Of a stretch of 46,067 nt of DNA, positions 1 through 46,067 are shown in pieces. A model generated the notes under the pieces. It was not told the origin of the DNA and did no database searches. It saw only the letters and a program-made list of their open reading frames with translations. Source of the DNA: Flavobacteriaceae bacterium. Its GTDB lineage: Bacteria > Bacteroidota > Bacteroidia > Flavobacteriales > Flavobacteriaceae. The number at the start of each line of letters is the position of its first letter. Positions within the stretch are counted from its first letter, which is position 1. Made by a program: the position numbers and the translations under genes. The DNA lies in NCBI GenBank assembly GCA_024635765.1, contig JAGXIE010000005.1:1-46067 (forward strand), in the 5' to 3' direction.

Positions 1-596
1 ACAATGTCCACCAATATTCTATAAGAACGTTCACAAATCTCAATTCTACGTTCGTAGGTATCCGCTTGTCCATCTTCATCAAAGGCCATAACAATCACAG
101 CAGCTCCATAACGTTTGACCAATTTGGCATGATGAATAAACCCAACTTCGCCTTCTTTTAAACTTATGGAATTTACGACGGATTTCCCTTGAACCACTTT
201 CAAACCTGCTTCTATGATTTCCCATTTTGAGCTATCAATCATAATTGGGATTCGAGAAATATCAGGTTCTGATGCTATCAAATTTAGGAATGTTGTCATG
301 GCATACACACCATCCAACATCCCTTCGTCCATATTCACATCGAGGATTTGAGCTCCACCATCTACTTGATGTCTTGCGACTTCTAGTGCTTCTGAATAAT
401 TTTCTTCTTTAATTAATCTTAAGAACTTACGCGAACCTGTAACATTTGTGCGTTCTCCTACATTGATAAAATTACTTTCTGGGGTTACCACAAGTGGTTC
501 AAGCCCAGATAAAGTTAAGTACTTTCTTTGGTTGATGGTTGATGGTTGATGGTTGTACTTTCCTTCATAATTTTTTATAATAATTGATAAAACCAT
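1..596 (-). CDS. metH: Cobalamin-dependent methionine synthase, second half (pterin-binding part; partial, runs off window)
   Basis: This is the second gene of a split methionine synthase. The full enzyme moves the methyl group of 5-methyl-tetrahydrofolate to homocysteine through cobalamin in the cytoplasm. The visible 198 codons hold the start of the pterin-binding (DHPS-like) barrel: [45 protein letters not shown] and [17 protein letters not shown]. The B12-binding and activation domains would lie beyond position 1. The only in-frame ATG before the conserved region is at 596, inside the 3' end of the neighbouring four-helix-bundle gene. Conserved sequence begins only at about residue 25 ([10 protein letters not shown]). 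Residues 1-24 are encoded by that gene's tail and by a 7-bp repeat array, so the native start appears to have been replaced. Identity is very secure; the start is an inference. It is probably cotranscribed with the other met genes. Confidence 0.93.
530..555. repeat. Heptamer tandem array (GGTTGAT x3 plus partial), left flank of the four-helix-bundle cassette
   Basis: Three perfect copies of GGTTGAT (530-536, 537-543, 544-550) are followed by GGTTG. The array lies inside the extended 5' end of metH2 and is read in frame (three 7-mers are 21 nt). It is inverted relative to the array at 936-963. Confidence 0.9.
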
Positions 597-918
597 TTAA
601 TAGTTTTTTATTTGAAATCAATTTTTCAAGAATCGCTTTTAATTGTGAATCAGAAATATATTCTAAATCGAAGGCTAAATACAGTTGTGTTTCTACTTCA
701 TTCAAAGAACCCTTTGAAATGTAAAGAAAATGTATCGTTTCTTTATTTGATTGACGTCCTACTCCTTCAGCAATATTTGAAGGAACAGATATAGCACTTC
801 TCCTAATTTGGTTGGTCAATCCATAGATTTCATCATTTGGAAATGATTTGCTCAATTGATACACCAACTTCACCAATTCTCTAGAAAATTTCCAAACATC
901 CAATTCCGTATAATCCAT
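565..918 (-). CDS. Four-helix-bundle protein of the 23S rRNA intervening-sequence (S23/IVP) family
   Basis: A 117-residue protein with the family hallmark SVPSNIAEG at about residues 44-52, preceded by TNQIRRSA, and an otherwise all-helical pattern. The family (TIGR02436-type) was first seen encoded in 23S rRNA intervening sequences. Free-standing copies are common in Bacteroidetes and form small four-helix-bundle oligomers; their biochemical role is not settled. Here it lies between the two halves of methionine synthase, in the same direction, 30 nt after metH1, and its last 32 nt overlap the predicted start of metH2. Degenerate 7-bp repeat arrays in inverted orientation flank it (530-555 and 936-963). 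I infer that it came in as a discrete cassette and has no role in methionine synthesis. Family assignment is firm; function is unknown. Confidence 0.9.
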
Positions 919-935
919 AAATTCTATTCAATATC

Positions 936-963
936 CATCAACAATAAACTAACAACTAACAAC
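936..963. repeat. Degenerate heptamer array (CATCAAC, AATAAAC, TAACAAC, TAACAAC), right flank of the cassette
   Basis: Four consecutive 7-mers share the form yAwcAAC. CATCAAC is the reverse complement of the GTTGATG unit of the array at 530-555, so the two arrays face each other around the four-helix-bundle gene. The stop codon and last codons (VVVSC) of metH1 are written by this array. Confidence 0.75.
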
Positions 964-1950
964 CACTTGACGGGGTTTATAATTTTTTGCCACCTCTACA
1001 ATTGCTTTGATATGGTCTGGAGTTGTGCCACAACAACCTCCAATCACATTAATGAGTCCGTCTTTTAGATAATCTTCAACCAAAATCTGCATTTCTTTTG
1101 CTGATTGGTCATACTCACCAAAAGCGTTTGGCAAACCTGCATTTGGATAAGCAGACGTGTAAAATTCGGTTGCGTTGGACAAACGTTGCAAATAAGGTTT
1201 CAATTGTTCGGCGCCAAGAGCACAATTAAAGCCAACACTTAACAACGGGACATGGGAAATTGAAGCCAAGAATGCTTCAACCGTCTGTCCGGATAGCGTT
1301 CTTCCGGAAGCATCGGTAATGGTTCCAGACACCATCACGGGAATATCGATATTTCGTTCTTCCTTGACTTCTTCGATAGCGAATAAACATGCTTTTGCAT
1401 TCAAGGTGTCAAAAATCGTTTCTACCAATAATACATCTACGCCTCCATCAATCAACGCTTCAATTTGTTGTTTGTAGGCAATTCGTAATTCATCAAATGT
1501 AATGGCACGATATTCTGGACGATTTACATCTGGCGAAAGACTCGCAGTTTTGTTCGTCGGCCCAATACTTCCTGCTACAAAACGTGGGTGGTTTGGATTG
1601 GCTTTAGTGAACTTTTCTGCCACATCTTTTGCGATGCGTGCCGATTCAAAATTCAGTTCATACACCAATTCTTCCATATGATAATCAGCCATTCCGATAG
1701 TGGTACCAGAAAAGGTATTGGTCTCTACAATATCAGCTCCCGCTTCAAAATATTTAGCATGAACTTCCGCAATGGCATGAGGCTGTGTTAAGGATAATAA
1801 ATCATTGTTTCCTTTTAACGAATGTGGATAGTCTTTGAACCGTTCGCCTCGATAATCTTCTTCAGTGAATTTATAGCGTTGCAACATGGTGCCCATTGCG
1901 CCATCTAAAACTAAAATTCTCCTCTTTATTTCTTCTGTAATAGTTGCCAT
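949..1950 (-). CDS. metH: Homocysteine S-methyltransferase domain protein (first half of split methionine synthase)
   Basis: This 333-residue protein corresponds to the N-terminal homocysteine-binding barrel of MetH. It opens with RRILVLDGAMGTMLQ and carries the three zinc/homocysteine cysteines: C243 in VGFNCALGAEQL, and C306 and C307 in GGCCGTTPDH. It should bind and activate homocysteine for methyl transfer from the cobalamin half encoded just downstream. The start codon overlaps the metZ stop (TAATG), which indicates translational coupling. The last residues (QVVVSC) come from a 7-bp repeat array, so the native C-terminus has probably been swapped for repeat-encoded residues. A stand-alone betaine- or SAM-homocysteine methyltransferase is less likely, given the adjacent pterin-binding half. 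Confidence 0.95.
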   Translation of the reverse strand: MATITEEIKRRILVLDGAMGTMLQRYKFTEEDYRGERFKDYPHSLKGNNDLLSLTQPHAIAEVHAKYFEAGADIVETNTFSGTTIGMADYHMEELVYELNFESARIAKDVAEKFTKANPNHPRFVAGSIGPTNKTASLSPDVNRPEYRAITFDELRIAYKQQIEALIDGGVDVLLVETIFDTLNAKACLFAIEEVKEERNIDIPVMVSGTITDASGRTLSGQTVEAFLASISHVPLLSVGFNCALGAEQLKPYLQRLSNATEFYTSAYPNAGLPNAFGEYDQSAKEMQILVEDYLKDGLINVIGGCCGTTPDHIKAIVEVAKNYKPRQVVVSC

Positions 1951-3113
1951 TAGCTTAGTGCCTGTTTTAAATCTTCAATAATATCATTTATATGTTCCAA
2001 CCCCACGGAAACTCTAACCAAACCATCTAAAATTCCTGTCTCCAAACGTTCTTCTTCGGATAATTTACTGTGCGTGGTAGAGGCTGGATGCGTTACGATG
2101 GTTCTGGTGTCGCCTAAATTTGCTGACAAGGAACATATTTTCAAAGCATTCAAAAAATTTCGTCCTGCCTCTATTCCTCCACGGACTTCAAATGCAACAA
2201 TATTGCCTCCAAGTTTCATTTGTTTTTTGGCAATTATATAGTGTGGATAGGACTTTAAAAATGGATATTTTACAAAGTTTACTTTTTCGTGAGCTTCCAA
2301 AAATTCAGCAACCTGCAAAGCGTTTTCGCAATGTCTATCAACTCTTACCGCAAGTGTCTCCAAACTTTTTGACAGTACCCAAGCGTTGAAAGGTGACATT
2401 GCAGGACCTGTATTTCTGGAAAACAAATAAATTTCTCGTATCAATTCCGCTTTTCCTACCGTCACACCACCCAAAACTCGTCCTTGACCGTCAATTAATT
2501 TGGTTGCTGAATGAATCACCAAATCGGCTCCAAATTTAATCGGTTGCTGCAGATACGGGGTTGCAAAACAATTATCAACTATAAATAACAAGTTATGTTT
2601 TTTTGCAATAGTTCCAAGTAATTGAATATCCAAAACATCAACTGCCGGATTTGTTGGCGTTTCGATATATAAAATCTTGGTATTTGATTGGATTAAGTGT
2701 TCTATTTTATCAACTTCATGTACCTTAAAATAACTCGTTTCGATATTCCATTTTGGAAAATATTTTGTGAATAAGGTGTGTGTAGAGCCAAACACTGAAT
2801 TACAAGAAACCATATGGTCGCCAGCATTTAGCAGAGCTGCAAATGTGGAATATATCGCAGACATTCCGGTTGCAAACGCATACCCATCCTCGGCACCTTC
2901 CATTGAGACAATTTTATTCACAAATTCTGTTGTGTTCGGATTGGAAAATCGACTATACAAATTACGTTGTTTTTCCTCTGCAAAGGAAGCACGCATATCT
3001 TCGGCATCTTCAAATACGAAACTCGAAGTCAAATACAAAGGCACGGAATGTTCCAAATATTGGGAACGTTCCATTTGTTGTCGTATTGCTTCGGTTTCAA
3101 ATTGTTTACTCAT
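1950..3113 (-). CDS. metZ: PLP-dependent O-succinylhomoserine sulfhydrylase-type transsulfuration enzyme
   Basis: A Cys/Met-metabolism PLP enzyme of 387 residues. The cofactor lysine is K205 in IHSATKLIDGQGR; other family blocks are LYSRFSNPNTTEF, YIETPTNPAVDVLDI and the C-terminal SLGDTRT/HPASTTHSKLS equivalents (ANLGDTRTIVTHPASTTHSKL). The family makes homocysteine from an activated homoserine ester and sulfide, or acts as cystathionine synthase or lyase. MetZ-type is suggested by similarity and by the met-operon context. It lies 9 nt after hom and overlaps metH1 by one base. A second, longer homologue (metY) heads the same operon, so the two may differ in ester preference or one may serve cystathionine chemistry. 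The enzyme class is secure; the exact substrate is inferred. Confidence 0.85.
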   Translation of the reverse strand: MSKQFETEAIRQQMERSQYLEHSVPLYLTSSFVFEDAEDMRASFAEEKQRNLYSRFSNPNTTEFVNKIVSMEGAEDGYAFATGMSAIYSTFAALLNAGDHMVSCNSVFGSTHTLFTKYFPKWNIETSYFKVHEVDKIEHLIQSNTKILYIETPTNPAVDVLDIQLLGTIAKKHNLLFIVDNCFATPYLQQPIKFGADLVIHSATKLIDGQGRVLGGVTVGKAELIREIYLFSRNTGPAMSPFNAWVLSKSLETLAVRVDRHCENALQVAEFLEAHEKVNFVKYPFLKSYPHYIIAKKQMKLGGNIVAFEVRGGIEAGRNFLNALKICSLSANLGDTRTIVTHPASTTHSKLSEEERLETGILDGLVRVSVGLEHINDIIEDLKQALS

Positions 3114-3122
3114 GACACTTTT

Positions 3123-4193
3123 TTATAATTGGCAAGATAATTTAACAATGTCGGATAACAAACCTCTAGCGGTAACATTTTTGCCTGCACCTGCGCCTTG
3201 TATAACCATTGGCTGTTTTCCATATGACTCTGTGAAAATCTCAAAAATCGCATCGGCACCTTTCAATTGGCCTATGGATGATGTTTTTGTTTCAGAAATC
3301 AATTTCACTTCCAGTTGCTTTGTTTCTGTATCCAATTCACCTACATATCTCAAAACAGTATCTGTTGATTGTTGGTTTTTTATAGTTTGAAAATGTTCAT
3401 CCAATTCGTGGGTTCGACTTTTGAATTGCAAAGCAGTAGTATTGCCATTCAAATCTTTGGGAATCAAGGAGTGAATTTTTACATCTTCAAAATTTGACTG
3501 AAAATCCAATTCGCGTGCTAAAATCAAAAGTTTTCTTGCTACGTCCTTACCTGACAAATCTTCCCTTGCATCTGGCTCTGTTAGACCCAAATCTGTTGCT
3601 TTATTTAAGATAGATGTAAATGTTTCATCTTCTGAAGAAAATGAATTGAAGATGTAACTCAACGAACCAGAAAACACGCCTCGAATCTTATTGATTTTTT
3701 CACCTGAAACATATAAATTCTGGATGGTTTCAATTACAGGCAAACCAGCGCCTACATTGGTCTCGTAAAAAAAGCTCTTTTGATGTTTTTTTAGAGCTGA
3801 ACGCAATTCTTGATAATTTTCATAAGGCAAGGTATTGGCAATTTTATTAGCAGACACAATATGAAAACCGTTTTCTATCAAAGGGATATAGTTATTTACA
3901 TAGTCAACATTTGCGGTCGCATCTACAGCAATAAGATTTTCAAATTTCTTTTCTTTAACATAGGTTATGACATCTTCAGTCTTATAGGGAACAGAAAACT
4001 TTTTAAAATCACTTTCCCAAGTAGTTCCAATATCATTTTCGCATGTGAAAAGCAATTTTGAATTGGTAATTACTGGAATTTTCAGCTCAATTTCCTTGTA
4101 CTGTTTGAGCGCCTCTTTTACAGCATTGATTTGATTGATAAGCGTGCTGCCGACGTTACCAATTCCGAATAGAACAATGTGTATGGTCTTCAC
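3123..4193 (-). CDS. hom: Monofunctional homoserine dehydrogenase
   Basis: It reduces aspartate semialdehyde to homoserine using NAD(P)H. The N-terminal dinucleotide-binding motif is VLFGIGNVGSTLI (about residues 7-19). The catalytic homoserine-dehydrogenase region includes ETNVGAGLPVIETIQNL, IRGVFSGSLSYIFNSF, and GLTEPDAREDLSGKDVARKLLILARE. At 356 residues it has neither a fused aspartokinase nor an obvious C-terminal ACT domain, so it probably escapes threonine feedback and serves methionine synthesis. The start codon lies inside metX (38-nt overlap), which suggests tight coupling: MetX consumes this enzyme's product. It is part of the SAM-riboswitch-led operon. Confidence 0.93.
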   Translation of the reverse strand: MKTIHIVLFGIGNVGSTLINQINAVKEALKQYKEIELKIPVITNSKLLFTCENDIGTTWESDFKKFSVPYKTEDVITYVKEKKFENLIAVDATANVDYVNNYIPLIENGFHIVSANKIANTLPYENYQELRSALKKHQKSFFYETNVGAGLPVIETIQNLYVSGEKINKIRGVFSGSLSYIFNSFSSEDETFTSILNKATDLGLTEPDAREDLSGKDVARKLLILARELDFQSNFEDVKIHSLIPKDLNGNTTALQFKSRTHELDEHFQTIKNQQSTDTVLRYVGELDTETKQLEVKLISETKTSSIGQLKGADAIFEIFTESYGKQPMVIQGAGAGKNVTARGLLSDIVKLSCQL

Positions 4194-5178
4194 TTTTTTT
4201 TTCAGTTTTTTGGGTTTTAAATATTGGCTTTAACAAAGCAGTAAGTTGGTGGAATTCAATCAAAAAAGCATCATGTCCATGAATGGATTTGATTTCGCCA
4301 ATGGTAACGTTATCTTTTACACTTTTGAGTTCTACATAGGTATCCCAATTTTCATCCGATTTAAAAAACAAATCGGTATTGATGGTAATGATATGTATAT
4401 CTGAACTGATTTTTGAAGCCACTTCAAGAAATGCACCTCTATTTTGTGTAATATCAATAGTCTTCAATACTTGATTCATCATTTTATAAGCTGCCAGTTG
4501 AAACCTATTGTTAAGCACATCACCATGATAATCGAGCCAACTTTCGATATTGTAAAACAGCTCACTTTTTTTAGACCTCTTGAATTTATCCGTAAATGAT
4601 TCCGGTGTGCGATACAATGTCATGGCATGGAGTCTTGCATCATATAACGGTTCGCTGGAATGGTTTAAAATATTATCTTGAATGAAACAATTTGCAATGA
4701 CCCAATCGGTAGATTTCCAGTCAGCAGCAATAGGAATTACATGTTTGCACAAATTTGGTTTTAAAGTTGCCAATTCCCAAGCAATTCCTCCTCCAACAGA
4801 ACCTCCAATAACAGCAAATAATTCTTTGATATCCAAATGTTCCAATCCATTGGCAAAAATACCAGCAATGTCGCATGCTGTGTAATCTTTGTAATTTTTA
4901 ATCAAATGATTTGGCTCACCGTCAAAACCGTTCCCAGGAATATTAAATGACAGAATGGTGTATACATTGGTATCAATGCATTTATTTTCGCCAATCAGTT
5001 CATTCCACCAACCGTCATCACCACAAATAGTGGAATTTCCAGTAAGTGCATGATTGACCAACACAATGGGTGCCTCATGAAGTGGTTTACCAAAAAGCTG
5101 ATAGGATAAAGGAATGGAAATTGATGTCCCCTTTTCTGTATTAAAGTCGTCAATAGCGATGTATTGAAGTTGTTTCAT
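4156..5178 (-). CDS. metX: Homoserine O-acetyltransferase (alpha/beta-hydrolase fold)
   Basis: It activates homoserine with acetyl-CoA to give O-acetylhomoserine. The nucleophile is S127 in AVIGGSVGGG. The fold start (LVNHALTGNST), the SFNIPGNGFDG segment and the catalytic His in GHDAFLIE near the C-terminus are all present. The length of 340 residues is normal to slightly short for MetX. The C-terminal tail overlaps the hom start by 38 nt. A gap of 108 nt separates it from metY upstream. The product feeds MetY and perhaps MetZ. I see no separate promoter, so it probably depends on the riboswitch-led transcript. Confidence 0.92.
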   Translation of the reverse strand: MKQLQYIAIDDFNTEKGTSISIPLSYQLFGKPLHEAPIVLVNHALTGNSTICGDDGWWNELIGENKCIDTNVYTILSFNIPGNGFDGEPNHLIKNYKDYTACDIAGIFANGLEHLDIKELFAVIGGSVGGGIAWELATLKPNLCKHVIPIAADWKSTDWVIANCFIQDNILNHSSEPLYDARLHAMTLYRTPESFTDKFKRSKKSELFYNIESWLDYHGDVLNNRFQLAAYKMMNQVLKTIDITQNRGAFLEVASKISSDIHIITINTDLFFKSDENWDTYVELKSVKDNVTIGEIKSIHGHDAFLIEFHQLTALLKPIFKTQKTEKKSEDHTHCSIRNW

Positions 5179-5286
5179 TTGGATAAGCTTAAAATTTTGT
5201 GTTGATTATGTTGCATAGTCTTCAAAAAAGCAAGTTCGTAGCTGAAACAGAAGTTAACAACTGCAACGGCCACGAACACTAATTTT

Positions 5287-6579
5287 TTAAACCAAATGAA
5301 TTTTATTGATTTTTTTGAATGCTTCTTTTAGATCCGTTTTCAGATCCTCGATATCCTCAATTCCGACTGACAAACGAATCAAATCCTTGGTTACGCCTGT
5401 GCTTTCCTGTGCTTCATCACTCAATTGTTGATGCGTTGTACTTGCTGGGTGAATAATCAAGGATTTAGTGTCGCCGATATTAGCCAATAGAGAAAATATT
5501 TCAGTGGTATCTGCAATATGTTTTGCAGATTCATAACCGCCTTTGGCTCCGAAGGTGACGATACCACTTTGTCCATTGGGCAAATATTTATCTGCTAAAT
5601 CTTTATATTTACTCGTTTCTAACCCTGGATAATTGACCCAAGTCACTTCTTCTTGTTTTTCTAACCATTTGGCTAATTCCAAAGCATTTTCGCTATGTTT
5701 TTTGATCCGCAATTCCAAGGTTTCGAGTCCTTGAATGATCTGCCAAGCATTAAATGGACTTAACGCGCCGCCATAATCACGTAAACCTTCGATTCTCACT
5801 TTTGCAATAAAGGCTGCAGCTTCAAGTGCTTCGCTATATACCAAACCATGATATCCTGCGGATGGTTCGGTAAATTCTGGAAATTTCCCATTGGCCCAAT
5901 CAAAAGTTCCTGCATCAATGATGACACCACCTAAAGCTGTTCCGTTTCCATTGATGTATTTTGTCAAGGAGTGAATGACGATATTGGCTCCATATTCAAT
6001 AGGGTTCAATAAATAAGGTGTCGCAACCGTATTATCAACAATCAATGGCACCTTGTATGCCTTGGCTTCCTTTGAAATAGCTTCAATATCCAGAACATCC
6101 AGTTTTGGATTTCCCAAAGACTCAATAAAGAAAGCTCTTGTGTTTTCTTGAGCTGCTTCCTTAAAATTTTCAGGATTAGAAGGGTCAACAAATGTCGTGG
6201 TAACACCGTGTCTCGGTAAGGTGACACTCAATAAATTGTAAGTTCCGCCATACAAACTATTAGATGCCACGATGTGATCACCTGCTTTCAACAAGGTCAG
6301 TAAGGTAGTTGAGATTGCTGAAGTTCCTGAAGCTGTAACTACTGCTGCAATTCCTCCTTCAAGTGCCGCTAAACGCTCTTCTAATACAGCATTTGTTGGG
6401 TTGTTGATACGTGTGTAAATGTTCCCTGGTTCCGCTAGCGCAAATAAATTGGCAGCATGATCAGAATTGTTGAACACATACGCTGTAGATTGATAAATAG
6501 GAACTGCTCTAGTTCCTCCATTTTTTTGGACATCATGTCCTGCATGCAACGCTTTGGTTGCGAATTTTTGTGTACTCAT
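5287..6579 (-). CDS. metY: O-acetylhomoserine sulfhydrylase
   Basis: First gene of the methionine operon. It condenses O-acetylhomoserine with sulfide to homocysteine. It has 430 residues, the long MetY form. The PLP lysine is K207 in VIHSLTKYINGNG, and the family blocks NIYTRINNPTNAVLEERLA, SLYGGTYNL, FFIESLGNPKLDV and HPASTTHQQLS are present. The start is at 6579 after an AT-rich leader of about 150 nt that follows the S-box aptamer. Its position directly behind a SAM riboswitch indicates repression when SAM is plentiful. Confidence 0.95.
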   Translation of the reverse strand: MSTQKFATKALHAGHDVQKNGGTRAVPIYQSTAYVFNNSDHAANLFALAEPGNIYTRINNPTNAVLEERLAALEGGIAAVVTASGTSAISTTLLTLLKAGDHIVASNSLYGGTYNLLSVTLPRHGVTTTFVDPSNPENFKEAAQENTRAFFIESLGNPKLDVLDIEAISKEAKAYKVPLIVDNTVATPYLLNPIEYGANIVIHSLTKYINGNGTALGGVIIDAGTFDWANGKFPEFTEPSAGYHGLVYSEALEAAAFIAKVRIEGLRDYGGALSPFNAWQIIQGLETLELRIKKHSENALELAKWLEKQEEVTWVNYPGLETSKYKDLADKYLPNGQSGIVTFGAKGGYESAKHIADTTEIFSLLANIGDTKSLIIHPASTTHQQLSDEAQESTGVTKDLIRLSVGIEDIEDLKTDLKEAFKKINKIHLV

Positions 6580-6729
6580 TTTTCTAATTTTTTGAGTTAA
6601 TAAATAGATTAAATCAAAAATTCAAATGCGTCTTCACAGACGTACTTAATAGAAAAATGTTATAAAGAAATTTATAATTACAGATGAGTAATTAAATTGG
6701 GTTATCTATCCGACGGTCGATAAATGAAT
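6580..6729 (-). other. Leader RNA between SAM-I aptamer and metY
   Basis: About 150 nt of AT-rich untranslated leader. Just after the aptamer comes a short imperfect palindrome (TATCGACCGTCGGATA on the minus strand, about 6705-6720). I see no strong terminator hairpin followed by a U-run, so the control step (transcriptional or translational) is not evident. Confidence 0.5.
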
Positions 6730-6825
6730 CGAACATCAAGTAGAATTTAGCACCTTCATTGATAAATTCAAAGGGTTGCTAAGGCTTCACAGGGTCTAAT
6801 CCCTCCGCCTTTCTTGATAACATTT
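6730..6825 (-). ncRNA. SAM-I riboswitch (S-box leader)
   Basis: On the minus strand the conserved S-box blocks occur in order: ATCAAGAAAGG; GGAGGGATTAGACCCT followed by GTGAAGCC; TTAGCAACC; and AAGGTGCTAAAT. The P1 helix closes with TTATCAAG pairing CTTGATG. It lies upstream of metY and the met operon, the classic S-box context. Binding of SAM should lower expression of the operon. Confidence 0.93.
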
Positions 6826-6851
6826 CAGTAAGTTTTTGAACTTTGTGAACG

Positions 6852-6884
6852 CAAATATTGCAACACAAACTTTAGAATTCCAAA
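6852..6884 (-). promoter_or_regulatory. Candidate Bacteroidetes promoter for the met operon
   Basis: On the minus strand AATATTTG (6852-6859; one mismatch to TAnnTTTG) is preceded by a TTTG at 6881-6884 with a 21-nt spacer. Transcription would begin roughly 20 nt before the S-box aptamer. Weak motif evidence, good position. Confidence 0.4.
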
Positions 6885-6929
6885 CTTTATGCGAACTTTT
6901 TTTAAAATTTTATGATTCTCACAAAAAAC

Positions 6930-8474
6930 TCACTGAATTTTTGCGCGATATTTATCATTGATGATTTTTGCCACTGGCTTATTCTCAATTTTACTTTCTA
7001 GCCACGAAATAATGTCAAGATAGAGAAATGCTCGACGTTCGTATGGATGATCTTCATAAGTCTTGAGTTTTTTGTGAAGATTCCTAAAGGCTTGTTTCAA
7101 ATCATGAGGGTAAATGTCCTGTAAACCTCTAATGAATTTTATCATCTCTTTTTGTACTTCATGCAGATCATTCATCTTTATCAAAAATTTGTAAGTGGTT
7201 TTTAAGAGTACTTCCAAGTGATAGTCGAGACCAGCTTCATAATGTGCCACAAGATTCAACACACGAGCAAAACAAAGCAAGTCTTCTCGCATGGCAAGTG
7301 TTTTGTTAGAAATGATTTTATCTAAATAAAGAACACATTCCTTGTTGTTGCCTGCACCAAATTGCAAACTGGCAAACTTGTAGTAAAAAATCATTTTATG
7401 GTGCGCGTCAATTCTACTATTGTATTTTTTTAAATTACTTTCAATTTTTGGGATAATTGCCAAACCTTCTGCAAAACTTCCATCTATAAAATGCTGATTG
7501 ATTCTATGAAAATTAAGATAGAGAAATTTTAAAGTCTCGACATTTTCGTCATTTGGAAAACTAGCATCTGAAACGATCTTTTCAAACTGATGAAGTGCCT
7601 TTTGAAATTTTGGTTTATTCTGAAGGAAAAACATGGACTCCAACAGATAATTGTTCCCCTTCAAGAAAAATACAGGATTAAGACTTATCATCTTTGGGTT
7701 TTCATGAAACAATTCCACCCATTTTGACGCATATCTGTAGCAATTCAAAAAATCCTGAAGCAAAAAACTATACCACAAATGGGTTTTAAATAGCCATAAC
7801 TTTTCACGAAATCCTAGACTTTTAAAATCATATTTTGGCAATCTATCCTGAAAATAAATGGTGACTTTCTCACTTTCCGCTTGGTTTTTGACATAGCCAG
7901 ATTTTAGGATGATGCTATACAGTTGCAGTGATAAATTGGATAGTTTACTGGAAATCACGTTCAATTGACTCAACTCCTTTGCCTGAATCGACAATTCATC
8001 CGCTCTGGTCGCAATACTTCGTGTAATGTACTGGGATTCTATAACTTTTTCAAGTTCCACAATTTCGTAGGCAATATTTTTCTCTTCATGTTGAATCGCT
8101 ACTTCTTTGGATTTGTCTAAAATTCTCAAGCTTTGCTTGTACAGACCTTTATGATATAAAATCGAGGCAAAATCTAGTTGTTCCCTGATTTGGGAGCGAA
8201 TGTTTTGATGCGAAGGATTCAATCTTAAACTAATTAAAATTTGTTTGTACAAATGTGCTTTAACATTCGCCAACTGCTGTTTTTTTATAACACCACTTTT
8301 TATAATTTCCTTTTCATCATAGACTTTTGCTTTGTCCAAAACATTGAAAAGATTTAAAAACTTTGAATCAGAATTGACATCCAAACGCCCCACATACAAC
8401 TTGAATTGGCGTTTTTCTGATTTGTTTAATGATTTTATCAGGGAAAATAAATTATCTTTTTGGTCCTTTGTCAT
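6930..8474 (-). CDS. Uncharacterised helical protein, possibly TPR-like
   Basis: I do not recognise this 514-residue protein. It is highly charged, has no signal peptide or membrane segment, and is predicted by eye to be all-helical. Repeated segments such as LDFASILYHKGLYKQSLRIL and KFASLQFGAGNNKECVLYLD look like helix-turn-helix pairs of tetratricopeptide-like repeats. The N-terminus (DNLFSLIKSLNKSEKRQFKLY) may be a separate small domain. ATG at 8474 is taken as the start; a GTG at 8477 directly before it is also possible. It is divergent from leuA, sharing a 150-nt intergenic region, and its 3' end faces the met-operon promoter. It is probably a cytoplasmic scaffold of unknown role. Confidence 0.8.
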   Translation of the reverse strand: MTKDQKDNLFSLIKSLNKSEKRQFKLYVGRLDVNSDSKFLNLFNVLDKAKVYDEKEIIKSGVIKKQQLANVKAHLYKQILISLRLNPSHQNIRSQIREQLDFASILYHKGLYKQSLRILDKSKEVAIQHEEKNIAYEIVELEKVIESQYITRSIATRADELSIQAKELSQLNVISSKLSNLSLQLYSIILKSGYVKNQAESEKVTIYFQDRLPKYDFKSLGFREKLWLFKTHLWYSFLLQDFLNCYRYASKWVELFHENPKMISLNPVFFLKGNNYLLESMFFLQNKPKFQKALHQFEKIVSDASFPNDENVETLKFLYLNFHRINQHFIDGSFAEGLAIIPKIESNLKKYNSRIDAHHKMIFYYKFASLQFGAGNNKECVLYLDKIISNKTLAMREDLLCFARVLNLVAHYEAGLDYHLEVLLKTTYKFLIKMNDLHEVQKEMIKFIRGLQDIYPHDLKQAFRNLHKKLKTYEDHPYERRAFLYLDIISWLESKIENKPVAKIINDKYRAKIQ

Positions 8475-8621
8475 CACACAATAATTGATTTAAAAATCTA
8501 GATATCAATATTATATACATTATATTTTATGTTGAACATCGTAAAACACATCTCAAATATCAACATAATTTTAATTCCAAATTATACATTAGCAGGACAA
8601 TACGAAAATTTATTTTGATAA

Positions 8622-9797
8622 ATGTCCAAAACACACATCCAAATATTTGACACAACCTTGAGAGATGGCGAACAGGTGCCTGGTTGTAAATTGAACACCA
8701 CACAAAAATTAATCATTGCAAAAAAGCTCGATATATTAGGCGTTGACGTCATTGAAGCGGGATTCCCTGTTTCAAGTCCAGGCGATTTTGAATCGGTGAA
8801 AGAAATATCCAGAATTGTAAAAAATGCAACCGTTTGCGGATTGACACGCGCCGTTGAAAATGATATCAAAGTCGCTGCTGAAGCATTGGCTTCCGCAAAA
8901 AAACCAAGAATCCATACAGGAATTGGGACTTCCGACTCACATATTAAATATAAATTCAATTCGACAAGAGAAGAGGTATTAAAACGTGCTTTTGATGCCG
9001 TGAGATATGCGAAATCATTTGTTGAGGATGTTGAATTTTATGCTGAAGACGCAGGACGAACCGACAATGAATATCTAGCAAGGGTTTGCGAAGCTGCAAT
9101 CAAAGCTGGCGCCACAGTTCTTAATATTCCTGATACAACTGGTTACTGCTTGCCAAGTGAGTATGGAGCAAAAATAAAGTATCTTAAAGAGAATGTCAAA
9201 GGCATTGAAAAAGCGATTTTGTCCTGTCACTGTCATAACGATTTAGGTTTGGCAACTGCAAATTCCATCGAAGGCATCATCAACGGCGCCCGACAAATTG
9301 AATGTACCATCAACGGTATTGGCGAACGGGCAGGAAACACCTCTTTGGAAGAAGTGGTCATGATCTTAAAACAACATCCTTATCTCGATTTAGACACCAA
9401 TATTAACACCTCCATGCTTTTTGGCATGAGCCAATTGGTTTCTGAAAGTATGGGCGTTTATGTGCAACCGAACAAAGCCATTGTGGGCTCCAATGCATTC
9501 GCACACAGCTCTGGAATCCATCAAGATGGTATGATTAAGAACAAAACAACGTACGAAATCATTGACCCAAAAGATGTTGGTGTTACCGATTCTGCAATTG
9601 TGCTTACCGCCAGAAGTGGTCGTGCTGCTTTGGCCTATAGAGCAAAAAATGTGGGTTATGACTTGACAAAACTCCAACTGGATGATGTCTACGTCAATTT
9701 CTTAAACTTTGCTGATACCAAAAAAGAAATCAATGATAATGATATCCATCAAATCATTGAAACCAGTAATGTCTATCAACAAATAATTTCTGCTTGA
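8622..9797 (+). CDS. leuA: 2-Isopropylmalate synthase, short form
   Basis: Commits 2-ketoisovalerate and acetyl-CoA to leucine. The HMGL-like TIM barrel is complete: [13 protein letters not shown] at the start, the [13 protein letters not shown] metal-binding motif, and [14 protein letters not shown]. At 391 residues it stops shortly after the linker region (about 330-391) and lacks the C-terminal allosteric LeuA dimerisation domain of the roughly 510-residue enzymes, so classical leucine feedback inhibition may be absent. Homocitrate or citramalate synthase is an alternative for short forms, but leuCDB directly downstream favours LeuA. The start at 8622 is the first ATG giving the conserved N-terminus. 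The stop overlaps the leuC start (TGATG). Confidence 0.93.
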
Positions 9798-11194
9798 TGG
9801 GAAAAACATTATTTGATAAGGTTTGGGATGCTCATGTGGTCGATATTATCGATCCCGATAGTTATCGGGATGGACCGCAGGTACTGTATATCGACAAACA
9901 TTTAATTCACGAAGTGACGAGTCCGCAAGCTTTTAATGAGTTAAAAGAGCGGAACATTCCTGTATTCCGACCAGAACAGATTGTTGCCACGGCCGATCAT
10001 AATACGCCAACTAAAGATCAGCATTTACCAATAAAAGATGCGCTTTCCAGAAATCAGTTGGAACAGCTTTCTAAAAATTGTAAAGAAAATAACATCACAC
10101 TATACGAACTAGGTCATAAATACAACGGCATCGTTCACGTAATGGCGCCCGAATTGGGTATTACTCAACCCGGAATGACCATTGTTTGTGGTGATAGTCA
10201 CACTTCAACGCATGGTGCTTTTGGTACTATTGCCTTTGGAATTGGCACCAGCCAAGTGGCACAGGTTTTTGCGAGCCAATGTTTATTATTGACTAAACCA
10301 AAAAGTTTAAGAGTATCTATTAATGGCAAATTAAAGAATGGCGTATTACCAAAAGATGTCATTCTTTATACTATTTCAAAATTAGGAACGAATTCTGGAA
10401 CGGGTTATTTCTGTGAATATGCTGGAAACGTTTTTGAAAATATGTCGATGGAAGGTCGTATGACTGTTTGCAATATGAGTATTGAAATGGGAGCTCGTGG
10501 TGGCATGATTGCACCAGATGAAACTACTTTTGAATATATTAAAGGAAGAGAATTTGCTCCAAAAGGTGACGAATTGGAAAAAAAAGTAGTGTATTGGAAA
10601 ACACTACCTTCCGATAAGGACGCCAAATTTGACAAGGAATATTACTTTGACGCCGAAGATATCGAACCGATGATAACCTATGGCACCAATCCGGGAATGG
10701 GCATCAAAATTTCGCAAACCATTCCAGAAACCAGCGATGCTTCGTTTGAAAAGTCTTTGAATTATATGGATTTCAAAAAAGGTGAAAGCCTTATCAATAA
10801 ACCCATCAATTTTGTGTTTATTGGAAGTTGCACCAATTCGCGAATCGAGGATTTTAGAGTCGCAGCAAATTACATCAAGGGCAAACAAAAAGCGGCCAAT
10901 GTGACGGCTTGGTTGGTTCCTGGAAGCAAACAAGTTGAAGCTCAAATTATTGAGGAAGGTCTAAAAGACATTTTTGACGAAGCTGGTTTTGAACTACGCC
11001 AACCCGGTTGTTCTGCATGTTTAGCGATGAATGAGGATAAAATTCCGCAAGGAGAATATTGTGTATCAACCTCCAACAGAAATTTTGAAGGACGACAAGG
11101 ACAAGGTTCCAGAACTATTTTAGCGAGTCCATTAATGGCAGCTGCGACTGCTGTGGAAGGAAAAATTATTGATATCACAAAGCAAATGAATTGA
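9797..11194 (+). CDS. leuC: 3-Isopropylmalate dehydratase large subunit
   Basis: The aconitase-family large subunit isomerises 2- to 3-isopropylmalate with LeuD. Iron-sulfur cysteines are in [10 protein letters not shown] and [11 protein letters not shown]; substrate-binding blocks are [13 protein letters not shown] and ADHNTPT. I choose ATG at 9797 (465 residues), which shares an A with the leuA stop codon, over the TTG one codon upstream. Residues 19-24 (DPDSYR) between HVVDII and [15 protein letters not shown] look like an insertion relative to usual LeuC proteins. They are encoded by a 20-bp perfect-arm palindrome at 9852-9871. Reading frame and active-site motifs are intact, so the enzyme should work. 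Confidence 0.95.
9852..9871. repeat. 20-bp palindrome inside leuC
   Basis: ATCCCGATAGTTATCGGGAT has perfect 9-nt arms around a 2-nt spacer. It is translated in frame as part of leuC. I saw no second copy in this window. Confidence 0.9.
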
Positions 11195-11195
11195 C

Positions 11196-11786
11196 ATGGA
11201 AAAGTTCACAACATTAACATCTACGGCGATTCCTATGAATATTGAAAATGTCGATACCGACCAAATCATTCCTGCACGTTTTTTAAAAGCTACTGACAGA
11301 GAAGGTTTTGGTGATAATTTATTTAGGGATTGGCGATACAATAAAACAGGGAATTTAAATCCGGATTTTGTTTTAAATCATCCAGAATATTCTGGAAGTA
11401 TTTTGGTAGCTGGTGATAATTTCGGCTGTGGCTCGAGTCGTGAGCATGCTGCTTGGGCATTGACTGATTATGGTTTTAAGGTAATTGTTTCCAGTTTTTT
11501 TGCTGATATTTTTAAAGGAAATGCTTTGAACAATGGTTTGCTTCCAGTACAAGTATCTCCTGATTTTTTAAAGGTTTTATTATCCGAAATAACAGAAAAA
11601 TCAACCACCAAACTCGTTGTAAATATTGAAAATCAAAGCATTTCAATTGAAGGAACTTCATTTCAGGAATCATTTGATATTGATGCCTATAAAAAAACCT
11701 GTATGATCAATGGCTATGACGACATTGATTATTTATTGAGCAAAAAAGAAACTATTGAAGCTTTTGAAAAGCAAAAAACATATTAA
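11196..11786 (+). CDS. leuD: 3-Isopropylmalate dehydratase small subunit
   Basis: Partner of LeuC: the swivelling aconitase domain 4. Motifs are [14 protein letters not shown] near the N-terminus and the phosphate/carboxylate loop [14 protein letters not shown]. The length of 196 residues is normal for LeuD. It starts 1 nt after the leuC stop and ends 4 nt before leuB, so it is a middle gene of the leu operon. Confidence 0.96.
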
Positions 11787-11790
11787 AAAA

Positions 11791-12909
11791 ATGAAATTAA
11801 ATATAGCAGTTTTATCAGGTGACGGCATCGGTCCAGAAGTGACCGCACAATCCATCAAAGTATTGAAGGCCATTGCATTGCAATTCAATCACACATTTGT
11901 GTTTAAAGAAGCTGTTGTGGGTGCCATAGCCATTGACAAAACAGGTAATCCTTTACCAGATAAGACTTTGGAATTGTGTAAATCTGCTGATGCAATTTTA
12001 TTTGGCGCTATTGGAGACCCAAAATATGACAATGACCCTTCTGCGAAAGTACGCCCCGAGCAAGGCTTATTAAAGCTTCGTAAAGTATTGGGATTGTATG
12101 CAAATATTCGTCCTGTGAAAGCTTACGAAACACTTTTGGACAAATCGCCTTTAAAGCGACATATTATTGAAGGTACTGATATCAGTATTTACAGAGAATT
12201 GACTGGAGGTATTTATTTTGGTGAAAAGCAGTTAAGTGAAGATGGCAATACAGCGTCTGACTTATGTGAATACTCTCGTTTTGAAATAGAGCGCATTGCA
12301 CATTTGGCATTTAAAGCTGCCCAAACCAGACGAAAAAAATTGACGCTTGTTGATAAAGCAAATGTGCTGGAAAGTTCCCGTCTTTGGCGAAGGGTAGTCA
12401 CTGAATTAGCTTCTGAATATCCTGATATCAGATTGGAGTTCTTGTTTGTGGACAATGCCGCGATGCAGATGATTTTGAATCCGAGTCAGTTTGATGTGAT
12501 TTTAACCGAAAATATGTTCGGTGATATTATCAGCGACGAAGCGAGTGTGATTGGTGGCTCCATTGGCTTGTTGGCCTCTGCTTCTATTGGTGATGAGCAT
12601 GCGATGTTTGAACCTATTCATGGGTCGTATCCACAAGCAACTGGAAAAGGAATTGCCAATCCGATTGCTTCCATTTTATCGGCCGCTTTATTATTGGAAC
12701 ATTTCGGATTACATGAAGAAGCTAAATTGATTGATCAAGCTGTTGAAAAATCGCTAAAACTTCAAATTACGACTCCTGATTTAAACGACGCTACAGAAAA
12801 AATATCGACGAGCAAAGTTGGAAATTTCATTGAAGATTTCATCAATAATCCAACAGATAGTAATAAAAACTTTGTGAATATACATTTGGGACAATCGACA
12901 ATTATTTAA
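11791..12909 (+). CDS. leuB: 3-Isopropylmalate dehydrogenase
   Basis: Oxidatively decarboxylates 3-isopropylmalate with NAD+. Blocks are IAVLSGDGIGPEVT at the N-terminus, LRKVLGLYANIRPVK, DISIYRELTGGIYFGE, DKANVLESSRLWR, and the metal-binding aspartates in TENMFGDIISDEAS. The ATG at 11791 (372 residues) gives the standard N-terminus. An upstream in-frame TTG inside leuD would only add 12 lysine-rich residues and is rejected. It is the last gene of the operon and is followed by a clear terminator. Confidence 0.96.
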   Translation: MKLNIAVLSGDGIGPEVTAQSIKVLKAIALQFNHTFVFKEAVVGAIAIDKTGNPLPDKTLELCKSADAILFGAIGDPKYDNDPSAKVRPEQGLLKLRKVLGLYANIRPVKAYETLLDKSPLKRHIIEGTDISIYRELTGGIYFGEKQLSEDGNTASDLCEYSRFEIERIAHLAFKAAQTRRKKLTLVDKANVLESSRLWRRVVTELASEYPDIRLEFLFVDNAAMQMILNPSQFDVILTENMFGDIISDEASVIGGSIGLLASASIGDEHAMFEPIHGSYPQATGKGIANPIASILSAALLLEHFGLHEEAKLIDQAVEKSLKLQITTPDLNDATEKISTSKVGNFIEDFINNPTDSNKNFVNIHLGQSTII

Positions 12910-12941
12910 ATTTTATAAGGATTAGAATAATAATAGGTTTC

Positions 12942-12971
12942 AAAAAAAGCATCTCCAGAGGTGCTTTTTTT
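12942..12971 (+). terminator. Rho-independent terminator of the leu operon
   Basis: The strong hairpin AAAAAAAGCATCT-CCAG-AGGTGCTTTTTTT, with one G-T pair, ends in a T-run about 35 nt after leuB. Confidence 0.9.
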
Positions 12972-13096
12972 ATGTCAATTATCGAATCATCCAATTTATA
13001 AATTGTTCAAAAAAATGCATTTTTAAGAAAAAAGAATTCGTTATGGTTAAAATGATTTATTCATTTTTCAATTCAATTCCGAAAACTTTCAATTGA

Positions 13097-13126
13097 TTTT
13101 GGTAAATAATACTTTTATTACCTTTG
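13097..13126 (+). promoter_or_regulatory. Bacteroidetes-type promoter for the ROK gene
   Basis: TTTTG at 13097-13101 and a perfect TAnnTTTG (TACCTTTG, 13119-13126) are 17 nt apart, ending 24 nt before the start codon. Confidence 0.65.
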
Positions 13127-13150
13127 AAACATAACTTTTAAATTTAACTT

Positions 13151-13900
13151 ATGGAAGTACTCGGAATAGATATTGGTGGATCTGGTATGAAAGGTGGATT
13201 GGTAAATTCAGTAACTGGAGAATTAGTCACTGAACGATTTAGGATTCCAACCCCTGTTTCGAGAAAACCAGATGAAATGTCACAAGTGTTTAATGAAATT
13301 GTAGATCATTTTAATTACGATGGACCTGTTGGTTGTGGTTTCCCAAGTATTATTAAAAATGGTGTTTGTAAAGCCTCAGGTAATTTAAACAGTGAGTGGG
13401 TAAATTTAAATGTTGAAGAATTGTTTTCAATAGCATGTGGATTACCAGTTACTGTAATTAACGATGCAGATGCTGCTGGTTATGCTGTTATGAATTTTGG
13501 AATTGGAAAAGGTAAATTAGGATTTGTTATTATGATCACTATTGGTACAGGTTTGGGGAGCGGAGCTTTCTTTGATGGAAAACTGATCCCAAATTTTGAA
13601 CTCGGGCAGATACCTTACAAAAAATATGAAAAAATCGAGCATTGGGCTGCAGCCTCAATAAAAGAAAAGAAGAGTTTTAGTTATAAAAAATGGGGTAAGC
13701 GTTTTAATACGTTTTTAGGGCTTGTAGAAGTTTTGGTGAGTCCCGATTTAATTATTCTTGGTGGAGGCACTTCTGATGACTTTGATGAATTTAAAAAGTG
13801 GATCACCATTGAAACCCCTGTGATACCTGCTCATTTAGGAAATCATGCTGGTATTGTAGGAGCTGCATGTGCTGCAATACATCAAATGTCTAAAAGCTAA
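13151..13900 (+). CDS. ppgK: ROK-family sugar kinase, probably polyphosphate glucokinase
   Basis: A 249-residue cytoplasmic kinase. The ATP/polyphosphate-binding motif is LGIDIGGSGMKGGLV at the N-terminus. The catalytic Asp lies in VINDADAAGY, and the second phosphate loop is MITIGTGLGSGAFFDG. The short length and ELGQIPYKKYEKIEHWAA segment match polyphosphate/ATP glucokinases (PpgK) better than long ROK regulators, and there is no helix-turn-helix domain. It would phosphorylate glucose to glucose-6-phosphate. It is a single-gene unit with its own promoter between the leu and arg operons, with no obvious functional link to either. Family is sure; polyphosphate use is inferred. Confidence 0.82.
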   Translation: MEVLGIDIGGSGMKGGLVNSVTGELVTERFRIPTPVSRKPDEMSQVFNEIVDHFNYDGPVGCGFPSIIKNGVCKASGNLNSEWVNLNVEELFSIACGLPVTVINDADAAGYAVMNFGIGKGKLGFVIMITIGTGLGSGAFFDGKLIPNFELGQIPYKKYEKIEHWAAASIKEKKSFSYKKWGKRFNTFLGLVEVLVSPDLIILGGGTSDDFDEFKKWITIETPVIPAHLGNHAGIVGAACAAIHQMSKS

Positions 13901-13941
13901 AAATATTCAAAAGGAGACAATTATTTAATTCTAATTCATCC

Positions 13942-14100
13942 TTAATACTGATGAAACGCATCAGACACGAATTTTAAAACTTCTGGTATCACTTTACCAA
14001 ATTGCACCCAACCAGAATGATTATCTCATGCGGCATGAAGCAATTATAATACTGGATGACTATCATAATCTGCAGGAAAATAATCAGTATTTATCCACAT
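13942..14100 (-). pseudogene. Possible decayed ORF remnant with two in-frame stops
   Basis: In one minus-strand frame, starting at an ATG at 14100, the reading is WINTDYFPADYDSHPVL, stop (TAA), LLHAA, stop (TGA), then DNHSGWVQFGKVIPEVLKFV followed by SDAFHQY and a stop. The protein-like composition on both sides of the two stops suggests the tail of a broken gene. The HSGW...P-x-V-L-x-F end loosely resembles the C-terminus of alpha/beta-hydrolase esterases, but I cannot identify it. It sits 4 nt after the argH stop. Confidence 0.35.
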
Positions 14101-14104
14101 TCAT

Positions 14105-15379
14105 TTATTTAGGAAATTTAGCTTTTATCTTACCTAAACTCAAATTGCCAATACTACCAACATGCGTATGTACTTTAGAAGTATCTGGTTTATATGTGCC
14201 TTCTTGTACTTGTTTACCAATAATTTGATAAGCTTCTCTAAAACTCAAGCCTTGTTCTACTAAGGTATTCATATTGTCCACTGTAAACAGGAATTTGTAT
14301 TTATCGTCATTTAAATCAATATCCTTAACAACGACTTTTTGAATCGCGTAATTAAAAATATCCAATACATCCTTCACATCTTCGAATGCATTAATCATAT
14401 TCTCCTTTAACAATTGAAAATCTCTGTGATAGCCACTAGGCAAATTATTCGTAATGAGTAACATTTCAGAATGCAAGGCTTGAATCTTATTACACTTCCC
14501 ACGAAGCAATTCAAACACATCTGGATTTTTTTTGTGAGGCATGATGCTACTACCAGTAGTCAATTCATCTGGAAAGGTGATAAAGCCAAAATTCTGACCA
14601 TTATAAAGACAAATATCCATAGCAAAACGGGACAACGTATTGCACAGACTTCCAAGTGCTGATGCTATTGTTCGCTCACTTTTTCCTCGACTCATTTGCG
14701 CAGCAACCACATTGTATTTCATGGTTGAAAAGCCTAATTCATTGGTTGTAAAATCTCTATCAATTGGGAACGAACTTCCGTAACCTGCCGCAGATCCTAA
14801 TGGATTTTGGTCAACAGTCTTAATCGCTGCTTGCAATAGATACACGTCATCAATCAACACTTCAGCATATGCCGAAAACCACAGTCCAAACGAAGATGGC
14901 ATCGCAACCTGAAGATGCGTATATCCCGGAAGCAAACTATTTTTATGGGTTTCAGCCAAATCAAGTAGCGTATTGAAAAGCGTTTCAGTCTTACCAAAAA
15001 CCAGCTTTAAATTCTCCTTGTAAAATAACTGAAGTGCCACCAAAACTTGGTCGTTTCTGGAACGTGCGGTATGGATTTTCTTCCCTATATCACCATAACT
15101 TTTGGTCAATTCAAATTCGATTTTAGAATGTACATCTTCAAATTGTTCTTCAATGACAAATGAATTGTTCTCTATTTGATTCTCCATAACATCCAAACCT
15201 TCCTCTAACTTTATCAATTCTTCTGAAGTTAAAATTTCAATCTTTTGAAGCATTTTGGCATGCGCTCTGGATGCTAGCACATCATATTTCGCAATATGTA
15301 TATCAATTTCCCTATCGTTCCCTACGGTAAATTGTTCTATTTTTTTATCAATTGATAAGCCTTTATCCCAGAGTTTCAT
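14105..15379 (-). CDS. argH: Argininosuccinate lyase
   Basis: Final step of arginine synthesis: splits argininosuccinate to arginine and fumarate. The fumarase/lyase superfamily signature is TGSSIMPHKKNPDVFELLRGK. HTARSRNDQVLVALQLF and the LPGYTHLQVAMP catalytic His region are present. The length of 424 residues is slightly shorter than the roughly 460 of many ArgH proteins. It is the last gene of the arg operon, separated from argE by a 101-nt spacer containing an imperfect palindrome; upstream junctions are much tighter. Confidence 0.96.
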   Translation of the reverse strand: MKLWDKGLSIDKKIEQFTVGNDREIDIHIAKYDVLASRAHAKMLQKIEILTSEELIKLEEGLDVMENQIENNSFVIEEQFEDVHSKIEFELTKSYGDIGKKIHTARSRNDQVLVALQLFYKENLKLVFGKTETLFNTLLDLAETHKNSLLPGYTHLQVAMPSSFGLWFSAYAEVLIDDVYLLQAAIKTVDQNPLGSAAGYGSSFPIDRDFTTNELGFSTMKYNVVAAQMSRGKSERTIASALGSLCNTLSRFAMDICLYNGQNFGFITFPDELTTGSSIMPHKKNPDVFELLRGKCNKIQALHSEMLLITNNLPSGYHRDFQLLKENMINAFEDVKDVLDIFNYAIQKVVVKDIDLNDDKYKFLFTVDNMNTLVEQGLSFREAYQIIGKQVQEGTYKPDTSKVHTHVGSIGNLSLGKIKAKFPK

Positions 15380-15414
15380 TTTTATAAATTTTAATTCTTA
15401 AAATTTCCGAACAT

Positions 15415-15479
15415 AGAACCAAGACCGCTTTGCTAATCGAACAAAGACTATAATTATAACGCGATCAGTTCCTGGTTCT
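15415..15479. repeat. Nested imperfect inverted repeat between argE and argH
   Basis: AGAACCA (15415-15421) is complementary to TGGTTCT (15473-15479), and an inner CTTTG (15428-15432) is complementary to CAAAG (15442-15446). It could fold in the arg transcript. Significance is unclear. Confidence 0.4.
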
Positions 15480-15480
15480 T

Positions 15481-16542
15481 TTACAATATCTTTCTTAATA
15501 ATTGGATATACAAATCAATGCCTTCTTCAATTTCATTGACATAAATAAATTCATCTGCAGTATGTGACCGTGTGCTGTCTCCTGGTCCTAATTTTAAGGA
15601 TGGACAATTTAAAACTGCTTGGTCTGACAACGTTGGTGACCCATAGGTTTCTCTTCCAAGTGCGATTCCAGCCTTTACTAATGGATGCTCGATAGGAATT
15701 GAAGATGAATTCAACCTTAAACTTCGGGCAATTATACTCGAGCAAGGTGATTTCTCAATTAAAATATCAGCAATTTCTTGATTGGAATATTGGTCGTTCA
15801 CACGAACATCAATGACCAAATCCACCTCTGAAGGAATCGCATTATGTTGTTTTCCTGCTTTGATTTGAGTAACGGTCAATTTCACTTCTCCTAAAACATC
15901 TGACACTTTTTCAAATTTAAAATCCTTAAACCATTTCAACACATCAATCGTATTGTAAATGGCATTGTCATCATTTGGATGTGCAGCATGACTTGCGGTT
16001 CCTTTCACCTTGGCATCAAAAACCACCAAACCTTTTTCTGCAATCGCCAGATTCATCAATGTTGGTTCCCCGACAATCGCGACATCAACTTTTGGAATGA
16101 TGTCCAACAAACTATTTAGTCCATTTGGACCACTGCTTTCTTCTTCCGCGGAAGCGACTAAAACTAAATTGTAATTTAAGTCTTTTGCATCGTAAAAGTA
16201 AGTGAACGCCGCAATTAAAGACACCAAACAACCTCCTGCATCATTAGAACCCAAACCATACAGTTTAGCATTTTCCACAATTGCTTCAAATGGATCTTTG
16301 GTGTAGCCATTATTAGGTTTTACCGTGTCGTGGTGGGAATTTAATAATAGCGTAGGTTTTGATTCGTCGAAATATTTGTTGATTGACCACACATTGTTTT
16401 GAGTTCTTTTATAATCAACCTCATAGCGTTTGAACCAAGCTTCAATATTTGCGGCGGTCTTATCTTCTTCCGAAGAAAATGATGGTGTCTCAATGAGTTT
16501 TTTCAGCAATGCAATTGCATCTGTGGTTAATTTTTCTTGCAT
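15481..16542 (-). CDS. argE: M20-family N-acylcitrulline/N-acylornithine deacylase
   Basis: A zinc metallohydrolase that removes the N-acyl group. Metal-site motifs are LNSHHDTVKP, GLGSNDAGGCLVS, SAEEESSGPNG, VGEPT and the late His in DSTRSHTADEF; the small dimerisation domain contains KGTASHAAHPNDDNA. It has 353 residues. In this operon the transcarbamylase is of the N-acylornithine type, so the likely substrate is N-succinyl- or N-acetylcitrulline, not N-acetylornithine. The start overlaps the argB stop (TGATG). Family is sure; the acyl group is inferred. Confidence 0.9.
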   Translation of the reverse strand: MQEKLTTDAIALLKKLIETPSFSSEEDKTAANIEAWFKRYEVDYKRTQNNVWSINKYFDESKPTLLLNSHHDTVKPNNGYTKDPFEAIVENAKLYGLGSNDAGGCLVSLIAAFTYFYDAKDLNYNLVLVASAEEESSGPNGLNSLLDIIPKVDVAIVGEPTLMNLAIAEKGLVVFDAKVKGTASHAAHPNDDNAIYNTIDVLKWFKDFKFEKVSDVLGEVKLTVTQIKAGKQHNAIPSEVDLVIDVRVNDQYSNQEIADILIEKSPCSSIIARSLRLNSSSIPIEHPLVKAGIALGRETYGSPTLSDQAVLNCPSLKLGPGDSTRSHTADEFIYVNEIEEGIDLYIQLLRKIL

Positions 16543-17327
16543 CAGTCAGCTTGTATGGTTGTGAATTTTGATGATGAATTGAAAAGCATGTCAGGTTTTC
16601 CGATGCATACTTTTTTTACGTTTTTATGAATCGCATGAAAGCAATTGTTCAGCTTTGGTAACATACCTTCCGAAATCACACCTTCAACTAATAATTTTTC
16701 ATAGGTTGTGGTGTTGATGTGTTCAATGACCGAATCATCATCGTTTACATTTTGCAACACACCATTTTTTTCAAAGCAATAATACAATTCGACACTAAAG
16801 GAATCCGCAAAACCAATTGCCAATTCTGATGCAATTGTGTCGGCATTAGTGTTTAAAAGTTGACCCCTTCCATCATGTGTTATTGCACAAAACACTGGTG
16901 TGATGTCATGCTCCAAAAGTGCTTCTGCAGCATTAGTGTTTACTTTTAAAATATCGCCTACAAAACCATAATCAATTGTTTTGACAGGACGTTTTTGAGA
17001 CACTATAGTATTGCCGTCCGCTCCCGAAAACCCAACAGCATTGCATTTATACGATTGCAATTTAGCGACAATATTTTTGTTTAATTTTCCTGCATAAACC
17101 ATTGTAATCACATCCAAAGTTGCAGCATCAGTTATGCGTCTGCCATCGACCATCTGAACTTCGATTTGCAAGGATTTGGCCAATTGCGTTGCCAATTTCC
17201 CACCGCCATGCACCAATATTTTTGGTGTTTCCAGTTTTGAAAATTGAGCAAGAAACGAATTCAATGCTACTTCATCATCAATGATATTTCCTCCAATTTT
17301 CACTATTTTAAGCGTCGGCTTGCTCAT
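16542..17327 (-). CDS. argB: N-acylglutamate kinase (acetylglutamate kinase family)
   Basis: Phosphorylates the gamma-carboxyl of N-acylglutamate. The amino-acid-kinase fold shows KIVKIGGNIIDDE at the N-terminus, ILVHGGGKLATQLAK, the VDGRRITDA arginine loop, and ELYYCFEKNGVL. The start at 17327 (261 residues) gives the family N-terminus and the ATGA overlap with argF'. A longer in-frame reading would add 59 Cys-rich residues that are out-of-frame argF' sequence, so I reject it. In a succinyl-based pathway it would act on N-succinylglutamate. Confidence 0.93.
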   Translation of the reverse strand: MSKPTLKIVKIGGNIIDDEVALNSFLAQFSKLETPKILVHGGGKLATQLAKSLQIEVQMVDGRRITDAATLDVITMVYAGKLNKNIVAKLQSYKCNAVGFSGADGNTIVSQKRPVKTIDYGFVGDILKVNTNAAEALLEHDITPVFCAITHDGRGQLLNTNADTIASELAIGFADSFSVELYYCFEKNGVLQNVNDDDSVIEHINTTTYEKLLVEGVISEGMLPKLNNCFHAIHKNVKKVCIGKPDMLFNSSSKFTTIQAD

Positions 17328-18259
17328 AGATTTTCTAAAATTTGTTTCAAAACTACTTGCGCAGCAAAAGTGCGATTGTTTGCCTGATGAATCACTAGGG
17401 AATTGTCGCCATCTAACACAACATCTTCCACCACAACATTTCTTCGGACAGGAAGACAATGCATGAATTTTGCATTTCCTAATTTTTCTTGAGTCAGCAT
17501 CCAATTAGGATCTTGGTTTAGAATTTTGCCATAATCGTTATAATTACTCCAGTTTTTCACATAAACGAAATCGGCATCTTTCAAAGCGTCCTCTTGATTG
17601 TAGTTGATCGGGGTTTGCTTTGTAATTTCAGAATTCAGTTCATAACCCTCGGGATGTGTAATGGTTAAATCAACATCCAGATGTTGCATCATCTCAACAA
17701 AAGAGTTCGCTACCGCTTGTGGAAGAGCACGAGGATGTGGTGCCCAAGATAACACAACTTTTGGTTTCGGTTTATCCGCCAATTCAGAAATAGTAATGGC
17801 ATCTGCTAATGCCTGCAAAGGATGCGCCGTTGCGCTTTCCATATTGATAATTGGGACCGTTGCGTATTTTACAAAATTTTGTAACACATATTCGGATTCA
17901 TCTCTTTGTTTGTCCTTCAATGTTGGAAATGCCCGAACTGCAATGATATCAGCATATTGTGAAATAACTCTTGCTGCTTCTTTAATATGCTCCGATGAAT
18001 TAGCATTCATAATCGTCCCATCTTCAAACTCAATATTCCAAGCATCATTCACATTTAATACCATTACTTGCATTCCGAGATTATTCGCCGCTTTTTCAGT
18101 ACTTAATCGTGTTCTTAAACTTGCATTGAAAAATAGCATCACCAAGGTTTTATGTTTTCCCAAGGTCTCGAACTCATAAGGATTCATCTTTAGCAAGATG
18201 GCTTCTTTAATAGTTTCCGATAGATTTGAAATATCTTTTATTTCGGTATATTTTTTCAT
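17324..18259 (-). CDS. argF': N-succinylornithine-type transcarbamylase
   Basis: Transfers a carbamoyl group to an N-acylated ornithine. The carbamoyl-phosphate motif is SLRTRLSTEKA (not the STRTR of ornithine enzymes), followed by HPLQALAD, SWAPHPRALPQAV, THPEGYEL and HCLPVRRN, closely resembling my recollection of the Bacteroides fragilis N-succinylornithine enzyme. In the specificity loop MNANSSEHIKEA, S89 falls where the Xanthomonas N-acetylornithine enzyme has Glu92 and the B. fragilis enzyme has Pro90. The published E92S exchange gives N-succinylornithine activity. At 311 residues the length is normal. It lies 1 nt after argD, and its stop overlaps the argB start. Confidence 0.9.
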   Translation of the reverse strand: MKKYTEIKDISNLSETIKEAILLKMNPYEFETLGKHKTLVMLFFNASLRTRLSTEKAANNLGMQVMVLNVNDAWNIEFEDGTIMNANSSEHIKEAARVISQYADIIAVRAFPTLKDKQRDESEYVLQNFVKYATVPIINMESATAHPLQALADAITISELADKPKPKVVLSWAPHPRALPQAVANSFVEMMQHLDVDLTITHPEGYELNSEITKQTPINYNQEDALKDADFVYVKNWSNYNDYGKILNQDPNWMLTQEKLGNAKFMHCLPVRRNVVVEDVVLDGDNSLVIHQANNRTFAAQVVLKQILENL

Positions 18260-18260
18260 T

Positions 18261-19385
18261 TTATAATTCCGATTTTAAAGCGTCAAAAAAGGCATCGATG
18301 TGCTTTTTTTGAATCGTTAATGGTGGAAGGATTCTGATAAGGTTGGGGTTTTTGGCGCTTCCTGTGAATATTTTATGCTTGTAAATTAATTTTTTTCTTA
18401 ATTCAGCCACTGGAAAATCAAACTCCAAGCCAATCATCAACCCTCTTCCTTTTATAGATTTTAAATTTGGTAGATCTTCGGCTTTTTGAATAAAATAATC
18501 AGCCATTTCAGAAGCATTATTCATCAGCTTTTCCTCTTCTATAACCTCCAACACCGTCAAAGATGCCGCACAAGCCAAATGATTGCCGCCAAATGTGGTT
18601 CCTAACAACCCAAAAGATGGCTTAATATCTGGATGAATCAGAATACCGCCAATTGGGAATCCATTGCCCATACCTTTAGCAATTGAAATAATATCAGGCG
18701 TAATTTGATGTTTCTGGAAGGCGAAAAAGTCACCAGTCCGCCCAAATCCAGATTGTACTTCATCTGCAATCAAAATTGTATTGTGTGTTTTGCACAAAGA
18801 CTCCAAACCTTGATAAAACTCTGGGGTGCTTTGGTCTAAACCTCCAACTCCTTGAATGCATTCGACAATCACCGCGCAGGTTTGATTATTCTTCAATATG
18901 GTTTCAACCGAATCCAAATCCCCTAATTCAACAAAATCAACTTCTTGTTGTGCATTTAATGGCGCTACAATTTTGGGATCATCTGTTGCTACAACAGCAG
19001 CCGATGTGCGACCGTGAAATGAATTTTTAAAAGCCAAAATTTTATGTTTTCCATTGTGGAAAGATGCTAATTTCAATGCATTTTCATTGGCTTCTGCACC
19101 TGAATTACACAAAAACAATTGGTAGTCTTTGCAACCAGATAATTCTTCCAATCGTTCTGCCAATTTTTCCTGTAAAGGATTTTGAATTGCGTTACTATAA
19201 AAACCCAATTTGGAAACTTGATTTGAAATCGCTTTTACATATTTTGGATGTGTGTGTCCGATAGAAATCACCGCATGACCACCGTACAAATCGAGATATT
19301 CTGTATCATTCTCATCGTATACATACATACCATTTGCCCTTATTGGTTTGATGTCGAACAATGGGTACACATTAAATAAACTCAT
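18261..19385 (-). CDS. argD: N-acylornithine aminotransferase
   Basis: Class-III PLP aminotransferase that converts N-acylglutamate semialdehyde to N-acylornithine using glutamate. Family blocks are YLDLYGGHAVISIGHTHPKY, FLCNSGAEANENALKLA, FKNSFHGRTSAAVV, the cofactor-binding ILIADEVQSGFGRTG and the lysine-containing ISIAKGMGNGFPIGG. It has 374 residues. It overlaps proC by 4 nt and is followed by argF' after 1 nt. Ornithine or GABA transaminases are close relatives, but the operon context fixes the role. Confidence 0.93.
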   Translation of the reverse strand: MSLFNVYPLFDIKPIRANGMYVYDENDTEYLDLYGGHAVISIGHTHPKYVKAISNQVSKLGFYSNAIQNPLQEKLAERLEELSGCKDYQLFLCNSGAEANENALKLASFHNGKHKILAFKNSFHGRTSAAVVATDDPKIVAPLNAQQEVDFVELGDLDSVETILKNNQTCAVIVECIQGVGGLDQSTPEFYQGLESLCKTHNTILIADEVQSGFGRTGDFFAFQKHQITPDIISIAKGMGNGFPIGGILIHPDIKPSFGLLGTTFGGNHLACAASLTVLEVIEEEKLMNNASEMADYFIQKAEDLPNLKSIKGRGLMIGLEFDFPVAELRKKLIYKHKIFTGSAKNPNLIRILPPLTIQKKHIDAFFDALKSEL

Positions 19386-20182
19386 AATTGTTCTTTTTTA
19401 ATGTTACTGATTTTATTGTACGATGCAATCATCCCTTGGATAAGCGATGAACTTAATCCCTTATGTTCCATTTCATTTAGGCCTTCAATGGTACAGCCTT
19501 TTGGCGTGGTCACTCGGTCGATTTCTTCTTCTGGATGGTCACCATTCGTGATTAATAAATTGGCAGCACCTTCACTGGTGTACATTGCCAATTCCTGTGC
19601 TTCCTTGGCATCAAATCCCAACTGTATGGCAGCTTGCGTAGTTGCTCGAATCATACGCATCCAAAAGGCGATACCGCTCGCGCAAACCACAGTCGCAGCT
19701 TGCATTTGGTCTTCTGGAATTATCAATGTATGACCCAATCGATTGAATATCGCTTCAGCAATTTTGATTCTCTTTTTTCCAATCTCATTACTACATAAAC
19801 AGGTCATGGATTTCCCAACTGCGATCGCTGTGTTTGGCATAGCTCTGATGATGAATTTTTCTAGACCCAAAACTGATTCAATTTTTGGAATTATAAATCC
19901 GGTAACTGCCGAGATGATAATATGATTATCCGTCAAAAATGGCTGAATTTCCTTTAATATGGATTCAAAATGTGCTGGTTGAACAGCACAAATCAAGATA
20001 TCAGATTTTTGAACTGCCAAGACATTATCTGATGTTATGGTAACGTTCTGATATCCTTCAAATTTCTGAATGGTTTCTGGATTTCTTTTGGTCAGATAAA
20101 GCGATGTGATTGCATTGTTGGTTATCAATCCCTTTGCGATGGATTGTCCTAAATTCCCAGTTCCAATGATGGCTATTTTCAT
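19382..20182 (-). CDS. proC: Pyrroline-5-carboxylate reductase
   Basis: Reduces pyrroline-5-carboxylate to proline. The Rossmann motif is IAIIGTGNLGQSIAKGLI, and the C-terminal signature is ATTQAAIQLGFDAKEAQELA followed by VTTPKGCTIEGLNEME. It has 266 residues. Its place inside the arginine operon, between argC and argD with 2-nt and 4-nt junctions, links proline and arginine output; both arise from glutamate semialdehydes. No other proline gene (proA, proB) is seen here. Confidence 0.95.
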   Translation of the reverse strand: MKIAIIGTGNLGQSIAKGLITNNAITSLYLTKRNPETIQKFEGYQNVTITSDNVLAVQKSDILICAVQPAHFESILKEIQPFLTDNHIIISAVTGFIIPKIESVLGLEKFIIRAMPNTAIAVGKSMTCLCSNEIGKKRIKIAEAIFNRLGHTLIIPEDQMQAATVVCASGIAFWMRMIRATTQAAIQLGFDAKEAQELAMYTSEGAANLLITNGDHPEEEIDRVTTPKGCTIEGLNEMEHKGLSSSLIQGMIASYNKISNIKKEQL

Positions 20183-20184
20183 AC

Positions 20185-21162
20185 TTAAAAAAAGTTGGCT
20201 TTTAATTTTAATCCTTCGGTTTCCTCGAGACCAAACATCAAATTCATATTTTGAATTGCCTGACCTGATGCTCCTTTTAACAAATTGTCGATAACACTTG
20301 TAATCAACAATAGATTGTTATGCTGATAAAGATGAAGCAAACATTTATTGGTGTTGACTACTTGTTTTAAATGAATGTCGACATCAGAAACAAATGTGAA
20401 CGCGGCATCTTTGTAAAAATCATTGTAAATGGTCTTTGCTACCTCTAAACTTCCACTAAAGTTTGTGTAAGCCGTCGCAAAAATTCCTCTTGAGAAATTT
20501 CCTCGATTTGGAACAAAAAGCAATTCTGAAGTAAAATCAGACTGTAATTGTTTTAAGGATTCATTGATTTCACCTAAATGTTGGTGGTCAAATAATTTAT
20601 ACGATGAAAAGTTGTTATCTCGCCATGTAAAATGAGTTGTGTTAGACAACATGGTTCCAGCTCCTGTTGAACCAGTCACTGCATTGACATGCACATCGTT
20701 TACCAATAAATTGTTTTCCGCCAATGGTAATAACGCCAATTGAATTGCGGTTGCAAAACAACCAGGATTTGCTATATAATTTGCATTTTTGATGGCGTCC
20801 TTTTGAAGTTCAGGAAGTCCGTAAACAAATGTTTCATTTTGAAATGCTCTTTCTTTTTCCAATCGGAAATCATTGCTTAAATCGATGATTTTTGTCTTGT
20901 CTGAAAATGAATTCGTCTCCAAAAATGCTTTGGAATTGCCATGACCTAAACAGAGAAAAAGAACGTCAACTCTAGGATTGATATCGCTCGTAAATTTTAG
21001 GTCCGTAGAACCCAGTAGATCTTGATGAACGCTACACAACTTGTTACCAGCATTAGACGTGCTATAAACAAAATTAATATTGGCGTCATTATGATGAAGT
21101 AATAATCGAATCAACTCACCAGCCGTGTAACCTGCACCTCCAATAATTCCTACTTGTATCAT
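20185..21162 (-). CDS. argC: N-acyl-gamma-glutamyl-phosphate reductase
   Basis: Reduces N-acylglutamyl phosphate to the semialdehyde with NADPH. The dinucleotide motif is VGIIGGAGYTAGELIRLLLHH, and the catalytic cysteine is C135 in ANPGCFATAIQLALLPL. The HTPEV-like late region FVPNRGNFSRGIFATAY is present. It has 325 residues. The start overlaps the argG stop by 4 nt. Confidence 0.95.
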   Translation of the reverse strand: MIQVGIIGGAGYTAGELIRLLLHHNDANINFVYSTSNAGNKLCSVHQDLLGSTDLKFTSDINPRVDVLFLCLGHGNSKAFLETNSFSDKTKIIDLSNDFRLEKERAFQNETFVYGLPELQKDAIKNANYIANPGCFATAIQLALLPLAENNLLVNDVHVNAVTGSTGAGTMLSNTTHFTWRDNNFSSYKLFDHQHLGEINESLKQLQSDFTSELLFVPNRGNFSRGIFATAYTNFSGSLEVAKTIYNDFYKDAAFTFVSDVDIHLKQVVNTNKCLLHLYQHNNLLLITSVIDNLLKGASGQAIQNMNLMFGLEETEGLKLKANFF

Positions 21163-22346
21163 AGCTCCGATGTTACTTGATGATATATCTTATTTTGATT
21201 GCCAATGATTTTTATAAATCCTTTCGCTTCCTCTGCTGTCCAGCCTTTGTTCATTTCGCCATAACTACCGAATTTAGCATTCATCAAATCATATTTGGAA
21301 TTGACACCATCCAACGAAAAATGATATGGCTTCAAGGTCACCACAACATCGCCCGAAACTTGCGCTTGGCTGCTTTCCAAAAAGGCTTCTATATTTCGCA
21401 TCACTGGGTCCAAATATTGACCTTCATGCAAATGCATGCCATAAAAACTGGATAAATAATCTTTATGCTGTAATTGCCATTTGGTCAAGGTATGCTTTTC
21501 GAGCAAGTGATGTGCCTTAATTATAATTAGAGCAGCGGCGGCCTCAAAACCGACACGTCCTTTAATTCCGACAATTGTATCACCAACGTGAATATCACGA
21601 CCAATTGCAAAAGGTGATGCCAAATTATTTAAGTTCTCAATGTTTTTTTCGGGACTGTTTTTTTGGCCATTGACAGCAACCAATTCACCTTTTTCAAAAG
21701 TCAAGGTTACTTTTTCTTGTCCTTCATTTTTCAATTGGGTTGGATAGGCTTCATCTGGTAACGGTTTATCGGAAGTCAATGTTTCTTCGCCTCCAACACT
21801 TGTTCCCCAAAGCCCTTTATTGATCGAATATTTTGCTTTGTCCCAAGACATATCCACACCATTTGCTTTTAGATAATCGATTTCTTCCTGTCTTGACAAT
21901 TTTTTATCACGAATCGGTGTGATGATTTCAATATGTGGTGCCAAGGTTTGAAAAATCATATCAAAACGTACTTGATCATTTCCTGCTCCTGTACTTCCGT
22001 GGGCAATATATTTGGCATTAATACTTTTAGCGTATTCAATAATTTCAATCGCCTGAATAATGCGCTCTGCACTCACAGATAAGGGATAACTATTATTTTT
22101 CAATACATTTCCGAAGATCAAATACTTAATCACCTTATTGTAATAGGAAGCAACAGCATCGATATTTTTATAGTTGGACACTCCCATTTTGAAGGCATTC
22201 GATTCTATTCTCTTAATTTCTTCCGAGGTAAAACCTCCTGTATTCACGCTAACGGCATGCACTTCAAACCCTTCATCTTTTGATAAATGCACTGCACAAT
22301 AGGAAGTATCCAAGCCGCCACTATATGCTAATACTAATTTTTTCAT
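21159..22346 (-). CDS. argG: Argininosuccinate synthase
   Basis: Joins citrulline and aspartate with ATP. The PP-loop is LAYSGGLDTSYC at residues 4-15; later blocks are AHGSTGAGNDQVRFD, NKGLWGTSVGGEETL, and EGQYLDPVMRNIEAFL. It has 395 residues. It is the second gene of the operon, overlapping the GNAT gene and argC by 4 nt each, so three reading frames are coupled. Confidence 0.96.
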   Translation of the reverse strand: MKKLVLAYSGGLDTSYCAVHLSKDEGFEVHAVSVNTGGFTSEEIKRIESNAFKMGVSNYKNIDAVASYYNKVIKYLIFGNVLKNNSYPLSVSAERIIQAIEIIEYAKSINAKYIAHGSTGAGNDQVRFDMIFQTLAPHIEIITPIRDKKLSRQEEIDYLKANGVDMSWDKAKYSINKGLWGTSVGGEETLTSDKPLPDEAYPTQLKNEGQEKVTLTFEKGELVAVNGQKNSPEKNIENLNNLASPFAIGRDIHVGDTIVGIKGRVGFEAAAALIIIKAHHLLEKHTLTKWQLQHKDYLSSFYGMHLHEGQYLDPVMRNIEAFLESSQAQVSGDVVVTLKPYHFSLDGVNSKYDLMNAKFGSYGEMNKGWTAEEAKGFIKIIGNQNKIYHQVTSEL

Positions 22347-22960
22347 TTCTTTTCTGTTTTTAAGAACATGGATTGTTTTAAACTTTTTAATCGTTTAAAC
22401 ACCTTCTCTTTTATCTGCTTTTTCTCTTGGTTTTCTTGCTTTTTTGGGTCATACAGCATACCAGTACATAAACACATTTTTTGTTCGGTACGTTGCAGTA
22501 CATCATAGTTCTTGCAAGTTTGGCAACCTTTCCAAAAGGATTGGTCGTCAGTCAATTCTGAAAAAGTCACAGGTTTATAACCTAATTCACTATTCATTTT
22601 CATAACCGGCAATCCGGTAGTGATGCTAAATACTTTGGCATCTGGAAACTTGTTACGTGAATGTTCAAAAATTTTGTGCTTGATTTTTTTTGCCAGGCCT
22701 TGTTCCCTAAAATCTGGATGTACAATCAATCCTGAATTGGCAACAAATTTGCCATGGCTCCATGCTTCAATATAGCAAAAACCTGCAAACTTGTCACCTT
22801 CCAAAGCAATTACGGCATTTCCATTTTCCATTTTGGTAATGATATATTCTGGAGAGCGTTTAGCGATGCCAGTTCCTCTTACTTTAGCAGATTCTGCAAT
22901 GGTGTCACAAATGATTTCGGCATAAATGCTATGTGATTTATCGGCAATAACAATCTTCAT
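22343..22960 (-). CDS. GNAT N-acyltransferase with C-terminal four-cysteine cluster; candidate first enzyme of the arginine pathway
   Basis: The first gene of the arg operon encodes a 205-residue GNAT-fold acyltransferase. The acyl-CoA pyrophosphate loop is HPDFREQGLAKKIKHKIF (about residues 81-98), preceded by the beta4 strand SGLIV. After the fold comes a cluster of four cysteines, C146-x2-C149-x13-C163-x1-C165, that could bind zinc or an iron-sulfur centre, then a lysine-rich tail. No argA or argJ is present in the operon. The gene is coupled by a 4-nt overlap to argG, so it probably acylates glutamate (with succinyl- or acetyl-CoA), the step otherwise missing. That role is inference; the GNAT family is clear. 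Confidence 0.82.
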   Translation of the reverse strand: MKIVIADKSHSIYAEIICDTIAESAKVRGTGIAKRSPEYIITKMENGNAVIALEGDKFAGFCYIEAWSHGKFVANSGLIVHPDFREQGLAKKIKHKIFEHSRNKFPDAKVFSITTGLPVMKMNSELGYKPVTFSELTDDQSFWKGCQTCKNYDVLQRTEQKMCLCTGMLYDPKKQENQEKKQIKEKVFKRLKSLKQSMFLKTEKK

Positions 22961-23307
22961 CGTTTCGTTATTTAAAAATTATAAAAATAAAAGTGTTTTG
23001 ACAAGAAGAACCGGACTCACCTAAGTTCAAAATAAAAGTATACCCTTACGGGCGACGTCTTATCGGAGAATGTAAAATAAATCTGTTATTGTTTAAAATA
23101 ACTGAATTTTGGAAATTTAATATGGAATTTGATTTAATCAAGATAAAAAACAATAGTTACGTTAGTGAAATGCTACAAGCGGCTATAAAGCACTGCGACG
23201 TCTGCGCAATGCTTTTGCGGGACTAGACGGACGTATTCTGTTTTTCATTAAAATCATAAATCAAAAGTAATATTTTATTTAACATTTCAAATATCTTTTA
23301 ATCTTTT
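22961..23307. other. Intergenic region upstream of the arg operon with a GC-richer structured element
   Basis: This 347-nt gap contains no recognised gene. Around 23190-23235 there is a GC-richer stretch. It holds a hairpin (CGCAA-TGCTT-TTGCG, flanked by GTC and GAC) and repeated GACGTC/GACGGACGT pieces. A second GACGTC lies near 23053. A 34-codon plus-strand ORF (23122-23226) runs through it but resembles nothing I know. The arg-operon promoter should lie in 22970-23080; a TATTTTG variant of the -7 motif is at 23028-23034 (minus), weak. Confidence 0.4.
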
Positions 23308-24900
23308 TTACAATATATAATCTGTACTCATAAAATTAGAGGCCTTACTGTCCAATAACTTATTGAGGATGGTATTGTTATAATCATTGTCCTTGGAAGC
23401 TACAAATGTCCTGATGGAAAACGAGCGCAAGGCGTCATGCACACTCAAGGTTCCAACGGCAGAATCCTTTCTTCCCGTAAACGGATACACATCTGGACCT
23501 CTTTGGCATGAACTATTTAAGTTGACACGACATACTAAATTCACCAATGTATCAATTAATGGTGCCAAAGTTTTCACATCTTTACCGAATAAACTCACTT
23601 GCTGACCATAATTGGATTCTGCCATATCATCCAATGGTTGTTCGATGTCCGTAAAAGGCACTATTGGAATCACTGGTCCAAACTGTTCTTCCTGAAACAC
23701 TCGCATCTCTTTGTTTACAGGATACAAAACTGCAGGAAATATATAATTTTTATTTGTTTTCCCTCCTTTGTCGTTCAATATTTGAGCTCCTTTTTCCAAA
23801 GCATCATCTATGAGCTCTTGAATATAAGCAGGTTTATCAGGTTCTGGCAATGGTGTTAATTTCACACCGTCTTCCCAAGGGTTCCCAAATTTTAGCGCAT
23901 CAACCTTTTCGGAAAATCGTTTATTAAATTCGTCGATGACATCCGTATGTACATACAATATTTTCAAGGCAGTACAACGTTGTCCGTTGAAAGACAGGGT
24001 ACCTGAAATGCATTCTTCAATTGCTAAATCCAAATCGGCATCCTCTAAAACGATAGCTGGATTTTTTGCTTCCAATCCCAAAACCAATCGCAATCTGTTC
24101 TTCTTTGGGTGTTGATTTTGGAGCGCATTTGCAGATTTACTATTTCCAATCAAAGCCAAAACATCCACTTTCCCGGATTGCATAATCGGTGTAGCCACCA
24201 CTCTTCCTCTGCCATAAATAATGTTGACTGCACCTTTTGGAAAGCTATTTTGAAATGCTTCCAACAATGGTGACAATAATAACACGCCATGTTTTGCAGG
24301 TTTGAAAATGACCGTGTTCCCCATAATCAATGCAGGAATCAGCAATGCAAACGTTTCATTCAGCGGATAATTATAAGGGCCCAAACACAACACAACTCCC
24401 AACGGTCCACGACGAATGTGCGCATTCACGCCATCATTCTTTTGAAATTTAGCTGAATTTCTATCCAACTGTTTGTAATCTTCAATGGTATCATAAATAT
24501 ATTCTACCGTTCTATCGAACTCCTTCTGGGAATCCGGTAAATTTTTACCGATCTCCCACATCAGAAGTTTTACGACCTCATCGCGCTTGGTTTTCATTTG
24601 CTGAACAAAGGTTTCCATGCATGCGACCCTGTCCACCACTTTCATCGTGGGCCATAAACCTTGACCTTTGTGGTAAGCTGCACATGCCGAATCCAATGCC
24701 TCCAATGCTTCTTTTTCTCCTAACTCTGGAATACTTCCCAATAAAGTTGACTGATACGTCGCTGTTGAGGATATGGTTGAATAGACCTCCGTGACATCTC
24801 CTTTCCAGTGTTTTAATTCGCCCGAAACCAGATAAGATTCTTGGCGCACTAATGTTTTCATTTGAAATTCAGCTGGAATATCTTGGAATTGTGTTGTCAT
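23308..24900 (-). CDS. gapN: NADP-dependent glyceraldehyde-3-phosphate dehydrogenase-like aldehyde dehydrogenase (GapN type)
   Basis: A 530-residue aldehyde dehydrogenase. The catalytic cysteine is C309 in [10 protein letters not shown], the general base E277 is in LGLEAKNP, and the oxyanion Asn is in GPYNYPLN near residue 177. The RCTALK segment and the [20 protein letters not shown] block match non-phosphorylating glyceraldehyde-3-phosphate dehydrogenases, which oxidise GAP to 3-phosphoglycerate while making NADPH. It has its own intergenic regions: 77 nt from ilvA and a 347-nt gap before the arg operon. It is probably a single-gene unit or the tail of the upstream neighbourhood. Subfamily is likely; other aldehyde substrates are possible. 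Confidence 0.78.
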
Positions 24901-24977
24901 ATTTTGGTTTTATAGTGTTTTCTTGAAATCTAAAGTTAAGATCTTAAAAATTGGAAATCGTTAAGTTAATGTTATAC

Positions 24978-26243
24978 TCATACCAAAAACTGAAATAAAT
25001 CGGGCTTATCATTGAGATAGTCACCATAAAAATTATGCAATTTCATTTTAGTTATCAGAGGTTGTAAATCATCAGCCGATTTGAGTTCTAATCCGACCAC
25101 AGCAGCACCATTTTCGCGATTTGTCTTTTTAGTATATTCAAAATGTGTAATATCGTCCGTTGGGCCTAAAATATCAACCACAAACTCACGCAAAGCGCCT
25201 GCACGTTGCGGAAATTTGATTATGAAATAATGTTTTAAATTGGCATATAAGAGTGCTCGCTCCTTTATTTCAGGGGTTCTTGTGATGTCATTATTGCTTC
25301 CGCTGACAATGCAAATCACATTTTTGCCTTTGATTTCATCAGCATATTGTCCCAAAGCAGCTATACTCATGGCACCTGCAGGTTCCACAACAATGGCTTC
25401 CTTGTTGTATAAATCCAAAATGGTTTGGCAGATTTTGCCTTCATCCACCGTAATCATATCAGATAGGTTTTGTTGACAGATTGAAAAATTTAAATTTCCA
25501 ACACGTTTGACAGCAGCACCATCTACGAAATTTTCAATATGGTGCAATTCAGTATTTCTTTTGTTTTTTATGGACGTTGACATGGAAGGTGCGCCTTTTG
25601 GCTCTACACCTATGATTTTTGTGTTAGGAGACAATTCTTTAAAAACAGACGATAGACCAGCAGATAGGCCTCCACCTCCAACAGGCACAAATACAAAATG
25701 AATGGGATGTTCCGCTTGATCTATAATTTCCAATCCAATGGTTGCCTGGCCTTCAATCACTTTTTCATCATCAAAGGGATGAATGAAAGTTTTACTCAAT
25801 CTTTCGGATTCAAGGATTGCTGCATGATAGGCATCATCATAGGTATCGCCAATCAGAACCACCTCAATATACTCTTCACCAAACATGTTAACCTGTTCTA
25901 TTTTCTGTTTTGGTGTTGGTGACGGCATAAAAACTGTGCCTTTTATATGCAACAGTTTACATGATAAAGCCACTCCTTGTGCATGGTTTCCTGCACTGGC
26001 ACAGACAATGCCGTTTTCAATTTGAGACGGATCTAAAGATGAAATTTTATTATATGCACCTCGGATTTTATAAGACCGTACTTGCTGCAAATCCTCTCGT
26101 TTAAAGAAGATATTGGCTTCAAACTGTTTCGAATAATGAAGGTTTTTAATCAAAGGTGTAACCGATGCAATCCCTTCCAGTTTTCTAGCGGCTGCTTCAA
26201 CCGAAGCTATTGTTGGACGATATATTTTAGTGTCTATTTCCAT
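24978..26243 (-). CDS. ilvA: Threonine dehydratase (biosynthetic, single ACT-like regulatory domain)
   Basis: Deaminates threonine to 2-ketobutyrate, the first step to isoleucine. The PLP lysine is K59 in VRSYKIRGAYNKIS, and the glycine-rich phosphate loop is PVGGGGLSAGL. The C-terminal about 90 residues (LKHYFIIKFPQRAGALREFV onward) form one ACT-like regulatory domain, as in the roughly 420-residue Bacillus form, not the double domain of E. coli. It is the last gene of the ilv operon, 1 nt after ilvC. Confidence 0.95.
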   Translation of the reverse strand: MEIDTKIYRPTIASVEAAARKLEGIASVTPLIKNLHYSKQFEANIFFKREDLQQVRSYKIRGAYNKISSLDPSQIENGIVCASAGNHAQGVALSCKLLHIKGTVFMPSPTPKQKIEQVNMFGEEYIEVVLIGDTYDDAYHAAILESERLSKTFIHPFDDEKVIEGQATIGLEIIDQAEHPIHFVFVPVGGGGLSAGLSSVFKELSPNTKIIGVEPKGAPSMSTSIKNKRNTELHHIENFVDGAAVKRVGNLNFSICQQNLSDMITVDEGKICQTILDLYNKEAIVVEPAGAMSIAALGQYADEIKGKNVICIVSGSNNDITRTPEIKERALLYANLKHYFIIKFPQRAGALREFVVDILGPTDDITHFEYTKKTNRENGAAVVGLELKSADDLQPLITKMKLHNFYGDYLNDKPDLFQFLV

Positions 26244-26244
26244 A

Positions 26245-27747
26245 TTATACTAATACCGAATCATCAACAGCTACGTCAGTTTGGATCGTTTTCATTGCAG
26301 TCATGGCAGCTCTTAATTCTTTACCAATGGATTCGATAGGATGATTTCGAATCGCATCGTTCACCGCAATCAATTCTAAATTATCAACGGCATTAGATTT
26401 TGAGAATGGTTTTCCAACCACGTTCGTATCCAACGATTTCATAAAATCTTTCAACAACGGCTTGCACGCGTGATCAAATAAATAACAACCATATTCTGCC
26501 GTATCGGAAATGACACGATTCATCTCGAATAGTTTTTTTCTGGCAATCGTGTTGGCAATCAACGGTAATTCGTGGAGCGATTCGTAATACGCTGAATCTT
26601 CAACAATACCTGCACTCACCATCGTTTCGAACGCCAACTCCACACCCGATTTTACAAAAGCCACCAGTAATACGCCATGGTCAAAATACTCTTGTTCAGA
26701 AATATGATTGGTGGTTAATTCCGTTTTTTCAAAGGCCGTTTCTCCTGTGGCGGCTCTCCATTTTAATAAGTTGACATCATCATTCGCCCAATCTTCCATC
26801 ATCGTTTTTGAAAAATATCCGGAAATGATATCGTCCATATGTTTTTCAAAGAGTGGCCTTAAAATTGTTTTTAATTCTTCCGCTAATTCAAATGCTTTCA
26901 ATTTTGCTGGATTTGATAATCGGTCCATCATGTTCGTGATGCCACCATGTTTTAAAGCTTCAGTAATGGTTTCCCAACCCAACTGGATTAATTTGGCGGC
27001 ATAATTGGCATCAATGCCGTCTTCAACCATTTTGTCAAAAGCCAAAATAGAACCTGTTTGCAAAACACCGCAAAGAATGGTCTGTTCACCCATCAAATCA
27101 CTTTTCACTTCAGCAATAAAAGAGGATTCCAATACACCAGCTTTATCACCACCTGTTGCGACTGCATATGCTTTCGCCTGCACTAAACCTTTACCTTTAG
27201 GGTCGTTTTCTGGATGCACGGCAATCAAAGTTGGAACTCCAAAACCACGTTTATATTCTTCGCGAACTTCCGTTCCTGGACATTTTGGCGCGACCATAAT
27301 CACCGTAATATCTTCTCTTACTTTTGTTCCTTCCTCTACAATATTAAACCCATGCGAATAGGACAACGTTGCTCCCTTTTTCATCAATGGCATCACTGCT
27401 TTCACAACACTTGTATGTTGCTTGTCAGGCGTCAGGTTCAACACTAAATCAGCGGTTGGAATCAATTCTTCATAAGTTCCAACATTAAAACCATTCGATG
27501 TTGCGTTCTTATACGATGGTCGTTTTTCTTTAATAGCAACTTCACGCAACGCATATGAAATGTCCAGACCGGAATCTCGCATGTTCAAGCCTTGATTCAA
27601 ACCTTGAGCTCCACAGCCTATGATCACTATTTTTTTACCAAGCAAGGCATTGACTCCATCTTCAAATTCTGAAGCTTCCATGAATCTGCATTTTCCCAAT
27701 TGCTCTAGTTGTTGTCTTAATGATAAAGTGTTAAAATAATTTGACAT
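26245..27747 (-). CDS. ilvC: Ketol-acid reductoisomerase, long class II form
   Basis: Isomerises and reduces acetolactate or acetohydroxybutyrate with NADPH. It has 500 residues, the class II form with duplicated knotted C-terminal domain. Blocks are [19 protein letters not shown] (Rossmann), [31 protein letters not shown], and [16 protein letters not shown], with the metal acidic residues; the second half carries [14 protein letters not shown] and [18 protein letters not shown]. Strongly similar to the enterobacterial type. It starts 13 nt after ilvN. Confidence 0.97.
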
Positions 27748-27760
27748 TGTTCTTTAGTTT

Positions 27761-28294
27761 TTAATGTTGAAATGCTTGTTGAAGCATTTGTGTTATTTTC
27801 ATTTCCTCTTTGGTCACCGCGATTCGACCTGAACGGGTAAACTGCATGATGCCAAAGGGACTTAATTCTCTGTATAATAATTCGACTTCTTCTTTTCTGC
27901 CAGATTTTTCGATGACAAAAAATTCTTTGTTGACCGTGACAATCCTGGCGTTGCTTTCTTTTATGATATTTTGAATTTGTCGTTCATCAAACAGTAAATT
28001 GGATTTTAGTTTAAACAGACAGGATTCTTGATAAATGGTCTCATCATCCCTATGATAAAAGGCTTTAATAACCTCCACCTGTTTTTCGATTTGACCAATT
28101 ATCTTTTTGATTTGCTCTTCACTGATATTGACAACAATTGTCCATTTGGAAACATTTTCTATTTCTGAAACCGACGTATTGATACTTTCAATATTGATAT
28201 GCCTCCGTTGAAAAATGGCAGATATACGATTGAGCAATCCGATATTGTTTTCGGTGTAAATGGATACGGTATAGGTGTTTATTTCTGTGCTCAT
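27761..28294 (-). CDS. ilvN: Acetolactate synthase small (regulatory) subunit
   Basis: A 177-residue regulatory subunit that binds IlvB and usually confers valine sensitivity. An N-terminal ACT domain occupies about residues 8-80 (TVSIYTENNIGLLNRISAIFQRRHINIESI). The C-terminal domain includes ESCLFKLKS and SPFGIMQFTRSGRIAV. It follows ilvB after a 114-nt gap containing degenerate 7-bp repeats, unusual in this otherwise compact operon. Confidence 0.94.
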   Translation of the reverse strand: MSTEINTYTVSIYTENNIGLLNRISAIFQRRHINIESINTSVSEIENVSKWTIVVNISEEQIKKIIGQIEKQVEVIKAFYHRDDETIYQESCLFKLKSNLLFDERQIQNIIKESNARIVTVNKEFFVIEKSGRKEEVELLYRELSPFGIMQFTRSGRIAVTKEEMKITQMLQQAFQH

Positions 28295-28300
28295 AACTTT

Positions 28301-28407
28301 AGTATTAAGTATATAGAATTAAGTATCGAGACTCAATTCTACTTTAAACTGTTACTTTTTAGTATTTCATTAGATTTTTTTCTTTGTTCTTTGTACTCTA
28401 TACTTTT
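28301..28407. repeat. Degenerate heptamer arrays between ilvB and ilvN
   Basis: 28301-28328 reads as four 7-mers AGTATTA, AGTATAT, AGAATTA, AGTATCG. 28380-28407 reads TTCTTTG, TTCTTTG, TACTCTA, TACTTTT. The two arrays bracket about 50 nt of AT-rich sequence with no gene. The layout recalls the heptamer arrays that flank the four-helix-bundle gene at 530-963. Confidence 0.5.
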
Positions 28408-28408
28408 T

Positions 28409-30142
28409 TCACTCCAATCTAATATCCGAAACCGATGCTCCAGAAGGAATCATTGGAAATACATTATCTTCTTTTTCTACTCGAACTTCCAAAAAATAAG
28501 GACCTTCGCAAGCCATCATTTCTGCAACGGCATCTTTTAGTTCATTACGTTGCGTTACTTTTTTGGCATCGATATAATATCCTTTCGCAATGGCTACAAA
28601 ATCAGGATTTGTCATCTCGGTGGACGCATATCTTTTGTCAAAAAACAATTGTTGCCACTGACGCACCATTCCTAAAAATTCATTGTTCAAAACCACAATC
28701 TTCACTGGTACTTTTTGTTGAAAAATAGTTCCCAATTCTTGAATGGTCATTTGATAACCGCCATCTCCGATAATAGCCACCACATCGCGTTCTGGCGCTG
28801 ACATTTTTGCTCCAATTGCAGCTGGAAGTGCAAAACCCATGGTACCCAAACCTCCGGAAGTTATGTTACTTTTTGTGGTTGTGAATTCTGCATATCTGCA
28901 TGCAATCATTTGGTGTTGTCCCACATCTGATACGATTGCCGCATTGCCTTTCGTCTGGATATTTATTTCTTTTAAAACCTCACCCATGGTCAACCCTTCT
29001 TTCGTGGGATGAATATCGTGCTTAATGACTTTTTCATATTCAATAGCATACAAATCTTTAAACTTTTGATGCCATTCTGGATGGGAATTTGCAATCAACA
29101 ACGGCAATAATTGCTTGAGACTTTCCTTCGCATCGCCTAAGACTGCTAAATCTGTCTTTACGTTTTTATCAACTTCAGAAGGGTCAATTTCAAAATGTAT
29201 GATTTTCGCTTGTTTTGCATAGGAGTTTAAATTTCCCGTGACTCGGTCGTCAAACCGCATCCCAATGGCAATCAACACATCACATTCGTTGGTAAGCATA
29301 TTTGGCGCGTAATTGCCATGCATTCCAACCATTCCCACATTCAAAGGGTGTGCTGTTGGAATTGCGGAAGCTCCTAGAATAGTCCAAGCTGCAGGAACTC
29401 CAGCCTTTTCTATCACCTCTTTAAGTTCATTTTCAGCTTCAGAAAGAATAACTCCTTGTCCCCAAACAATTAATGGCTTTTTTGCTGCATTAATTAATTG
29501 TGCAGCAGCTTTTACATCATCAATATCGGTTTTTGGCACTGGATTGTAACTGCGGACACCTTTACATTTTTCATAGGAAAAATCAAATTGCTCAAACTGT
29601 GCATCTTTTGTAATATCTATCAAAACAGGTCCAGGACGACCACTTTTAGCAATATAAAATGCCTTTGCTAAGACCGATGGAATTTCGGATGCTTTCGTAA
29701 TTTGATGATTCCATTTGGTTACAGGAGTCGAAATTCCAACAATATCTGTTTCCTGAAATGCATCACTTCCCAATAAATGAGAAGCCACCTGGCCAGTAAT
29801 ACAAACAATAGGTGTCGAATCGATTTGTGCATCGGCAATTCCCGTAATCAAGTTGGTCGCTCCAGGACCTGAAGTCGCCATCGCCACACCAACTTTCCCA
29901 GAAATACGCGCATACCCTTGAGCCGCATGCGTAGCGCCTTGTTCATGACGCGTCAATACATGATGAATTTTGTCTCTGTACTTAAAAAGTTCATCATAAA
30001 CAGGCATAATGGCACCACCTGGATAACCATAAAGAATATCCACTCCTTCTGCGAGTAAACACTTGATGACGGCCTCACTACCAGACATGCGTTCAGTGAT
30101 TTTGGCTGATTTTTCTTCCTTATTTAGAGTTTCTGTATTCAT
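28409..30142 (-). CDS. ilvB: Acetolactate synthase large (catalytic) subunit
   Basis: ThDP enzyme condensing pyruvate with pyruvate or 2-ketobutyrate. The N-terminal catalytic Glu is in RHEQGATHAAQGYAR; then come TSGPGATNLITGIADAQID and the ThDP motif beginning GDGGYQM and ending VLNNEFLGMVRQWQ. It has 577 residues. It is preceded by ilvD after a 49-nt gap and followed by the ilvB-ilvN spacer with heptamer arrays. Confidence 0.97.
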   Translation of the reverse strand: MNTETLNKEEKSAKITERMSGSEAVIKCLLAEGVDILYGYPGGAIMPVYDELFKYRDKIHHVLTRHEQGATHAAQGYARISGKVGVAMATSGPGATNLITGIADAQIDSTPIVCITGQVASHLLGSDAFQETDIVGISTPVTKWNHQITKASEIPSVLAKAFYIAKSGRPGPVLIDITKDAQFEQFDFSYEKCKGVRSYNPVPKTDIDDVKAAAQLINAAKKPLIVWGQGVILSEAENELKEVIEKAGVPAAWTILGASAIPTAHPLNVGMVGMHGNYAPNMLTNECDVLIAIGMRFDDRVTGNLNSYAKQAKIIHFEIDPSEVDKNVKTDLAVLGDAKESLKQLLPLLIANSHPEWHQKFKDLYAIEYEKVIKHDIHPTKEGLTMGEVLKEINIQTKGNAAIVSDVGQHQMIACRYAEFTTTKSNITSGGLGTMGFALPAAIGAKMSAPERDVVAIIGDGGYQMTIQELGTIFQQKVPVKIVVLNNEFLGMVRQWQQLFFDKRYASTEMTNPDFVAIAKGYYIDAKKVTQRNELKDAVAEMMACEGPYFLEVRVEKEDNVFPMIPSGASVSDIRLE

Positions 30143-30191
30143 ATTAATAACTTTAATTCGTTACCGCGACAATTCGGGGCTTCCTTTGCAT

Positions 30192-31871
30192 TTAAAATTC
30201 GTCAGTAACGCAACCTTTGGAGGCCGATGATACTGTTTTTGCATATTTATAGAGTACACCACGCTCAAATTTTAAGGCTGGTGCTTTCCATTGTTGTTTT
30301 CTTTTCTGTAATTCTTCTTCGGAAACTTCTAACGTAATACTATTGGTTTCTGCATCAATTGAAATCATATCGCCATCTTTAACGAGTGCAATGTTTCCTC
30401 CTTCTTGAGCCTCTGGCGTAATATGACCCACAACAAAACCGTGAGTTCCGCCAGAAAAACGACCATCCGTAATCAAAGCCACATCTTTACCAAGACCAGC
30501 ACCAATAATGGCGGCGGTAGGTTTAAGCATTTCTGGCATGCCTGGTCCGCCTTTGGGACCTTCATAACGAATGACTACTACATCTCCTTTTTCTACTTTT
30601 CCATCTCTGATTCCGTCATTCGCAGCATATTCACCATCAAATACTTTGGCCTTTCCTATGAAATTCAATCCTTCTTTTCCTGTGATTTTCGCCACACTGC
30701 CTTCCGAAGCCAAATTGCCGTACAGCATTCTTAAATGACCAGAAATTTTAATCGGGTTTTCTATGGATTTAATTACATCCTGTCCTTCCTTTAAATCATC
30801 CACATCGAATAAGTTTTCAGCAATTGTTTTTCCTGTGACCGTCATACAATCGCCATGCAGCATTCCTTTTTTCAACAAATATTTCATTACGGCAGGTATT
30901 CCACCAACGGCGTGCACATCTTCCATCAAGTACTGTCCACTTGGTTTTAAATCGGCAAGGAATGGTGTATTGTCACTTATTTTTTGGAAATCTGACAATG
31001 TAAAATCTATTTGAGCGGCTCTGGCGATTGCCAAGAAGTGCAATACGGCATTAGTAGAGCCTCCCAGAATTGTCACCAATCTGATGGCATTTTCCAAAGA
31101 TTTTCTAGTGATGATATCAGATGGCTTTATATCTTTCTCAAGCAATAATCGCATCGCTTCACCCGCTTTTATAGATTCTTCTTTTTTGGCATCACTCAAG
31201 GCAGGATTGGAAGAATTAAACGGCAAGGTCATTCCCAACCCTTCAATTGCTGACGCCATTGTGTTAGCCGTGTACATGCCTCCACAAGCACCGGCTCCAG
31301 GACATGCTTTTTCGACAATACTTTGAAATTCAGTTTCGTTCATGGTCCCTGCGACTTTGCTTCCCCATGCTTCAAAAGCTGATACGACATCCAATTTTTT
31401 GCCGTTATGGCATCCAGAATCAATCGTTCCGCCATACACCAAAATGCTTGGTCGGTTTAAACGGATCATCGCCATTAATGCACCTGGCATATTTTTATCG
31501 CATCCAACAACAGTAATCAATCCGTCGTAACTCATGGCTTGCACCACAGTTTCCATCGAATCCGCAATGATGTCACGAGAAGGCAAGGAATAACGCATTC
31601 CTGGCGTTCCCATCGAAATGCCGTCGCTTACACCAATCGTGTTGAAAATCAGGCCAATGATATCTTCATTTGTTGTGCCTTCTTTTGCTAATTTTGCCAA
31701 ATCATTCAAATGCATATTACATGGATTACCTTCATAACCAGTACTTGCAATCCCCACCATTGGTTTAAAAAAATCTTCAGTCGTCAGCCCAATTGCATGC
31801 AACATCGCTTGAGCTGCAGGCTGCGTTGGGTCTTGTGTAACTGTTTTACTATATTTATTCAATTCGTTCAT
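30192..31871 (-). CDS. ilvD: Dihydroxy-acid dehydratase
   Basis: Iron-sulfur dehydratase producing 2-ketoisovalerate and 2-keto-3-methylvalerate. Cluster cysteines are in [26 protein letters not shown] and [14 protein letters not shown]-terminal blocks are [12 protein letters not shown] and [17 protein letters not shown]. It has 559 residues. It overlaps ilvE by 4 nt. Confidence 0.97.
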
Positions 31872-32761
31872 ACGGCTTTGGATAGCTTTCTTTTACGTTC
31901 ACACAATACCTCCTGTTTGTATAAATGCATTAATCTGTGTCCTAATGATTGGATCCATTCCATAGGAAATTGGTATTCGTCTAGAGATTGCAAACCAACA
32001 ACTTCAGCTGCAGTTCCTGTAAAAAACGCACTATCAGCTTGCTTTAATTCATCCATCTTAAAGTGTTTTTCTTCGACTGGAATGCCTTCTTCTTTACAGA
32101 TATCCAAAATTGTGGAACGAGTGATTCCAGGCATGATACTTCCTTTTTTTGGCGTATAGAGTTTTCCGTCTTTTTCCATGAATACATTTGCTCCGGAACA
32201 TTCAGCAACATTGCCATACATATCGAGCAACAACGCTTCATCATAACCTGAATTCTTGGCTTCATTTGTGGATAGCACGGAATTTATATAATGCCCTGTT
32301 ACTTTTGCGTCCACAAAACATGATTTTGGATTTGGCCGCTCAAAAGAAGATGTTCTCACTTTTAGCAATCGGTCGCCCATGTATTTTCCCCATTCCCAAC
32401 ATTGGATAGTTAAATTCGACTCTGAAGAGGTCTTTAAGCTCATATCCGCACCTGTGATAACCAAAGGGCGTATATATGCATCTTCAAGATTATTTTTCTC
32501 CAATAATTCATAAGTGATTTCCACTAATTCTTCTACCGAAAAATTAAATGGAATTCCCATAACTTCAGCACCGTATTTTAGACGTCTGTAATGGTCTTCA
32601 GCCTTAAATATTTTTGCTCCTTGTTTGGTTTTGTAAGCTCTAATGCCTTCAAAAACGCCATTGCCGTAATGTAAGGTTTGGCTATACAACCCAATGTTTG
32701 GTTCATTTGGGTGAAGATAATGTCCGTTATGATAAATGATACTCTGTTCGTTAAAATACAT
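31868..32761 (-). CDS. ilvE: Branched-chain amino-acid aminotransferase
   Basis: Class IV PLP aminotransferase performing the last step of Ile, Val and Leu synthesis with glutamate. The cofactor lysine is K153 in [14 protein letters not shown]; other blocks are [47 protein letters not shown] and FFTGTAAEV. It has 297 residues. It is the first structural gene of the ilv operon, preceded by a leader of about 280 nt with an attenuator. Confidence 0.96.
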
Positions 32762-32925
32762 ACTGAAATTGGTTATAAGGTTCTAAATTAATTTTTTGTG
32801 CACGGCTTTAGAATGAATTACTTGATGATGTATTAAAGCCACCTCTAATGATTTGATGTTAAATTATTGTTTTTCAGAGTTTTAAGCACCAATTCATGCG
32901 ATGCCCAAAACCTATAATTCATATA
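32762..32925 (-). other. ilv leader RNA between attenuator and ilvE
   Basis: About 164 nt with no gene. It contains TGGCTTTAAT (minus strand, 32832-32841), a perfect 10-nt complement of ATTAAAGCCA inside the leader-peptide reading frame (33028-33037). It also holds TATAGGTTTT, which can pair with AAAACCTATA on the other side of the terminator hairpin. Confidence 0.6.
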
Positions 32926-32958
32926 ATAAAAAAGCCTGAATCTCAATTGATACAGGCT
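32926..32958 (-). terminator. ilv attenuator terminator hairpin
   Basis: On the minus strand AGCCTG and CAGGCT (32953-32958 and 32933-32938), with an inner ATC/GAT pair, form a hairpin followed by TTTTTT. An outer AAAACCTATA/TATAGGTTTT repeat brackets it. It probably ends gltBD transcription unless read through. Confidence 0.85.
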
Positions 32959-32988
32959 ATAGGTTTTAAAAACAGCATTCTGTATCAA
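32947..32988 (-). promoter_or_regulatory. Antiterminator pairing of the ilv attenuator
   Basis: TTGATACAG (minus strand, 32980-32988), directly after the leader-peptide stop, is perfectly complementary to CTGTATCAA (32947-32955), which includes the 5' arm of the terminator hairpin. The two foldings exclude each other. A ribosome reaching the leader stop codon would cover the first segment and favour termination; one stalled at Ile codons upstream would leave it free. Confidence 0.8.
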
Positions 32989-32989
32989 C

Positions 32990-33043
32990 TCATGACGAGT
33001 TAATAATGACACTAATCCTAATGATGATGGCTTTAATTTTCAC
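32990..33043 (-). CDS. ilv operon leader peptide (Ile-rich, 17 residues)
   Basis: GTG-started reading frame MKIKAIIIRISVIINSS followed by TGA, with 7 isoleucines and 1 valine codon in 17. There is no in-frame ATG; an in-frame TAG lies two codons upstream of the GTG. It precedes a terminator and antiterminator ahead of ilvE-D-B-N-C-A, the standard layout for attenuation by charged tRNA-Ile. It begins 17 nt after the gltD stop codon. Confidence 0.8.
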   Translation of the reverse strand: MKIKAIIIRISVIINSS

Positions 33044-33060
33044 TTTCTATTTTATCATAA

Positions 33061-34527
33061 TTATACCCTTGGCAAATCGTTATCGTCCTTTAAAGGCAAA
33101 TTAGAACTCCCCATTAAATAGGCATCCAAATGATGTGCCGCTTGGCGTCCTTCTGAAATTGCCCAGACAATTAATGACTGTCCTCGGCGCATATCACCCG
33201 CGACAAAAATGCCTGCAACATTGGTAGCGTAATCTTTTGTGGTCGCCTTGATATTGGTTCTAAAATCCATTTCCAGTCCGAATTGTTCCGCCAAGGTATT
33301 TTCAGCTCCAGTGAAACCAAGTGCCAACAAAACCATATCACATTCCCATAACTTTTCTGTATTTGGAAGTTCCTTTAATTCTGGACGTTCACCTTCTTTA
33401 AAAATCCATTCCACTTCAACCGTTTTCAAACCTGTCAAATTTCCATTCTTATCGCCTAAAAATTCCTTTGTTGAAATACTAAAAAAGCGTTCGACACCTT
33501 CTTTATGCGACGATGTTGTTTTCAATCGCATCGGCCAATATGGCCAAGGTTGGTGCGCAGGACGCCCTTCGGATGGCTTGCTCAAAATTTCAAAATTGGT
33601 TACTGATGTAGCGCCATGACGATTGCTCGTTCCGATACAATCAGAGCCCGTATCACCTCCACCAATAACAATCACCTTTTTATCTCTTGCAGATATAACT
33701 TCTTCAAATTCGACCAAACCGTCAACAAATTGATTGTTCAACTTTAAGAAATCCATCGCTTGATGAATTCCTTTTAAATGATTGCCCTTTATTGGAATAC
33801 CTCTTCTTACGGTAGCTCCACCAGAAAGCAACACCGCATCAAAATCTGCTTTAATTGTCTCAACGCTGATATTTTCGCCAACGTGGGCATTCGTTTCAAA
33901 CAGAATACCTTCTTCTTGCAAAATAGCAACTCGTCTGTCGATGATGTGTTTTTCCATCTTAAAATCTGGGATACCATAACGCAGGAGACCGCCAACTTTA
34001 GCATCCCTTTCAAATACAGTAACCTTATGCCCTGCTCTGTTCAACTGTTGTGCGGCTGCCAGGCCTGCAGGTCCAGAGCCAACAACAGCTACATTTTTTC
34101 CAGTTCTAAATTTAGGTGGATGTGCAGTGACCCAACCTTCTTTAAAAGCGGTTTCTGCAATATTTTTTTCGATATTTTCAATCGATACTGGGTCCTCGTT
34201 GATTCCAAGTACGCACGCTTCTTCGCAAGGTGCAGGACATAATCGACCCGTAAATTCAGGAAAATTATTTGTTGCATGCAAAATCTGTGCAGCTTCCTTC
34301 CAGCGCCCTTTATAGACTTTATCGTTAAAATCTGGAATGAGATTTCCCAACGGACAGCCACTATGACAAAATGGAATACCACAATCCATGCAGCGTGCAC
34401 CTTGGTCTTTTAATTTTTTTTCTTCCAAAGGAATGGTGAATTCCTTATAGTTTTGAAGTCGTTTTTCAACTTTTACATAGGGTTCATCAACACGCTCATA
34501 TTCTAAAAATCCTGTTATCTTTCCCAT
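33061..34527 (-). CDS. gltD: Glutamate synthase small subunit
   Basis: NADPH-oxidising, FAD- and iron-sulfur-containing partner of GltB. N-terminal cysteine clusters are CMDCGIPFCHSGCPLGN and GRLCPAPCEEACVLG. The FAD motif is VAVVGSGPAGLAAAQQL, the NAD(P) motif is VIVIGGGDTGSDC, and the C-terminal FAD block is IFVAGDMRRGQSLIVWAI. It has 488 residues. It lies 4 nt after gltB. Downstream, only 17 nt separate its stop from the ilv leader peptide. Confidence 0.97.
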   Translation of the reverse strand: MGKITGFLEYERVDEPYVKVEKRLQNYKEFTIPLEEKKLKDQGARCMDCGIPFCHSGCPLGNLIPDFNDKVYKGRWKEAAQILHATNNFPEFTGRLCPAPCEEACVLGINEDPVSIENIEKNIAETAFKEGWVTAHPPKFRTGKNVAVVGSGPAGLAAAQQLNRAGHKVTVFERDAKVGGLLRYGIPDFKMEKHIIDRRVAILQEEGILFETNAHVGENISVETIKADFDAVLLSGGATVRRGIPIKGNHLKGIHQAMDFLKLNNQFVDGLVEFEEVISARDKKVIVIGGGDTGSDCIGTSNRHGATSVTNFEILSKPSEGRPAHQPWPYWPMRLKTTSSHKEGVERFFSISTKEFLGDKNGNLTGLKTVEVEWIFKEGERPELKELPNTEKLWECDMVLLALGFTGAENTLAEQFGLEMDFRTNIKATTKDYATNVAGIFVAGDMRRGQSLIVWAISEGRQAAHHLDAYLMGSSNLPLKDDNDLPRV

Positions 34528-34531
34528 AATC

Positions 34532-37500
34532 TTATTGCTTTACTAGGTTTTCCTGTTCTAATCTGATGAGTGCTTGCTTATATTCTTCCGGCAAGACTTT
34601 AATGAATTTTGGTAATTGTGTTTGCCAATTTTCGAGTATTCTCTGTGCCAACGGACTTAAAGTTGCATTATAATGATTTTCGATAAGTCCTTTTAGTTCG
34701 TTAATATCTTCTATTTCAACAACAGGTTCCAAATTCAATCCTTCCAAATTGCAATTGTTTTTGAAGGTACTATTCCTATCATAAACATACGCAATACCTC
34801 CACTCATTCCTGCTCCAAAATTCCGTCCTACTTCTCCAAGAACCACTGCTCTTCCACCTGTCATATATTCACAACCATGGTCACCAATCCCTTCGACAAC
34901 GGCTATCGCGCCAGAATTCCGAACACAGAACCTCTCACCAGCTTTTCCGTTGATATAGGCTTCGCCCGACGTCGCACCATATAATGCAACATTCCCGATG
35001 ATGACATTTTCTTCGGGAATAAGTGTTGAAGTATCAGGAACTTTCACTACTAATTTAGCTCCTGAAAGTCCTTTTCCTAAATAATCATTGGAATTTCCGT
35101 TGATGATTAGCGTCAAGCCCTTGGTAGCAAACGCACCAAAACTTTGACCTGCAGAACCTGTGAAATTAATTTTCAAAGTGTTTTCCGGAAGTCCTTGGGC
35201 ACCATAAATTTTCGAAATTTCATTACTCAAAATTGCTCCAAACGCACGGTCTCTATTATTGATTTTTGATTCCAAAACAGTTTTTTCCTTTCTAAAGATT
35301 GCAGGATGCGCTTGACGGATGATTTTAAAATCCAAAGCGGATTCCAAATTATGATTTTGTTTTTCTGTATTATATAGTTTGGTGCCTTCAGGGACGAGAA
35401 CTTGATGCAGGATTGGTGATAAATCCAAACCATTCGACTTATAAAAATCTATTGTTTTATTTCTGTTGAGTTTTTGCACCTGACCGACCATTTCGTCTAC
35501 AGTTCTAAAGCCCAATTCTGCCATAATCTCACGCAATTCCTGGGCCACGAAAAACATAAAGTTGACGACATGTTCCGGTTTCCCTTGGAATTTTTTACGC
35601 AATTCTGGGTTTTGTGTTGCTATTCCTACTGGACAGGTATTCAAGTGACAAACTCGCATCATAATGCAGCCAGAAGCCACTAAAGGGGCGGTTGCAAAAC
35701 CAAATTCTTCTGCACCTAACAAACAGGCAATAGCGACATCACGACCCGTTTTTAATTGTCCGTCACATTCCAAAACCACTCGGTTTCTCAAATTGTTCAT
35801 CACCAAAGTCTGTTGCGCTTCAGCCAAGCCCAATTCCCATGGCAATCCAGCATGTTTTAAAGATGTCAATGGTGTTGCTCCAGTACCACCATCATGGCCG
35901 GAAATTAATATGACGTCCCCTTTTGCCTTGGCAACACCTGCGGCAACTGTGCCAACACCAACTTCTGAAACCAGTTTCACATTGATTCTAGCATCGCGAT
36001 TGGCTGATTTTAAATCGTAAATGAGTTGTGATAAATCTTCAATAGAATAAATATCATGATGTGGCGGTGGCGAAATCAGTCCGACATAGGGTGTCGAATT
36101 TCTAGTTTTGGCAATTTCACGATTCACTTTTGGACCAGGCAACTGACCCCCTTCACCAGGTTTTGCACCTTGTGCCATTTTGATTTGGATTTCGGATGCA
36201 TTCGTCAGATAATTGGAAGTCACTCCAAATCGACCAGATGCTACTTGTTTTATTGCCGAATTTTTCCAATCGCCATTAGAATCCTTATAAAAGCGTTCTT
36301 CATCTTCCCCTCCTTCACCTGAATTGCTTTTGCCGCCAATACGGTTCATGGCAACTGCTAAATTTTCGTGTGCTTCCTTACTAATCGAACCGTAGGACAT
36401 CGCTCCCGTTTTAAAACGCTTGACGATTTCGGTCCAAGGCTCTACTTCTTCCAACGGAATTGGGTCATAATTTGTAAATTCAAAAAGACCGCGAATGGTC
36501 ATCAACTGTTTGGACTGTTCATTAACTAAATCGGAATACTCTTTGAAAGTTGCATGCTTATTGTTCCTTACCGATTCTTGCAGTTTGGCTACCGTTAAAG
36601 GGTTAAACGCATGTTTCTCTCCATTGCGTCGCCATTTATAATTCCCTCCAAATTCCAGGCCTAAATCAGCGTCAATCAAATGTTCATTATAAGCTTTTTG
36701 ATGACGTTTTGAGATTTCTTTTTCTATTTCCTGAAGACCAATACCCTGAATTCTGGTCACTGTATTTGGAAAAAAGGTGTTGACAAATTTTGAATTCAAT
36801 CCAATACATTCAAACAATTGCGAACCGCGATATGAATTGAGTGTTGAAATGCCAATTTTGTTCATCACTTTTAGAATCCCCATACCTATGGCGCGATTGT
36901 AGTTCCGGATGGCTTCAATGTAATCCATGCCCTCTATTTCTTTATGCTGAACTTGTTTTTGGACAATTTCATTAACTATGTAAGGATTGATGGCACTTGC
37001 ACCAAATCCAAACAGCAGAGCAAAATGATGGACTTCCCGGGGTTCGGCAGATTCAATTATGATACTGACTTTCGCTCGTTTTCCTATTTTATAAAGTTCA
37101 TGATTGACATAGGAGCAGGCCAACAATGCAGGAATAGGGGCCATTTTTTTATTCACTCCTCTATCTGAAAGTATGATGATATTGCCACCTGCATCAATGG
37201 CGTCAGAAGCTCGTTTTACCAAATGTTGCAAAGCACGTTCCAATTCATTTAAACCCTTATCCACTTCATACAAAATTGGGACAGTGGTGACCACGAAATC
37301 GGGATTTTGAGTGTAATTCTTTATTTTATCCAAATCATGCTTCGAGATGACCGGATTTTGGATTTTCAATTTACGGCACTGATCTTCATTGATCTTGAAA
37401 ATATTGGTGTCACTACCTAATGTAAGACTAATATCGGTTATCAATTTTTCACGAATACCATCCAAAGGTGGATTGGTCACTTGCGCAAAGAGTTGTTTGA

Positions 37501-39043
37501 AATAATTATAAATCAATTGAGGTTTTTCCGAAAGTACAGCAATAGGTGAATCATTACCCATAGAGCCAATTGGTTCTTTACCGGCTTGCGCCATCGGTTG
37601 AATGAGCACACTCATATCTTCCTCCGTATATCCAAAAACAATTTGACGCTTAGCGAGTGAGTCTTCCTTATGTTTTATCGGACCTTTTTTAGCTGGAATA
37701 TCTGCTAAATGCACTAAATTTTTATCCAACCATTCTTTATAAGGATGTTTCGAGACGATAGCTTCCTTAATTTCTTCATCATTGATGATTCTGCCTTGAT
37801 TCATATCCACCAAAAACATTTTGCCCGGCTCTAAACGACCATGGCGTTCTACGTTCTTAGGGTCAATATCAATAACACCAATTTCCGATGACATAATCAC
37901 ATATCCATCTTTGGTGACGGAATAGCGTGATGGTCGTAAACCGTTTCTGTCCAATAATGCACCAATATAATTACCGTCGGTAAAAGGAATGGAAGCTGGA
38001 CCATCCCAAGGTTCCATGATGCACGAATTGTATTCGTAAAATGCTTTTTTGCCTTGCGACATATCAGGGTTCTTTTCCCAAGCTTCTGGCACGAGCATCA
38101 TCATCACTTCAGGAAGCGAACGTCCCGTCATCAGCAATAATTCCACAACCATGTCCATTTGTGCTGAATCAGATTTACCTGGAAGGATAATTGGGAATAT
38201 ACTTTTGAGTTCATCCCCAAACCAATCACTTTCCATTAATTCTTGTCTCGATAATGTTCTCGATACATTTCCACGAAGTGTATTGATTTCCCCATTGTGG
38301 CACATGTACCTGAACGGCTGTGCCAAATCCCAAGTCGGAAATGTATTCGTGGAAAATCGCTGATGCACAAGAGCCAAACGAGTGACTAATGAAGGATCTT
38401 GCAAATCTTTATAGTACAATTTAATATCCTCTGGAATCAGTAAGCCTTTAAAAATTATGGTTTTTGTTGAAAGGCTTGGTAAGTAAAAGCGTGAACTCTC
38501 AGACAGTTTTGAATTGTAAATGTGATGTTCTGATTGTTTTCTGGCAGTAAATAACTTTAAGTTAAATTCAAAATCAGTTTGATTTTTATCAGATTTACCC
38601 ACAAACACTTGTTTAACAAAAGGTTCACTTTCTGCAGAGATCCGGCCCAATACAGATGCATCTACCGGTACATTTCGCCAACCTAAAATTTGCAAGCCTT
38701 GTCCTTCTATATAATGTTCAAATTTCTCAATGCAATAAATCCTTTGGTTTTCACGCTTTGGCAAAAACACGTTACTAACTGCATATTCACCAAACTTTGG
38801 TAGATTGAAGTCACAATGTTCCACAAAGAATTCATGGGGAATGTCAATTAAAATCCCAGCACCATCACCTGTTTTTCCATCCGAACTCACGGCACCACGA
38901 TGCTCCAATTTTTCGAGGATCTCGAGAGCTTTGTGTATAATTCCATTGGATTTATTTCCTTTAAGGCTGCATATGAATCCTGCGCCACAGTTATCATGTT
39001 CAAATTCTGGCAAATAGAGCCCTTGTTTCTTCAGCATATTCAT
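34532..39043 (-). CDS. gltB: Glutamate synthase large subunit
   Basis: Makes two glutamates from glutamine and 2-oxoglutarate. The class II amidotransferase Cys (about residue 19, EHDNCGAGFICS) would be exposed by removal of a short propeptide. The glutaminase domain covers about residues 19-430. The FMN/synthase domain is in the middle (KTGAMSYGSISKEAHE, SGEGGEDEERF, LISGHDGGTGATPLTS). The 3Fe-4S cysteines lie in CHLNTCPVGIATQ, and the C-terminal beta-helix has GGRAVVLGEVGRNFGAGMSGG. About 1503 residues. ATG at 39043 or 39037 are both plausible starts; a TTG at 39046 is less likely. Confidence 0.96.
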   Translation of the reverse strand: MNMLKKQGLYLPEFEHDNCGAGFICSLKGNKSNGIIHKALEILEKLEHRGAVSSDGKTGDGAGILIDIPHEFFVEHCDFNLPKFGEYAVSNVFLPKRENQRIYCIEKFEHYIEGQGLQILGWRNVPVDASVLGRISAESEPFVKQVFVGKSDKNQTDFEFNLKLFTARKQSEHHIYNSKLSESSRFYLPSLSTKTIIFKGLLIPEDIKLYYKDLQDPSLVTRLALVHQRFSTNTFPTWDLAQPFRYMCHNGEINTLRGNVSRTLSRQELMESDWFGDELKSIFPIILPGKSDSAQMDMVVELLLMTGRSLPEVMMMLVPEAWEKNPDMSQGKKAFYEYNSCIMEPWDGPASIPFTDGNYIGALLDRNGLRPSRYSVTKDGYVIMSSEIGVIDIDPKNVERHGRLEPGKMFLVDMNQGRIINDEEIKEAIVSKHPYKEWLDKNLVHLADIPAKKGPIKHKEDSLAKRQIVFGYTEEDMSVLIQPMAQAGKEPIGSMGNDSPIAVLSEKPQLIYNYFKQLFAQVTNPPLDGIREKLITDISLTLGSDTNIFKINEDQCRKLKIQNPVISKHDLDKIKNYTQNPDFVVTTVPILYEVDKGLNELERALQHLVKRASDAIDAGGNIIILSDRGVNKKMAPIPALLACSYVNHELYKIGKRAKVSIIIESAEPREVHHFALLFGFGASAINPYIVNEIVQKQVQHKEIEGMDYIEAIRNYNRAIGMGILKVMNKIGISTLNSYRGSQLFECIGLNSKFVNTFFPNTVTRIQGIGLQEIEKEISKRHQKAYNEHLIDADLGLEFGGNYKWRRNGEKHAFNPLTVAKLQESVRNNKHATFKEYSDLVNEQSKQLMTIRGLFEFTNYDPIPLEEVEPWTEIVKRFKTGAMSYGSISKEAHENLAVAMNRIGGKSNSGEGGEDEERFYKDSNGDWKNSAIKQVASGRFGVTSNYLTNASEIQIKMAQGAKPGEGGQLPGPKVNREIAKTRNSTPYVGLISPPPHHDIYSIEDLSQLIYDLKSANRDARINVKLVSEVGVGTVAAGVAKAKGDVILISGHDGGTGATPLTSLKHAGLPWELGLAEAQQTLVMNNLRNRVVLECDGQLKTGRDVAIACLLGAEEFGFATAPLVASGCIMMRVCHLNTCPVGIATQNPELRKKFQGKPEHVVNFMFFVAQELREIMAELGFRTVDEMVGQVQKLNRNKTIDFYKSNGLDLSPILHQVLVPEGTKLYNTEKQNHNLESALDFKIIRQAHPAIFRKEKTVLESKINNRDRAFGAILSNEISKIYGAQGLPENTLKINFTGSAGQSFGAFATKGLTLIINGNSNDYLGKGLSGAKLVVKVPDTSTLIPEENVIIGNVALYGATSGEAYINGKAGERFCVRNSGAIAVVEGIGDHGCEYMTGGRAVVLGEVGRNFGAGMSGGIAYVYDRNSTFKNNCNLEGLNLEPVVEIEDINELKGLIENHYNATLSPLAQRILENWQTQLPKFIKVLPEEYKQALIRLEQENLVKQ

Positions 39044-39477
39044 CAATTTTGAAGGTCAATATAACCTCATTTTCAAATAAATATAAGTGGTTGTTTTGAA
39101 TAAATAAAAAAGCAGAAGAACTTTTTCGGTATTGCCATTCAGACGTCTATAAATCTGTAAAATCCATAATGAGATGGTGTTTTTCTACGAATTCATCAAT
39201 AATAAATAATTAGTAAAATCAAAATTTTGCTGAATTATGTTCAAGATAAATTGCAAAACCATTCATTTTTTTCATCAAAAAATCACATTTCATGATTATT
39301 ACATAAAATCTTTATTTCTGAATTCTTAAAAAAACTTAATAATTTAATTCATACCCTTAAAAAAATAGGGGTTAATTCTTTAAAATGATAAAAATATCTA
39401 ATTTGACCCCTTTTTGTTGAGGGTTATTTGAAATAATGTATAGATTTGGCGACAACTAACTAAAAAATTAATTAATT
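39044..39477. other. Divergent intergenic region between gltB and the ammonium-uptake operon
   Basis: About 430 nt of AT-rich sequence without a recognisable gene. The gltB side shows no convincing TAnnTTTG. The right end holds an imperfect inverted repeat (39361-39376 with 39401-39416: AGGGGTTAA against TTGACCCCT, A/T-rich flanks) that abuts the promoter below. It is a candidate operator for nitrogen control. Confidence 0.5.
39414..39448 (+). promoter_or_regulatory. Bacteroidetes-type promoter for the porin-glnK-amtB operon
   Basis: A perfect TAnnTTTG (TAGATTTG, 39441-39448) with TTG at 39417-39419 (21-nt spacer), ending 29 nt before the start codon. Confidence 0.6.
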
Positions 39478-40509
39478 ATGAAGTCAAAAATTACTCTCGC
39501 ATTTTTAGCTTTTTCAATGGTGTTGTTTGCACAAGAAGAAGAAACCGAAAAAAAATTCACCATTAGTGGTAGTGTTGATGCCTATTTCAGAACAAATTTA
39601 ACTGGACCAAATGAAGCTTTTGAAGATGGCGATGGAAATACTTTTTTCCTTAATCCTGGCACCTCTTTTGCCAATAGAAGCGGTTTTAGTCTTGGTATGG
39701 CAAATGCCATTTTTAAATATGAAGGCTCAAAAGTAGGGTTTGTTGCCGATTTAGTTTTTGGACCTAGAGGAGAAGACGCTGTATTCTTATCTACCGGCTC
39801 AAGCAACATAGTCAACCAACTCTATGCTTACTGGAATGTAAGCGACAAAATAACCTTAACGATGGGTAACTTCAACACATTTCTTGGTTATGAGGTCATA
39901 TCACCAGTAGATAATTTTAATTACAGTACATCCTATATGTTCTCTAATGGACCTTTTTCTCATACTGGACTGAAAGCTGACATTGCTCTTTCTGATGACT
40001 TTTCTCTATTGCTAGCAATTATGAACAGTACAGATTATACAGAAATCAATTTAGACGGAAGTTACACGTTTGGCGCACAACTCGGTTATAAAGATCAATA
40101 TTTGAATCTTATTTATGGTAACCAAACCGGAGCTAGTGACGCAACTTTTCAAATAGATTATACTGGTGGCGCGAATATATCTAACGCCTTTTTTTTAGGA
40201 GTAAATGCAACTTATAACGACACCGATGGTAGCGGATTTTATGGTGCCGCACTTTACCCACAATACACTGTGTCAGAAAAACTAGGATTGGGACTTCGTG
40301 GAGAATATTTTGGTTTTCATAACGACGGGTTTGATGATGAAACTGTTTTTGCAGCAACCTTATCAGCTAATTACAGAATTGAAGATTTAACGATCATCCC
40401 AGAAGTACGTTTGGACAGCTGGTCTAGTGATGTTTATTTTGATAATGACTTAATGCCAACAAAAAGTTTAGCGTCATTTTTAATTGCCGCAGTTTACAAA
40501 TTTAACTAA
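39478..40509 (+). CDS. Outer-membrane beta-barrel protein (BBP2/OmpL-like porin)
   Basis: A 343-residue protein with a signal peptide (about residues 1-19: MKSKITLAFLAFSMVLFA, then Q). After a short acidic linker there are repeated amphipathic beta strands: FTISGSVDAYFRTN, SGFSLGMANAIFKYEG, ITLTMGNFNTFLGYEVISP and NAFFLGVNATYND, ending in an aromatic-containing strand (LIAAVYKFN). The STSYMFSNGPFSHTGLKADI segment is typical of the putative beta-barrel porin-2 family. It is the first gene of an operon with glnK and amtB, so it probably lets ammonium or small nitrogen compounds cross the outer membrane. That role is inferred from context. Confidence 0.82.
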   Translation: MKSKITLAFLAFSMVLFAQEEETEKKFTISGSVDAYFRTNLTGPNEAFEDGDGNTFFLNPGTSFANRSGFSLGMANAIFKYEGSKVGFVADLVFGPRGEDAVFLSTGSSNIVNQLYAYWNVSDKITLTMGNFNTFLGYEVISPVDNFNYSTSYMFSNGPFSHTGLKADIALSDDFSLLLAIMNSTDYTEINLDGSYTFGAQLGYKDQYLNLIYGNQTGASDATFQIDYTGGANISNAFFLGVNATYNDTDGSGFYGAALYPQYTVSEKLGLGLRGEYFGFHNDGFDDETVFAATLSANYRIEDLTIIPEVRLDSWSSDVYFDNDLMPTKSLASFLIAAVYKFN

Positions 40510-40526
40510 CTATAAATGCTAATACA

Positions 40527-40865
40527 ATGAAAAAAATCGAAGCAATCATCAGAAAATCCAAGTTTTCTGATGTTAAAAAAGAGTTACACGATGTAGGTGT
40601 AAATTTCTTCTCCTATTGGGACGTAACCGGATTAGGCAATGAAAAGGAAGGCCATGTTTACAGAGGCGTTTCTTATAGCACTAGTGACATTCAAAGACGC
40701 TATCTATCGATCGTAGTGAATGACGAATTTGAAGAAGTCGCAATTAAAGCAATTTTAAAGGCCGGTTCTACTGGTGAAGTTGGTGACGGTAAAATCTTTG
40801 TCTCATCTATTGACGAAGTATATAGAATACGGACAGGTGAAAAAGGTGGACAAACCTTAAAATAA
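40527..40865 (+). CDS. glnK: PII nitrogen-regulatory protein with atypical T-loop
   Basis: A 112-residue PII trimer subunit expected to bind AmtB and report 2-oxoglutarate and ATP/ADP. It starts MKKIEAIIRKSKFSDVKKEL; the C-terminal signature is GEVGDGKIFVSSIDEVYRIRTG. The T-loop reads GLGNEKEGHVYRGVSY. Compared with E. coli GlnB, it is one residue shorter, Arg38 and Gln39 are Asn38 and Glu39, and Tyr51 aligns with Y50. R46, equivalent to the Arg that plugs the AmtB pore, is kept. Since Gln39 contacts Mg-ATP-2-oxoglutarate, ligand response may differ. It sits 17 nt after the porin gene and 22 nt before amtB. Confidence 0.93.
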   Translation: MKKIEAIIRKSKFSDVKKELHDVGVNFFSYWDVTGLGNEKEGHVYRGVSYSTSDIQRRYLSIVVNDEFEEVAIKAILKAGSTGEVGDGKIFVSSIDEVYRIRTGEKGGQTLK

Positions 40866-40887
40866 CTAACTAATCAATTTAATTATT

Positions 40888-42129
40888 ATGGAATTACTTA
40901 CTACAAATAACGTATGGATGATGATCTGTACAGCACTCGTTTTTTTCATGCATTTAGGTTTTGCATTTCTAGAAATCGGGTTAACACGTCAAAAAAACAC
41001 CATTAATATCTTATTCAAAAACATATTTATTATTTGTATCGGATTATTGCTTTATTGTTTGGTAGGCTTTAATTTGATGTATCCAGGATTTGAAGATGGC
41101 GCTTCCGGATTTTTAGGATTTGCCGGTTTTGGACTGGACGCACCACTTGCAGCTGATGGAAGTCTCGATTTAGCTTATAACGAAGGTTATACTTATTGGA
41201 CAGATTTCTTATTCCAAGGCATGTTTGCAGCGACAGCTGCAACTATTGTTTCCGGTGCTGTAGCCGAACGAATGAAAATTGGTGCTTTTATGATTTTTAC
41301 AATCATTTATGTTGGATTGATATATCCAATTGCTGGTTCTTGGAAATGGGGTGGAGGTTTTCTTCAAACATTGGAAACACCATTTTACGACTTTGCAGGT
41401 TCTACTTTAGTACATTCTGTTGGAGGTTGGGCAGCGTTGATCGCTGTTGCCTTATTGGGAGCTAGAATTGGTAAATTCAAGGACGGTAAACCCCAAGCGA
41501 TACCAGGTCACAATATACCTTTAGCAACTGCCGGAGTATTGATCTTATGGCTAGGTTGGTTCGGGTTTAATGGAGGTTCTGTTCTATCTGCAGATCCAGG
41601 TTTAACATCGATCACTCTCGTCACAACATGTTTAGCTGCCGCGGCAGGAGGTGTTGTTGCAGCACTATTTTCAACCATTCGTTATAAGAATTTAGACTTG
41701 ACGATGTTTCTTAACGGTATTTTAGGCGGCCTTGTGGGTATTACTGCAGGTGCAGATCAAATGAGTCCTGCAGACGCTATTTTAATCGGTAGTATTGCAG
41801 GGATTATAATCGTTCTTGGTGTAGCACTGATCGACAAGCTAAAGTTAGATGATCCCGTGGGCGCAATTGCAGTGCATTTAATTTGTGGCATTTGGGGAAC
41901 TTTAGCTGTAGGAATATTTGGAGCATTAGCCGGATTTGATCAACTCATCAGTCAATTGATTGGGGTTGCTTCTTATGCAGCAATATGTATTTCATCTACT
42001 TTTATCATACTATTTATTCTCAAGAAAACAATTGGCATAAGAGTTCCTGAAAAAGAAGAATTGGAAGGCCTCGATGCGCATGAACATGGCATGGATGCGT
42101 ATCCAGATTTTAGATTGAACGAACATTAA
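40888..42129 (+). CDS. amtB: Ammonium transporter
   Basis: An inner-membrane Amt/MEP/Rh channel of 413 residues with about 11 hydrophobic segments. The pore histidines appear as STLVHSVGGWAALIAV and GAIAVHLICGIWGTLAVG. The recruitment-vestibule and family block DFLFQGMFAATAATIVSGAVAERMK is present. The C-terminal tail (VPEKEELEGLDAHEHGMDAYPDF) is the cytoplasmic segment that contacts PII. It is directly downstream of glnK, the universal glnK-amtB pairing. A terminator follows. Confidence 0.97.
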   Translation: MELLTTNNVWMMICTALVFFMHLGFAFLEIGLTRQKNTINILFKNIFIICIGLLLYCLVGFNLMYPGFEDGASGFLGFAGFGLDAPLAADGSLDLAYNEGYTYWTDFLFQGMFAATAATIVSGAVAERMKIGAFMIFTIIYVGLIYPIAGSWKWGGGFLQTLETPFYDFAGSTLVHSVGGWAALIAVALLGARIGKFKDGKPQAIPGHNIPLATAGVLILWLGWFGFNGGSVLSADPGLTSITLVTTCLAAAAGGVVAALFSTIRYKNLDLTMFLNGILGGLVGITAGADQMSPADAILIGSIAGIIIVLGVALIDKLKLDDPVGAIAVHLICGIWGTLAVGIFGALAGFDQLISQLIGVASYAAICISSTFIILFILKKTIGIRVPEKEELEGLDAHEHGMDAYPDFRLNEH

Positions 42130-42151
42130 TATTAGTTAGTTTAATTTTGAT

Positions 42152-42190
42152 AAGTCTTCAGGTGTAAAAACTTGGAGGCTTTTCTTTTTT
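42152..42190 (+). terminator. Terminator after amtB
   Basis: Twelve-pair hairpin AAGTCTTCAGGT/ACTTGGAGGCTT (several G-U pairs) with loop GTAAAA, followed by TTTCTTTTTT. Confidence 0.85.
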
Positions 42191-42235
42191 AATTTGATAT
42201 AAGTTCTCTTTTTATAATAATAATATTATTATGTG

Positions 42236-42243
42236 TATTTTTG
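42236..42243 (+). promoter_or_regulatory. Candidate -7 element for metK
   Basis: TATTTTTG matches TAnnTTTG perfectly and would start transcription just before the riboswitch. No clear TTG lies at the right distance upstream; an AT palindrome (ATAATAATATTATTAT) lies there. Confidence 0.45.
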
Positions 42244-42256
42244 GCGCTGATTAATG

Positions 42257-42312
42257 ATTAAGAGGAAAGATTTGACTGATTGCAACCTCAATAAAAAATG
42301 CTAAAGGCAGTG
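42257..42312 (+). ncRNA. SAM-II riboswitch upstream of metK
   Basis: The order GAGG - GATTTGAC - TTGCAA - CCTC - AATAAAAAAT - GCTAAA - GGCAGT matches the SAM-II (metA motif) architecture. P1 is GAGG/CCTC, extended by ATT/AAT around an AA bulge. The loop has GATTT and TTGCAA. The 3' strand GCTAAAGGCAGT can form the pseudoknot by ACTG/CAGT and TTGC/GC-t-AA pairing. SAM-II elements control SAM and methionine genes, so metK fits. It should lower metK expression when SAM is high. Confidence 0.8.
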
Positions 42313-42372
42313 TAAACTACCTTCGACGCTCAACGTCAAATCGACTCTAACATACTATAACATAAGAAGACT

Positions 42373-43626
42373 ATGGCGTATTTATTTACATCAGAAAGTG
42401 TGTCTGAAGGACATCCAGACAAAGTTGCAGATCAGATCAGCGACGCTTTAATAGATAATTTTTTAGCTTTTGACAAAGAATCAAAGGTAGCTTGTGAGAC
42501 ACTTGTAACTACCGGTCAGGTTGTACTCGCGGGTGAAGTAAAATCAACTACCTATTTAGACGTTCAAAAAATAGCTAGGGATACGATCAATAAAATCGGA
42601 TATACTAAAAGTGAGTATATGTTTGATGGTAATTCATGTGGTGTATTTTCAGCAATTCATGAGCAATCAGAAGACATCAATCGCGGAGTAGATAGAGCTA
42701 GCAAAGAAGAGCAAGGTGCAGGTGACCAAGGAATGATGTTTGGTTACGCAACTCGCGAAACTGAAAATTTGATGCCTTTAGCATTGGATTTGTCTCATAG
42801 AATTTTGATTGAATTGGCTGCCTTGCGTCGTGAAAATAAAGAAATCACTTATTTACGCCCCGATTCAAAAAGTCAAGTGACCATTGAATATAGTGATGAT
42901 AATGTGCCACAGCGGATCGATGCTATCGTGGTTTCTACGCAACACGATGAATTTGACACTGAAGACGTGATGTTGGCAAAAATTAGAAAAGATATCGTTG
43001 ACATATTGATTCCTAGAGTGAAAGCTAAATTACCAGAACATATACAAGTCCTGTTCAATGAGAATATCACTTATCACATCAACCCAACGGGCAAGTTTGT
43101 AATTGGCGGCCCTCATGGCGATACTGGATTAACTGGTCGTAAGATTATCGTTGATACTTATGGAGGAAAAGGTGCTCATGGAGGAGGTGCATTCTCCGGA
43201 AAAGACCCAAGTAAAGTGGATAGAAGTGCTGCGTATGCAACACGTCATATTGCTAAAAATTTGGTTGCTGCAGGCTTATGTGATGAAATTTTGGTTCAAG
43301 TATCTTATGCGATAGGTGTTGTGAAACCAACCTCAATTTATGTTGAAACCTATGGAACGTGTCCATATAATTTAACGGATGGTGAGATCGCAGATAAAGT
43401 GGCTGAAATCTTTGATATGAGACCAGCGGCTATCGAAGAACGTTTAAAACTGCGCAATCCTATATATAGTGAAACTGCTGCCTATGGACATATGGGTAGA
43501 CAAAATGAAACTGTAACAAAGACTTTTAGCCAACCAAGTGGTGCAGATATCACTTTAGATGTGGAACTTTTTACTTGGGAAAAATTGGATTACGTAGAAA
43601 AAGTTAAAAAAGAATTTGGGTTGTAA
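42373..43626 (+). CDS. metK: S-adenosylmethionine synthetase
   Basis: Makes SAM from methionine and ATP. Signatures are [23 protein letters not shown] at the N-terminus, [13 protein letters not shown], and [21 protein letters not shown] with the following [19 protein letters not shown] loop. It has 417 residues, slightly longer than the E. coli enzyme (about 384). It is a single-gene unit between two terminators, about 60 nt after a SAM-II riboswitch, so its product probably represses it. Confidence 0.97.
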
Positions 43627-43646
43627 CACCTAAAATTATTATTAAT

Positions 43647-43678
43647 GAAAAACCTCAACGACATGTTGAGGTTTTTTT
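43647..43678. terminator. Bidirectional terminator between metK and the M28 peptidase gene
   Basis: AAAAACCTCAAC-GACAT-GTTGAGGTTTTTTT: a perfect long stem with a T-run on the plus strand and an A-run that serves the opposite strand. Confidence 0.9.
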
Positions 43679-43697
43679 ATTTGAGCATTTTGAGATC

Positions 43698-45272
43698 CTA
43701 ATCAACTCCTCCAATACGCGTTGGTGACTTCTGACTTGGCCATTCAAGTTGTCTTCCAGTGCGTCGACTGTTTGGAAGGACGCTCTTTTCATTCGAGGCT
43801 TTTGTCTCATCTTCACTAGCCATATATGCTAGTACTGCAGTTAATATCGCATTGCTTCGAACATCATCGAAAACGATTTTATCGTAGGTATCTCTGTTTG
43901 TGTGCCATGTATAAGTGCTATAATCCCAGTCTAAAGAACTGAGATTAAAGGATGGTGCCCCTGCAGCAACAAACGATGCGTTATCAGAAGAGCCTCCACC
44001 AGTTGGGGAACCTGGGAATTCAGTTTTGATGTGTTTAGTTATATCATTTGGAACTGCCTCTAACCAGCGTGTGAGATATTCATAGGAATGTAAATATCCT
44101 GCACCAGATAAATCAACAATACGGCCGGTGCCGTTATCTTGATTAAATACGGCTTGAATATTTGCCACAATCTCTGGATGATCTTCAACAAAGGCAAGAG
44201 AGCCATTCAAGCCTTGTTCTTCACTTGCCCAATGTCCTGCGATAATGGTACGTTTTGGATTGGGGTATAGTTTATTCAGTAGTCTCATTGCTTCCATCAT
44301 GACAATGGTTCCCGTACCGTTATCAGTAGCACCTGTGGCGCCATCCCATGAATCTAAATGCGCTGAAAGGATGATATATTCTTCTGGTTTTTCTGTGCCT
44401 TTGATTGTGGCGATGGTATTAAAAACTGGAGCAGTTCCTAAATCTTTTGATTCTGCAACCACTTTTAATACAGGTTTGACACCGTATGATGCCATACGAT
44501 ACAACATGGTGTAATCTTCTAATTCAATATCTATGGTCGGTATTTTAACCGTGGAAGCACCAAAAATTTTGTTTGAACCGATTTCTTTTGACCAATACGA
44601 AGTAATAATACCTGCTGCGCCAGATGCTTCTAACAATTTAATGCCTTCATCATTAAATCCGCTACCTCTCCAATTGCTGTAACCTGTTTTCTTCAGATTA
44701 TCTCTAAATAAACCTGACAATGAATCGCGTTGTTTGTTCATTGCTTCGAGGGATTCTTCTGTCGCGAATTCCTTCCAGTTATCGTTCGTGCGACCTGTAA
44801 TTTCATTTTGAGAAATCATCACAAATTTCCCTTTGATTGTTTTCAACCAATTCGTAAAATCATCTTTATCATTAAACACAGGAACAATTACAGCTTCCGC
44901 CATAACACCTTTGGGACCTGTACTAGGGCTCCAAGCGAGTTGCATACCATCTAAGGATTGCACTCTTGGTGAAATCATATCGATATGGGTGATGCCTCTT
45001 TCCCAAGCTTTCCATTCTCCCCATTTTTCATTTTGGGCAGGGATTCCCCATTTGGCATATTGAGCAACGGCCCAATCATTGGCTTGCTTCAATTGTGGTG
45101 TGCCTGTTAATCGTGGACCTATGACATCAAGAAGTTCGTGTGCGAGGCGTTCCAATTGAGAGTTTTCTGTAGCCTCTTTTACGATGTTATCAATAACTAT
45201 TTCCTGCTGTGCTTGACCAAGTAAATTGATACATAACGAGACACTAAATGCTAAAGTATATTTAAATTTCAT
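43698..45272 (-). CDS. Secreted M28-family zinc aminopeptidase/carboxypeptidase
   Basis: A 524-residue exported peptidase. The signal peptide is at about residues 1-22 (MKFKYTLAFSVSLCINLLGQA). The middle portion (roughly residues 120-270) resembles a protease-associated insertion. The catalytic domain has the two-zinc ligands in SAHLDSWDGATGATDNGTG, ASEEQGLNGS and the late His in TWHTNRDTYDKI. M28 enzymes of this layout cleave N-terminal residues or dipeptides in the periplasm or outside the cell. The C-terminal about 30 residues are charged and end without a type IX sorting domain. Convergent with metK; otherwise stand-alone. Exact specificity is unknown. Confidence 0.9.
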   Translation of the reverse strand: MKFKYTLAFSVSLCINLLGQAQQEIVIDNIVKEATENSQLERLAHELLDVIGPRLTGTPQLKQANDWAVAQYAKWGIPAQNEKWGEWKAWERGITHIDMISPRVQSLDGMQLAWSPSTGPKGVMAEAVIVPVFNDKDDFTNWLKTIKGKFVMISQNEITGRTNDNWKEFATEESLEAMNKQRDSLSGLFRDNLKKTGYSNWRGSGFNDEGIKLLEASGAAGIITSYWSKEIGSNKIFGASTVKIPTIDIELEDYTMLYRMASYGVKPVLKVVAESKDLGTAPVFNTIATIKGTEKPEEYIILSAHLDSWDGATGATDNGTGTIVMMEAMRLLNKLYPNPKRTIIAGHWASEEQGLNGSLAFVEDHPEIVANIQAVFNQDNGTGRIVDLSGAGYLHSYEYLTRWLEAVPNDITKHIKTEFPGSPTGGGSSDNASFVAAGAPSFNLSSLDWDYSTYTWHTNRDTYDKIVFDDVRSNAILTAVLAYMASEDETKASNEKSVLPNSRRTGRQLEWPSQKSPTRIGGVD

Positions 45273-45400
45273 GCTATTTTTTTAGTTAATTTTTGGTCGC
45301 CAAAATACAACATTTTCATTCTTTGTATAAGAATAGAAGATAGATTTTTGAATTTTAACATCTATCCAAAATAAGTTGTCATTTATTATCACATAAAAAT

Positions 45401-45432
45401 TTAAAAGCCTTCCAAATTGGAAGGCTTTTAAA
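45401..45432. terminator. Bidirectional terminator downstream of the small lipoprotein gene
   Basis: Palindrome TTAAAAGCCTTCC-AAATT-GGAAGGCTTTTAA, perfect 13-nt arms, about 20 nt after the lipoprotein stop codon. Confidence 0.85.
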
Positions 45433-45452
45433 ATTATATACAGTGACAATCA

Positions 45453-45701
45453 TTAATTATCATCACCTATTTCTTTAGCAGCGTCTTCAACTGCTTTACC
45501 TGCTTCTTTCGTTTCATCAACTGCCTTATCTACAGCTTTTCCTGCCTTTTCTAATGCGCCTTCTGTTTCGTCAGCAACATCATCAGCAGTATTTTCTATG
45601 GCATCTCCCATATCATCAGCCTTTTTCTCTGTGTCTCTGCAAGAGGTAAATGACAGTCCCATTGCCATTACTAATGCAATACTTAATAATCTTTTTTTCA
45701 T
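45453..45701 (-). CDS. Small amphipathic lipoprotein
   Basis: An 82-residue protein with a lipoprotein signal peptide: MKKRLLSIALVMAMGLSFTS then C21 (lipobox SFTSC). The mature part is almost entirely Ala, Asp, Glu, Lys, Thr and Val in heptad-like order (DDMGDAIENTADDVADETEG, KAGKAVDKAVDETKEAGKAV), predicting one long amphipathic helix. Such proteins resemble LEA- or apolipoprotein-like stress and envelope lipoproteins, but no specific function is known to me. Single-gene unit with its own terminator. Confidence 0.88.
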   Translation of the reverse strand: MKKRLLSIALVMAMGLSFTSCRDTEKKADDMGDAIENTADDVADETEGALEKAGKAVDKAVDETKEAGKAVEDAAKEIGDDN

Positions 45702-45785
45702 TGTAATTGATTTTAGTGTTAATTATGGTTACTAAAGTAAAAATTGGAATTGCAATTTGCTAGCACAATCCCAATAACCTTTAAC

Positions 45786-46067
45786 TTATATACGCACAAA
45801 ATCAATGATTTGGATGACCGCACCTTTTTGATCTTGAATAAACTGGCTGTTTAATTGCCCAAACTGTAAACGCTTTGACGGATCGTTCAGGAACTCTAGC
45901 AGTCTAGCGCTCAATTCATCATAATCAGAAATAGAAACTACACCTGCTTCAGATATCATTTGTTTTGCCTCCGGGAATTTTTCATGGTTTTTTCCGATGA
46001 TAATTGGGACTCCAAAAACAGCAGGCTCTAAAATGTTGTGGAGTCCGGTTGTTCCCATGGCTCCCCC
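45786..46067 (-). CDS. waaA: 3-Deoxy-D-manno-octulosonic acid transferase, C-terminal end (partial)
   Basis: The C-terminal 93 residues of a GT-B glycosyltransferase reach the window edge. The segment GTTGLHNILEPAVFGVPIIIG, then KNHEKFPEA, is the Kdo transferase (KdtA/WaaA) nucleotide-sugar-binding signature. The enzyme adds Kdo to lipid A precursors at the inner membrane. Upstream codons (GGA) read openly into position 46067, so the ATG at 46058 is internal, not the start. Confidence 0.88.
   Translation of the reverse strand, partial: GGAMGTTGLHNILEPAVFGVPIIIGKNHEKFPEAKQMISEAGVVSISDYDELSARLLEFLNDPSKRLQFGQLNSQFIQDQKGAVIQIIDFVRI

Follow-up and report, generated by a model that had tools for sequence, protein, structure and literature searches.

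A probable mobile element built from an S23/IVP four-helix-bundle gene and inverted heptamer arrays

What is a short gene, enclosed by two inverted arrays of 7-nt repeats, doing between the two parts of a methionine synthase locus, and how did it come to be there? The question is posed by one end of the window, the 46,067-nt stretch of a Flavobacteriaceae contig that was analysed here, and it is answered below from this locus, its counterparts in related genomes and a wider set of elements of the same kind.

An S23/IVP gene between metH1 and metH2

The window element, about 400 nt in length, consists of one S23/IVP gene flanked by two inverted 7-nt repeat arrays, and it sits between metH1 and metH2, outside 23S rRNA. 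The gene (565..918, minus strand) encodes a 117-residue protein that matches PF05635 (E 3e-40; 137.2 bits against a cut-off of 33.8), which is its sole Pfam match at E <= 0.001, as well as TIGR02436 (131.8 bits, cut-off 24), and these profiles, an AlphaFold2 model and fold matches identify it as an S23 / 23S_rRNA_IVP four-helix-bundle gene. In the orientation of the gene, the 5' (left) array, of the GTTGTTA / GTTGATG type, occupies 935..965 (minus strand), and the 3' (right) array, of the CATCAAC type with 3.9 units, occupies 529..555 (minus strand); scored for self-match at lag 7, their 130-nt flanks reach 16/21 and 20/21, respectively. Specifically, TRF reports TGGTTGA x3.9 at 529-555 (100% match) and AACTAAC x2.4 at 947-963, and the first-listed inverted pair within 1-1600 consists of the 25-nt arms 528-552 and 935-959, which are 80% complementary. 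The earlier note had described a four-helix-bundle gene bracketed by inverted heptamer arrays, and both the profile matches and the repeat searches bear this out. Rfam gave no match in the window segment 300-1200, up to E 1.

Upstream of the insertion lies the host gene metH1 (949..1950, minus strand; PF02574, TIGR02082), the homocysteine S-methyltransferase part of a split methionine synthase, and downstream lies metH2 (3..596, minus strand; PF00809 on 3-512, ORF list), the pterin-binding part, which leaves the contig at its end. The left array overlaps the 3' end of metH1, and the right array extends into the 5' part of metH2, whose in-frame ATG at 594-596 falls within the IVS gene. In four orthologous loci (L009, L010, L011 and L015), the reading frame of an ATG at the IVS stop codon crosses the right array and joins that of metH2, and by eye the same holds for L098, while in the window (528-596) the corresponding ATG hits a stop after 17 codons. 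Because this ATG is in frame in the orthologues and not in the window, the number of heptamers may set the start of metH2.

The AlphaFold2 model, computed on 48 aligned rows, has a mean pLDDT of 97.7, and its best fold matches are XCC0516 (2gsc, Z 22.3) and BT_0352 (2rld, Z 17.7). Avd of diversity-generating retroelements is matched with Z 15.5 (4dwl) and Z 15.6 (8ub7), and other helical bundles reach at most 12.6. The 4dwl alignment spans 107 residues at 1.5 A with 9% identity, and the NCBIfam Avd profile scores 23.5 bits, under its 80-bit cut-off. Residues L6, P27, E30, Q37, S47, N48, A50, E51, G52, R55, G70, S71 and E74 are invariant in the 48 rows. Both S23 structure entries contain five chains, and Avd likewise has five, a number per entry that is no proof of a pentamer in solution. 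The only gene of the element is thus predicted to adopt an Avd-like, four-helix-bundle fold; no catalytic motif is known to us for the S23/IVP protein.

As to its surroundings, the earlier note had the gene interrupting a split metH locus. The position between metH1 and metH2 stands, but the element is not the cause of the split: in most relatives that lack the IVS gene, metH is already divided into two ORFs, and a single long metH frame (1171-1271 aa) occurs in 4 of 60 genomes. The empty metH1-metH2 junctions that the note had suggested looking for are present in all three same-genus genomes searched (L090-L092), with a gap of 26-29 bp and no heptamers. The gene was found at 3 of the 30 metH1-metH2 junctions read, so that gene and repeats at this position are not common to all related genera; 16 other loci in the element set share the metH site. 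Among the IVS-free metH junctions, 24 of 27 have a lag-7 score below 15, and of the rest, judged by eye, L100 and L113 resemble remnants, L113 carrying a gene-less array, and L093 looks like AT-rich chance. On a protein tree that is poorly resolved here, the metH site needs 8 changes for 15 rows. Separately, L101, L106, L107 and L110 have a small ORF of similar sequence between metH1 and metH2, which from its look we take to be an antibiotic-biosynthesis-monooxygenase-type gene, and in L106 the IVS unit comes after this ORF.

Period-7 arrays around IVS-family genes

The genome of the window contains eight PF05635 copies, seven of which have a neighbour of their own orientation on each side; the eighth, at the edge of its contig, comes after one such neighbour. 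Six of the eight pass the lag-7 test, defined as a self-match of at least 14/21 in the 130-nt flanks, on at least one side. Of the two that fail, L008 is truncated at the edge of its contig, and L001 has repeats at longer spacing. Judged by eye, the repeat unit varies between these copies (e.g. GTTGATG, GTTAACN, AGTCGAA and ATTACGA), and such different units rule out one common target or end sequence.

For a broader view, the 8 own copies were joined with the best 80 of at least 577 relatives, which come from Bacteroidota, Proteobacteria, Acidobacteriota, Planctomycetes and other groups, many of them as MAG contigs; L021, named Bifidobacterium breve and located at the metH junction like Flavobacteriaceae copies, is probably misbinned. 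In this 88-gene set, the lag-7 score reaches at least 14/21 in 67 of 88 upstream and 61 of 88 downstream flanks. Lags 4-6, 8-13 and 15 reach it in only 0-10 of 88 flanks, and lag 14, a multiple of 7, in 52 and 56 of 88. Control stretches from the same loci pass in 18 of 150 intergenic and 10 of 305 random cases. A period-7 array is present on at least one side of 77 genes, on both sides of 51 and on neither side of 11, the last including L001 and L008. Additionally, among 49 further elements from relatives, several of which share sites with the first set, 39 have one flanking array or more and 23 have both, and 8 of 10 plasmid copies (nine of the ten cyanobacterial) pass the test, L271 having no array. 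As a class, period-7 arrays around IVS-family genes exceed chance; the observation made in the window is real and more general than first noted. The expected enrichment of GTTGWTR heptamers around other family members holds strongly for the 7-nt period, but not for that sequence. One locus departs from the period itself, since L272 (1450-1880) bears arms of 8-nt period on both sides.

Filled sites, empty sites and the arms of the units

Related cyanobacterial plasmids (90-98% identical) provide both filled and empty sites, and the arms arrive there with the gene. Site A is filled in two Trichormus plasmids and one Scytonema plasmid, and six related plasmids match only the two sides of the unit, at 97.0-97.6% identity. 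When two of these six empty relatives (L300 and L301) are read against the filled L273/L303, the empty text is ...AAAAAGTAATTAACAAAT and the filled text is ...AAAAAGTAAT-[unit]-GTAATTAACAAAT, with GTAAT on either side of the insert. The Scytonema copy is two heptamers shorter than the Trichormus copy, and at the same site Nostoc C052 (L302) has the left array and, by eye, an apparently truncated gene. The difference at site A could represent precise loss rather than gain.

Filled and empty states are likewise seen at site C (L306-L308 empty, L276/L299 filled, ~90% identity) and site D (L309 empty, L272 filled, ~91% identity). Site B is not clean, as its filled and empty versions differ in ~40 nt, and one relative there (L305) carries a gene-less inverted pair. 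Site E, empty in the two relatives read (L314 and L315) and filled in L311, is not clean either. The Aulosira unit at site E equals the site A unit at 343 of 416 nt (82%), and this homology stops at the arms; one element, arms included, is thus found at two unrelated plasmid sites. The nine empty plasmid junctions have lag-7 scores of 8-13. Pre-existing arrays serving as an insertion target were not seen at the empty sites fetched, neither on the plasmids nor, with 24 of 27 below 15, at metH. The ends of the inserts are not uniform, GTAAT flanking the insert at site A and no duplication accompanying that of L313. On the plasmids of L268, L270 and L272, IVS units lie within CRISPR gene clusters, twice between cas6 and cas4 and once between cas10 and cmr3.

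Gene-less units accompany those with a gene. L312 and L313 have the same arms as a gene-bearing unit around unrelated interiors, and both lie antisense to their two neighbours (n=2). L317 lacks the 182-nt gene-less unit of L313; there the flanks are contiguous (92.6% and 94.5% identical), and no base is lost or duplicated at the unit's site. L219 contains a further gene-less inverted repeat pair, and in genome G010 the gene-less arrays L161 and L163 occupy junctions that bear the gene elsewhere (L049/L071 and L056/L065, respectively). In the window itself, period-7/14 arrays mark a possible gene-less heptamer unit at 28300..28408 (no strand assigned), in a 114-nt gap between co-directional neighbours.

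On the genome scale, at a threshold of 17/21 or above, 25 arrays were found in 1,200 kb from five IVS-bearing genomes versus 0 in 1,200 kb from five IVS-free ones, and at 16/21 the counts are 40 versus 3, in a comparison of ten genomes that ignores relatedness and for which the G010 and G053 stretches were partly chosen for known copies. The arrays of the IVS-bearing samples (16/21) merge into 31 clusters, 7 beside an IVS gene and 24 with none within 300 nt. G017 has IVS copies, but 0 arrays in the 140 kb sampled. Other repeats were met along the way: 400 kb of the IVS-free G035 (L168-L187) contain 38 arrays of period 9, only one of them intergenic, and G053 has long mosaics of several heptamers that are alike at two places, L219 and L223, the latter apparently located, judged by eye, just past an rRNA operon.

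The two arms of one element resemble each other far beyond the resemblance of arms at large. The left arm scored against the inverted right arm of its own element gives a mean of 15.33, versus 8.12 for arms of different elements (n=87); 0 of 2000 permutations reach the observed mean, and 32 of 87 elements have no equally good partner elsewhere. The 49 further elements repeat the pattern (13.91 versus 7.85; 25 of 49 with no equally good partner; 0 of 2000 permutations). At orthologous sites, own arm pairs score 15.51 (n=71) and pairs made across orthologues 10.93 (0 of 2000), the own pair standing above the cross pair at 15 of 16 sites, and the arms therefore changed together after host divergence. 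Left arrays are G-rich in 95 of 106 cases and right arrays C-rich in 84 of 99. In 20 protein pairs that are at least 68% identical and share no flank similarity, median arm similarity is 16.0 versus 8.5 for random pairs, with 16 of the 20 belonging to one GTTGATG-type Bacteroidota group. Across sites, arm type follows protein type weakly overall (rho 0.10), but the high-identity bins of that comparison hold some unlabelled same-site pairs, and the 20 flank-checked pairs are preferred. Among arm mismatches, examined for a DGR-like bias towards A, this base stands in the left arm 231 times and in the mirrored right arm 127 times, which coding limits may explain; stop codons per 100 nt (10.6 in left arms, shuffled 7.3; 5.3 in right arms, shuffled 4.0) fit coding limits as the source of this asymmetry only partly.

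Where both neighbours are available (144 elements), 127 elements share the direction of the two and 3 oppose it on either side. Neighbour pairs taken as controls from the same loci are skewed likewise (221 and 12 of 294), and the co-directionality in part reflects operon surroundings. Several operon junctions recur across genera, namely metH, metF, ahcY-metF, fadB-thiolase and sdhA-sdhB, many of them in methionine/folate and fatty-acid operons (names given by eye from protein starts), the recurrence of metH being inflated by sampling on similarity to the metH copy. On a protein tree of 142 rows, in which many forks are unresolved, copies group by site, and the site labels need 21 changes (least possible 15, shuffled mean 49.9). 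By this small number of changes, moves are rare, and most copies are old residents of one operon junction, related by descent at their site, with losses as well. The S23/IVP protein is under purifying selection: pN is below pS in 110 of 110 same-site pairs at least 60% identical (means 0.19 and 0.71), the pairs being non-independent and their synonymous changes near saturation.

Origin of the units and relation to known systems

Sequence comparison shows the gene and its arrays to be one unit, present at some matching sites and missing from others. Empty sites, arms travelling with the gene and one element at two sites together lead us to read it as a mobile element with heptamer ends. We propose, with a probability of roughly 0.7, that it is a small mobile element made of an S23/IVP gene and inverted period-7 ends on which the S23 protein acts. 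The earlier idea of a small four-helix-bundle element with heptamer ends and no transposase gains support from the filled and empty sites and from the period-7 enrichment. For its movement we favour a mechanism that acts on DNA, the S23 protein of which would recognise the arrays through their 7-nt spacing and work with host enzymes. Specifically, the arrays would offer the protein a multivalent site at which spacing matters more than sequence; the protein, together with host replication or repair enzymes, would paste the unit into new junctions, and the same partners would also preserve the match between the arms. Units without a gene would then be miniature derivatives or relics. We hold more tentatively, at somewhat less than even odds, that these units constitute an unrecognised class of autonomous element across several phyla, with the S23 protein as the mobility factor and ends set by a 7-nt ruler rather than by sequence, and that this class, gene-less miniatures included, is the source of much of the heptamer excess.

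It is unlikely that the units work instead at the RNA level, their arms pairing in the transcript, RNase III cutting there and the unit leaving the mRNA, so that selection acts on an RNA stem. Such a model would account for the matching of the two arms and for the location of units between genes, where cutting is harmless, and the Coxiella 23S rRNA IVS, a member of the same family, has complementary ends, GACAGAT heptamers and RNase III cleavage in vitro, as the excerpted text of PMC4990558 describes. However, the arm mismatches comprise 93 of the G-U type versus 150 of the A-C type and so show no G-U excess, a result that weakens the model and goes no further, because such an excess could be masked by coding constraints acting on the right arm. 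The coding-strand duplex is the stronger one in 43 of 93 cases and the weaker one in 50 of 93, the window RNA folds with a z of -1.17 (10 of 100 shuffles equally good), and the antisense placement of L312 and L313 also speaks against it. With these mismatch counts and this fold score, RNA-stem selection is not supported.

We also consider it improbable that the unit, as a passenger, is mobilised in trans by an enzyme already known, be it the reverse transcriptase of a DGR or the Y1 transposase of a REPIN system. The fold equals that of Avd, which is part of a reverse-transcriptase complex, the gene-less inverted pairs are REPIN-like (PMC3116915, in part), and Y1 genes occur in 18 of 39 IVS-bearing versus 3 of 21 IVS-free genomes (Fisher p 0.02, relatedness and genome size ignored), an association that keeps this explanation alive. 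Yet among 15 genomes with at least six copies, the window genome included and several of them drafts, 11 are without RVT_1, 6 without Y1_Tnp (PF01797) and 5 without either, and the RVT_1 matches of the window genome lie on a different contig (C53), not beside the Avd-like gene. An ordinary, vertically inherited operon gene whose heptamers were made by slippage seems very improbable. It would agree with the clustering of copies by site on the protein tree, with purifying selection on the protein and with the over-representation of heptamers in bacteria, for which slippage has been proposed (excerpted text of PMC4692102), but it has to face empty sites devoid of arrays, one element at two sites, arms that arrive with the gene and the lack of any array in the 1,200 kb sampled from IVS-free genomes, and slippage alone gives no inverted, matched arms.

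The mobile-element reading links two old puzzles, namely the role of the S23/IVS protein outside rRNA and the bacterial excess of 7-nt tandem repeats; repeats are also the subject of Mrazek and Huang (2007) and of Elhai (2008). If it is true, a single kind of mobile unit accounts, through its ends, for many heptamer repeats of cyanobacteria, Bacteroidota and other groups, and the heptamer question becomes testable through filled and empty sites and one small gene. Mobile heptamer-ended units may thereby account in part for the abundance of 7-letter repeats in bacteria.

Heptamer arrays between genes, as seen here, have been described in Xanthomonas and Nostoc, with inverted pairs numbering 70 and 75 in two Xanthomonas genomes (PMC4692102), and as TAACTGA repeats (PMC4679880). 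Unlike the present units, these are not tied to a named gene in the excerpted texts: the term S23 is absent from that of PMC4692102, as are "four helix" and "intervening" from that of PMC4679880, and the former calls heptamer function still to be elucidated and cites polymerase slippage. Among the matches listed in the open-licence literature, only PMC4990558 joins heptamers and an S23 gene, and the excerpts of PMC4990558 and PMC4692102 make no general link between the two. The Coxiella 23S rRNA IVS of PMC4990558, as far as its excerpt goes, is like the present elements in protein family, in an ORF between complementary ends and in tandem heptamers adjoining that ORF in strain-variable number (three or two GACAGAT units, depending on the strain, upstream of this S23 ORF), and its authors regard the protein as probably not made there. 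Unlike it, the window element is intercistronic and has heptamer arms on both sides; the present elements also show related copies at unrelated sites as well as gene-less derivatives, and RNA-stem selection is not supported for them.

A DGR shares with the present cassette the four-helix-bundle fold of its Avd, but the cassette has no reverse transcriptase. Classical IS elements and MITEs are similar in having terminal inverted repeats, which are heptamer arrays here; as for target duplication, GTAAT is seen at site A and none at the L313 site. REPIN/RAYT systems, according to the excerpted PMC3116915, resemble the present units in pairing a gene that has its own flanking repeats with gene-less inverted repeat pairs elsewhere. 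Their difference lies in both the gene and the ends, for the present gene is no Y1 (HUH) transposase, and the present ends are heptamer arrays in which the period is mostly fixed and the sequence is free.
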